Shown in pieces: positions 1 through 40,233 of a DNA stretch of 40,233 nucleotides. The position numbers and the translations under genes were made by a program. Source of the stretch: Nitrospirota bacterium. GTDB lineage: Bacteria > Nitrospirota > Nitrospiria > JACRHA01. The stretch is taken from the NCBI GenBank assembly GCA_016234185.1, contig JACRHA010000113.1, forward strand, positions 1 to 40,233, in the 5' to 3' direction. The stretch's first letter is position 1; the number at the start of each line of letters is the position of its first letter. The notes below the pieces were generated by a model. It was not told the origin of the DNA. It did no database searches and was given only the letters and a program-made list of their open reading frames with translations.

Positions 1-138
1 ATATAGAGGTCTTCTACAACAGGCAAAGAAGGCAGAAACGGCTGGGGTATCTATCACCTGCTGCCTATGAAAAGCAGTTTTATGAAAAAAGGATCGCGGC
101 ATGAGTCAAATGGTGTCCACTATTGACGGCAGGGGTCA
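1..138 (+). mobile_element. 3' end of IS3-family insertion sequence: transposase C-terminus (3..104) plus probable right terminal repeat ending ...GGGGTCA
   Basis: Frame 3..104 reads IEVFYNRQRRQKRLGYLSPAAYEKQFYEKRIAA*, the typical IS3-family OrfB C-terminus (YNxxRxxxxLGYLSPxxYE). Followed by TGTCCACTATTGACGGCAGGGGTCA, typical of IS3-family right ends (5'-TG...CA-3'). Confidence 0.75.
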
Positions 139-443
139 GTCTATCTCAGGGATATATAAACCAGATCGAGAGCGGAAAGAGGCGATTTACCCAAAAGTCG
201 CTGGATCTCATTTCAGATGCCCTGTCGGTTCCTATGATTGAACTGTTCAGAGGGGATGAAGGGGCCCCTTCTATTGAAGTGATTAACAAGCCAATCAAAA
301 GATATAAAAAGCATCCCAACAAGAAAGAGTTTTTAGCATTGCTTGGTGAGCTTCCTGAGCATATTGTAGATCACTACCTTATACTTCTCAGGCTTGAAAA
401 AGAGATATGGGAATCCGATTTATCAAAAAGACCTTCTAAATAA
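139..443 (+). pseudogene. XRE-family helix-turn-helix protein, 5' truncated by the IS element
   Basis: LSQGYINQIESGKRRFTQKSLDLISDALSVP is the second half of an HTH_XRE domain. The in-frame upstream sequence belongs to the IS end and hits a stop at 102-104. Confidence 0.65.
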
Positions 444-477
444 TAATCTGGCTAAAGACAATCTGGAAGGCGTTCCC

Positions 478-957
478 TTATTCGAAGATCTCGCCAAGGG
501 GGATCTGGAGATCGGGCAGCAGGGGTGTGGTAAGGGTGTCCCTGGCTTCATTAGACAATTCCGCTGAACGGATATATCCCTGCTCAGTCATGCGAAAAAC
601 CTTTATTATCTCAAGCTCAGGATCAACTATCCAATACTCCTGCACGCCATAGCGTTCGTAGAGTTTACGCTTTATGACCTCATCGATCTTAGGGGAGCGA
701 CCATCCCCCTCCACCGGCAAAGCCGAAGCGAGCATCCGGCTTTGCCGGTGCAAGCGCGGGGTGTGGGGGCATCGGAGGAGCAACTGCACCGCACGGGCCC
801 CCACAGATGATCGTCGCCTCCCCCTCCCTACGCTCGACTCCGCTCGCTGTTTAGAAGATTCAGAATCCAGACTTTCCTCCTGACTCCTGACTCCTGACTC
901 CCGCTTTCCTTACGGGTGGTCTCGGAAACTATTTCGACAACGAGATCAGGCGCCCCA
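478..957 (-). pseudogene. Uma2-family (DUF820) endonuclease remnant, N-terminally truncated and internally interrupted
   Basis: Minus-strand fragment GAPDLVVEIVSETTRKE (about 957-905) and fragment DEVIKRKLYERYGVQEYWIVDPELEIIKVFR...LPDLQIPLGEIFE (about 690-478) are contiguous in Uma2 proteins but separated here by about 200 bp of repeat sequence. Confidence 0.75.
695..905. repeat. Dispersed palindromic repeat (copy A) inserted in the Uma2-like gene
   Basis: Contains CCCCCTCCACCGGCAAAGCCG, an inverted repeat CACCGGCAAAGCCG/CGGCTTTGCCGGTG, the (CTCCTGA)x3 tandem at 877-897 and CTCGACTCCGCTCGCTG. Shares modules with copies at 5029-5101 and 31150-31247. Confidence 0.65.
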
Positions 958-1941
958 TTAGAATAAAGACCCGCGGATGTCCTCCTCCCTCCCCTCTCTT
1001 AAACTTCTAAACTCCTTGATAAGCTCCTTTTCCTTCTCGGAAAGCCCCTTCGGGATCATAATCTGTATCCTGAAATACAGGTCGCCATCCTTCTCCCCAT
1101 CTGATCCGGGAAGGCCCTTTCCCTTTAATCTCAATAATGATCCCGACTGGGTCTCAGGCGAGATCTTGAGTTTTACCTTCCCATTTAGAGCCGGAACAAG
1201 GATATCTGTCCCCAATTGAGCCTCGTAGTCCAAAACTGGGAGGTTACAATAGATGTCATATCCCTCCGGTGTAAAGCACTTATGGGGTTGCAGCCTGACT
1301 GTTAAATAGAGATCGCCCTTCTTCCCCCTTCCCTCTTCGCCCATCCCTGCAAGCCTGATCTTTGAGCCCTCTTTCAACCCCTTCGGTATCGTAACATCGA
1401 TATCCTTTCTCCTTGATACGCGGCCTGTACCGGAACAGCCCCGGCATATGGAGGAGGATGACGTAGTCCCCCTTCCGTTACAGTATTGGCAAACCCCGGA
1501 TACGTTCAGGCCTAACGACTTCTTTGTCCTTCCATATAATTCCTCCAGGGTAAGACGGATCTCCCCTTCGATGTCCGCCCCTCTTCTCTCCCTCTTTGGT
1601 GAACTCCGCCCCCCAAAAAAGGCCTCAAAGAAATCTTCCGGGTCAAAGGACTCTCCGCCCTGCCACTCAAAATCCGGACGGGTATATTGTCTGGCATATT
1701 CCTTGTTCCGGAGTATCTCCTCCCAGTTTGAGCCTAACTGATCATACTTCTTCCTCTTTTCGGGGTCACCAAGAACCTCATTGGCCTCATTTATCTCCTT
1801 AAACCTCTCCTCAGCCTTCTTGTTCCCGGGATTCATGTCAGGGTGATATTTACGCGCAAGCTTCCTGTAGGCGGCCTTGATCCCCTGATCATTAACCCCC
1901 CTATCAACACCCAATGTCTTATAATAGTCCTTAAATTCCAT
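958..1941 (-). CDS. DnaJ/CbpA-like co-chaperone with a half-size zinc finger (two CxxCxGxG repeats)
   Basis: J domain with HPD (KYHPDMNPG), then CQYCNGRG...CRGCSGTG and DnaJ C-terminal beta domains. Confidence 0.9.
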   Translation of the reverse strand: MEFKDYYKTLGVDRGVNDQGIKAAYRKLARKYHPDMNPGNKKAEERFKEINEANEVLGDPEKRKKYDQLGSNWEEILRNKEYARQYTRPDFEWQGGESFDPEDFFEAFFGGRSSPKRERRGADIEGEIRLTLEELYGRTKKSLGLNVSGVCQYCNGRGTTSSSSICRGCSGTGRVSRRKDIDVTIPKGLKEGSKIRLAGMGEEGRGKKGDLYLTVRLQPHKCFTPEGYDIYCNLPVLDYEAQLGTDILVPALNGKVKLKISPETQSGSLLRLKGKGLPGSDGEKDGDLYFRIQIMIPKGLSEKEKELIKEFRSLREGREEDIRGSLF

Positions 1942-1943
1942 GA

Positions 1944-4568
1944 CTAACTGCCGCTCCTATCCTCTTTTTTTGCTGCCTGTTCCACCCTGTTGAAGATGAG
2001 ATTCATCTCCTTCTCGTCAATCTCAATAACATCGCCGATCCTGAACTCACCCTTTAGGATATTCATTGCAATCGGATTTAAGATATCCCTCTGTATAATC
2101 CTCTTCAGGGGTCTTGCCCCGAAGACCGGATCATAACCCTCTTTTGCAAGATAGGCCTTGGCCCTTTCGGTAAGGAAAAGATCGATATGCCTCTCCATTA
2201 GCCTCTCCCTTAATCTCCTCACCTGGATATCGACTATGGCCTTCAACTCCTCCACCCCAAGGGAATGAAAGATAATTATATCATCAATCCTGTTTAAGAA
2301 TTCGGGCCTGAACTCGGCCTTGAGGGCGGCTGTAGCGAGGCTCCTCATCTCAGCCTCGTCCTTCCCTCCCAACTCCTGGATATGTTGACTCCCGATGTTT
2401 GATGTCATGATCACCACACTGTTCTTGAAATCCGCTATCTTGCCTTTTCCATCAGTTAGACGGCCGTCATCCAGCACCTGGAGGAGGATATTGAAGACAT
2501 CATGATGCGCCTTCTCGATCTCATCTAAGAGGATTACCGAGTAGGGTTTCCTCCTGACAGCCTCTGTAAGCTGTCCTCCCTCATCATAACCTACGTATCC
2601 TGGCGGCGCGCCTATCAGTCTTGAAACGGAATGCTTCTCCATATACTCGGACATGTCTATGCTTATCATGGCCTGCTCATCATCAAAGAGGAATTCTGCC
2701 AGCGCCCTTGCAAGCTCTGTCTTGCCGACACCGGTCGGCCCCATAAATATAAACGAACCAAGCGGCCGGTCAGGATCCTGGATCCCGGCCTTTGCCCTTC
2801 TCACCGCATCTGAGATGATAGAGATCGCCTCGTCCTGCCCGACGACCCTCTCCTTAAGCTTCTCTTCCATCCTGACCAGCTTTTCAATCTCTCCTTCGAG
2901 CATCTTTGATACCGGGATTCCTGTCCATTTGGACACCACCTCGGCTATATCCTCCTCATCAACCTCTTCCTTCAGCATCTTTATATCCCCCTGAAGGATC
3001 CGGAGATGCTGATTCTCGGCCTCAATCTGTTTGCCCAGGTCTATCAGCCTGCCATACCTTAACTCTGCGGCCCTTGCAAGATCGCCTTCACGCTCTGCCT
3101 TCTCAGACTCTGCTCTGGCAGTCTCGATCTGCCCTTTAAGCTCCCTTATCTTCTGGATCGCCTCCTTCTCTGCCTGCCACTGCGCCTTCAGTCTCCCCCT
3201 CTCTTCAAGGAGATCAGAGAGCTCCCTCTCTATCTTCTCAAGTCTTGCCTTTGAAGCATCATCCTTCTCCTTTCTTACCGCCTCCCGCTCTATCTCAAGT
3301 TGTCTTATCCTCCTCTCTATCTCATCAAGCTCGGAAGGCATGCTGTCGATCTCCATCCTGAGTTTGGATCCCGCCTCATCTATCAGGTCAATTGCCTTGT
3401 CAGGCATAAACCTGTCGGATATATATCTATGGGATAGGATGGCTGCCGCAACCAGCGCAGTATCCTTTATCCTGACGCCGTGATGCACCTCATACCTCTC
3501 CTTAAGCCCGCGTAGTATGGAGATCGTATCATCCACCGTAGGTTCATCTATTAGTATCGGCTGAAACCTCCTCTCCAAGGCGGCGTCCTTTTCTATGTGT
3601 TTTCTATACTCATCAATGGTAGTAGCTCCTATACACCGGAGCTCACCCCTTGCCAAGGCAGGCTTTAACATATTCGATGCATCAACGGCGCCTTCAGCAG
3701 CGCCTGCACCGACAAGGGTATGAAGCTCATCAATAAACAGGATAATCTCGCCCCCGGCCTCGGTTATCTCCCTTAAAACCGCCTTCAGTCTCTCTTCGAA
3801 TTCACCCCTGTACTTGGCCCCTGCAATCAATGACCCCATATCAAGGGCAATAACCCTCTTACTCTTTAACCCTTCAGGGACATCTCCGTTTACTATCCTC
3901 TGGGCAAGACCCTCTGCGATGGCAGTCTTCCCTACACCTGGTTCCCCGATAATAACCGGATTATTTTTTGTCCTCCGCGACAATACCTGTATAACCCTCC
4001 TGATCTCGCTGTCGCGGCCTATTACAGGGTCCAGCTTGCCTTTTTGTGCAAGCTCTGTAAGGTTGCGGCTGAAACGGCTTAAGGCCTGATACTTCTCCTC
4101 AGGATTCTGGTCGGTTACCCGCTGGCTCCCCCTGATTGAGGCAAGTGCGGTAAGCACCCTCTCCTTGGTTATACCATGTCCCTTAAACAGATTTGCCGCT
4201 GCCCCATCTTCTTCAATGGACGAGAGCAGGAGGTGCTCTGTGCTGACATATTCATCCTTAAGCCTTTCAGCCTCTTTTTCTGCCCTGCCAAAAAGATCCT
4301 TCAGTCTTGGTGATATATATATCTGGCCATTAGACACTGAGGTTGTCACCTGGGGAAATCGCCTTATCTCACCCTCAATGCCTTTTTTTAATGAATTGAT
4401 ATCAGCGCCTAGTTTCTTTAATACGGGAACTATTACCCCGTCTTCCTTGTTTATGAGTGCCAGGACCAGGTGCTCAACATCTACATACTGGTTTTGATGC
4501 TGCTCAGATATCTTCTGCGCATCCTGTACCGCCTCCTGGGCCTTTATGGTCAACCTATCTAATCTCAT
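1944..4568 (-). CDS. clpB: ATP-dependent chaperone ClpB
   Basis: Clp N domain, two AAA+ modules ([32 protein letters not shown]) and a coiled-coil middle domain. Confidence 0.97.
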
Positions 4569-4597
4569 CGACCCTCCGTTGCTATGGTATTATATAC

Positions 4598-5002
4598 CTA
4601 TCCCTTCTCTATCTTTATCTTCATAACCTTACTTTCACGTTTCTTAGCTACATCCCCCTCTGTTGCAGGCGCTACCATTCCGGCCCTAATCACCATCTCT
4701 CTTTCCATCTCATGCATCAACCGATCTACCGTCTCCCCCATATCGATACTTATCTGCATAAACCTCCTCCTCACACCCACTATAAGTTCCACTCCCGCCA
4801 GGTTAACTCCAACCTCCCTTGTGAGATGCATAATAGTCCTCACATCTTCTATGTCCCTCTGGGAGTAAAGACGGGTGTTGCCTTCTGTCCTGGAGGGTGA
4901 GATTAATCCCTCTCTTTCATAGAGCCTTAGGGTTTGGGGATGCACCCCAAGGAGACGGGCTGCCACACCGATCGTAAATAATGGTTTGTCTTTTTCATCC
5001 AT
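4598..5002 (-). CDS. hspR: MerR-family heat-shock regulator, HspR-like
   Basis: MDEKDKPLFTIGVAARLLGVHPQTLRLYEREGLISPSRTEGNTRLYSQRDIEDV. The upstream extension to 5119 in the ORF track translates a repeat element and is probably not coding. Confidence 0.85.
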   Translation of the reverse strand: MDEKDKPLFTIGVAARLLGVHPQTLRLYEREGLISPSRTEGNTRLYSQRDIEDVRTIMHLTREVGVNLAGVELIVGVRRRFMQISIDMGETVDRLMHEMEREMVIRAGMVAPATEGDVAKKRESKVMKIKIEKG

Positions 5003-5028
5003 AGCCATGCCCAAACTTGCTATTTTTA

Positions 5029-5101
5029 AGGGGCTTGCGTCGCCCCCTCCACCGGCAAAGCCGGATGGAGCCTCCCCCTCAACGCTCGCCTTGCTCGCTG
5101 G
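5029..5101. repeat. Dispersed palindromic repeat (copy B) between hsp20 and hspR
   Basis: AAGGGGCTTGCGTCGCCCCCTCCACCGGCAAAGCCGGATGGAGCCTCCCCCTCAACGCTCGCCTTGCTCGCTGG; hairpin CTCCaCCGGC-AAA-GCCGGatGGAG. Confidence 0.8.
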
Positions 5102-5105
5102 GTAC

Positions 5106-5561
5106 CTACCTGCTTTCAACAGGTATCTGTTTTGGCTTCAGGTTTTCGACCTTTGGAAGTTTCACCTCAAGGATACCGTCCTTCAGCTTCGCATTGATCT
5201 TTGCCTGATCTACAGAGCCGGGAAGAGTAAATGACCTATGAAAACTTCCATAGGATCGTTCTACCTTATGATAATTTTCTTTTTTTGTATCCTTTTCAAA
5301 TCTCCGCTCCCCCCTCAGAGAAAGCATATTATCAGCAATCTCGAGATTAACATCGGATAGGTCGATACCTGGCAATTCTACCTTGATAACAATATCCTTG
5401 TCTGTCTCAAGGATGTCTACTGCAGGATACCATGTCCCTGTCGGGATTTCGGCCCCTTTGCCGGCATGCGGGGAGACCGAATCCTCAAAAAGCTTATTCA
5501 TCTTCTCCTGAAGTGAAAGGAGGTCCATAAAGGGCTCCCATCTCATCGTATTTATATTCAT
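5106..5561 (-). CDS. Hsp20/alpha-crystallin family small heat shock protein
   Basis: WYPAVDILETDKDIVIKVELPGIDLSDVNLEIADNMLSLRGERR...GSFHRSFTLPGSVD...KDGILEVKLPK. Confidence 0.93.
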   Translation of the reverse strand: MNINTMRWEPFMDLLSLQEKMNKLFEDSVSPHAGKGAEIPTGTWYPAVDILETDKDIVIKVELPGIDLSDVNLEIADNMLSLRGERRFEKDTKKENYHKVERSYGSFHRSFTLPGSVDQAKINAKLKDGILEVKLPKVENLKPKQIPVESR

Positions 5562-5589
5562 AGCTCCTCCTTCATTATAGTTAATATAA

Positions 5590-5637
5590 CTTATCTTATG
5601 TTGATAAGAGTATAAAATATGATAGTAATGTTGTCAA
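5590..5637 (-). promoter_or_regulatory. Sigma-70 type promoter with an overlapping HspR-operator-like dyad
   Basis: Minus strand TTGACA (5637-5632), 17 bp spacer, TATACT (5614-5609), immediately followed by the dyad CTTATC-N7-GATAAG (5608-5590). Confidence 0.7.
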
Positions 5638-5737
5638 GTTTTGGCAAAAAGACTTGTAATGGGATTATTTTCTTTCAATCAGTAGGGATATTATGTTATT
5701 TTTTGATAATTATGATATTGGCAAGACCGAAAGGTAG

Positions 5738-7441
5738 ATCCAACTGAAGACCGATCCTGCAACAGGTTCCTCATTTCACGTCGTCTTAATAAAACCTTCA
5801 AAGTATGACGATGACGGCTATGTCATACGCTGGCTTAGATCGTCAGTGCCAAGCAACAGTCTGGCCTGTCTCTACACACTGACAGAAGACGTAGGATCCT
5901 CACACCTGATAGGAGAGGATTGCGAAATCTATATTGATGCCTACGACGAGTCCAACTCCCGGATCCCCGTGCGGAAGATCATACATATGATAAAAAAGGC
6001 CAACGGCAAAGGGGTTGTATGCCTTGTTGGGGTACAGACCAATCAATTTCCAAGGGCAATGGATTTAGCCAGGGTCTTCAGGAGAGAAGGGATCAGGACA
6101 TTAATAGGGGGATTCCATGTAAGCGGATGTGTATCCATGCTGCCTGATTTGCCTGCGGAACTTAAGGATGCCATATCAGAGGGGATTACCCTTGTCGCAG
6201 GAGAGATAGAGGGAAGGTGGGGTCGTATCCTGATGGATGCCTATTTGGGAAAACTTGCCCCTCTCTATAACCTGCTTGATGAAAAGCCACCTCTTAAAGG
6301 GTCTCCTCCGCCTATTATGCCAACGGAACTAATAAGGCGGTACGTAGGTAAGCTGACCACCATAGATGCCGGACGGGGCTGCCCATTTGAGTGCAGTTTC
6401 TGTACTGTAATCAATGTCCAGGGTAGAAAATCCAGGGGCCGCACAGCGGATGAGGTCGAGAGTGCAATAAGAGAGAATTTTAAACATGGGATAAAGCAAT
6501 ATTTTATCACTGACGATAATTTCTCAAGACATCGTGATTGGGAGGAGATCTTGGACAGGATTATCCTCCTCCGGGAGAAGGAAAGAATTGGGATAAGGTT
6601 TATTATCCAGGTTGATACAGCCTGCCACCGGATACCCCGTTTCATAGAAAAGGCGGCGAAGGCCGGCTGCAGTAAGGTATTCATCGGACTTGAGAATATA
6701 AATCCTGAGAGCCTTAAGGGAACAGGTAAAAAACAGAACAACATAGAACACTACAAAGAGATGCTGATGGCATGGAGGAGGGCCGGCGTTATCACCTGTG
6801 CTGGATATATCATCGGCTTCCCTGATGACACCTATGAGTCTTTTATGAAGGACCTCGAAGTAATCAAGCATGAACTTCCACTTGACCTCATGGAGTTCTT
6901 TATCCTTACGCCTCTGCCCGGATCTGAAGACCATAGGCGTCTTTATGTTGACAGGGTATGGATGGATCCTGATCTCAACAGATATGATACCGAACATGCC
7001 ATCGTCCGCCATAAGAAGATGTCCGAAGAGGAATGGCTAAGGGCCTATCACTCTGCCTGGGAATCCTTCTACAGCCCTGAACATATAGAGACTATCTTCA
7101 GGCGGGCAGGCGCCTCTCACCGGAGCCTGGGCAAACTGACAGGCCAGGTACTCTGGTTTTATGGAAGCGTCAAATATGAAGGAGTACATCCCCTTCAGGC
7201 CGGGATATTAAGGATGAAAGACAGAAGGTCCAGGCGGCCCGGCCTCCCCCTGGAAAATCCGCTCATCTTCTATCCAAGACAGCTTTGGGAGCTTATCAGG
7301 TGTGCTTATTCCATGGCCGGTCTCGCCTGGAGACTCCATAAGATAAGAAAGCGCGTCCAGGAGTCACCTGACTACCGCAGTTACACCGATGCCGCCATGG
7401 AACCAGCCTTATCCTCCAGGGAAGCAGAAGGCATGTCTTGA
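5738..7441 (+). CDS. B12-binding-domain radical SAM protein (track start 5846; conserved N-terminus extends upstream to about 5738 without ATG/GTG/TTG)
   Basis: Radical SAM motif GCPFECSFCTVINVQGRKSR; upstream in-frame FHVVLIKPSKYDDDGYVIRWLRSSVPSNSLACLYTL is a typical N-terminus for this family. Confidence 0.85.
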   Translation: MQLKTDPATGSSFHVVLIKPSKYDDDGYVIRWLRSSVPSNSLACLYTLTEDVGSSHLIGEDCEIYIDAYDESNSRIPVRKIIHMIKKANGKGVVCLVGVQTNQFPRAMDLARVFRREGIRTLIGGFHVSGCVSMLPDLPAELKDAISEGITLVAGEIEGRWGRILMDAYLGKLAPLYNLLDEKPPLKGSPPPIMPTELIRRYVGKLTTIDAGRGCPFECSFCTVINVQGRKSRGRTADEVESAIRENFKHGIKQYFITDDNFSRHRDWEEILDRIILLREKERIGIRFIIQVDTACHRIPRFIEKAAKAGCSKVFIGLENINPESLKGTGKKQNNIEHYKEMLMAWRRAGVITCAGYIIGFPDDTYESFMKDLEVIKHELPLDLMEFFILTPLPGSEDHRRLYVDRVWMDPDLNRYDTEHAIVRHKKMSEEEWLRAYHSAWESFYSPEHIETIFRRAGASHRSLGKLTGQVLWFYGSVKYEGVHPLQAGILRMKDRRSRRPGLPLENPLIFYPRQLWELIRCAYSMAGLAWRLHKIRKRVQESPDYRSYTDAAMEPALSSREAEGMS

Positions 7442-7561
7442 GAATTGGGGAATTTATATTTTAATTATCCCTAATTGATATTCCCACCAATGGATGTCGG
7501 TTGAGAGGATTTCTCAGCCATTCTTTTTCTATGGCGGTATTTATAAACTTGTTTGTTTAAA

Positions 7562-8067
7562 CCTAAAAACATTAGTTATCCATTGCTTGGAAGCGTTAAT
7601 TGTAGGATATTACTGCGATTAACCTGAAAAGGAGGGTTCACCCAATGAGTGAACTGAAAAAATCGTTTGGGACAGAGGAAGAGGCCCGGATTGTTGTGGA
7701 CACCTTCGGAGGCCGGGTGCATGTAGAGTGGGATCCCTCCGCGGTGCGCCCTTGGGCAGATGGATGAATCCAAGGGGATTAAGTATGCCGTGGGAAAGCA
7801 GACACGCCGCCAGGGTCAGACCACCGTGACCATGACCAGCACCCACTAAAAAGACGGATAAAATTCAGCAGGCGCTCAAACAGGTAACCTGTTTTCTTAA
7901 GACTCTGAAAACGACTGCGGAGCAGTTGACCCAACCCTCTCGCTGGCGCCTCATCTTAAGCCGCGCATTTCGCCAATTGCTGAAAGGAAAGCCCCTTTCT
8001 TCACCCGCACTGCTTCCTCATTTCACGTGAATTGAGGAAAGCGCAAGGGTTCAACTGCCGTTTTAGG
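7562..8067 (+). mobile_element. Internally deleted transposase remnant bounded by imperfect terminal inverted repeats
   Basis: N-terminal fragment MSELKKSFGTEEEARIVVDTFGGRVHVEWDPSA (from 7645) and C-terminal fragment KTDKIQQALKQVTCFLKTLKTTAEQLTQPSRWRLILSRAFRQLLKGKPLSSPALL (about 7850-8030) in different frames. Ends CCTAAAAACATTAGTTATCCATTGC and the reverse complement of GCAAGGGTTCAACTGCCGTTTTAGG. Confidence 0.5.
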
Positions 8068-8189
8068 ATTATAGAAGATGACGAAGGAGGAGTCATGTTG
8101 AGGTTCGAATCACGGCTATAAAGATTGCAATAAAATATCCAGTTAGTACAAGGGGTTAATAGATCCTTCCACAATAGGTGTTAAGATCC

Positions 8190-8198
8190 TGTGGATAA
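8190..8198 (-). promoter_or_regulatory. DnaA-box consensus 9-mer (TTATCCACA)
   Basis: Exact TGTGGATAA on the + strand. Confidence 0.5.
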
Positions 8199-8378
8199 CC
8201 CGGATCAACCTATAATTACCATCCTTGTCCTTCCAAGAAAATTAGCAAAGTGCACAATTTTTAGGCAGAGAAAACATCCATAATATCAATATATTACGCT
8301 GATTCAGTCCTGATATACCGTATTTGTTTTCCTTAAAATGTTAAAAATATCAACAAAAAATATTTATCCCCAATATAT

Positions 8379-8387
8379 TGTGGATAA
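8379..8387 (-). promoter_or_regulatory. DnaA-box consensus 9-mer (TTATCCACA)
   Basis: Exact TGTGGATAA on the + strand; near-match TTATCCCCA at 8364-8372 adjacent. Confidence 0.5.
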
Positions 8388-8510
8388 AACCAAGAGGACA
8401 CAATACAATTTTGTGTGAATATGTGTCTTCCCCCTTATACATATCATAATTCATCATGAAACATATTATTACTCAATCGCCAGGATGGGGAGGGAGGTGG
8501 AGACTTACCC

Positions 8511-8873
8511 TTACTCCAGCAGTATCCTAACTCTTTCCCGCAATTCCAACAGACTAAAAGGTTTTACGATATAGGAAAAAACCTTCAGATCATAGGCTTG
8601 CTGTCTTCTTCTTTCCTCATTTACTCCTGTCAGCATGATTATGGGTACCTCTGCCGTAACCGGATCTTCCCGCAAAGCCGAAGCCACTTCTATACCGGTC
8701 ATTCTGGGCATCATCCAATCCAGCACTACAAGGTCTAGCTTTTCTCTCTTGGCAAGCTCTAAGGCTGTTTTACCATCCGCAGTTTCCAGAATGCGGTATC
8801 CCGGATTTTTTAAAGCAAAAAATACCAGGGTCCTTATTTCCTCTTCATCATCAACTATCAGGATTGTCTTCAT
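8511..8873 (-). CDS. Stand-alone CheY-like response regulator receiver protein
   Basis: ILIVDDEEEIRTL...LDLVVLDWMMPRMTGIEV...IIMLTG...YIVKPFSLLEL; all receiver catalytic residues present. Confidence 0.92.
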   Translation of the reverse strand: MKTILIVDDEEEIRTLVFFALKNPGYRILETADGKTALELAKREKLDLVVLDWMMPRMTGIEVASALREDPVTAEVPIIMLTGVNEERRRQQAYDLKVFSYIVKPFSLLELRERVRILLE

Positions 8874-9220
8874 TTATATTATATCTTTGCAGATTAGATT
8901 TATTTTTATATTTTTTAAAAAATTGGTGCGCCCTCCAAATGTCTCTCCTGCCATCAGAAGGCTCTCTTGAACCGAGATGATCGAACAATGTGGAAGGCGC
9001 TCCATTATGAGCAAGCAATTGCTATGCCATACGCTTCTTTTCCATAGCAAAGTAATTTTTCAAGGGAAAAGATCCTTTAAACTGAACACTTTCTTCAATT
9101 CAGAAATTATATAGGGGAAATATAGTCTTTTTTTGGATTCTAATAAGTGTATGATTGAACTTGCACTATTTGTAGAATTAAATTTACACCATCTATATTG
9201 CCTTACAGCTAAACTTGAAA

Positions 9221-9265
9221 GGGGGTGATTCAAGTCTTTTTTTGAATCTTTACTGCTGCTCCCCC
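9221..9265 (+). other. Predicted stem-loop upstream of secreted protein gene
   Basis: GGGGG-TGATTCAA-gtcttttt-TTGAATC-...-CCCCC nested inverted repeats. Confidence 0.35.
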
Positions 9266-9270
9266 ATTAG

Positions 9271-9279
9271 TGTGGATAA
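9271..9279 (-). promoter_or_regulatory. DnaA-box consensus 9-mer (TTATCCACA)
   Basis: Exact TGTGGATAA on the + strand; near-match TGTGGATAG at 9303-9311. Confidence 0.5.
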
Positions 9280-9372
9280 AAAGCATACTTTCGGGTGATT
9301 GATGTGGATAGGATTAACCGCTTATTATTATTGTATCGAACAATAGAATACAAACTAATAATGGAGGCGAAT

Positions 9373-9945
9373 ATGAAGATGAGATACATACCAATCCTGT
9401 TAGGAGTCATGATTATAGCCGTTTCAGTATCTATTCTATTTGCGGCAAAGAAGCCTGTAACCCCTGAAGATTGGATAAAGCTGGCCGAGAGCGCTGCGCC
9501 CACCGCCATAGCAAAGGACGCCACTATATTGATACCTGGGACAGATGGGAAACTGGTAGAAGCGAAAAAAGGTTCAAATGGGTTCACATGTCTCCCTGAC
9601 TTAGCTGATACCCCTGCCCTCGATCCAATCTGCCTTGACCAGGCAGCAAATCAGTGGGCCACATCCATGATGAACAATGAACCAAAACCAGCTAATACAG
9701 TCCCAGGGATATCCTATATGGCAAAGGGCGGACAACACTGGGAAAAGGACGGGAAGATCTTAATGAAGAAGGAAGAGGGTTCAAAGCTTGTTAATGAGCC
9801 TGCCCACTGGATGATCACGTGGCCATTCGACGAGAAGCTTACAGGACTTCCTGCACTGCCTAATCCATCTGGCGTATACATCATGTTTGCCGGCACACCA
9901 TATGCCCACCTAATGGTTTATCAGGACCCGATGAAGATAAAATAG
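9373..9945 (+). CDS. Predicted exported protein of unknown function
   Basis: RBS GGAGG at 9363-9367; hydrophobic N-terminal signal MKMRYIPILLGVMIIAVSVSILFAAKK; no CxxCH heme motif. Confidence 0.8.
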   Translation: MKMRYIPILLGVMIIAVSVSILFAAKKPVTPEDWIKLAESAAPTAIAKDATILIPGTDGKLVEAKKGSNGFTCLPDLADTPALDPICLDQAANQWATSMMNNEPKPANTVPGISYMAKGGQHWEKDGKILMKKEEGSKLVNEPAHWMITWPFDEKLTGLPALPNPSGVYIMFAGTPYAHLMVYQDPMKIK

Positions 9946-9966
9946 AGATCTGGCATAAAGGGAGAA

Positions 9967-10006
9967 AAGGCAGGATCTTAGCATCAAGATCCTGCCTTAT
10001 TTTTTT
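9967..10006 (+). terminator. Rho-independent terminator
   Basis: AAGGCAGGATCTT-agcatc-AAGATCCTGCCTT followed by ATTTTTTT. Confidence 0.92.
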
Positions 10007-10030
10007 AAAAAACTGATATTTCTTTATGAT

Positions 10031-10531
10031 TTATTGATTTGCCTGTCTGGCAATATAATCCCGAAGCCTCTCAAGCTCAATTAGATGATTCTCTTCAAAC
10101 CTTGAAAGCTGAAGGAACGTGACCTGCCCCTCATGATCCTTTGTTAATTCGGACATCATGAAAAAGAAATCCCGTGAATCCTTTTCCGCCTGCATGGCAA
10201 GGATTATAGCATCTTCAACTGTTGCCTTCTCCATAATATCATCAATATCTTTAGACTCACTAAATACCTTCTTCTCAATGATCCGCCTCAGATATTCCTC
10301 CACTAAGACCTCATCAGAGATAAAATAGGTAAGAGGATCTATAAGGCCATCCTGGATCTTTCTTATCAGGCTTAGGTGTTTTTTCTCCTCATTTGCAAGC
10401 ATCAGAAATATCTTCTTTACCTTTTCATCCGTTGCCTTTGCCGCTACCGCTGTATAGAAATCGTACCCATCTTTTTCGAGGTTTAATGCGATCTTCAGCG
10501 CATCTATATTTGTGTAGTCCCCATTTGACAT
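10031..10531 (-). CDS. Ferritin-like/rubrerythrin-family protein
   Basis: LEKDGYDFYTAVAAKATDEKVKKIFLMLANEEKKHLSLI and a second ferritin-like half ending FEENHLIELERL. Confidence 0.8.
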   Translation of the reverse strand: MSNGDYTNIDALKIALNLEKDGYDFYTAVAAKATDEKVKKIFLMLANEEKKHLSLIRKIQDGLIDPLTYFISDEVLVEEYLRRIIEKKVFSESKDIDDIMEKATVEDAIILAMQAEKDSRDFFFMMSELTKDHEGQVTFLQLSRFEENHLIELERLRDYIARQANQ

Positions 10532-10561
10532 AAAATACCTCCAATAATCAAACTACCCGCC

Positions 10562-11038
10562 TCACCGGGTATAAAGTTCATACCGATATTTTATCATCTC
10601 AAGGTGCTTATCCTCCATCTCGGAAAGACCATGGAACACCTTCGATAAATCATGATTCTCAGTTTCTTTTGCCAGGTTGCGGTAAAAATCCATTGCCTCC
10701 TGCTCTACAGTAAGCGCCATCTTTAACGCATCCTTCTCCGTTGTGTTTTCGCCGATCTTCATCCTTATACCCTTGCCTATCTCAAATGTCTTCTCTTTAG
10801 TCACATCCTCAGCCCCTGGCTCTCTCCATGCCCTGACACCCCCATGCCTTACATACTCACCTTCCAGTATCTTCAGGTGTTTTATCTCCTCTCCTGCAAG
10901 TTCCCTGAAGACACTCTTTCCTTTGGGATCTTTGGTCTTGGTAGATGCCCAAAGATAGAAATTGTAACCCTCAATCTCAGACCTTATAGCTCCTTCAATG
11001 GCACTCAGTACCTTTTTTATATCATCCGTCTTTCCCAT
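10562..11038 (-). CDS. Ferritin-like/rubrerythrin-family protein
   Basis: EIEGYNFYLWAST...FRELAGEEIKHLKIL...EQEAMDFYRNLAKE...MEDKHLEMI. Confidence 0.8.
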   Translation of the reverse strand: MGKTDDIKKVLSAIEGAIRSEIEGYNFYLWASTKTKDPKGKSVFRELAGEEIKHLKILEGEYVRHGGVRAWREPGAEDVTKEKTFEIGKGIRMKIGENTTEKDALKMALTVEQEAMDFYRNLAKETENHDLSKVFHGLSEMEDKHLEMIKYRYELYTR

Positions 11039-11055
11039 ATTGCTCCTCCGCTTTT

Positions 11056-11262
11056 TTAATTCTCCGGCCTAAAGACACGGTCGTATTCGTCTTCAAGCAT
11101 CTTCATATGTTTAATCTCCTCATCAGCCAGAAACTCAAATATCTTCTTAGTATCCTTATCAGTTACTCCCTGGGCCGCCCTCTTATACATCTGATAAGAT
11201 TTCTCCTCATGTTTAATGGCCATTTTTAATGCCTTCTGGGGGCCTGCCTTTGCATCTGCCAT
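11056..11262 (-). CDS. Short (single helix pair) ferritin-like protein
   Basis: MADAKAGPQKALKMAIKHEEKSYQMYKRAAQG...IFEFLADEEIKHMKMLEDEYDRVFRPEN; start overlaps upstream stop (TAATG). Confidence 0.75.
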   Translation of the reverse strand: MADAKAGPQKALKMAIKHEEKSYQMYKRAAQGVTDKDTKKIFEFLADEEIKHMKMLEDEYDRVFRPEN

Positions 11263-11609
11263 TATCCCCTCCCCTTTTCGTCTGCGATTACCTCCCTTGC
11301 CCATAGGAGTTCCATCATCATGGTATTTATCCCTGTTGCAGGAAGTAGTTGCAGGATCGTATGCTCAATCTCATCCTTTGAAACCCCTGCCCTCAAGGCC
11401 AGCCTGACGTGTGTTTTAAATGACGTCATGTTCTCCCTGGCCCCGCTGATACCGATCTTAATAAGTTCCAAAGTCTTATCATTTAGCGGCCCGGAATCCT
11501 TGCATGCAACTCCAAGCATCTGATGTGCCTCCCATACCTTGGGATGTGTCTTGATAAATGCCTGTAAAGACTTGGGTAGCTCCTTCACGTTTATCCTGTT
11601 ATTTGCCAT
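11262..11609 (-). CDS. Carboxymuconolactone decarboxylase/AhpD-like family protein
   Basis: LPKSLQAFIKTHPKVWEAHQML...LIKIGISGARENMTSFKTHVRLALRAGVSKDEIEHTILQLLPATG. Confidence 0.8.
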   Translation of the reverse strand: MANNRINVKELPKSLQAFIKTHPKVWEAHQMLGVACKDSGPLNDKTLELIKIGISGARENMTSFKTHVRLALRAGVSKDEIEHTILQLLPATGINTMMMELLWAREVIADEKGRG

Positions 11610-11648
11610 GACTCCATCCTCCTTTTCTAAATGACAAACAGCCAAGCC

Positions 11649-11700
11649 AAATCCAAATGCCAAAATCCAAATGTCAAATAATTTGAAATTTGGGCTTTGA
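11649..11700. repeat. Left member of an inverted repeat pair flanking the E2 gene
   Basis: AAATCCAAATGCCAAAATCCAAATGTCAAATAATTTGAAATTTGGGCTTTGA; near-perfect reverse complement at about 12955-13011. Confidence 0.85.
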
Positions 11701-11713
11701 ACTTTGGCATTTG

Positions 11714-12904
11714 CTAATCTTTCCTGGCCTGATACCAGAGTGAAATATCGCCCGTCTCAAGAAATGTCTTGATCCTTTTCATAAATTGATCAGCTATTGC
11801 CCCGTCAATTGCCCTATGATCAAAGGAAAGACTCATGTAGACCATGGATCTTATGGCAATGGCATCATTTATCACAACAGGTCTTTTCTCTATAGTCCCT
11901 ACACCCAGGATTGCTATCTGCGGCTGACTTATAATGGGGGTTGAAAAGAGAGAGCCAAATACACCATGGTTTGTAATGGTAAATGTTCCCCCCTGGACAT
12001 CTTCGGGGATCAGCTTCTTTCCCCTTGCTCTTTCGGCCAGATCATGGGTCTCCCTGGCTATGGTTGCGAGGTCTTTTTTGTCTGTCCCCTTTATGACAGG
12101 GACAATAAGTCCGTCTTCTATCGCAACCGCAATCCCTATGTTGATATCCCTTTTTATTATGATATCATCCCCGACTAAGGATGAATTCAGGGTTGGAAAA
12201 TCCAGTATAGCCTGTGTCACAGCCTTGATTATGATCGGAAGGTATGTTAAACCAACGCCTTCCCTCTTCAGAAACAGATCCTTAACCCTCTCCCTAAATG
12301 AGACAGGATTGCTCATGTCTGCCTCAAAGACAGTAGTAACATGGGGTGAGGTCCTCTTGCTTGCAACCATCCGCTCTGCAATGGTTTTCCTCATTATACT
12401 TAAGGGTATGGTCTCGGCCTTGGTGGCAGGCGGAACAGCCTTTATCTTCCTCTTTTCGATAAAATCCAACACATCCTTTTTTGTGACCCTCCCTCCTTCT
12501 CCCGTGCCGACTACCTCTTCAAGGTTTATCCTGTGCTCCTCAGCAAGCCTTCTAACTAAAGGGGAATACCTCTCCTTTTCTTCTATGCTTACCTGGGGAG
12601 CAGGCGCCGGTTTATCAGTTTTTGGACCGGGAGTAGCGGCTGGAGTAGCAACCAAAGCAGCCCCGCCCTCCTCCTCTATAATGGCCATTACAGTCCCGAC
12701 AGGAATCGTTTCACCCTTTACATGGAGGATCTTTTTTATTCTCCCTGCTGCCGGAGAGGGAATCTCTGTATCCACCTTGTCTGTACTGATCTCTACAATA
12801 GACTGATCCCTCAAAACAATATCCCCCTCCTTAACGAGCCAATTGAGGATAGTCCCCTCTACTATACTTTCTCCCATTTGCGGCATTATCACATCCTCAG
12901 GCAT
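11714..12904 (-). CDS. 2-oxo acid dehydrogenase E2 (dihydrolipoamide acyltransferase)
   Basis: Lipoyl domain (EISTDKVDTEIPSPAAG), peripheral subunit-binding domain, catalytic domain (SLSFDHRAIDGA). Confidence 0.94.
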   Translation of the reverse strand: MPEDVIMPQMGESIVEGTILNWLVKEGDIVLRDQSIVEISTDKVDTEIPSPAAGRIKKILHVKGETIPVGTVMAIIEEEGGAALVATPAATPGPKTDKPAPAPQVSIEEKERYSPLVRRLAEEHRINLEEVVGTGEGGRVTKKDVLDFIEKRKIKAVPPATKAETIPLSIMRKTIAERMVASKRTSPHVTTVFEADMSNPVSFRERVKDLFLKREGVGLTYLPIIIKAVTQAILDFPTLNSSLVGDDIIIKRDINIGIAVAIEDGLIVPVIKGTDKKDLATIARETHDLAERARGKKLIPEDVQGGTFTITNHGVFGSLFSTPIISQPQIAILGVGTIEKRPVVINDAIAIRSMVYMSLSFDHRAIDGAIADQFMKRIKTFLETGDISLWYQARKD

Positions 12905-12954
12905 AACCTTACCCCCTTTTTAAAAAATCCAAATACCAAAGAAAATGTCAAATT

Positions 12955-13011
12955 ACAAAGCCCAAATTTCAAATTATTTGACATTTGGATTTTGACATTT
13001 GGATTTGGATT
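12955..13011. repeat. Right member of the inverted repeat pair flanking the E2 gene
   Basis: ACAAAGCCCAAATTTCAAATTATTTGACATTTGGATTTTGACATTTGGATTTGGATTT. Confidence 0.85.
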
Positions 13012-13056
13012 TTTGCCTTTGTCCCTTGACCTCTCTACCCTTGAACCCTTACAACC

Positions 13057-14031
13057 CTAATAAGCAGCGAGCCTCTTTGCGGCGGATACCACATCCCCTG
13101 CCTTCGGCATATAGAACTCCTCAAGCGGAGGGCTAAACGGGACAGGGGTATCAGGCGCAGCTATCCTGACAATGGGACCGTCCAGTGAATCGAACAGTTC
13201 CTCTGCTATAAGCGCAGAGACCTCTGCGCCTATACCGCCTGTCTTCGAAGCCTCATGGAGTATTATCACCTTATTGGTCTTCTTTGCAGACCCAAAAATG
13301 GTTCTCTTATCTAAGGGGAGGAGGGTCCTTAAGTCTATTACCTCAAGATCTATACCTTCCCCCTCCAGTATCTTTGCTGCATCCAGGGCTACATGGACCA
13401 TTGCTCCGTATGTTATAAGGGATATATCATTGCCTGGCCTTTTTATCTCTGCTCGTCCTATTGGAACTATATAATCATCATCAGGGATCTCCGCCTTTAT
13501 CCTCCTGTACAGATATTTATGCTCAAAATATATAACAGGGTCATTATCCCTTATGGCCGCCTTCATAAGGCCCTTTGCATCATACGGGGTAGAGGGGGCT
13601 ACAAGTTTCAACCCCGGCGTTTGAAAGAACCAACCCTCAGGACAGCCTGAATGGAATGGCCCGCCATGTATCATCCCCCCGTAGGGCGCCCTTATAACTA
13701 TCGGGACAGAGGCACCCCATCTGTAATGGGACTTTGCTGCCATTGTGACAATCTGATCAAAGGCACAGGTAATAAAATCAGAGAACTGCATCTCCACAAC
13801 AGGCCTCATCCCCATTAAGGCAGCGCCTATAGCAGCGCCTGTGAAGCCAGACTCCGCAAGGGGAGTATCTATCACCCTTTCCGGCCCAAATTCATCATAG
13901 AAGCCCTGCGTTACCTTGAAGGCGCCCCCATAGACACCTACGTCCTCGCCTAATATAAAGACGTTCTTATCCCTCCGCATCTCATCACGCAACCCTTGTG
14001 ATATTGCCTCCAGATAGCTTACCTCTTTCAT
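13057..14031 (-). CDS. 2-oxo acid (pyruvate/branched-chain/acetoin-type) dehydrogenase E1 beta subunit
   Basis: ILGEDVGVYGGAFKVTQGFYDEFGPERVIDTPLAESGFTGAAIGAALMG. Confidence 0.94.
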   Translation of the reverse strand: MKEVSYLEAISQGLRDEMRRDKNVFILGEDVGVYGGAFKVTQGFYDEFGPERVIDTPLAESGFTGAAIGAALMGMRPVVEMQFSDFITCAFDQIVTMAAKSHYRWGASVPIVIRAPYGGMIHGGPFHSGCPEGWFFQTPGLKLVAPSTPYDAKGLMKAAIRDNDPVIYFEHKYLYRRIKAEIPDDDYIVPIGRAEIKRPGNDISLITYGAMVHVALDAAKILEGEGIDLEVIDLRTLLPLDKRTIFGSAKKTNKVIILHEASKTGGIGAEVSALIAEELFDSLDGPIVRIAAPDTPVPFSPPLEEFYMPKAGDVVSAAKRLAAY

Positions 14032-15016
14032 GGACCGTCACCTCCTCTTCGATGGGATCAGCATAAACACCCTCAAGGGTCTCCCTCCCTTCAGGATATG
14101 GGCTCTTTTCAGCAAAATCCGTAGCCTCATCTATCTCTATCCTTATCTTATCCTCTATCTCCTTCAGTACCTTTTCGTCTGCCAGGTTATTTCCGATGAG
14201 ATACTTTTCCATTCTTAAGATAGGATCCCTGGCCCGCCATTCCTCCAGTAATTCCTTCGGGACATACTTTGCATCATCATGTTCTGAATGGCCGTGCATC
14301 CTCATGGTCTTGCATTCAATAAATGTCGGCCCCCCGCCCTCCCGTGCCCTGGCATAGGCATTCCTGGCGCTCTTATATACCGCAATAATATCGTTGCCGT
14401 CCACTATCTCTGTGGGGATACCATATCCGGATGCCCTCTCTGCAACATCCTTTACAGCCATCTGAAGACGAAGCGGCGTAGAGTAGGCGTATTGGTTGTT
14501 GTTACAAAAGAAAACCACCGGGAGTTTGTGTATTGCTGCAAAATTCAGCGCCTCATGGAAATCGCCCCTGCTTGTTGCTCCATCACCTGTGTTGGTGGCA
14601 ACTATCCTCTTCTCTCCCCTAAGCTTGAATGAGAGGGCGATACCGGCAGCAACTGGTAGATTGTCCGCCAGGTGGCTTACAAAGCAGATAACACCAAGTT
14701 TTAAGTCACCTACGTGGACATTCCCATCCTTCCCTTTTGTAGGCCCGTCCCTCTTGCCGAGATACTGGGCTATTACCCTCTTCGGCGTTATCCCCCTTAC
14801 AAGAAATGCCCCCATGTCCCTGTGGAATGGCGCAATTATATCATCCTTCTCCAGGGCACAGGCATAGCCTACAGCAATAGCCTCCTGGCCATTGCTTGTA
14901 TAAACCCCGCCCACTATCTTACCCTGTCGGTATAAATTTGTTATTCTGTCTTCAAGAGAACGGGTTAGTTTAAGATAATAATAGAGCTGTAGCAGATCCT
15001 TTTTCTCAATATCCAT
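13985..15016 (-). CDS. 2-oxo acid dehydrogenase E1 alpha subunit
   Basis: ThDP-binding region GDGATSRGDFHEALNFAAIHKLPVVFFCNNNQYAYSTP; overlaps E1 beta by 47 nt. Confidence 0.94.
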   Translation of the reverse strand: MDIEKKDLLQLYYYLKLTRSLEDRITNLYRQGKIVGGVYTSNGQEAIAVGYACALEKDDIIAPFHRDMGAFLVRGITPKRVIAQYLGKRDGPTKGKDGNVHVGDLKLGVICFVSHLADNLPVAAGIALSFKLRGEKRIVATNTGDGATSRGDFHEALNFAAIHKLPVVFFCNNNQYAYSTPLRLQMAVKDVAERASGYGIPTEIVDGNDIIAVYKSARNAYARAREGGGPTFIECKTMRMHGHSEHDDAKYVPKELLEEWRARDPILRMEKYLIGNNLADEKVLKEIEDKIRIEIDEATDFAEKSPYPEGRETLEGVYADPIEEEVTVHERGKLSGGNITRVA

Positions 15017-15114
15017 ATTATGACACCCCTAAATAAAGGTTAAGGTTAAGGCTGAGGTCAAGTTGAAAAGAGGAGTATTCCCTCAACTCCGACCTAAACC
15101 TCATCCTTCTTTGC

Positions 15115-15645
15115 CTATGGCTTAGCTGTATGTGCAAGCTCCCCCTCATCTTTTGCCTCAGCCTTATCCTCATACTTTAAAACATTACCCCTGTTTAATA
15201 TGTCCTTCATCAGGGCAACGCCTTCGGGAATGTCGATTAGCAGCCTGTCCTTCCCATATATAAAGTCATCCCTATTATAGTCTGAGAGTTCAAAGTTCTC
15301 TGTCAAAACAATCGCACCTGTGGGACATGCATCCTCGCAATAACCGCAGAATATACACCTCAGCATATTGATCTCAAATATCGTGGCATACCTCTCGCCG
15401 GGCGAGCGCCTGTTATCCGGCGTGTTCTCCCCGGCTATGACATTGATGCAATCGGCCGGGCATGCGGCGGCACAAAGGGAGCAGCCTATGCACTTTTCAA
15501 GTCCATCCTCATGTCTTAATAGTACATGCCTCCACCTGCTCCTGTCATAGACCTCTCTCCTCTCATGAGGGTACTGCACAGTAACAGGCTTTTTGAATAT
15601 ATGTCTTAATGTTACCCAGAGGGATTTTAAAAACCCGGCTAACAT
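15115..15645 (-). CDS. nuoI: NADH-quinone oxidoreductase subunit I
   Basis: Two 4Fe-4S motifs CIGCSLCAAACPADCI and CIFCGYCEDACPTGAI; RYATIFEINMLRC. Confidence 0.93.
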   Translation of the reverse strand: MLAGFLKSLWVTLRHIFKKPVTVQYPHERREVYDRSRWRHVLLRHEDGLEKCIGCSLCAAACPADCINVIAGENTPDNRRSPGERYATIFEINMLRCIFCGYCEDACPTGAIVLTENFELSDYNRDDFIYGKDRLLIDIPEGVALMKDILNRGNVLKYEDKAEAKDEGELAHTAKP

Positions 15646-15703
15646 CTTTTATGCCTCCTTGATGGATCAGAGAAGATATCTCTTCTTAAGACTACCACAT
15701 TTC

Positions 15704-17896
15704 TCATGGCAGCTGAATCCCCTTATCCCCCAGGAGGGGATAGTTTATCCCTTTATAAGAAGGAACAAGGGTTGATATTTCATCCATTATATCTGATACC
15801 GATAGATAATTAAATGGCTCACCCATCTCTATGGCAAGATTACAGAGGATCTGCCACTCGGAAAGGGAATTACCAACCGGCCTGATGGCCTTCTGAAAGC
15901 TCTGTACGCGCCTCCCTGCATTGGTAAATGTCCCATCCTTCTCTGCATGTGTACAGGATGGAAAGACAACATCGGCCATCCTGGCCTTGTCAGAAAGGGT
16001 TATGTCAGAAACAAGCAAAAACTCGATCCCCTCCCTCTTCAGATCTAAGGTATTGTTCGAAGACTGAACTGAAGGCTGGTCTGATCCCATCATAAAAAGG
16101 GCCCTTATCGCCCCATTATTGCCGCCATTTAACATTTCATCAGCTGAGAGCCCCTTTGCCCTCGGAAGACTATATCTCCATGCAGTTTCAAAACGTGCCC
16201 TCGGCCCATCCAGATCAATCCTCACATAGCCAGGGAGATAATCGGGATCAAGCCCCATATCCAGCACACCCTGGGAGTTTGCATGGCCCATCAATAATCC
16301 CAATGATATCCATTGGTCATCACGCTGTTCGCCTGACTGCCCGATAATCCCTGACGCCAGGTCGAACATAGCATGGATCAGACCATCAGGAAGGTTATTA
16401 CCAAGGAGAATCACAGTTCTTCTGCTGCCGGATAGAGCCATCCCGGCCTCATAGACAAGTCTGGCTGAAAAAGAGGCTGCCTCAGCCTCACCCTTTATTT
16501 CCTCTTCTATTTCCTCTTCCTTGGCGCCCTTTAAGATTATCCTCTTGAGCAGTTCAATGGGGAGCATCTCCTCCCCCTCTTTATACTTAAGCCAAGGACT
16601 TGAGTACCTGGTAAGATCAGTCTTCCCATGATGCAGTATTATCAGCCTTGCACCCCTCTTCCTAACAGCCTTCTTTAATCTCAGGTCAAGTACAGGCTGC
16701 TCTCCGCTTATATCAGTACCCACCAGAAAGATAAGGTCTGCCTCATCTAAATGGCTATAGGCAAACCTCCTCAAATCATTCTTCGACGATCCCTCAAATA
16801 ATTTCTCGATGATTGCCCCATTACCCTTTGGCCAATGATCTATGTTATTTGAGCCTACTACCTTCCTCATGAACTTCTGAAAGAGATATGCCTCCTCATT
16901 GGTAAGTGTAGGAGATCCGATCCCTCCAATACTCTCATTCCCATGTTTGAGTGTAATCTCATCCAGTCTTTGTGCGGCATAGGATATCGCCTCGTCCCAT
17001 CCTGCAGGGACAAGTCCGCCATTCCTCTTTATAAGGGGAGAGGTGAGCCTGTCAGGACTGTTGATATGGGTGTAGCCGAACCTCCCCCTGTCGCACAGCC
17101 ATCCATCATCTACATCCGGATTCTCCCTGGAAAGGACCCTCAATATCTCGTGCCTTCTTATTGTCCAGTTAATATTGCACCCGACTGCACAATTGGCGCA
17201 GATCCCCGGCCTATTTTTAAACTCCCATGGCCTCCCGCTGAACCTGAAATGCTTGCTGGTCAGTGCCCCAACAGGGCATATCTCTATGGTATTACCGGAG
17301 AAGATCGAGTTAAATTCCTGGCCGTGCATGACGCCTATCTCGCTTCCTCTTCCTGAATTTATAACCCCTATCTGCGGATGGCCTGCTATCTCATCAGAGA
17401 ACCTTGTGCACCTCATGCACATTATGCATCTCTCCCGATCCAGGAGTATGTATGGCCCAAGCTCTACCGGCTTCTTAAAACCCCACTTATTTATGGTAAA
17501 CCTGCTTACAGCCGGTCCATATTTATAGGTATTATCCTGAAGGGGGCATTCCCCGCCTTTGTCGCATACAGGACAATCGAGAGGGTGATTTGTGAGGAGG
17601 AATTCCAGGACATCTTTCTGACCCTTTCTAGCCGATATCGAATCCGTTGATATGGTCATCCCCTCTTCGACCCTTGTTGTGCAGGCTGTAATAAGTTTAG
17701 CCCGTCCGCCGGTCTCCACAAGGCACATCCTGCAGGCGCCTACCGGATCCATCTTCGGGTGATAGCAGAAATAGGGTATCTCGATCCCGAGCATCCTTGC
17801 GGCCTCAATAACCAGGGTCCCCTCAGGAACAGAGATGGCCTTACCGTCTATAACCAACGAGATGCTCTTAAATTCTCTCTCTCCTGCCCTATCCAT
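15704..17896 (-). CDS. nuoG: NADH-quinone oxidoreductase subunit G
   Basis: 2Fe-2S domain, CPVCDKGGECPLQD, CIMCMRCTRF, CANCAVGC (N7-type) and molybdopterin oxidoreductase-like domain. Confidence 0.93.
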   Translation of the reverse strand: MDRAGEREFKSISLVIDGKAISVPEGTLVIEAARMLGIEIPYFCYHPKMDPVGACRMCLVETGGRAKLITACTTRVEEGMTISTDSISARKGQKDVLEFLLTNHPLDCPVCDKGGECPLQDNTYKYGPAVSRFTINKWGFKKPVELGPYILLDRERCIMCMRCTRFSDEIAGHPQIGVINSGRGSEIGVMHGQEFNSIFSGNTIEICPVGALTSKHFRFSGRPWEFKNRPGICANCAVGCNINWTIRRHEILRVLSRENPDVDDGWLCDRGRFGYTHINSPDRLTSPLIKRNGGLVPAGWDEAISYAAQRLDEITLKHGNESIGGIGSPTLTNEEAYLFQKFMRKVVGSNNIDHWPKGNGAIIEKLFEGSSKNDLRRFAYSHLDEADLIFLVGTDISGEQPVLDLRLKKAVRKRGARLIILHHGKTDLTRYSSPWLKYKEGEEMLPIELLKRIILKGAKEEEIEEEIKGEAEAASFSARLVYEAGMALSGSRRTVILLGNNLPDGLIHAMFDLASGIIGQSGEQRDDQWISLGLLMGHANSQGVLDMGLDPDYLPGYVRIDLDGPRARFETAWRYSLPRAKGLSADEMLNGGNNGAIRALFMMGSDQPSVQSSNNTLDLKREGIEFLLVSDITLSDKARMADVVFPSCTHAEKDGTFTNAGRRVQSFQKAIRPVGNSLSEWQILCNLAIEMGEPFNYLSVSDIMDEISTLVPSYKGINYPLLGDKGIQLP

Positions 17897-17917
17897 TTTA
17901 ACTTTTTTCCAGGATCA

Positions 17918-19198
17918 TCAGGCCCTTGCCATTATCCTATCATAAGGACATCCGGCCTCTTTTACATGAAGCCTGTAGTCCTCCCCGAAATGCCTGATCG
18001 AACTGATCACGGGGGCAATCGCGCCATCTGCCAGGGCACAGATAGTCCTCCCTCCAATATTATTTGCCACATCAAGGAGGAGATCGACATCCTCATCCTT
18101 CCCTGCTCCGGCCTCCAGCTTTTTCAAGATCTCATGCATCCAGAATGTCCCTTCACGGCATGGTGTGCACTTACCGCATGACTCATGGAAGAAAAACCTT
18201 GATAGGGTCAATGCAACCTTAACCATGCACCTTGTCTCGTCCATTACTATCACGCCTGCTGTGCCGAGCATTGATCCGGCAGCTGCAAGGGAATCGAAGT
18301 CCATCAGGATATCGACCTGATCCGGGGTCAACATTGCCGCTGAAGCCCCGCCTGGAATGACCGCCTTTAATGCCCTCCCGTTTCTTATCCCGCCGGCCAC
18401 ATCATATATGAGATGTCTGAGAGGTATACCCAATGGGAGTTCATAATTTCCCGGATTATTGATATCTCCACTCATACAATATATCTTTGTGCCTGTGTTT
18501 CTCGGTCTGCCCTGGGATGCAAACCTCTCGTGCCCATTTGTTACGACATATGGTATATTGCATAGGGTCTCAACGTTGTTCACCATTGTCGGCTTTCCAT
18601 AGAGACCATAGAAGGCAGGAAATGGCGGTTTTACCCTTGGCATCCCTCTTTTCCCTTCGAGAGACTCTATGAGTGCGGTCTCCTCACCACATATATATGC
18701 GCCTGCGCCACGATGAATAAAGACATCCAGGTCAAAGCCGGAACTGCGGATATCCTTTCCAAGGAGACCCCTTTTGTAGGCCTCCCTTATCGCCTTCTCT
18801 AAAATCCTAAAGGCATATACAAGCTCACCCCTTATATAGATATAAGACACTGCGGCCCCTATGGCATATGAGGCAAGGATGATCCCCTCGATAAGGAGGT
18901 GGGGATTAAACTCCATCAACTCCCTGTCCTTAAAGCTCCCCGGCTCCGACTCATCAGCATTGCAGCAGAGATATTTCCGGATCCCCTTCCCCTTCGGGAT
19001 AAAATCCCACTTAGCGCCTGTCGGAAAACCCGCCCCGCCGCGGCCCCTCAAGCCTGACCTCTTTACAATATCGATTATCTCATCAGGCTTTAATAGCCTT
19101 AAACCCTTGTCAAGGGACTGATACCCGCCCCTTCCGATATATACATCAATATCCTTCAGGTCAGGGACAGATCTATCTTTAAAGAGGATAAGCTCCAT
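17918..19198 (-). CDS. nuoF: NADH-quinone oxidoreductase subunit F
   Basis: GRGGAGFPTGAKWDFIP, CNADESEPGSFKDR, SCGKCTPCREG. Confidence 0.95.
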   Translation of the reverse strand: MELILFKDRSVPDLKDIDVYIGRGGYQSLDKGLRLLKPDEIIDIVKRSGLRGRGGAGFPTGAKWDFIPKGKGIRKYLCCNADESEPGSFKDRELMEFNPHLLIEGIILASYAIGAAVSYIYIRGELVYAFRILEKAIREAYKRGLLGKDIRSSGFDLDVFIHRGAGAYICGEETALIESLEGKRGMPRVKPPFPAFYGLYGKPTMVNNVETLCNIPYVVTNGHERFASQGRPRNTGTKIYCMSGDINNPGNYELPLGIPLRHLIYDVAGGIRNGRALKAVIPGGASAAMLTPDQVDILMDFDSLAAAGSMLGTAGVIVMDETRCMVKVALTLSRFFFHESCGKCTPCREGTFWMHEILKKLEAGAGKDEDVDLLLDVANNIGGRTICALADGAIAPVISSIRHFGEDYRLHVKEAGCPYDRIMARA

Positions 19199-21051
19199 CA
19201 GCGGTCTACCTCGCCCAATACAGGATCAAAACTTCCGATTATTGCAATCAGATCAGCAATCATAAACCCCTCTGAGACCCTGGATATGGCCTGGAGATTG
19301 GCGAAGGATGCCCCTCTGATCCGTACACGATAAGGCTTTCCACTCCCATCACTTACAACATAGTAGCCAACCTCACCCCTTGGGCTCTCGATACTGGAAT
19401 ATGCCTCCCCTTTTGGTACAGGAAATCCGGCGCTGCTTATCAGAAAGTGGTGTATAACTGCCTCCATGCTTCTTGCAAGCTCCTTCTTTGGAGGAGTGAG
19501 TATCTTCCTGTCCTGACTCCTGCAAGGCCCATCAGGGAGGGCGGCTAATGCCTGTCTTATAATACTTAGGCTCTGCCTCATCTCCTCAATCCTCACCACG
19601 TATCTGTCAAAGACATCCCCCTTTTCACCAAGGGGGACAGTAAAGTCAAAATGGTCATAGCAGGAATAGGGCGCTGCCTTACGGACATCCCAATTAACAC
19701 CGGACGCCCTCAGGGAAGGACCTGAGACCGAATAGTTGATGGCATCTTCCGGACTTAGCATCCCTATCCCCTTTGCCCTCTTTATCCAGATCGGATTATT
19801 CGTCAGCAGCTCCTCAAATTCATCTATCTTCGAGGAGAAACGGTCTATGAATGCGGTCACTTTTTCTTTAAAGCCCTCTTGTAGATCATACCTTAGGCCG
19901 CCAATATTTATATAACTCGTCATCATCCTTACACCGGATATATATTCAAATATATCCTGTATCAGCTCCCGCTCATTGAAGCAATAGAAAAAGAGGCTCA
20001 TTACGCCGACATCAAGACCCTGGGCTGCAAGGTAGACAAGATGGCTTGCTATCCTGCTCAGCTCACAAAGTATCACCCTGGCATACTGAGCCCTCAATGG
20101 TATATCGATATCCATAAGCTTCTCTACAGCAAGGCAGTAGGCCAAATTATTAGAAAGGGGCGTAAGGTAATCAACCCTGTCAGTAAGGGTAAGTGCCTTC
20201 TGGTATGTAAGCTGCTCGCAGTTCTTCTCTATCCCTGTATGGAGATAGCCTATAATAGGCATCACCTTCTTGATCCTCTCACCATCAAGGTCCAGCACAA
20301 GCCTTAAAAGACCATGGGTGCTCGGATGCTGGGGCCCCAGATTCAGTATTATCCTCCGCTCACCCGAATCCATCCTGATAGGCTCATCTCCCTTGATTGT
20401 CGATAGCCTTGTGCCGCCGCCCAGGTTGAGCATCAATGCTGCATAGATCTCATCATCCCCGATTGACAGTTCCTTGATGTCAACCTCCTGAGGGTCGATC
20501 GTATCCTTGTTCGCTGTAAAGACTACCTCCTCTCCGCCTATAGGGTAGTCTTTTCTTAAGGGATGCCCCTTCCACGCTGATGGCATAAGGATCCGTCTTA
20601 GGTCCGGATGGTTTTTAAACTTTATCCCGAACATATCATAGACCTCGCGCTCAAACCAGTCTGCACCCTTCCACACACCGGTCACGGATTCAAGCTCGAG
20701 GTCTTTATCATCTATATAAACCTTAAGGAATACCCTGCAGCCTCGCGGAATCGAATAGAGGTTATATATAATCTCAAACCTCTCCCTTCTTTCCGGATGC
20801 CCGGGTATAGGGCGTAACCCGCCGCCTGAAGGGTTATAGAAAGCCCCAAGGCTCGCCCTCATATTAAGGTAATCTACGCAGGTTATATCTGATAAGAAGT
20901 TATAGTTTTGGGAGGGATCGTTCTTCAGAAATTCGGCTATTCCAGGGATCTTATCTTTGGGGACTATTATAACATCCAGGCCCCCTGAACTATTCTCGTG
21001 TGCCGCCCCGGGGAACCTCTCCATAATCGCCCCTGCATCTGGAATAGCCAT
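19198..21051 (-). CDS. nuoCD: Fused NADH-quinone oxidoreductase subunit C/D
   Basis: NuoC (ADWFEREVYDMFGIKFKNHPDLRRILMP) fused to NuoD (LNLGPQHPSTHGLLRLVLDLDGE...GYLHTGIEK). Confidence 0.95.
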   Translation of the reverse strand: MAIPDAGAIMERFPGAAHENSSGGLDVIIVPKDKIPGIAEFLKNDPSQNYNFLSDITCVDYLNMRASLGAFYNPSGGGLRPIPGHPERRERFEIIYNLYSIPRGCRVFLKVYIDDKDLELESVTGVWKGADWFEREVYDMFGIKFKNHPDLRRILMPSAWKGHPLRKDYPIGGEEVVFTANKDTIDPQEVDIKELSIGDDEIYAALMLNLGGGTRLSTIKGDEPIRMDSGERRIILNLGPQHPSTHGLLRLVLDLDGERIKKVMPIIGYLHTGIEKNCEQLTYQKALTLTDRVDYLTPLSNNLAYCLAVEKLMDIDIPLRAQYARVILCELSRIASHLVYLAAQGLDVGVMSLFFYCFNERELIQDIFEYISGVRMMTSYINIGGLRYDLQEGFKEKVTAFIDRFSSKIDEFEELLTNNPIWIKRAKGIGMLSPEDAINYSVSGPSLRASGVNWDVRKAAPYSCYDHFDFTVPLGEKGDVFDRYVVRIEEMRQSLSIIRQALAALPDGPCRSQDRKILTPPKKELARSMEAVIHHFLISSAGFPVPKGEAYSSIESPRGEVGYYVVSDGSGKPYRVRIRGASFANLQAISRVSEGFMIADLIAIIGSFDPVLGEVDR

Positions 21052-21067
21052 ATAATTACACCTTTAA

Positions 21068-21550
21068 TTACGCCTCCCCCGATATCCTGCCTTCAATCTT
21101 TTCCTGAAGCTTCAGAATCCCGTAGATCAGGGCATCAGGAGACGGCGGACATCCGGGTACATATACATCGACAGGGACTATCTTATCAACCCCCTGGACT
21201 ATGGCGTAGTTGTTGAACACCCCGCCGCAGGATGCACATGCCCCCATGGCAATCACCCACTTCGGCTCAGGCATCTGATCGTAAAGTTTCTTGAGCACCG
21301 GGGCCATCTTCATAGAGACCCTACCTGACACGATCATTAAATCTGCCTGCCTTGGTGAGGAACGGAATACCTCAGCGCCAAACCTGGCTATGTCATATCG
21401 CGAGGCAACCATAGCCATCATCTCAATCGCACAGCAGGCAAGGCCGAATGTAAACGGCCATAGGGAGGATTTCTCGGCCCATCTTTTGACCCTTTCCAGC
21501 AGGTCGGGATCAATCATCTTCTTCCCGGCCTCCTCCGGCAGATTCTTCAC
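21068..21550 (-). CDS. nuoB: NADH-quinone oxidoreductase subunit B
   Basis: [14 protein letters not shown]...GRVSMKMAP...MGACASCGG...[11 protein letters not shown]. Confidence 0.95.
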
Positions 21551-21554
21551 TTGA

Positions 21555-22043
21555 TCATCCCCTTTTTAACTCTCCTAATACCTTCAATATCTCTTCATTA
21601 TCCCTCTGGGTCTTAATATCTTGCACCTTGTAGAAACGTATCTTCCCCTCCTTATCCACAATCACCGTAGCCCTCTTCGATATATTAGGTTTCTCAAGAT
21701 AGAGACCATAGCTCTTGCATGCCTCCCTGTTCATATCACTTAACAGGGTATGCTTTAGACCAAGAGACTCTTTCCATGCCTTATGAGACCAGGTAGAGTC
21801 AACACTGATCCCCAAAACAGCTGTATCATTATCCTCAAACCTCGACAGATCCCTGGTAAAACAGATATTCTCTTTGGTGCATACCGGGCTCCAATCAAGA
21901 GGATAAAATGCAAGAACCATGTTCTTCTTCCCTTTGAAACTGCTAAGTGTAACTTCCTTCTCATCCTGATCCTTAAGTGTGAAATCGGGCGCTTGGTCCC
22001 CAACCTTCAGTTCATTCATTGTTATCATGGTTTCCTCCGACAA
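21555..22043 (-). CDS. Peroxiredoxin (AhpC/TSA, Bcp-like)
   Basis: [45 protein letters not shown]. Confidence 0.9.
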
Positions 22044-22053
22044 TACTCTAAAG

Positions 22054-22527
22054 TTAAACCCCTACTGCCTTCTTAAGCTTTCCAGGAATAGCTGCTCTCT
22101 TTTGGTCAGTATCGATTTCGCTTGTTATCTCCCTCATCTCGTTAACGCACCACTTTCTGATATACTTAACAAAGGGGAAATACTCAGGGTAGATCTCGAT
22201 GTAGTAATGTCCATTCCAATCCAGACTGCTTAAGGCCTTTTTACCCCTAATAACCTCACCGGTAGATATAATCTCCACTTGAAACAGATCACCGTTAAAT
22301 ATCAGGTCAATAATGGACCTCTCCCCGATATTCTCCGTCCAACCTATCTTTCTTGCCAGGTCTGCTGCGACCTTGGCAAGCTCCAAAAAGACCATCTTCG
22401 GGTTCTTGGATGCCATGGCCATAAGACAATAAGAGAATAGCCAGCATACCTTTCCGATCTTCTCTGATCGTTTTAGCGTCCCTATCCTCTCAAGTTTTAA
22501 TCCAATCTCTCTATTGGCATGTCTCAA
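22054..22527 (-). CDS. Protein of unknown function
   Basis: Open frame in the operon-like run with tight spacing; no recognised motif. Confidence 0.65.
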
Positions 22528-22544
22528 TTCTTTAGCCCTCTCCT

Positions 22545-23294
22545 TTAAGACATCACATATCCGCCGGACACAGGAAAATAGCTTCCTGTTATGAAAGAGG
22601 CAAGATCGGATGCCAGAAATAAAACCGTCCCGGCTATGTCGTCCGGTGTTGCAAGCCGCCTCATTGGTGTCCCTATGGCAACTGCATTTCTTAAAGACTC
22701 CTCTATCCGCATCGTCCCTTCCGTCAGTGTCATCCCGGGAGAGACCATATTCACGCAGATCCCATGGGGGCCAAGTTCAAGCGCAATGGTCCTCGTAAAC
22801 CCTATAAGCGCTGATTTTGCAGCGGTATATGCCAATGCCCCTGCAACGGGCTTATCAACAAGGACGCTTACTATATTGATGATCTTCCCGGACCCCCTCT
22901 CCATCATTTTGGGAACAACAGCCTGGACACAGTTAAATGCGGCCTTCAGGGAACGATCAATCTGATCCTGGCATTCCTCCCATGTCAGATCGAGGAACGA
23001 CTTGGAAGGCATGGGCCGAAATGCATTATTTACAAGGATGTCAACCTGCCCAAATTCCTTTATTGCAGCCCTTACAAGCCTTTCTGCATCCTGCTGCTCT
23101 GTCACATCTGCCTGGAAGACAATGGCATTACCGCCTTTTCCCTTTATTTCTTTCACGACCTCCTCTGCCATTTCAACACCGGTAAGATAATTTACAACAA
23201 CCGATGCCTTCTCCCTCGACAAGGCCTTCGCTGTTGCAGCCCCTATCCCCCTGCTGGATCCAGTAACAATCGCCACCCTGCCTGACAGATCCAC
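22545..23294 (-). CDS. Short-chain dehydrogenase/reductase
   Basis: VTGSSRGIGAATA, NNAF, YTAAKSAL; GTG start overlapping an upstream TAG. Confidence 0.92.
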   Translation of the reverse strand: MDLSGRVAIVTGSSRGIGAATAKALSREKASVVVNYLTGVEMAEEVVKEIKGKGGNAIVFQADVTEQQDAERLVRAAIKEFGQVDILVNNAFRPMPSKSFLDLTWEECQDQIDRSLKAAFNCVQAVVPKMMERGSGKIINIVSVLVDKPVAGALAYTAAKSALIGFTRTIALELGPHGICVNMVSPGMTLTEGTMRIEESLRNAVAIGTPMRRLATPDDIAGTVLFLASDLASFITGSYFPVSGGYVMS

Positions 23295-23356
23295 TATCTC
23301 TTCTCCTTCTGCTGCTGTTCCACAATTACATCCTCTTTGCTTATTTCTGCCATTAT

Positions 23357-23530
23357 CTATCTTCTCCCGGTATCAGTCCTTCCCTCTTTTTCATCCTTTA
23401 TCTTTCTTTCCAGGGCCTCACCCCTTATTTTCGCCTCGCAATTGTCACAAATGATCTTTTCCGATGGTTTTCCGCAGACGCTGCATGTCTTGGCCCTCTT
23501 CTTTGCGTCATCCTCCTTAACCTTTACCAT
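23357..23530 (-). CDS. 57-aa zinc-ribbon protein (not in the supplied ORF track)
   Basis: MVKVKEDDAKKRAKTCSVCGKPSEKIICDNCEAKIRGEALERKIKDEKEGRTDTGRR*; CxxC-x9-CxxC; start overlaps the ureohydrolase stop. Confidence 0.7.
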   Translation of the reverse strand: MVKVKEDDAKKRAKTCSVCGKPSEKIICDNCEAKIRGEALERKIKDEKEGRTDTGRR

Positions 23531-24462
23531 AGACCATCTCCTCCCCTCTTGTTCATTGATAGGACCTTCTTCCTATGAACCATCCCAAATATCTCTTTTA
23601 TTATCCTTAGCGCTGCAAAACTTGTGATATCGTTGACATCGAGCGGCGGTGAGACCTCAACGAGATCTGCGGCTACTATATTCAGCCTGTCAAGTCCCCT
23701 GATAAAGGTAACCAGATCTAAGGTTGAGATACCTCCTGCCTCCGGGATTCCTGTCCCCGGTGCATATGCCGGATCAAGGACATCTATATCAATTGAAAGA
23801 TAGATATTGTCGATCCCTTCAAACCTTCTTACAACCTCCCTTGCTACATCCTTCATCCCTCTCTCCATGATCATATCCGGCGTGTAGGTCTTTATACTAT
23901 GCTTTTCAATAAACCTCAAAGGCTCGATTTCAAAGGACCTTGTCCCAACGAGCAGGATATTCTCAGGCCTGATATTTTGATTATCAAGGGCCCTTCTCAG
24001 GGGACACGCATGGGAGAAGGGTGATCCATCAAATGTATCGCTAAGATCAGTATGGGCATCCAGATAAATTATTCCTATAGACCCTCTTGAAAGCTTAGAC
24101 AGGAGATTGAAAATGGGTATAGAGACGGAATGATCCCCCCCTATGGTAAGGAGGAAGGACTTTAATAGCTTATCTGACAAACATTCATCAATCCTCTGAA
24201 AGGTCGTGTTGAACAATGGATCAACCTGGATATCACCAAAGTCCTTTACAAGAAGCTCCAGTACTTCACCCGTATCAAGGACAGGAGGGACAAATCCCGA
24301 TATCTCACGAATCCTTTTTGGAGCAAGGGCCGCACCCCTCCTGCAGCATACAGAGTTATCATATGGGACCCCTACTATAGCAACATCATGCAGTCTCTCG
24401 TCCGTATTTGCCAAAGTCAAACCGGCCCAGATGCCTCTCCCCTCTTTATTATCAACCCCCAT
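23524..24462 (-). CDS. Agmatinase/arginase-family ureohydrolase
   Basis: GGDHSVSIPIF, LDAHTDLSDTFDGSPFSHACPLRRAL, LSIDIDVLDPAYAPGTGIPEAGG metal-binding motifs. Confidence 0.92.
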   Translation of the reverse strand: MGVDNKEGRGIWAGLTLANTDERLHDVAIVGVPYDNSVCCRRGAALAPKRIREISGFVPPVLDTGEVLELLVKDFGDIQVDPLFNTTFQRIDECLSDKLLKSFLLTIGGDHSVSIPIFNLLSKLSRGSIGIIYLDAHTDLSDTFDGSPFSHACPLRRALDNQNIRPENILLVGTRSFEIEPLRFIEKHSIKTYTPDMIMERGMKDVAREVVRRFEGIDNIYLSIDIDVLDPAYAPGTGIPEAGGISTLDLVTFIRGLDRLNIVAADLVEVSPPLDVNDITSFAALRIIKEIFGMVHRKKVLSMNKRGGDGLW

Positions 24463-24503
24463 GTCTATCTCTTTCTTATTCCTCTTCCTTATTCCAAGGT
24501 TCT

Positions 24504-24540
24504 AAAAAAATGGCCGGCATCGAATGACTCACGCCGGCCA
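24504..24540 (-). terminator. Intrinsic terminator upstream of the ureohydrolase gene
   Basis: Minus strand TGGCCGGC-GTGAGTCATTCGAT-GCCGGCCA-TTTTTTT; perfect 8-bp GC-rich stem. Confidence 0.9.
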
Positions 24541-24850
24541 ATGAGATCTCGATATTCTATCTCTTGCCTTCTTCTTCTCCTCACAAACAGAGTGAAAACC
24601 CTCTCCCCGATCCATATATCCTTTCAATAGAGATAGAACTTAATCCACAAAACTACCTTTACCTTAGCGTCATCTATGCTAATTACTCAAAGCCGCCTCA
24701 TAGACCAGGCGGTACCACTTATGATCTCCTTGGTCCAGGAAATTACTCTAAGGCGGCTTTACCCTTGGGCCTCTGGGCCTAAATACCCATACGAGTCAAA
24801 ATAAAATTTAGAGATTTGTACCTTCCCTGATATTGCTACTTACTTGATTT
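24504..24850 (-). ncRNA. Candidate structured leader RNA or ncRNA upstream of the ureohydrolase gene; class unknown
   Basis: About 340 nt without credible ORFs. Long stem AAAGCCGCCT (24751-24760 complement) with AGGCGGCTTT (24689-24698 complement), internal GACCaAGG/CCTGGTC pairing, GGCC-CAGA-GGCC hairpin, terminal intrinsic terminator, and a possible upstream promoter TTGCGT-N17-TAAAAT. Confidence 0.5.
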
Positions 24851-24941
24851 CATGTTAAATTTTAACACATTCCAACATCAAACGCAAGCAGACTTTGTAT
24901 AATTAAGACCACAAATAATAGACAAACAGGGTTAGGAAACC

Positions 24942-25211
24942 TTAAATCTGATTCATTTCTGAAACAACTACCACATCCTTCCGATCCTCCGCAAAGATCT
25001 TTAAGCCAAGTCTCTTCTTGATATCCCTGTACGTCTCTGTCAGCTTCCTCTCATGCTCGCACTCCTCAGCCAAGAGACGGTTAAACATCTCCTTTATTTC
25101 CGGATCACCGGCAAGGAGGGCGCCCCTTTTATACCTCTTCTGTGCCCTCCTTTCATCCTCAATAGCTACCCTCAAGATCTCGAGAAGCATTTTTTCTATC
25201 GGGTCAGACAT
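24942..25211 (-). CDS. Short two-helix ferritin-like protein
   Basis: MSDPIEKMLLEILRVAIEDERRAQKRYKRGALLAGDPEIKEMFNRLLAEECEHERKLTETYRDIKKRLGLK; ExxH motif. Confidence 0.7.
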   Translation of the reverse strand: MSDPIEKMLLEILRVAIEDERRAQKRYKRGALLAGDPEIKEMFNRLLAEECEHERKLTETYRDIKKRLGLKIFAEDRKDVVVVSEMNQI

Positions 25212-25224
25212 CTCGCACCTCTCC

Positions 25225-25446
25225 TTATGCCACTGATTTCCATTTGGACTCAAGGCTAAGTTCATCTTCTATCTCTACAATTGTAGGATAACTTGTCCCT
25301 GTTATTGCCGAGACCCTGAGAAGATCCCTGTTTAAAATCTTGCCATTCTTCTTATATATAGCCAGTAATTCGTCGCATATCTCCTTTTTCTCCGCTGGTG
25401 TCAATTCACTCTTTGTCCTCCTTTTTACTTCCACATTTGGCCTCAT
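25225..25446 (-). CDS. Small conserved-looking protein of unknown function
   Basis: MRPNVEVKRRTKSELTPAEKKEICDELLAIYKKNGKILNRDLLRVSAITGTSYPTIVEIEDELSLESKWKSVA; AGGAGG-type RBS upstream. Confidence 0.6.
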   Translation of the reverse strand: MRPNVEVKRRTKSELTPAEKKEICDELLAIYKKNGKILNRDLLRVSAITGTSYPTIVEIEDELSLESKWKSVA

Positions 25447-25540
25447 CTTTTTTTCCTCCTTCATATAAAATAAATTATGGATACACTATTATTATTCCCT
25501 CTTTCATCAACCCTGATCACCCATAAGGACCTATGATTCT

Positions 25541-25726
25541 TCATGCAGCGATACCTGCATACTTCTTATGTAACTCAACCTCTACATCACGATTCAACGC
25601 TATAACCCGATCTGTTATCTCTCCGCAATTAACGCACCTCCATCCATAAAAGAAGAAATCGCCCGTCTCTTTTAAATCTTCAAAAACCTGATTCACCATC
25701 ATCCCCCTGCACCTTGAACATCTCAT
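25541..25726 (-). CDS. Small zinc-ribbon protein
   Basis: MRCSRCRGMMVNQVF...GWRCVNCGEITDRVI; two CxxC pairs. Confidence 0.65.
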   Translation of the reverse strand: MRCSRCRGMMVNQVFEDLKETGDFFFYGWRCVNCGEITDRVIALNRDVEVELHKKYAGIAA

Positions 25727-25740
25727 CTTTGAACTCCTTA

Positions 25741-25938
25741 TTATGAAGTCGACCTATACATGTCGATACTACGTACAGTCGGTCTTCTGTTTAAACCGGA
25801 GACTACTAATTTAGCATTGCAGTGCGGACAGAGAATCACATCTCCATCATTGGCCACGACCTCCAGGATAATTACTGATAGACAGACAGGACAATCAGCC
25901 TTTCTCGTCCTTTTAGCCAAGTCGCCCTGAAGATACAT
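25741..25938 (-). CDS. LysW-like small zinc-ribbon protein
   Basis: MYLQGDLAKRTRKADCPVCLSVIILEVVANDGDVILCPHCNAKLVVSGLNRRPTVRSIDMYRSTS; start reassigned to 25938 because a sigma-54 promoter lies inside the track ORF. Confidence 0.6.
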   Translation of the reverse strand: MYLQGDLAKRTRKADCPVCLSVIILEVVANDGDVILCPHCNAKLVVSGLNRRPTVRSIDMYRSTS

Positions 25939-26021
25939 CTCTGTGCTCCTCAAAACCCTTTTAAGTAGATCATCTCGATATAAGACTGAGATCTTAATCA
26001 CTACTATATTATATAGTACTA

Positions 26022-26037
26022 TGCAAGCAGTATACCA
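26022..26037 (-). promoter_or_regulatory. Sigma-54 (-24/-12) promoter
   Basis: Minus strand TGGTATACTGCTTGCA matches TGGCACG-N4-TTGCA with exact GG-GC spacing. Confidence 0.65.
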
Positions 26038-26068
26038 CCTATAAAAAAATATGAATAATCGCTTTAGT

Positions 26069-26084
26069 TTCATATGGATATGAA
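26069..26084. promoter_or_regulatory. Dyad upstream of the sigma-54 promoter, possible activator site
   Basis: TTCATAT-GG-ATATGAA perfect inverted repeat; another TTCA-N4-TGAA at 26116-26127. Confidence 0.4.
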
Positions 26085-26213
26085 CAGATTCAGTCTGGTG
26101 GATTATGCCTTGATGTTCAAAAATGAAATATATATAGAGATAAATCCCTTTGGAAATAGACTGAAAAGTTAAAAATATTAAGGAGTTGTGAAAATCTGTA
26201 ACCTAAAGCGTCA

Positions 26214-27611
26214 TCAGTCGATGTAATGTTGCATTTTAAAACGTTTCTCCCTTTTGATATTGAATTCTTTCAACCGCCTCCAGAGTGTGGTCCGGCTTAG
26301 CCCCAGGATCTTGGCCGCCTCCTTATAGTTCCAACCAGACTGATCAAGGACCTTAAGCATCAATTCTCTCTCCATTATTTTCAGGGATCCGGCGCTCTTT
26401 GATGCCTTATCAACAATATCCCTGTGCCCTATTATATCATTGGGGAGATGTTCTACCTGTATGGTATCCCCCCGGCAGCAGACGGATGCATGCTCTATGA
26501 TGTTCTCAAGCTCTCTCACATTACCGGGATAATCATAGCTTAACAGGGTAGCCATTGCACTATGGGATATGGTCTTTATATCCTTGTCCATCTCCTTGTT
26601 GTATATAGAGATAAAGTGTCTTACCAGTTGGGGAATATCCTCTTTCCTCTCTCTTAATGGCGGTATCCTTATCGGAAAGACCCTTATCCTGTAATATAAA
26701 TCATCTCTAAACTCGCCTCTCTTGACCAGAGAGAGAAGGTCCTTGTTTGATGCGGCAATGACCCTGATATCTATCCTTATACTCTTTGACCCGCCAACCC
26801 TCTCAAGCTCCTCTTCCTGGAGGACCCGCAATAACTTTCCCTGAGTAGAAAGGCTTACATCGCCTATCTCGTCAAGGAATATAGTGCCTTTATCTGCAAG
26901 TTCAAATCGCCCAAGTTTATCATAATAGGCGCCGGTAAATGCCCCCTTTACATGACCGAACAGCTCACTTTCCAAAACACCTTCCGCAAGCGCCGCACAG
27001 TTAACAGCCACAAAAGACTTATCCCTTCTGGGACTATTAAGGTGAATGGCATTTGCGATCAACTCCTTTCCGGTTCCCGATTCTCCCTCGAGGAGCACGG
27101 TAGATTTGGAGTTTGCTACAGTCGGAAGTACAGCCAGTATCTCCCTTATAGCCTTGCTGTTGCCGATTATGTTTCCAAACCTGCCTCTGTCGGCAATCCT
27201 GCTCTCAAGCTCCTTTATATTCCCTTCAAGCCCCTTAACTAAAGACAGATTCCTGAATACCTCTACAATACCTACTACATCCCCGTTATTATCCTTCAAG
27301 AAATCGGTGTTTATGCTTACGGGCATATAGACGCCTTCCCTGTTTCTGATCACCGTCTCGTAATTCGAGAGCCTCTCCTTTGTAAGGAGCGCCTTATGAA
27401 ATATGCACTCATCAGTATTGCAGATATCAGACTGGATCAGATCCTCACAGCTTAGATCCCTGGTATCCAAATCATCCTCCAGACCGAGCATAAGCCTCAT
27501 TGCCTGATTGATATACCTGATCTTCCTGTCCATGCCTATGGTTATAACACCATCGCTTATACAGTTCAGGATTATCTCTTCCTGGCTTCTTATCTTCATA
27601 ACTCTCCTCAA
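26214..27611 (-). CDS. Sigma-54-dependent transcriptional activator, PAS-AAA+-Fis HTH
   Basis: [28 protein letters not shown] (GAFTGA loop), PAS domain, C-terminal Fis-type HTH ([22 protein letters not shown]). Confidence 0.95.
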
Positions 27612-27655
27612 TCCCTATATACTCCAAAAGGACTTTTGTGTCAGTGCTGGTACAT

Positions 27656-28663
27656 TCACCCCTTCTTGAAATGATCATAGCCTTTTAAAAAGTCCTCTTC
27701 AATCTTATAATCCCCTGCCCATTTTATCCCCTTATGCTTTGTTATCCTGCCAATAACAGAAACACCAGTCTTCGTCAAAAGAGGGCTGCAGACAACTTTT
27801 TGGGTTGATGCTTTTGATGCAGTTAAAAGGAGTTCATAGTCCTCACCACCCGAAAGTGCAAACCTTAAGGGAGAAGCCCCTACCCTTGCGGCATATCTTC
27901 TAAGGGGGGCAGATATGGGTATCTTATCTAAAAAGAGCTCAGCACCAACACCGCTCTCATCTAAGATATGAGAAAGGTCTGACAAAAGCCCGTCAGAGAT
28001 ATCTATCATAGAGGTAGCAAGTTTATTTGTCGCAAGAAGCCTACCTTCATCTACCCTGGGGATCGGCATGAGATGCCTTTTTTTCAGGTACTTATATCCT
28101 CTTCCGGCATTTTCTCTCTTTTTCAGGACCTCAAGACCTGCCGAGGAGTCACCAAGGTTCCCGGTCACGATGATACTATCACCAACACTTGCCCCGGACC
28201 TTGCTATAACAATCCCTGGTTCTACATCACCAAGAAGTGTAATGGAGATAAATATCCCTTTTTTGGAGGCAGAGGTATCACCTCCTGCCAGATTTATCCC
28301 AAACCTCTTCGCCAGGATGCCGATGCCCTTATAAAGTTCATCGATATCTTTTATATCGAGCCCACCAGGAATGGCAAGGGATACAACCAGATACCTTGGG
28401 ATGCCTCCCATGGCTGCAATATCAGATATATTGACAGCAAGGGCCTTATAACCCAGTTCCCGGAAGGTAGTATATTTGAGATCAAAATGGATATCCTCCA
28501 CCAAAAGGTCGGTGGTGAGGAGGATGTCCATATCCTTCTTCGGCCTTAATACGGCAGAATCGTCTCCTATACCGACAAGGAGAGATCTTTTGGAGGGAGG
28601 AAACCGTTTTCTGATCCGGTCTATTAGGCCGAATTCTCCGATCTGACAAAGGTCCATCCACAA
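27656..28663 (-). CDS. thiL: Thiamine-monophosphate kinase
   Basis: GDDSAVLRP...LLTTDLLVEDIHFDLKYTTFRELGYKALAVNISDIAAMGG...SGGEDYELLLT. Confidence 0.95.
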   Translation of the reverse strand: MWMDLCQIGEFGLIDRIRKRFPPSKRSLLVGIGDDSAVLRPKKDMDILLTTDLLVEDIHFDLKYTTFRELGYKALAVNISDIAAMGGIPRYLVVSLAIPGGLDIKDIDELYKGIGILAKRFGINLAGGDTSASKKGIFISITLLGDVEPGIVIARSGASVGDSIIVTGNLGDSSAGLEVLKKRENAGRGYKYLKKRHLMPIPRVDEGRLLATNKLATSMIDISDGLLSDLSHILDESGVGAELFLDKIPISAPLRRYAARVGASPLRFALSGGEDYELLLTASKASTQKVVCSPLLTKTGVSVIGRITKHKGIKWAGDYKIEEDFLKGYDHFKKG

Positions 28664-28670
28664 GGCGCCT

Positions 28671-31112
28671 CTATCCTGGGGATGCCCCGGCTAACGTCTT
28701 TGACCCCTTCTTTTTATTGGGCTTCCTGCCATGATCCTTTTTAGAATTGTATCTGAGGGCGATCTTAAGGACATCGTCCATAGTCTCAGCAAATCTTAGA
28801 GTAATCCCCTTCAGGAGATGCTTCGGGATCTCCTCAATGTCTTTTTCGTTCCTCTTGGGCAATATTACTGTAGTCAGTCCCGCCCTCTTGGCGGCAAGTA
28901 TCTTCTCCTTGAATCCACCGATAGGAAGGACCCTTCCTCTAAGGGTAATCTCGCCCGTCATAGCCACATCCTTCTTGATAGGGGTATTAGTGAAGAGGGA
29001 CGCCAGGGCCGTAGCCATAGTGATCCCTGCCGAAGGCCCATCCTTTGGGATCGCCCCTGCCGGAACATGGATATGAATATCATTCTTGGCAATAAGGTCG
29101 GAAGAAATCTTCAGTTCCTTCTCCTTTGACCTTATATAGCTTAGCGCTGCCTGCGCAGATTCCTTCATTATATCCCCTAGATGTCCGGTTAGGGTTAAAT
29201 TCCCCTTCCCTTTCATTATGGTAGCCTCAATATAGATAATATCCCCTCCTGCCTCGGTCCAGGCAAGCCCGGTAGATACACCTATCTCATCCTTCTCCTG
29301 TTCTGTCTCATACAGAAATTTCGGTACACCAAGATATTTATTCAGGCTGTTCGGGGTAATAAGATATCTTTTCTCCATCCCTTCGGCGATCTTTTTCGCA
29401 ACCTTTCGCATCACATTAGCTATCTCCCTCTCCAGATTTCTCACCCCAGCCTCTCTGGTATGCTGTTTTATAATTGCATGCAGCGCCTCATCAGAGATAT
29501 GTATATGCTTTTCCGTAATCCCATGTTCGGCTAGTTGCTTTGGGATAAGAAAATTCTTGGCAATTCCAGCCTTTTCTTCCTCTGTATAGCCGGGTATCTC
29601 AATAATCTCCATCCTATCTCTAAGCGCGTATAGTATCGGATCTATCAGATTCGCTGTTGTGATAAACATCACATCTGAGAGGTCAAATGGAACAGCAAGA
29701 AAATGATCGGTAAAGGAGTGATTTTGCTCAGGATCAAGTACCTCAAGGAGCGCAGCAGCAGGATCTCCACGGAAATCAACCCCTACCTTATCCACCTCAT
29801 CAAGCATAAATACAGGGTTATTTGACCCAGCCTGTTTTATTCCCTGGATTATCCTGCCGGGCAATGCACCTACATATGTCCTGCGGTGACCCCTGATTTC
29901 CGCCTCATCCCTCATACCGCCCAGGGACATCCTGATAAACTCCCTTCCCAGTGCCCTTGCAATAGATTTTCCCAGTGACGTCTTGCCCACACCCGGAGGA
30001 CCTGTAAAGCAGAGAATAGGCCCCTTCATCTTCTCCCCTGTCTTCCTCTTTTCCTTCATCTTCCTCACTGCCAGGTACTCCAGTATCCTCTCTTTAACCT
30101 TCTCGAGGTCATAGTGGTCCTCATTTAATACCTTTGTCGCCGCCTTGATATCCAGGTTATCCTTTGTCTTCTTGGACCAGGGGATCTCAACCATCCACTC
30201 AAGGTATGTCCTGACTGTTGTCGCCTCCGCAGAATCAGGGTGCATCTTCTCAAGTCTTTTTAACTGTTTTTCTGCCTCCTTAAAGACCTTTTCCGACATC
30301 TTTGCCTCGGCAATCCTCTTTCTAAACTCGTTTACCTCCTCTGTTCGTTCATCCACTTCCCCAAGTTCCTTCTGGATCGCCTTTAGTTGTTCTCTTAAGT
30401 AATATTCCCTTTGGGTCTTATCCAATTCGCCCTTAACTTCGGCCTGGATCTTCTGCTGCATACCTAGAAGGTCTAACTCTTTCTCAAGAACCTCGTTTAC
30501 CTTCTTCAGCCTTATAACGGGATCTGCAATCTCAAGTACCTGCTGGGCAGCCTCTACCTTTATTCCCAGGTTTGAGACAATCATATCCGAAAGCCTGCCG
30601 GGGTCTTCCATGTTCTCTATAACCATCATAGCCTCAGGCGGTATTGCCTTTCCCTGGGTAATCATCTTTTCAACCTGTTCTTTTACATTTCTCACCAGGG
30701 CCTCAAGCTCCAGCGTCATCTCCGTCACCTTCATCTCTGATATCTTCTCTATCCGTACCTGGTAGTATGGCTCAAGCTGGGTATATTCAATGATCCTGGC
30801 CTTAACCAGGCCCTGGACAAGTATCTTAACCCTTCCATCCGGGAGCTTTAACATCCTCATTATCATCCCGACGGTACCGACAGAGTATACCTCCTCAGGC
30901 TGCGGGATTTCCACATCCAGCGACTTCTGTGCTGCAAGGAGTATCATCCTGTTGCCTGAAAGTGCGGTATCAATAGCCTTTATCGATATATCCCTTCCTA
31001 CAAACAGCGGAAGAACCATATATGGGTATACAACTATATCCCTCACAGGAAGGAGGGGCAATGTGTCAGGAATATCTATCTTCTGTGATTCCTGCTCTAT
31101 AGATCCGGCCAT
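28671..31112 (-). CDS. lon: ATP-dependent protease Lon
   Basis: LPLLPVRDIVVYPYMVLPL, GPPGVGKTSLGKSIARAL, PKDGPSAGITMATAL catalytic serine. Confidence 0.97.
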   Translation of the reverse strand: MAGSIEQESQKIDIPDTLPLLPVRDIVVYPYMVLPLFVGRDISIKAIDTALSGNRMILLAAQKSLDVEIPQPEEVYSVGTVGMIMRMLKLPDGRVKILVQGLVKARIIEYTQLEPYYQVRIEKISEMKVTEMTLELEALVRNVKEQVEKMITQGKAIPPEAMMVIENMEDPGRLSDMIVSNLGIKVEAAQQVLEIADPVIRLKKVNEVLEKELDLLGMQQKIQAEVKGELDKTQREYYLREQLKAIQKELGEVDERTEEVNEFRKRIAEAKMSEKVFKEAEKQLKRLEKMHPDSAEATTVRTYLEWMVEIPWSKKTKDNLDIKAATKVLNEDHYDLEKVKERILEYLAVRKMKEKRKTGEKMKGPILCFTGPPGVGKTSLGKSIARALGREFIRMSLGGMRDEAEIRGHRRTYVGALPGRIIQGIKQAGSNNPVFMLDEVDKVGVDFRGDPAAALLEVLDPEQNHSFTDHFLAVPFDLSDVMFITTANLIDPILYALRDRMEIIEIPGYTEEEKAGIAKNFLIPKQLAEHGITEKHIHISDEALHAIIKQHTREAGVRNLEREIANVMRKVAKKIAEGMEKRYLITPNSLNKYLGVPKFLYETEQEKDEIGVSTGLAWTEAGGDIIYIEATIMKGKGNLTLTGHLGDIMKESAQAALSYIRSKEKELKISSDLIAKNDIHIHVPAGAIPKDGPSAGITMATALASLFTNTPIKKDVAMTGEITLRGRVLPIGGFKEKILAAKRAGLTTVILPKRNEKDIEEIPKHLLKGITLRFAETMDDVLKIALRYNSKKDHGRKPNKKKGSKTLAGASPG

Positions 31113-31143
31113 ATTAAAATACCTCCCATTTCTCCTTTAATCT

Positions 31144-31149
31144 ATTATA
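31144..31149 (-). promoter_or_regulatory. Possible lon -10 element
   Basis: Minus strand TATAAT adjacent to the repeat boundary; no good -35, so weak. Confidence 0.35.
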
Positions 31150-31247
31150 GGGGCTTGCGCGCCCCCTCCACCGGCAAAGCCGGATGGAGCGCTTCGGCTG
31201 AGCTCAGCGTCGAAGCCCTCCCCCTCAACGCTCGCCTTGCTCGCTGG
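31150..31247. repeat. Dispersed palindromic repeat (copy C) upstream of lon, followed by a degenerate partial copy at about 31265-31325
   Basis: GGGGCTTGCGCGCCCCCTCCACCGGCAAAGCCGGATGGAGC...CCTCCCCCTCAACGCTCGCCTTGCTCGCTGG; near identity with copy B. Confidence 0.8.
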
Positions 31248-31387
31248 ATAAACATCCACTTATATGGGCTTTTGTCATCCCCTCTACAGACAAAGCCTAT
31301 GGAGCCCCCCTCATATCGCCTCGGCCATATGCGAATCTACTGACGTTTAAAGCTGCTACACCGGCTTAAAGTAATACCGGCCAGGAC

Positions 31388-32260
31388 TTAAAGAACGAGG
31401 CTACCAAGATAACTGCGAAATTCCCTTCCAAGATCCGGGTTTTTTAAAGCAAATTCAACAGTAGCCTTTAAGAAACCGAGCTTGTCACCTGCGTCGTACC
31501 TCTTACCCTCGACAAGATATCCGTAGATCGGGCCCCTCTTTGCAAGGATCCTAAGACCGTCTGTAAGCTGTATCTCACCATTCTTTCCGGGCTTTACCAT
31601 TTCAAGCATCCCAAATACCTCAGGAACTAGGATGTACCTCCCGATTACCGCCAGGTCTGAAGGGGCATCATCCGGATCAGGCTTCTCAACCAGATCTTCT
31701 ACGGAAAAGAGCCGACTATTGATTTTTTCCCCTTTGATTATACCATAATTCTTTACCTCGTCCTTTTTGACCCTCGCAATAGCCAGAACCGGGGCATGAT
31801 ACTTTTCATATATCCTGATCATCTGTCTTAAAGCAGGGACCTCGGCATCTACGATGTCATCCCCAAGAAGCACTGCAAAGGGTTCATCACCGACAAGATT
31901 CTTCGCTGTAAGTATGGCGTGGCCCAGCCCCTTTGCCTTGCTTTGGCGTACGTAGCAGAAATCTGCCAGCATAGAAATCTTTCTGATCTCTTTCAGGATA
32001 GATTTTTTTCCGTTTTCTCTTAGGTTCTCCTCAAGCTCAAAGGATATATCAAAGTGATCCTCTATGGCCCTTTTCCCCCGGCCAGTCACTATGATAACCT
32101 CTTTTATTCCCGAGGCGACTGCCTCCTCTACAACATACTGGATTAATGGCTTATCGACCAGGGGAAGCATCTCCTTTGGTGACGCCTTGGTCACAGGAAG
32201 AAATCTTGTTCCAAGACCGGCGGCAGGTATCACAGCCTTAAAGACCTTGTCTTTTATCAT
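31388..32260 (-). CDS. galU: UTP-glucose-1-phosphate uridylyltransferase
   Basis: KAVIPAAGLGTRFLPVTKASPKEMLPLVDKPLIQYVVEEA. Confidence 0.95.
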   Translation of the reverse strand: MIKDKVFKAVIPAAGLGTRFLPVTKASPKEMLPLVDKPLIQYVVEEAVASGIKEVIIVTGRGKRAIEDHFDISFELEENLRENGKKSILKEIRKISMLADFCYVRQSKAKGLGHAILTAKNLVGDEPFAVLLGDDIVDAEVPALRQMIRIYEKYHAPVLAIARVKKDEVKNYGIIKGEKINSRLFSVEDLVEKPDPDDAPSDLAVIGRYILVPEVFGMLEMVKPGKNGEIQLTDGLRILAKRGPIYGYLVEGKRYDAGDKLGFLKATVEFALKNPDLGREFRSYLGSLVL

Positions 32261-32536
32261 TTAGCACCCATGCGAGGATAGAAAAAATTCTTCATCAATT
32301 AATATAAGAAATAAGGGGTTTTCCAATATTGTCAAATAACCAATTTCTTCTGTGGAAGTTCTCTAGTTAGAAAGAATTCTATAGAATAACCCCCCTGAAG
32401 TCAAGCCTTAACTGCCAGTCAAATAAAGGGAAATAATGAGCTGACGTCTAATATCCATAAATAGATTTCTGGCAATTTCTTGCTTGATATCGACATATAT
32501 TAGTATACTTTAAACCTAAAGAAATAATGGTGTAGA

Positions 32537-33685
32537 TTGAATATTGGTTTATATATCCATATCCCTTTTTGTATCAAAAAATGCTTTTATTGCTCATTTA
32601 ATTCAGTGCCATACACTCCTGATTTAGTCCAAAGATATATTGATGCAATCAAGCAGGAGATGGTGATAAGGGCTAAAGAATATAGTCTGGAAGGAGAATC
32701 GCTTAAGACCATATATCTTGGTGGCGGCACACCATCTATCCTCTCTCCTGAAGCGATCAAAGAGATAATAGACATAACAACCACTATATTTAAACTCGAA
32801 GAAGGGGCAGAGATAACTATCGAGGCAAATCCTGATACCCTGGGCGAATCAAAGCTGGCAGACCTGATTGGTATAGGGATAAACAGGATAAGTATCGGCG
32901 TCCAGTCTTTATCCGATAAATACCTAATGGCCATAGGCAGGAGCCATGATGCTGATACAGCCCGCCGGATCATCAAGACCTGCAGGTCAGTTGGGTTTAA
33001 AAACATCAGCCTTGACCTCATATATGCCCTTCCAGATCAGCAATTGAATGAATGGCTTGTAACATTAGAAGAGGTCATCTCCTTTTCCCCTGAACATATC
33101 TCTGTATATGGCCTTATTATTGAGAAGGGAACGACATTTTATCATCGCCTCAGTAATGGCCGGATTAAAATTATGCCTGAAGAGGATCAGATAGATATGT
33201 ATATTGCGGCGGTAGAGATGCTAAATAAGGCCGGCTATATCCATTATGAGATCTCCAATTTCTGCCTGCCAGGTTATAGTTGCGCACATAATATGCTTTA
33301 TTGGGATAGGAATGAGTATCTGGGCATAGGCGCAGGCGCACACTCCTACATCGGAAATAAGAGATTTTCCAACACAGATTTTATCGAAGACTATATATCC
33401 AAGGCAGGCTCAGGAGATATGCATAGTAAGACAGAAGAACTTACCTGGAGAGATCAGCTTGTTGATGCAATCATCTTCGGCATAAGAAAGATCGAGGGGA
33501 TAGACATGGATTATATAAGGCGCCGGTTTGATGCTGATCCCATTATGTTATTCGGACCTTCCATGCAGAAATTAATTGACGCTGATATAATAGCCATCGC
33601 TTCAAATAGGATCAGACTTACCCCAAAAGGCATCCTTCTTGCGGATCAGGCGGCAGTGGAACTTCTCTCTCCTTCCCATAATTAG
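32537..33685 (+). CDS. hemW: HemW-like radical SAM protein (coproporphyrinogen III oxidase-like)
   Basis: GLYIHIPFCIKKCFYCSFNS, YLGGGTPS, EANPDTL, GVQSLSDKYL; TTG start. Confidence 0.92.
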   Translation: MNIGLYIHIPFCIKKCFYCSFNSVPYTPDLVQRYIDAIKQEMVIRAKEYSLEGESLKTIYLGGGTPSILSPEAIKEIIDITTTIFKLEEGAEITIEANPDTLGESKLADLIGIGINRISIGVQSLSDKYLMAIGRSHDADTARRIIKTCRSVGFKNISLDLIYALPDQQLNEWLVTLEEVISFSPEHISVYGLIIEKGTTFYHRLSNGRIKIMPEEDQIDMYIAAVEMLNKAGYIHYEISNFCLPGYSCAHNMLYWDRNEYLGIGAGAHSYIGNKRFSNTDFIEDYISKAGSGDMHSKTEELTWRDQLVDAIIFGIRKIEGIDMDYIRRRFDADPIMLFGPSMQKLIDADIIAIASNRIRLTPKGILLADQAAVELLSPSHN

Positions 33686-33691
33686 ATCTCA

Positions 33692-34033
33692 TCAATCCCT
33701 ATTGCCATGCCTATATTTTATAACCCTTGCCTTTTCCATAGTTATTAATCCTTCATCAACTGTTTCATCAAGGAATGGTATTATCTTATTTAGATTTTCC
33801 TCTGTATCTACAAGCTCAACAACAATAGGGAGATCCTCGGAAAGACGCAACAGCTTTGCAGTATGGATACGACTATGGGCGCCGAATCCCATTATCCCTC
33901 TTATTACTGTAGCGCCGGCAAGGTTTAACTCCCTTGCCTTTAATACTATCTGCTCATAGAGGGCCTTCCCTTTGTAGCTGTCTGTCTCTCCAACAAAGAC
34001 CCTAAGCAGGAATCCTTCTTCAGGTAATTTCAT
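33692..34033 (-). CDS. DUF190 family protein
   Basis: LLRVFVGETDSYKGKALYEQIVLKARELNLAGATVIRGIMGFGAHSRIHTAKLLRLSEDLPIVVELVD. Confidence 0.9.
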   Translation of the reverse strand: MKLPEEGFLLRVFVGETDSYKGKALYEQIVLKARELNLAGATVIRGIMGFGAHSRIHTAKLLRLSEDLPIVVELVDTEENLNKIIPFLDETVDEGLITMEKARVIKYRHGNRD

Positions 34034-34041
34034 GATGCCTC

Positions 34042-34425
34042 CTATCTAAAGAAACCTATTAAATATCTCGAAGCGGCAAAACCAAAGAAGACAAGAGCGA
34101 TACCAAAGATATTACTTGCCAGGATATTTGACAGTGCAAGCCTGATCTCGCCATCCCGGAGGAGATTAAAAGACTCAAGATTGTAGCTTGAAAATGTAGT
34201 AAAACTGCCCAGAATGCCAATAAAAATAAATGTCCTGAGATCGGGAGATACAGTCGTTCTCTCAAATCCCTCCCAGAGAAATCCGGCGATAAATGAACCG
34301 AGAAGATTAACACCCAGTGTCCCCCAGGGAAAGACAGAATCAAATAGCCTGTAAATTAACCCAGCGATCGTATAGCGGAGCAGGGTGCCTATTGCCCCTC
34401 CGACAGCGATAAATAAAAACCTCAA
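34042..34425 (-). CDS. crcB: CrcB/Fluc fluoride exporter
   Basis: VGGAIGTLLRYTIAG...FPWGTLGVNLLGSFIAGFL...IGILGSFTTFSSYNLE. Confidence 0.94.
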   Translation of the reverse strand: MRFLFIAVGGAIGTLLRYTIAGLIYRLFDSVFPWGTLGVNLLGSFIAGFLWEGFERTTVSPDLRTFIFIGILGSFTTFSSYNLESFNLLRDGEIRLALSNILASNIFGIALVFFGFAASRYLIGFFR

Positions 34426-34451
34426 TGCATCCTTCCTCTCCCCATTAGGAC

Positions 34452-35726
34452 TTAAAGCTGTAATTTTACCACACCCTCAATATGGTAGGTCTGTGGAAAC
34501 ATGTCTATAACCCTTGCCCTGTTAACAACATATCCTTCTCTGATTAAAACAGCAAGGTCCCTCGCAAGGGTCGAAGGGTTGCACGATACATAGATCACCC
34601 TTTTTGGTTTAAGACCGGCAATCCCTCTTACTGCATCGAGCCCGCCCTCCCTTGGCGGGTCTAAGATAACTATGTCCGGCAGGATCTTGCTTATGGACAT
34701 AAGGCCTCTTGATACATGGCTACAGATAAAATTGACGTTCTTGATAGAGTTGGCCCTGGCATTTGATATTGCATCTTTGATGGCCAACTGTTCACTGTCC
34801 ACGCCGATAACCTTAGAACAGCCCCCTGCCAATGGAAGAGTAAGGTTTCCTGCACCGCAATAGAGGTCCAGAATAAAGTCACTGGTATCAATATCGGCAT
34901 ATTCAAGTACTGTTTCGGCAAGCCTTAGATTCTGAGATATATTTGCCTGCGAAAATGTCGATATACCGGACTTAAACACCAGACCCTTCAATCTATAGAT
35001 AAGGGATAGATCCCCGGCAGATGACATGACCTTCCCCGTTCTTTTCCCTGGCGGCGTTACACGGAACTCTATCCCCTTCAATTCAGTTACGGCAGTCAAG
35101 ATCACCTCCGGCCTGATATCCCACTTTTTCTTGAGTTGGATTAAGGCCACCGTCCTTCCATCTAAGTTGCTTTTACCTATCTCAACAGTATGGATAGGCA
35201 GGCCGCTTTGATTTTCTTCTATGTAATTTCTAAGGGATATAAATGTCTTGTTTAAAACCGGATCGAGCAGATAACATTCCCCAACCTCAATAACCCTATG
35301 AGAGCCTGCCTCAAAAAACCCCCATATGTGATCCTCAATATGAAACTGGGCCTTTACACGGTATCTAAATGGTTCTGCAGCAGGTATTGGAGGTTCCAGG
35401 GGGAGATCCATGATCCTGCCAATCCTCTCTATTGTTTCGCGGAATATCCTATCCTTCCAATCGACCTGGGCCAAATATTGGATATGCTCCCAGTGGCAAC
35501 CCCCGCACCTCCCGAAGAGGGGACATGGGGGGGATTGCCTCAATGACGAGTGAAGGATAAGGTCCAGTAATCTCCCCTCGAGAAATCCCCTCTTTTCAGA
35601 TATAATCTCAATCCTCGCCCTGTCACCTGGCGCTGTATAAGGGACAAATACTACCTTGCCTTCTATCCTTCCTACCCCTTTACCGCCATAGGCAAGGGAG
35701 GTTATATCTACAGTTACTGGAGGCAT
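34452..35726 (-). CDS. TrmA/RlmD-family class I SAM-dependent RNA (uracil-5-)methyltransferase
   Basis: TRAM domain, C-x5-CGGC cluster (CPLFGRCGGCHWEHI), DLYCGAGNLTLPLA, ILDPPREG, YVSCNPSTLARDL. Confidence 0.94.
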   Translation of the reverse strand: MPPVTVDITSLAYGGKGVGRIEGKVVFVPYTAPGDRARIEIISEKRGFLEGRLLDLILHSSLRQSPPCPLFGRCGGCHWEHIQYLAQVDWKDRIFRETIERIGRIMDLPLEPPIPAAEPFRYRVKAQFHIEDHIWGFFEAGSHRVIEVGECYLLDPVLNKTFISLRNYIEENQSGLPIHTVEIGKSNLDGRTVALIQLKKKWDIRPEVILTAVTELKGIEFRVTPPGKRTGKVMSSAGDLSLIYRLKGLVFKSGISTFSQANISQNLRLAETVLEYADIDTSDFILDLYCGAGNLTLPLAGGCSKVIGVDSEQLAIKDAISNARANSIKNVNFICSHVSRGLMSISKILPDIVILDPPREGGLDAVRGIAGLKPKRVIYVSCNPSTLARDLAVLIREGYVVNRARVIDMFPQTYHIEGVVKLQL

Positions 35727-35989
35727 CTTATACCTGCTCTAGTTAATATTAGACCCTGAATATATCAGTATGATCAAAATCCGGTCAATCTGGCCTTCCC
35801 AAGAATAGCCATTGACCTTCTGGAAAAACAAAACCAAACTTTACTTTCCCTGCGCAGTTTCAATAATCCACACCTATCCTCCTTGAAGCGGTTCTCCGGC
35901 TTGCCAGGCAACACGGAAACCATTGCGCCCCAGATGGATTTGATTTATGGGAACATAGACATGCTTGATGATTTTAGAGACTTTAGTTT

Positions 35990-36166
35990 ATGATTGTAGA
36001 AGAATTCCTGCAAGGATGCATAATCAATCTTGCACCTTTTCAATTTTATACCAACTATCTATTGCAGATTTTTAACCAGGAAAGGACCGAAAACCCATAT
36101 TTTGTGTATATGCAGAGCCCCGGCCTGATTCTTTTTGCCCTGGAACATGACTATAATCATCAATAG
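35990..36166 (+). CDS. Small hypothetical ORF (58 aa), possibly a gene remnant
   Basis: MIVEEFLQGCIINLAPFQFYTNYLLQIFNQERTENPYFVYMQSPGLILFALEHDYNHQ*; preceded by an overlapping frame without ATG ending ...YGNIDMLDDFRDFSL*. Confidence 0.25.
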   Translation: MIVEEFLQGCIINLAPFQFYTNYLLQIFNQERTENPYFVYMQSPGLILFALEHDYNHQ

Positions 36167-36289
36167 GCATAAGTCTTGCTACTATTGCCTTTGTAAATCT
36201 CTATTAGCTAATTGGGGTATGCTTAATACATAAAAAACTGCAGTGATCACAAAAGATATTTATTCCTGATATTTCCATAGGGAGGAGTC

Positions 36290-38623
36290 ATGGAACTGAC
36301 TAAGAATAAAGATCCTGGCAACCCTGAGATATCAATCCTTATTCTTGGAAATAACCTGATATATCCTGAGCAGCTAAAATATATCCTTGAACAACATAAC
36401 TATCAGGTCTTGATTGCAAGCAGTGACCGGGAGGCCGGGGCCTTAATAAGTAAGCATAAACCGCAGATTATTATTAGCGGCATGACCATGCCTGAAATGG
36501 ATGGGTACCAGTTTTTCAAACAGATCAAATCGGATAAAAATACAAAAGATATTGCAACTGTTCTTTTTACCCCCCTCTCCAGCCGATATGATGTTATAAG
36601 GGGCCTGGAGTGCGGAGCAGACAATTTCATTACAAATCCATACGATGAAAGATCTCTTACCTCCCTAATTCGGCATATCATTACAAACCGCGGTTTAGGT
36701 AAAGACAGGAGGGGGAAGCATGGCGTGGAGATACCTCTGGATGATAAAAAATATTTTATCACCTCTGATCGCCGCCAGATCTTAAGTCTTCTCCTTTCTA
36801 CATACGAAATTGCTATCCAAAAAAATCTGGATCTTATCAAATCAAGGAATGAGCTCATGACTCTCAATAGGCTACCCGAAGAAAGAGTTAATGACAAAGC
36901 AGCTTTTCTTGCCAGAGAAGGCGCAAGGCTTAAAAAGATTGAGAAGACATTAAAAATATCCGAGATGAAGTTCCATTCAATAGCCCAATTAGCCATCGAG
37001 GGAATTGTTTTTGCAGATAATAAAAAGATCATCATTTCATGCAATAAAGCCTTAATGAACATCTATGGTTACAGAACGGATGAAATATTGGGCAAACCTT
37101 TTACCATCCTGATAACAGAACAATATAGGAATCCTTTTCTGAAAAGCCTGGAGCGATTACAATCAACAGGCGAATCTTACATAATTGGAGACGCGGTCGA
37201 ACTGTACGGTTTGCGAAAGGACGGGACTGTGTTCCCATTAGAGCTTTCTATTTCTGTCTGGAAGATAGATTCGGAAACATTTTACAGTTGTATCATTCGC
37301 GATATCACAGAACAAAAACAGACTGATGAAACAGTCCGCCGTCTGGCCTATTATGACACTCTCACCGGACTTCCAAACAGGATCCTCTTTCATGACCGCT
37401 TATTACAGGTCACATCTGATGAACGACAAAAATATGAACAACTTGCATTACTTATCATTAATATTGATCGCTTCAAAGAGATCAACGATACCCTTGGCCA
37501 TCAAATTGGCGACGTGTTATTAAAGCAGGTAAGCTTGCGCCTTTGCGATCTCACCAAAGAAGAGGGCATAGTTGCAAGTCTTGGCGGAGACCAGTTTGCA
37601 ATCCTGCTGCCGAATATAGATCCCCCGGTTGCCGTAAGGACTGCGGTTATGATCATAAAGAGGCTCGAAGAATCCATTGTCCTCGATAAACTGACCCTGG
37701 ATATCTCTGCCAGCATAGGGATCTCACTTTATCCGATCCATGGAGAGGATGCCGACACCTTGATCAGGCGGGCAGAATTGGCAATGTACGCCGCTAAAAG
37801 GACAGAGAGCGGATGGGCCATCTATTCTCCCAAGCAGGACAAATCTTCGCCAGAGCGACTCACCCTTATAAGCGAGCTTCGCCATGCGATAGACCAAAAC
37901 CAGTTATTCCTTCTCTACCAGCCCAAGATAGAACTTAAGACCGGCACGGTAATAGGCGCAGAGGCGCTTGTCCGCTGGCACCACCCGAATTTAGGTATCA
38001 TTCTTCCAGATCAGTTCATCGCTCTTGCCGAGCATACAGGCTTTATTAAGCAGATAACCTTATGGGTACTAAAAGAGGCGATCCGTCAATCATTGAGCTG
38101 GCAGGAGAAGGGATTTAAATTAGATATTGCAGTGAACCTGTCTGCCAAGAACTTCCAGGATCATCAGTTTCAGGATCAGATAAGAAGTCTGCTCTATGTC
38201 TGGAAATTAACACCGGGAATCTTGAGGTTTGAGATAACCGAGAGCACCATCATGGCGGATCCGGAACGGGCAATCGGGGTCATGATGCGGTTAAACAAAA
38301 TGGGGATAAACTTTTCTATAGATGACTTTGGCACAGGATACTCATCTCTAAATTATCTCAAAAGACTCCCTGTGGATGAGATAAAGATAGACAAATCCTT
38401 TGTTATAAATATGACGACTGATGAGGACGATGCCGTCATTGTTCGCTCTGTTATTGAGCTCGGACACAATCTTGGCGTAAAGATCACAGCAGAAGGAGTC
38501 GAGAATCAGGAAGCACTTGATAAACTTGCCGCACTTGGTTGTGATGCGGCACAGGGATATTTTATAAGCCACCCGATTTCCCAGGAAGAGATTACAGACT
38601 GGATGCTTAAGAAAAGAATATAA
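36290..38623 (+). CDS. Pseudo-receiver-PAS-GGDEF(degenerate)-EAL protein, probable c-di-GMP phosphodiesterase
   Basis: PAS, LGGDQFAILLP, EALVRWHHP, ESTIM, IDDFGTGYSSLNYL, KIDKSFV. Confidence 0.93.
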   Translation: MELTKNKDPGNPEISILILGNNLIYPEQLKYILEQHNYQVLIASSDREAGALISKHKPQIIISGMTMPEMDGYQFFKQIKSDKNTKDIATVLFTPLSSRYDVIRGLECGADNFITNPYDERSLTSLIRHIITNRGLGKDRRGKHGVEIPLDDKKYFITSDRRQILSLLLSTYEIAIQKNLDLIKSRNELMTLNRLPEERVNDKAAFLAREGARLKKIEKTLKISEMKFHSIAQLAIEGIVFADNKKIIISCNKALMNIYGYRTDEILGKPFTILITEQYRNPFLKSLERLQSTGESYIIGDAVELYGLRKDGTVFPLELSISVWKIDSETFYSCIIRDITEQKQTDETVRRLAYYDTLTGLPNRILFHDRLLQVTSDERQKYEQLALLIINIDRFKEINDTLGHQIGDVLLKQVSLRLCDLTKEEGIVASLGGDQFAILLPNIDPPVAVRTAVMIIKRLEESIVLDKLTLDISASIGISLYPIHGEDADTLIRRAELAMYAAKRTESGWAIYSPKQDKSSPERLTLISELRHAIDQNQLFLLYQPKIELKTGTVIGAEALVRWHHPNLGIILPDQFIALAEHTGFIKQITLWVLKEAIRQSLSWQEKGFKLDIAVNLSAKNFQDHQFQDQIRSLLYVWKLTPGILRFEITESTIMADPERAIGVMMRLNKMGINFSIDDFGTGYSSLNYLKRLPVDEIKIDKSFVINMTTDEDDAVIVRSVIELGHNLGVKITAEGVENQEALDKLAALGCDAAQGYFISHPISQEEITDWMLKKRI

Positions 38624-38630
38624 ATATAAT

Positions 38631-40233
38631 ATGTTGATTACTAACCGCTTGCAAGGGCTTAATCAGCTTCAGCAATATTTACTCGGTTCTGGAGAACTTG
38701 ATGAAAAACTTACAAAGATCACAGAAGGTGTTACAGAAATCTTCAATGCCGATTTTTGTCGTATATGGATCAAAGGGCCGGGGGATCTATGTGAGAAAGG
38801 CTGTATCCATGCTACGGCAAAAGATCCGGAGAAGGTCTGCCGCCTGCGGGAATACTGCCTCCACCTTGTCGCAAGCTCAGGGCGCTATACACATATAGAT
38901 GGCCCTCACAGCCGGATGCCATTTGGTCTGTACAAGGTAGGGCGTATAGCCGTCGGACAGATAAGCAAGTTCCTCACCAATAATGTAGTAAACGATCCGC
39001 AGATCATGGATCACAAATGGGCAAAGGGGCTTGGCCTTGTCTCATTTGCCGGATATAGGCTTCAAGATACCACTGGCGGACCTATAGGCGTTCTGGCGCT
39101 CTTCTCAAAACAATCTATCACCACTGAAGAGGATGCCATGCTGGAGGGCCTTGCCGGCATAACCGCCCATGTCATTCAGACCGTGAAGGCAGAAGGGGCA
39201 CTGAAGGTGGAGCGGGACAAGCTTATCAATATCCTGGAATCTATGGGGGATGGTGTCTATATTGGGAGTCAGACTTATGATATAGAATATATCAACCCCG
39301 TTATTGAAAGGGAGTTTGGTCCTATTAATGGACGTAAATGTTATGAATATTTTCATGACAGGGATGAGGTTTGTCCATGGTGCAAGGGTAAGGAGGCCTT
39401 TGCCGGAAAAACCGTCCGACGGGAATGGTATTCTGCTAAAAACAACAAGACATATGATCTATTAGAGACTCCGCTTCAAAATCGAGACGGAACTATCTCC
39501 AAACTGGAGATCTTCCATGATATCACAGAACGAAAGTATGCAGAGGATGCCTTGGAAGCTAGAACCGACCAGCTAACAGCAGTCACAGGGGCGATCTGCT
39601 CCTTTCTTGAGAGCGGGGACTGGCATAAGACAAGCTCCATGATCCTGAGTTCTGCTTTAGCCCAAACGGATAGCGAATATGGTTTCATAGGTGTTGTGGT
39701 AGACCTGAAAAATGGACCTGCCCTCCGTATTTTTGCCATAGAGGGGATAGATTGGGATAAGAATATAAACTTAGAGATATATGAAAATGCCATACGAAGC
39801 TTCCAGGAGACAGGCTATCTGGATTTTGCAAACCTCGATAATCTTTTTGGCAGGGTTATCACCAGCAGTAGCGCGGTTATCTCAAATGACCTTGGGAAAG
39901 ATCCAAGATCAGGAGGCCGCCTTCCACCCGGACATCCACACTTACTCTCCTTCCTTGGGGTGCCTATATTCAAGGGGCAAGATGTGGTCGGGATTATCGG
40001 TGTGGCAAACCGTCAGGGAGGGTATACCGGTGAGGAGCAATCCAGGATCGAGGTCCTATGTCAGGCAACATCTATACTTTATGACAGCTATTTAAGGCAT
40101 CAAAAGGAGGTTGCCTATGAGGAGGAGCGGAAAAGACAAGAAGAGGCCATCCACCACCTGGCCTACTATGACATGCTGACTAATCTTCCAAACCGCCTCT
40201 CCCTGCATGACGATATAGACCGTGCCATAAGCC
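38631..40233 (+). CDS. GAF/PAS sensor with GGDEF domain beginning at the window edge (3' partial; absent from the ORF track)
   Basis: Uninterrupted frame from ATG 38631 to the window end: MLITNRLQGLNQLQQYLLGSGELDEKLTKITEGVTEIFNADFCRIW...NGRKCYEYFHDRDEVCPWCKGKEAF...HHLAYYDMLTNLPNRLSLHDDIDRAIS. Confidence 0.88.
   Translation, partial: MLITNRLQGLNQLQQYLLGSGELDEKLTKITEGVTEIFNADFCRIWIKGPGDLCEKGCIHATAKDPEKVCRLREYCLHLVASSGRYTHIDGPHSRMPFGLYKVGRIAVGQISKFLTNNVVNDPQIMDHKWAKGLGLVSFAGYRLQDTTGGPIGVLALFSKQSITTEEDAMLEGLAGITAHVIQTVKAEGALKVERDKLINILESMGDGVYIGSQTYDIEYINPVIEREFGPINGRKCYEYFHDRDEVCPWCKGKEAFAGKTVRREWYSAKNNKTYDLLETPLQNRDGTISKLEIFHDITERKYAEDALEARTDQLTAVTGAICSFLESGDWHKTSSMILSSALAQTDSEYGFIGVVVDLKNGPALRIFAIEGIDWDKNINLEIYENAIRSFQETGYLDFANLDNLFGRVITSSSAVISNDLGKDPRSGGRLPPGHPHLLSFLGVPIFKGQDVVGIIGVANRQGGYTGEEQSRIEVLCQATSILYDSYLRHQKEVAYEEERKRQEEAIHHLAYYDMLTNLPNRLSLHDDIDRAIS

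Follow-up and report, generated by a model that had tools for sequence, protein, structure and literature searches.

A terminator-bearing leader upstream of an agmatinase-family gene in an uncultured Nitrospiria bacterium is a candidate transcription attenuator

The long gap that precedes an agmatinase-family gene in an uncultured Nitrospiria bacterium (JACRHA01, assembly GCA_016234185.1, contig JACRHA010000113.1) holds a structured leader on the minus strand that is probably an orphan cis-acting transcription attenuator of that gene. Throughout, the window means the whole stretch of DNA that was analysed, 40,233 nucleotides (40 kb) in length. The support for this reading lies in a strong main hairpin and a strong terminator, the rarity of such terminators in the genome, a layout common to the cobU and pyrR leaders, the lack of a later promoter and an alternative helix; the length of the gap, the presence of speD and speE, and the precedent of spermidine riboswitches before speB also favour it. 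We file the leader as an unclassified leader attenuator and not as a riboswitch; it is one sequence without relatives. If the reading is correct, the leader would represent a form of RNA-based control over putrescine synthesis that is as yet unclassified, in an order of Nitrospiria about which little is known.

The gap separates the stop codon of a rubrerythrin-like gene (24942) from the agmatinase start codon (24462) by 479 nt, contains no gene of its own, and ranks among the longest 3.3% of codirectional gaps in the genome (median 17). From 5' to 3' it presents a weak promoter, an A+T-rich stretch, a GGCC hairpin, the main hairpin (H2), two more hairpins, an intrinsic terminator and the ATG (Table 1). 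A sequence-only reading of the window had proposed a promoter followed by about 340 nt of non-coding sequence with a long stem, a nested helix, a direct repeat, the GGCC hairpin and the terminator. All of these were found on the minus strand at or near the places it had given, and the leader is non-coding; no minus-strand ORF exceeds 32 aa.

Table 1. Positions of the leader elements and flanking genes in the window
Feature	Position	Strand	Evidence
Upstream codirectional gene, rubrerythrin/ferritin-like	24942-25265	-	PF02915, 30.5 bits; stop 401 nt before terminator
Candidate promoter: TTGCGT (24887-24882), 17-nt spacer, TAAAAT (24864-24859)	24859-24887	-	Sequence; 8/12 match
Putative leader transcript, ~350 nt	24503-24852	-	Ends inferred from promoter and terminator T-run
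H1, small GGCC-CAGA-GGCC hairpin	24768-24779	-	Sequence and fold; weak by itself
H2, main hairpin; internal loop holds first GAGTAATT, GTGGTACCGC near tip	24688-24761	-	z -3.3
Direct repeat GAGTAATT, copy 1	24741-24748	-	Repeat p 0.034
Direct repeat GAGTAATT, copy 2	24681-24688	-	Repeat p 0.034
Candidate antiterminator 5' strand (CUGGACCAAGGAGAUC), shared with upper part of H2	24723-24738	-	Folding
H3, small hairpin UUAGC/GCUAA	24664-24682	-	p 0.14, not significant
H4, perfect TTCTATCTCT/AGAGATAGAA base	24554-24639	-	24550-24645: z -2.2, p 0.038
28-codon open frame MDRGEGFHSVCEEKKKARDRISRSHWPA, possible leader peptide	24529-24615	-	Ends within terminator 5' half
Candidate antiterminator 3' strand (GAUCUCAUUGGCCGG), overlaps terminator 5' arm	24534-24548	-	Folding
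Intrinsic terminator: 8-bp G+C stem (24540-24511), T7 (24510-24504)	24504-24540	-	z -4.7, p 0.002
Agmatinase-family ureohydrolase, 312 aa	23524-24462	-	TIGR01230, 179.9 bits (cut-off 174.3); PF00491, 250.9 bits

The long stem with a nested helix that had been noticed by eye corresponds to H2, whose lower stem of 13 bp (24761-24749 with 24700-24688) encloses a GGACCA/UGGUC helix. The 80-nt region around it (24684-24763) folds at -31.3 kcal/mol, clearly better than shuffled sequence (p 0.006). The direct repeat is equally real, and its two GAGTAATT copies sit inside a longer 18-nt repeat with 15 of 18 positions matching; with p values on shuffles of 0.034 for the direct and 0.017 for the inverted repeat, the repeats of the leader are modestly unusual. 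The GGCC-CAGA-GGCC hairpin is present too, and is weak alone. The fold of the leader as a whole is barely more stable than shuffled sequence (z -1.5 to -1.7), which we count against the attenuator reading.

The classical terminator expected just before the gene (TGGCCGGC...GCCGGCCA-T7) is strong, and its last T lies 41 nt from the ATG, where 42 nt had been counted originally. The window holds two strong terminators, of which this is one, and it stands where an attenuator needs it, on the coding strand after the candidate promoter and ahead of the gene. A survey that covered 1.38 Mb, or about 70% of the assembly (141 stretches with 1348 ORFs, each 80 aa or longer), returned 30 intergenic terminator-like sites. 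Intrinsic terminators are scarce in this sample, and most transcripts may therefore be ended in some other way.

Four of the survey sites have a leader-type placement, in that a start on the same strand follows within 50 nt and the listed gene before them ends at least 200 nt away: those before cobU, pyrR, prfA and the agmatinase gene. We took the names cobU, pyrR and prfA from the start of each protein; for cobU and pyrR the name is consistent with the Rfam family of the leader. At prfA the terminator lies 11 nt upstream of the gene, in a 335-nt gap that presumably contains rpmE, a gene below the 80-aa limit, given the rho-rpmE-prfA gene order; we therefore left prfA out, since its terminator probably follows this small unlisted gene. 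Two of the three remaining sites are Rfam-confirmed attenuators. The cobU leader (RF00174, L252 8672-8867) extends over ~250 nt up to an intrinsic terminator placed 26 nt upstream of its gene, and the pyrR attenuator (RF00515, L161 4458-4568, contig C29) likewise has its terminator 26 nt before the gene, so the layout of the agmatinase leader is common to two recognised attenuators of the same genome. The leaders differ in their recognised motifs: the cobU leader carries an unmistakable aptamer (103.7 bits) and the pyrR leader a PyrR-binding motif (59.5 bits), whereas the agmatinase leader shows neither an aptamer nor a known protein-binding motif. The Cobalamin riboswitch and terminator before cobU together span L252 8613-8867 on the minus strand of contig C121. 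Because the leader-type set has few members and its definition came after the window had been seen, we regard the shared layout as support and not as proof. Where intrinsic terminators are rare, those just before genes appear enriched for attenuators, since two of the three here are recognised ones, and this may offer a route for orphan-switch searches.

An attenuator also calls for an alternative to the terminator, and one can be drawn. The helix formed by 24738-24723 with 24548-24534 is mutually exclusive with both H2 and the terminator. In stepwise folding of the growing transcript, H2 is nearly fully formed until the terminator 5' arm emerges, after which the alternative-helix state is predicted to reach up to 56% of the ensemble; before the terminator 3' arm is made, the two states lie within 1.4 kcal/mol of each other (-85.2 against -86.6), and completion of that arm tips the balance to the terminator state at -99.2 kcal/mol. 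The duplex strength of the alternative helix against shuffles gives p values from 0.013 to 0.15 according to which arm is taken, and the same test applied to the cobU and pyrR leaders does not single out these true attenuators. The antiterminator is therefore a candidate only, moderately unusual, and this is counted against the attenuator reading.

From these sequence elements we infer transcription, switching and a trigger, as follows. RNA polymerase would start near 24852 and make a leader of ~350 nt. While H2 (24761-24688) holds, the terminator (24540-24504) would be free to form and transcription would stop 41 nt before the agmatinase gene; were H2 opened, 24738-24723 could pair with 24548-24534, take up the terminator 5' arm and allow read-through. 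The trigger may be a polyamine or agmatine acting as ligand, a protein, or the translation of a small peptide. The ligand we would consider first is a reaction product, for instance spermidine or putrescine, which might stabilise H2 and so bring about termination, by analogy with the spermidine riboswitches found before speB (PMC10853860).

That the leader belongs to a new, lineage-restricted riboswitch class, which would sense a polyamine, agmatine or arginine and shut off the agmatinase by termination, is possible though not probable. The sequence-only reading had seen the layout of an attenuating riboswitch, or of a separate small RNA, here; the layout stands, being that of the cobU and pyrR attenuators, and a candidate antiterminator can be drawn, but ligand binding finds no support. 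Spermidine riboswitches, a variant of SAM-I, precede speB, speE, speD and ldcC in other bacteria, and in them terminator and antiterminator are mutually exclusive and the ligand-bound form stops transcription (PMC10853860). Both they and our leader stand before agmatinase genes, but the antiterminator of our leader is a candidate only, and their SAM-I aptamer with its four-way junction contrasts with one long hairpin in which no aptamer was recognised by Rfam at E<=10. A precedent from the same bacterial class is the Guanidine-I riboswitch that controls a permease-guanidinase operon in comammox Nitrospira (PMC11410670), whose guanidinase belongs to the same superfamily as agmatinase. The target there is a guanidinase, whereas the protein downstream of our leader passes the agmatinase cut-off of TIGR01230, and guanidine riboswitches were found neither in the window nor beside the examined agmatinase-type genes of the class.

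The failure to match known motifs by eye was confirmed by the Rfam search. No family reached its gathering score anywhere in the window, and the permissive search (E<=10) of 24200-25100 gave nothing relevant, including SAM-I/spermidine and guanidine-I to III, and so no significant match to a known class. 6S RNA was rejected, as RF00013 is found on another contig of the genome (105.5 bits). The 10-base T-box core, GTGGTACCGC, occurs four times in the sampled 1.38 Mb, one of them near the tip of H2 (24718-24709, minus strand). A T-box adjoins its terminator, whereas this identical stretch lies ~170 nt from the terminator and is without a stem I; there is no RF00230 match at the leader, the model gives nothing credible in the genome as a whole (the best, 11.7 bits, lies elsewhere), and a T-box was accordingly rejected. 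ANTAR-target RNAs consist of two neighbouring stem-loops with AnnGnn hexaloops (PMC8164766), and were rejected for want of a closely spaced hexaloop pair near the terminator.

The main weakness of the attenuator case is that the leader is without relatives from which covariation could be read. BLAST found no second copy in its own genome and chance matches only among 59 relatives, phages and plasmids; the matches of three relatives, on inspection, were without the rest of the element and resembled coding DNA. Covariance models built from this one sequence, R1 for the 5' part and R2 for the 3' part, matched only the window itself among 273 Nitrospiria genomes, as did R1 among 396 genomes of the phylum; such models are insensitive, so that close relatives are excluded and distant ones are not. 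With no homologue in these class and phylum sets there is no covariation and no sign of selection, and this speaks against an attenuator. The source assembly is the sole genome of its order among those searched, and its relatives are all of the same class. Agmatinases of that class (48-57% identity) are for the most part preceded by short gaps (about 60-240 nt), with different neighbours and no terminator, which also counts against the attenuator reading. Upstream of the agmatinases examined in Nitrospiria and in other phyla, no riboswitch lies near the gene. Of 80 named loci a single one, the agmatinase of an Anaerolineales genome (L064), is preceded by a terminator, at 68-44 nt from the start of the match, with no Rfam match near it.

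How the agmatinase gene is itself transcribed bears on two further explanations. The proposed promoter TTGCGT-N17-TAAAAT is present as first described but weak: its -35 element has three of six consensus matches, and a stricter scan does not list it (24887-24859). Shuffles yield 3.3 sites of 8/12 quality per 479 nt by chance and 0.24 with a TGn extension, so the candidate is better than chance only through its extended -10, a TG one base 5' of the -10 element. We count this weakness, too, against the attenuator reading. The sigma-70-like sites of the gap (at least 8/12) all lie upstream of the terminator, with none between it and the agmatinase start, so that expression of the gene probably requires read-through past the terminator; the scan covers sigma-70-like sites, and promoters of other sigma factors would be missed. 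This blind spot leaves room for the view that the terminator ends the rubrerythrin-like transcript, the ~400 nt being a 3' UTR or decayed DNA, and that the agmatinase gene has an unrecognised promoter. The rubrerythrin-like gene is indeed codirectional, and the genome contains some long gaps without a known function. In the survey, however, terminators that plainly belong to the end of a gene lie mostly within about 130 nt of the stop, as against 401 nt here; the stretch contains a strong hairpin, and just 41 nt would remain for an agmatinase promoter. We consider this explanation unlikely.

A promoter-like site, a structured body and a strong terminator would also suit a separate small RNA of ~350 nt that acts elsewhere and stands before the agmatinase gene incidentally, and other agmatinases of the class lack this leader. 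Such an RNA would leave the agmatinase gene without a promoter, as no sigma-70-like site follows the terminator; the distance of the terminator from the gene, tens of nucleotides, is similar to that at cobU and pyrR; and the leader lacks the homologues that a housekeeping RNA would be expected to have. A separate small RNA is likewise unlikely. Peptide-controlled attenuation by the 28-codon frame (24615-24529), in which a ribosome at the stop codon (TGG CCG GCG TGA) would block the terminator because that stop lies inside its 5' half, is very improbable: GAAAGGA just before the ATG could serve it, but this ribosome site is only 3 nt from the ATG, codon usage (3.2 bits) is below the 5th percentile of real-gene segments (3.9), there is no homologue, and frames of such length are common by chance.

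The protein that the attenuator would control has intact metal-binding motifs (GGDHS, DAHTD, SIDID). Its nearest solved structures by sequence are guanidinopropionase and guanidinobutyrase, so that its assignment to agmatine is provisional. Adjacent speD and speE genes (L273) occur elsewhere in the genome. A search of the genome, which is 85% complete, gave neither a pyruvoyl (PF01862) nor a PLP-type (PF02784) arginine decarboxylase; this makes the role of the enzyme less certain and counts against the attenuator reading, although the step could be performed by the SpeD homologue itself or be encoded on a missing contig.

Other sites in the same genome deserve mention. Terminator-like sites lie 162 nt before a glutamine synthetase-like gene (L227 10673, minus strand) and 517 nt before a rho-like gene (L178 3201, minus strand), both with no Rfam match, and they may be further leaders. 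On contig C105, a cspA thermoregulator match of 86.2 bits (L236 7198-7537, minus strand) is accompanied by a strong terminator-like hairpin at 7231.
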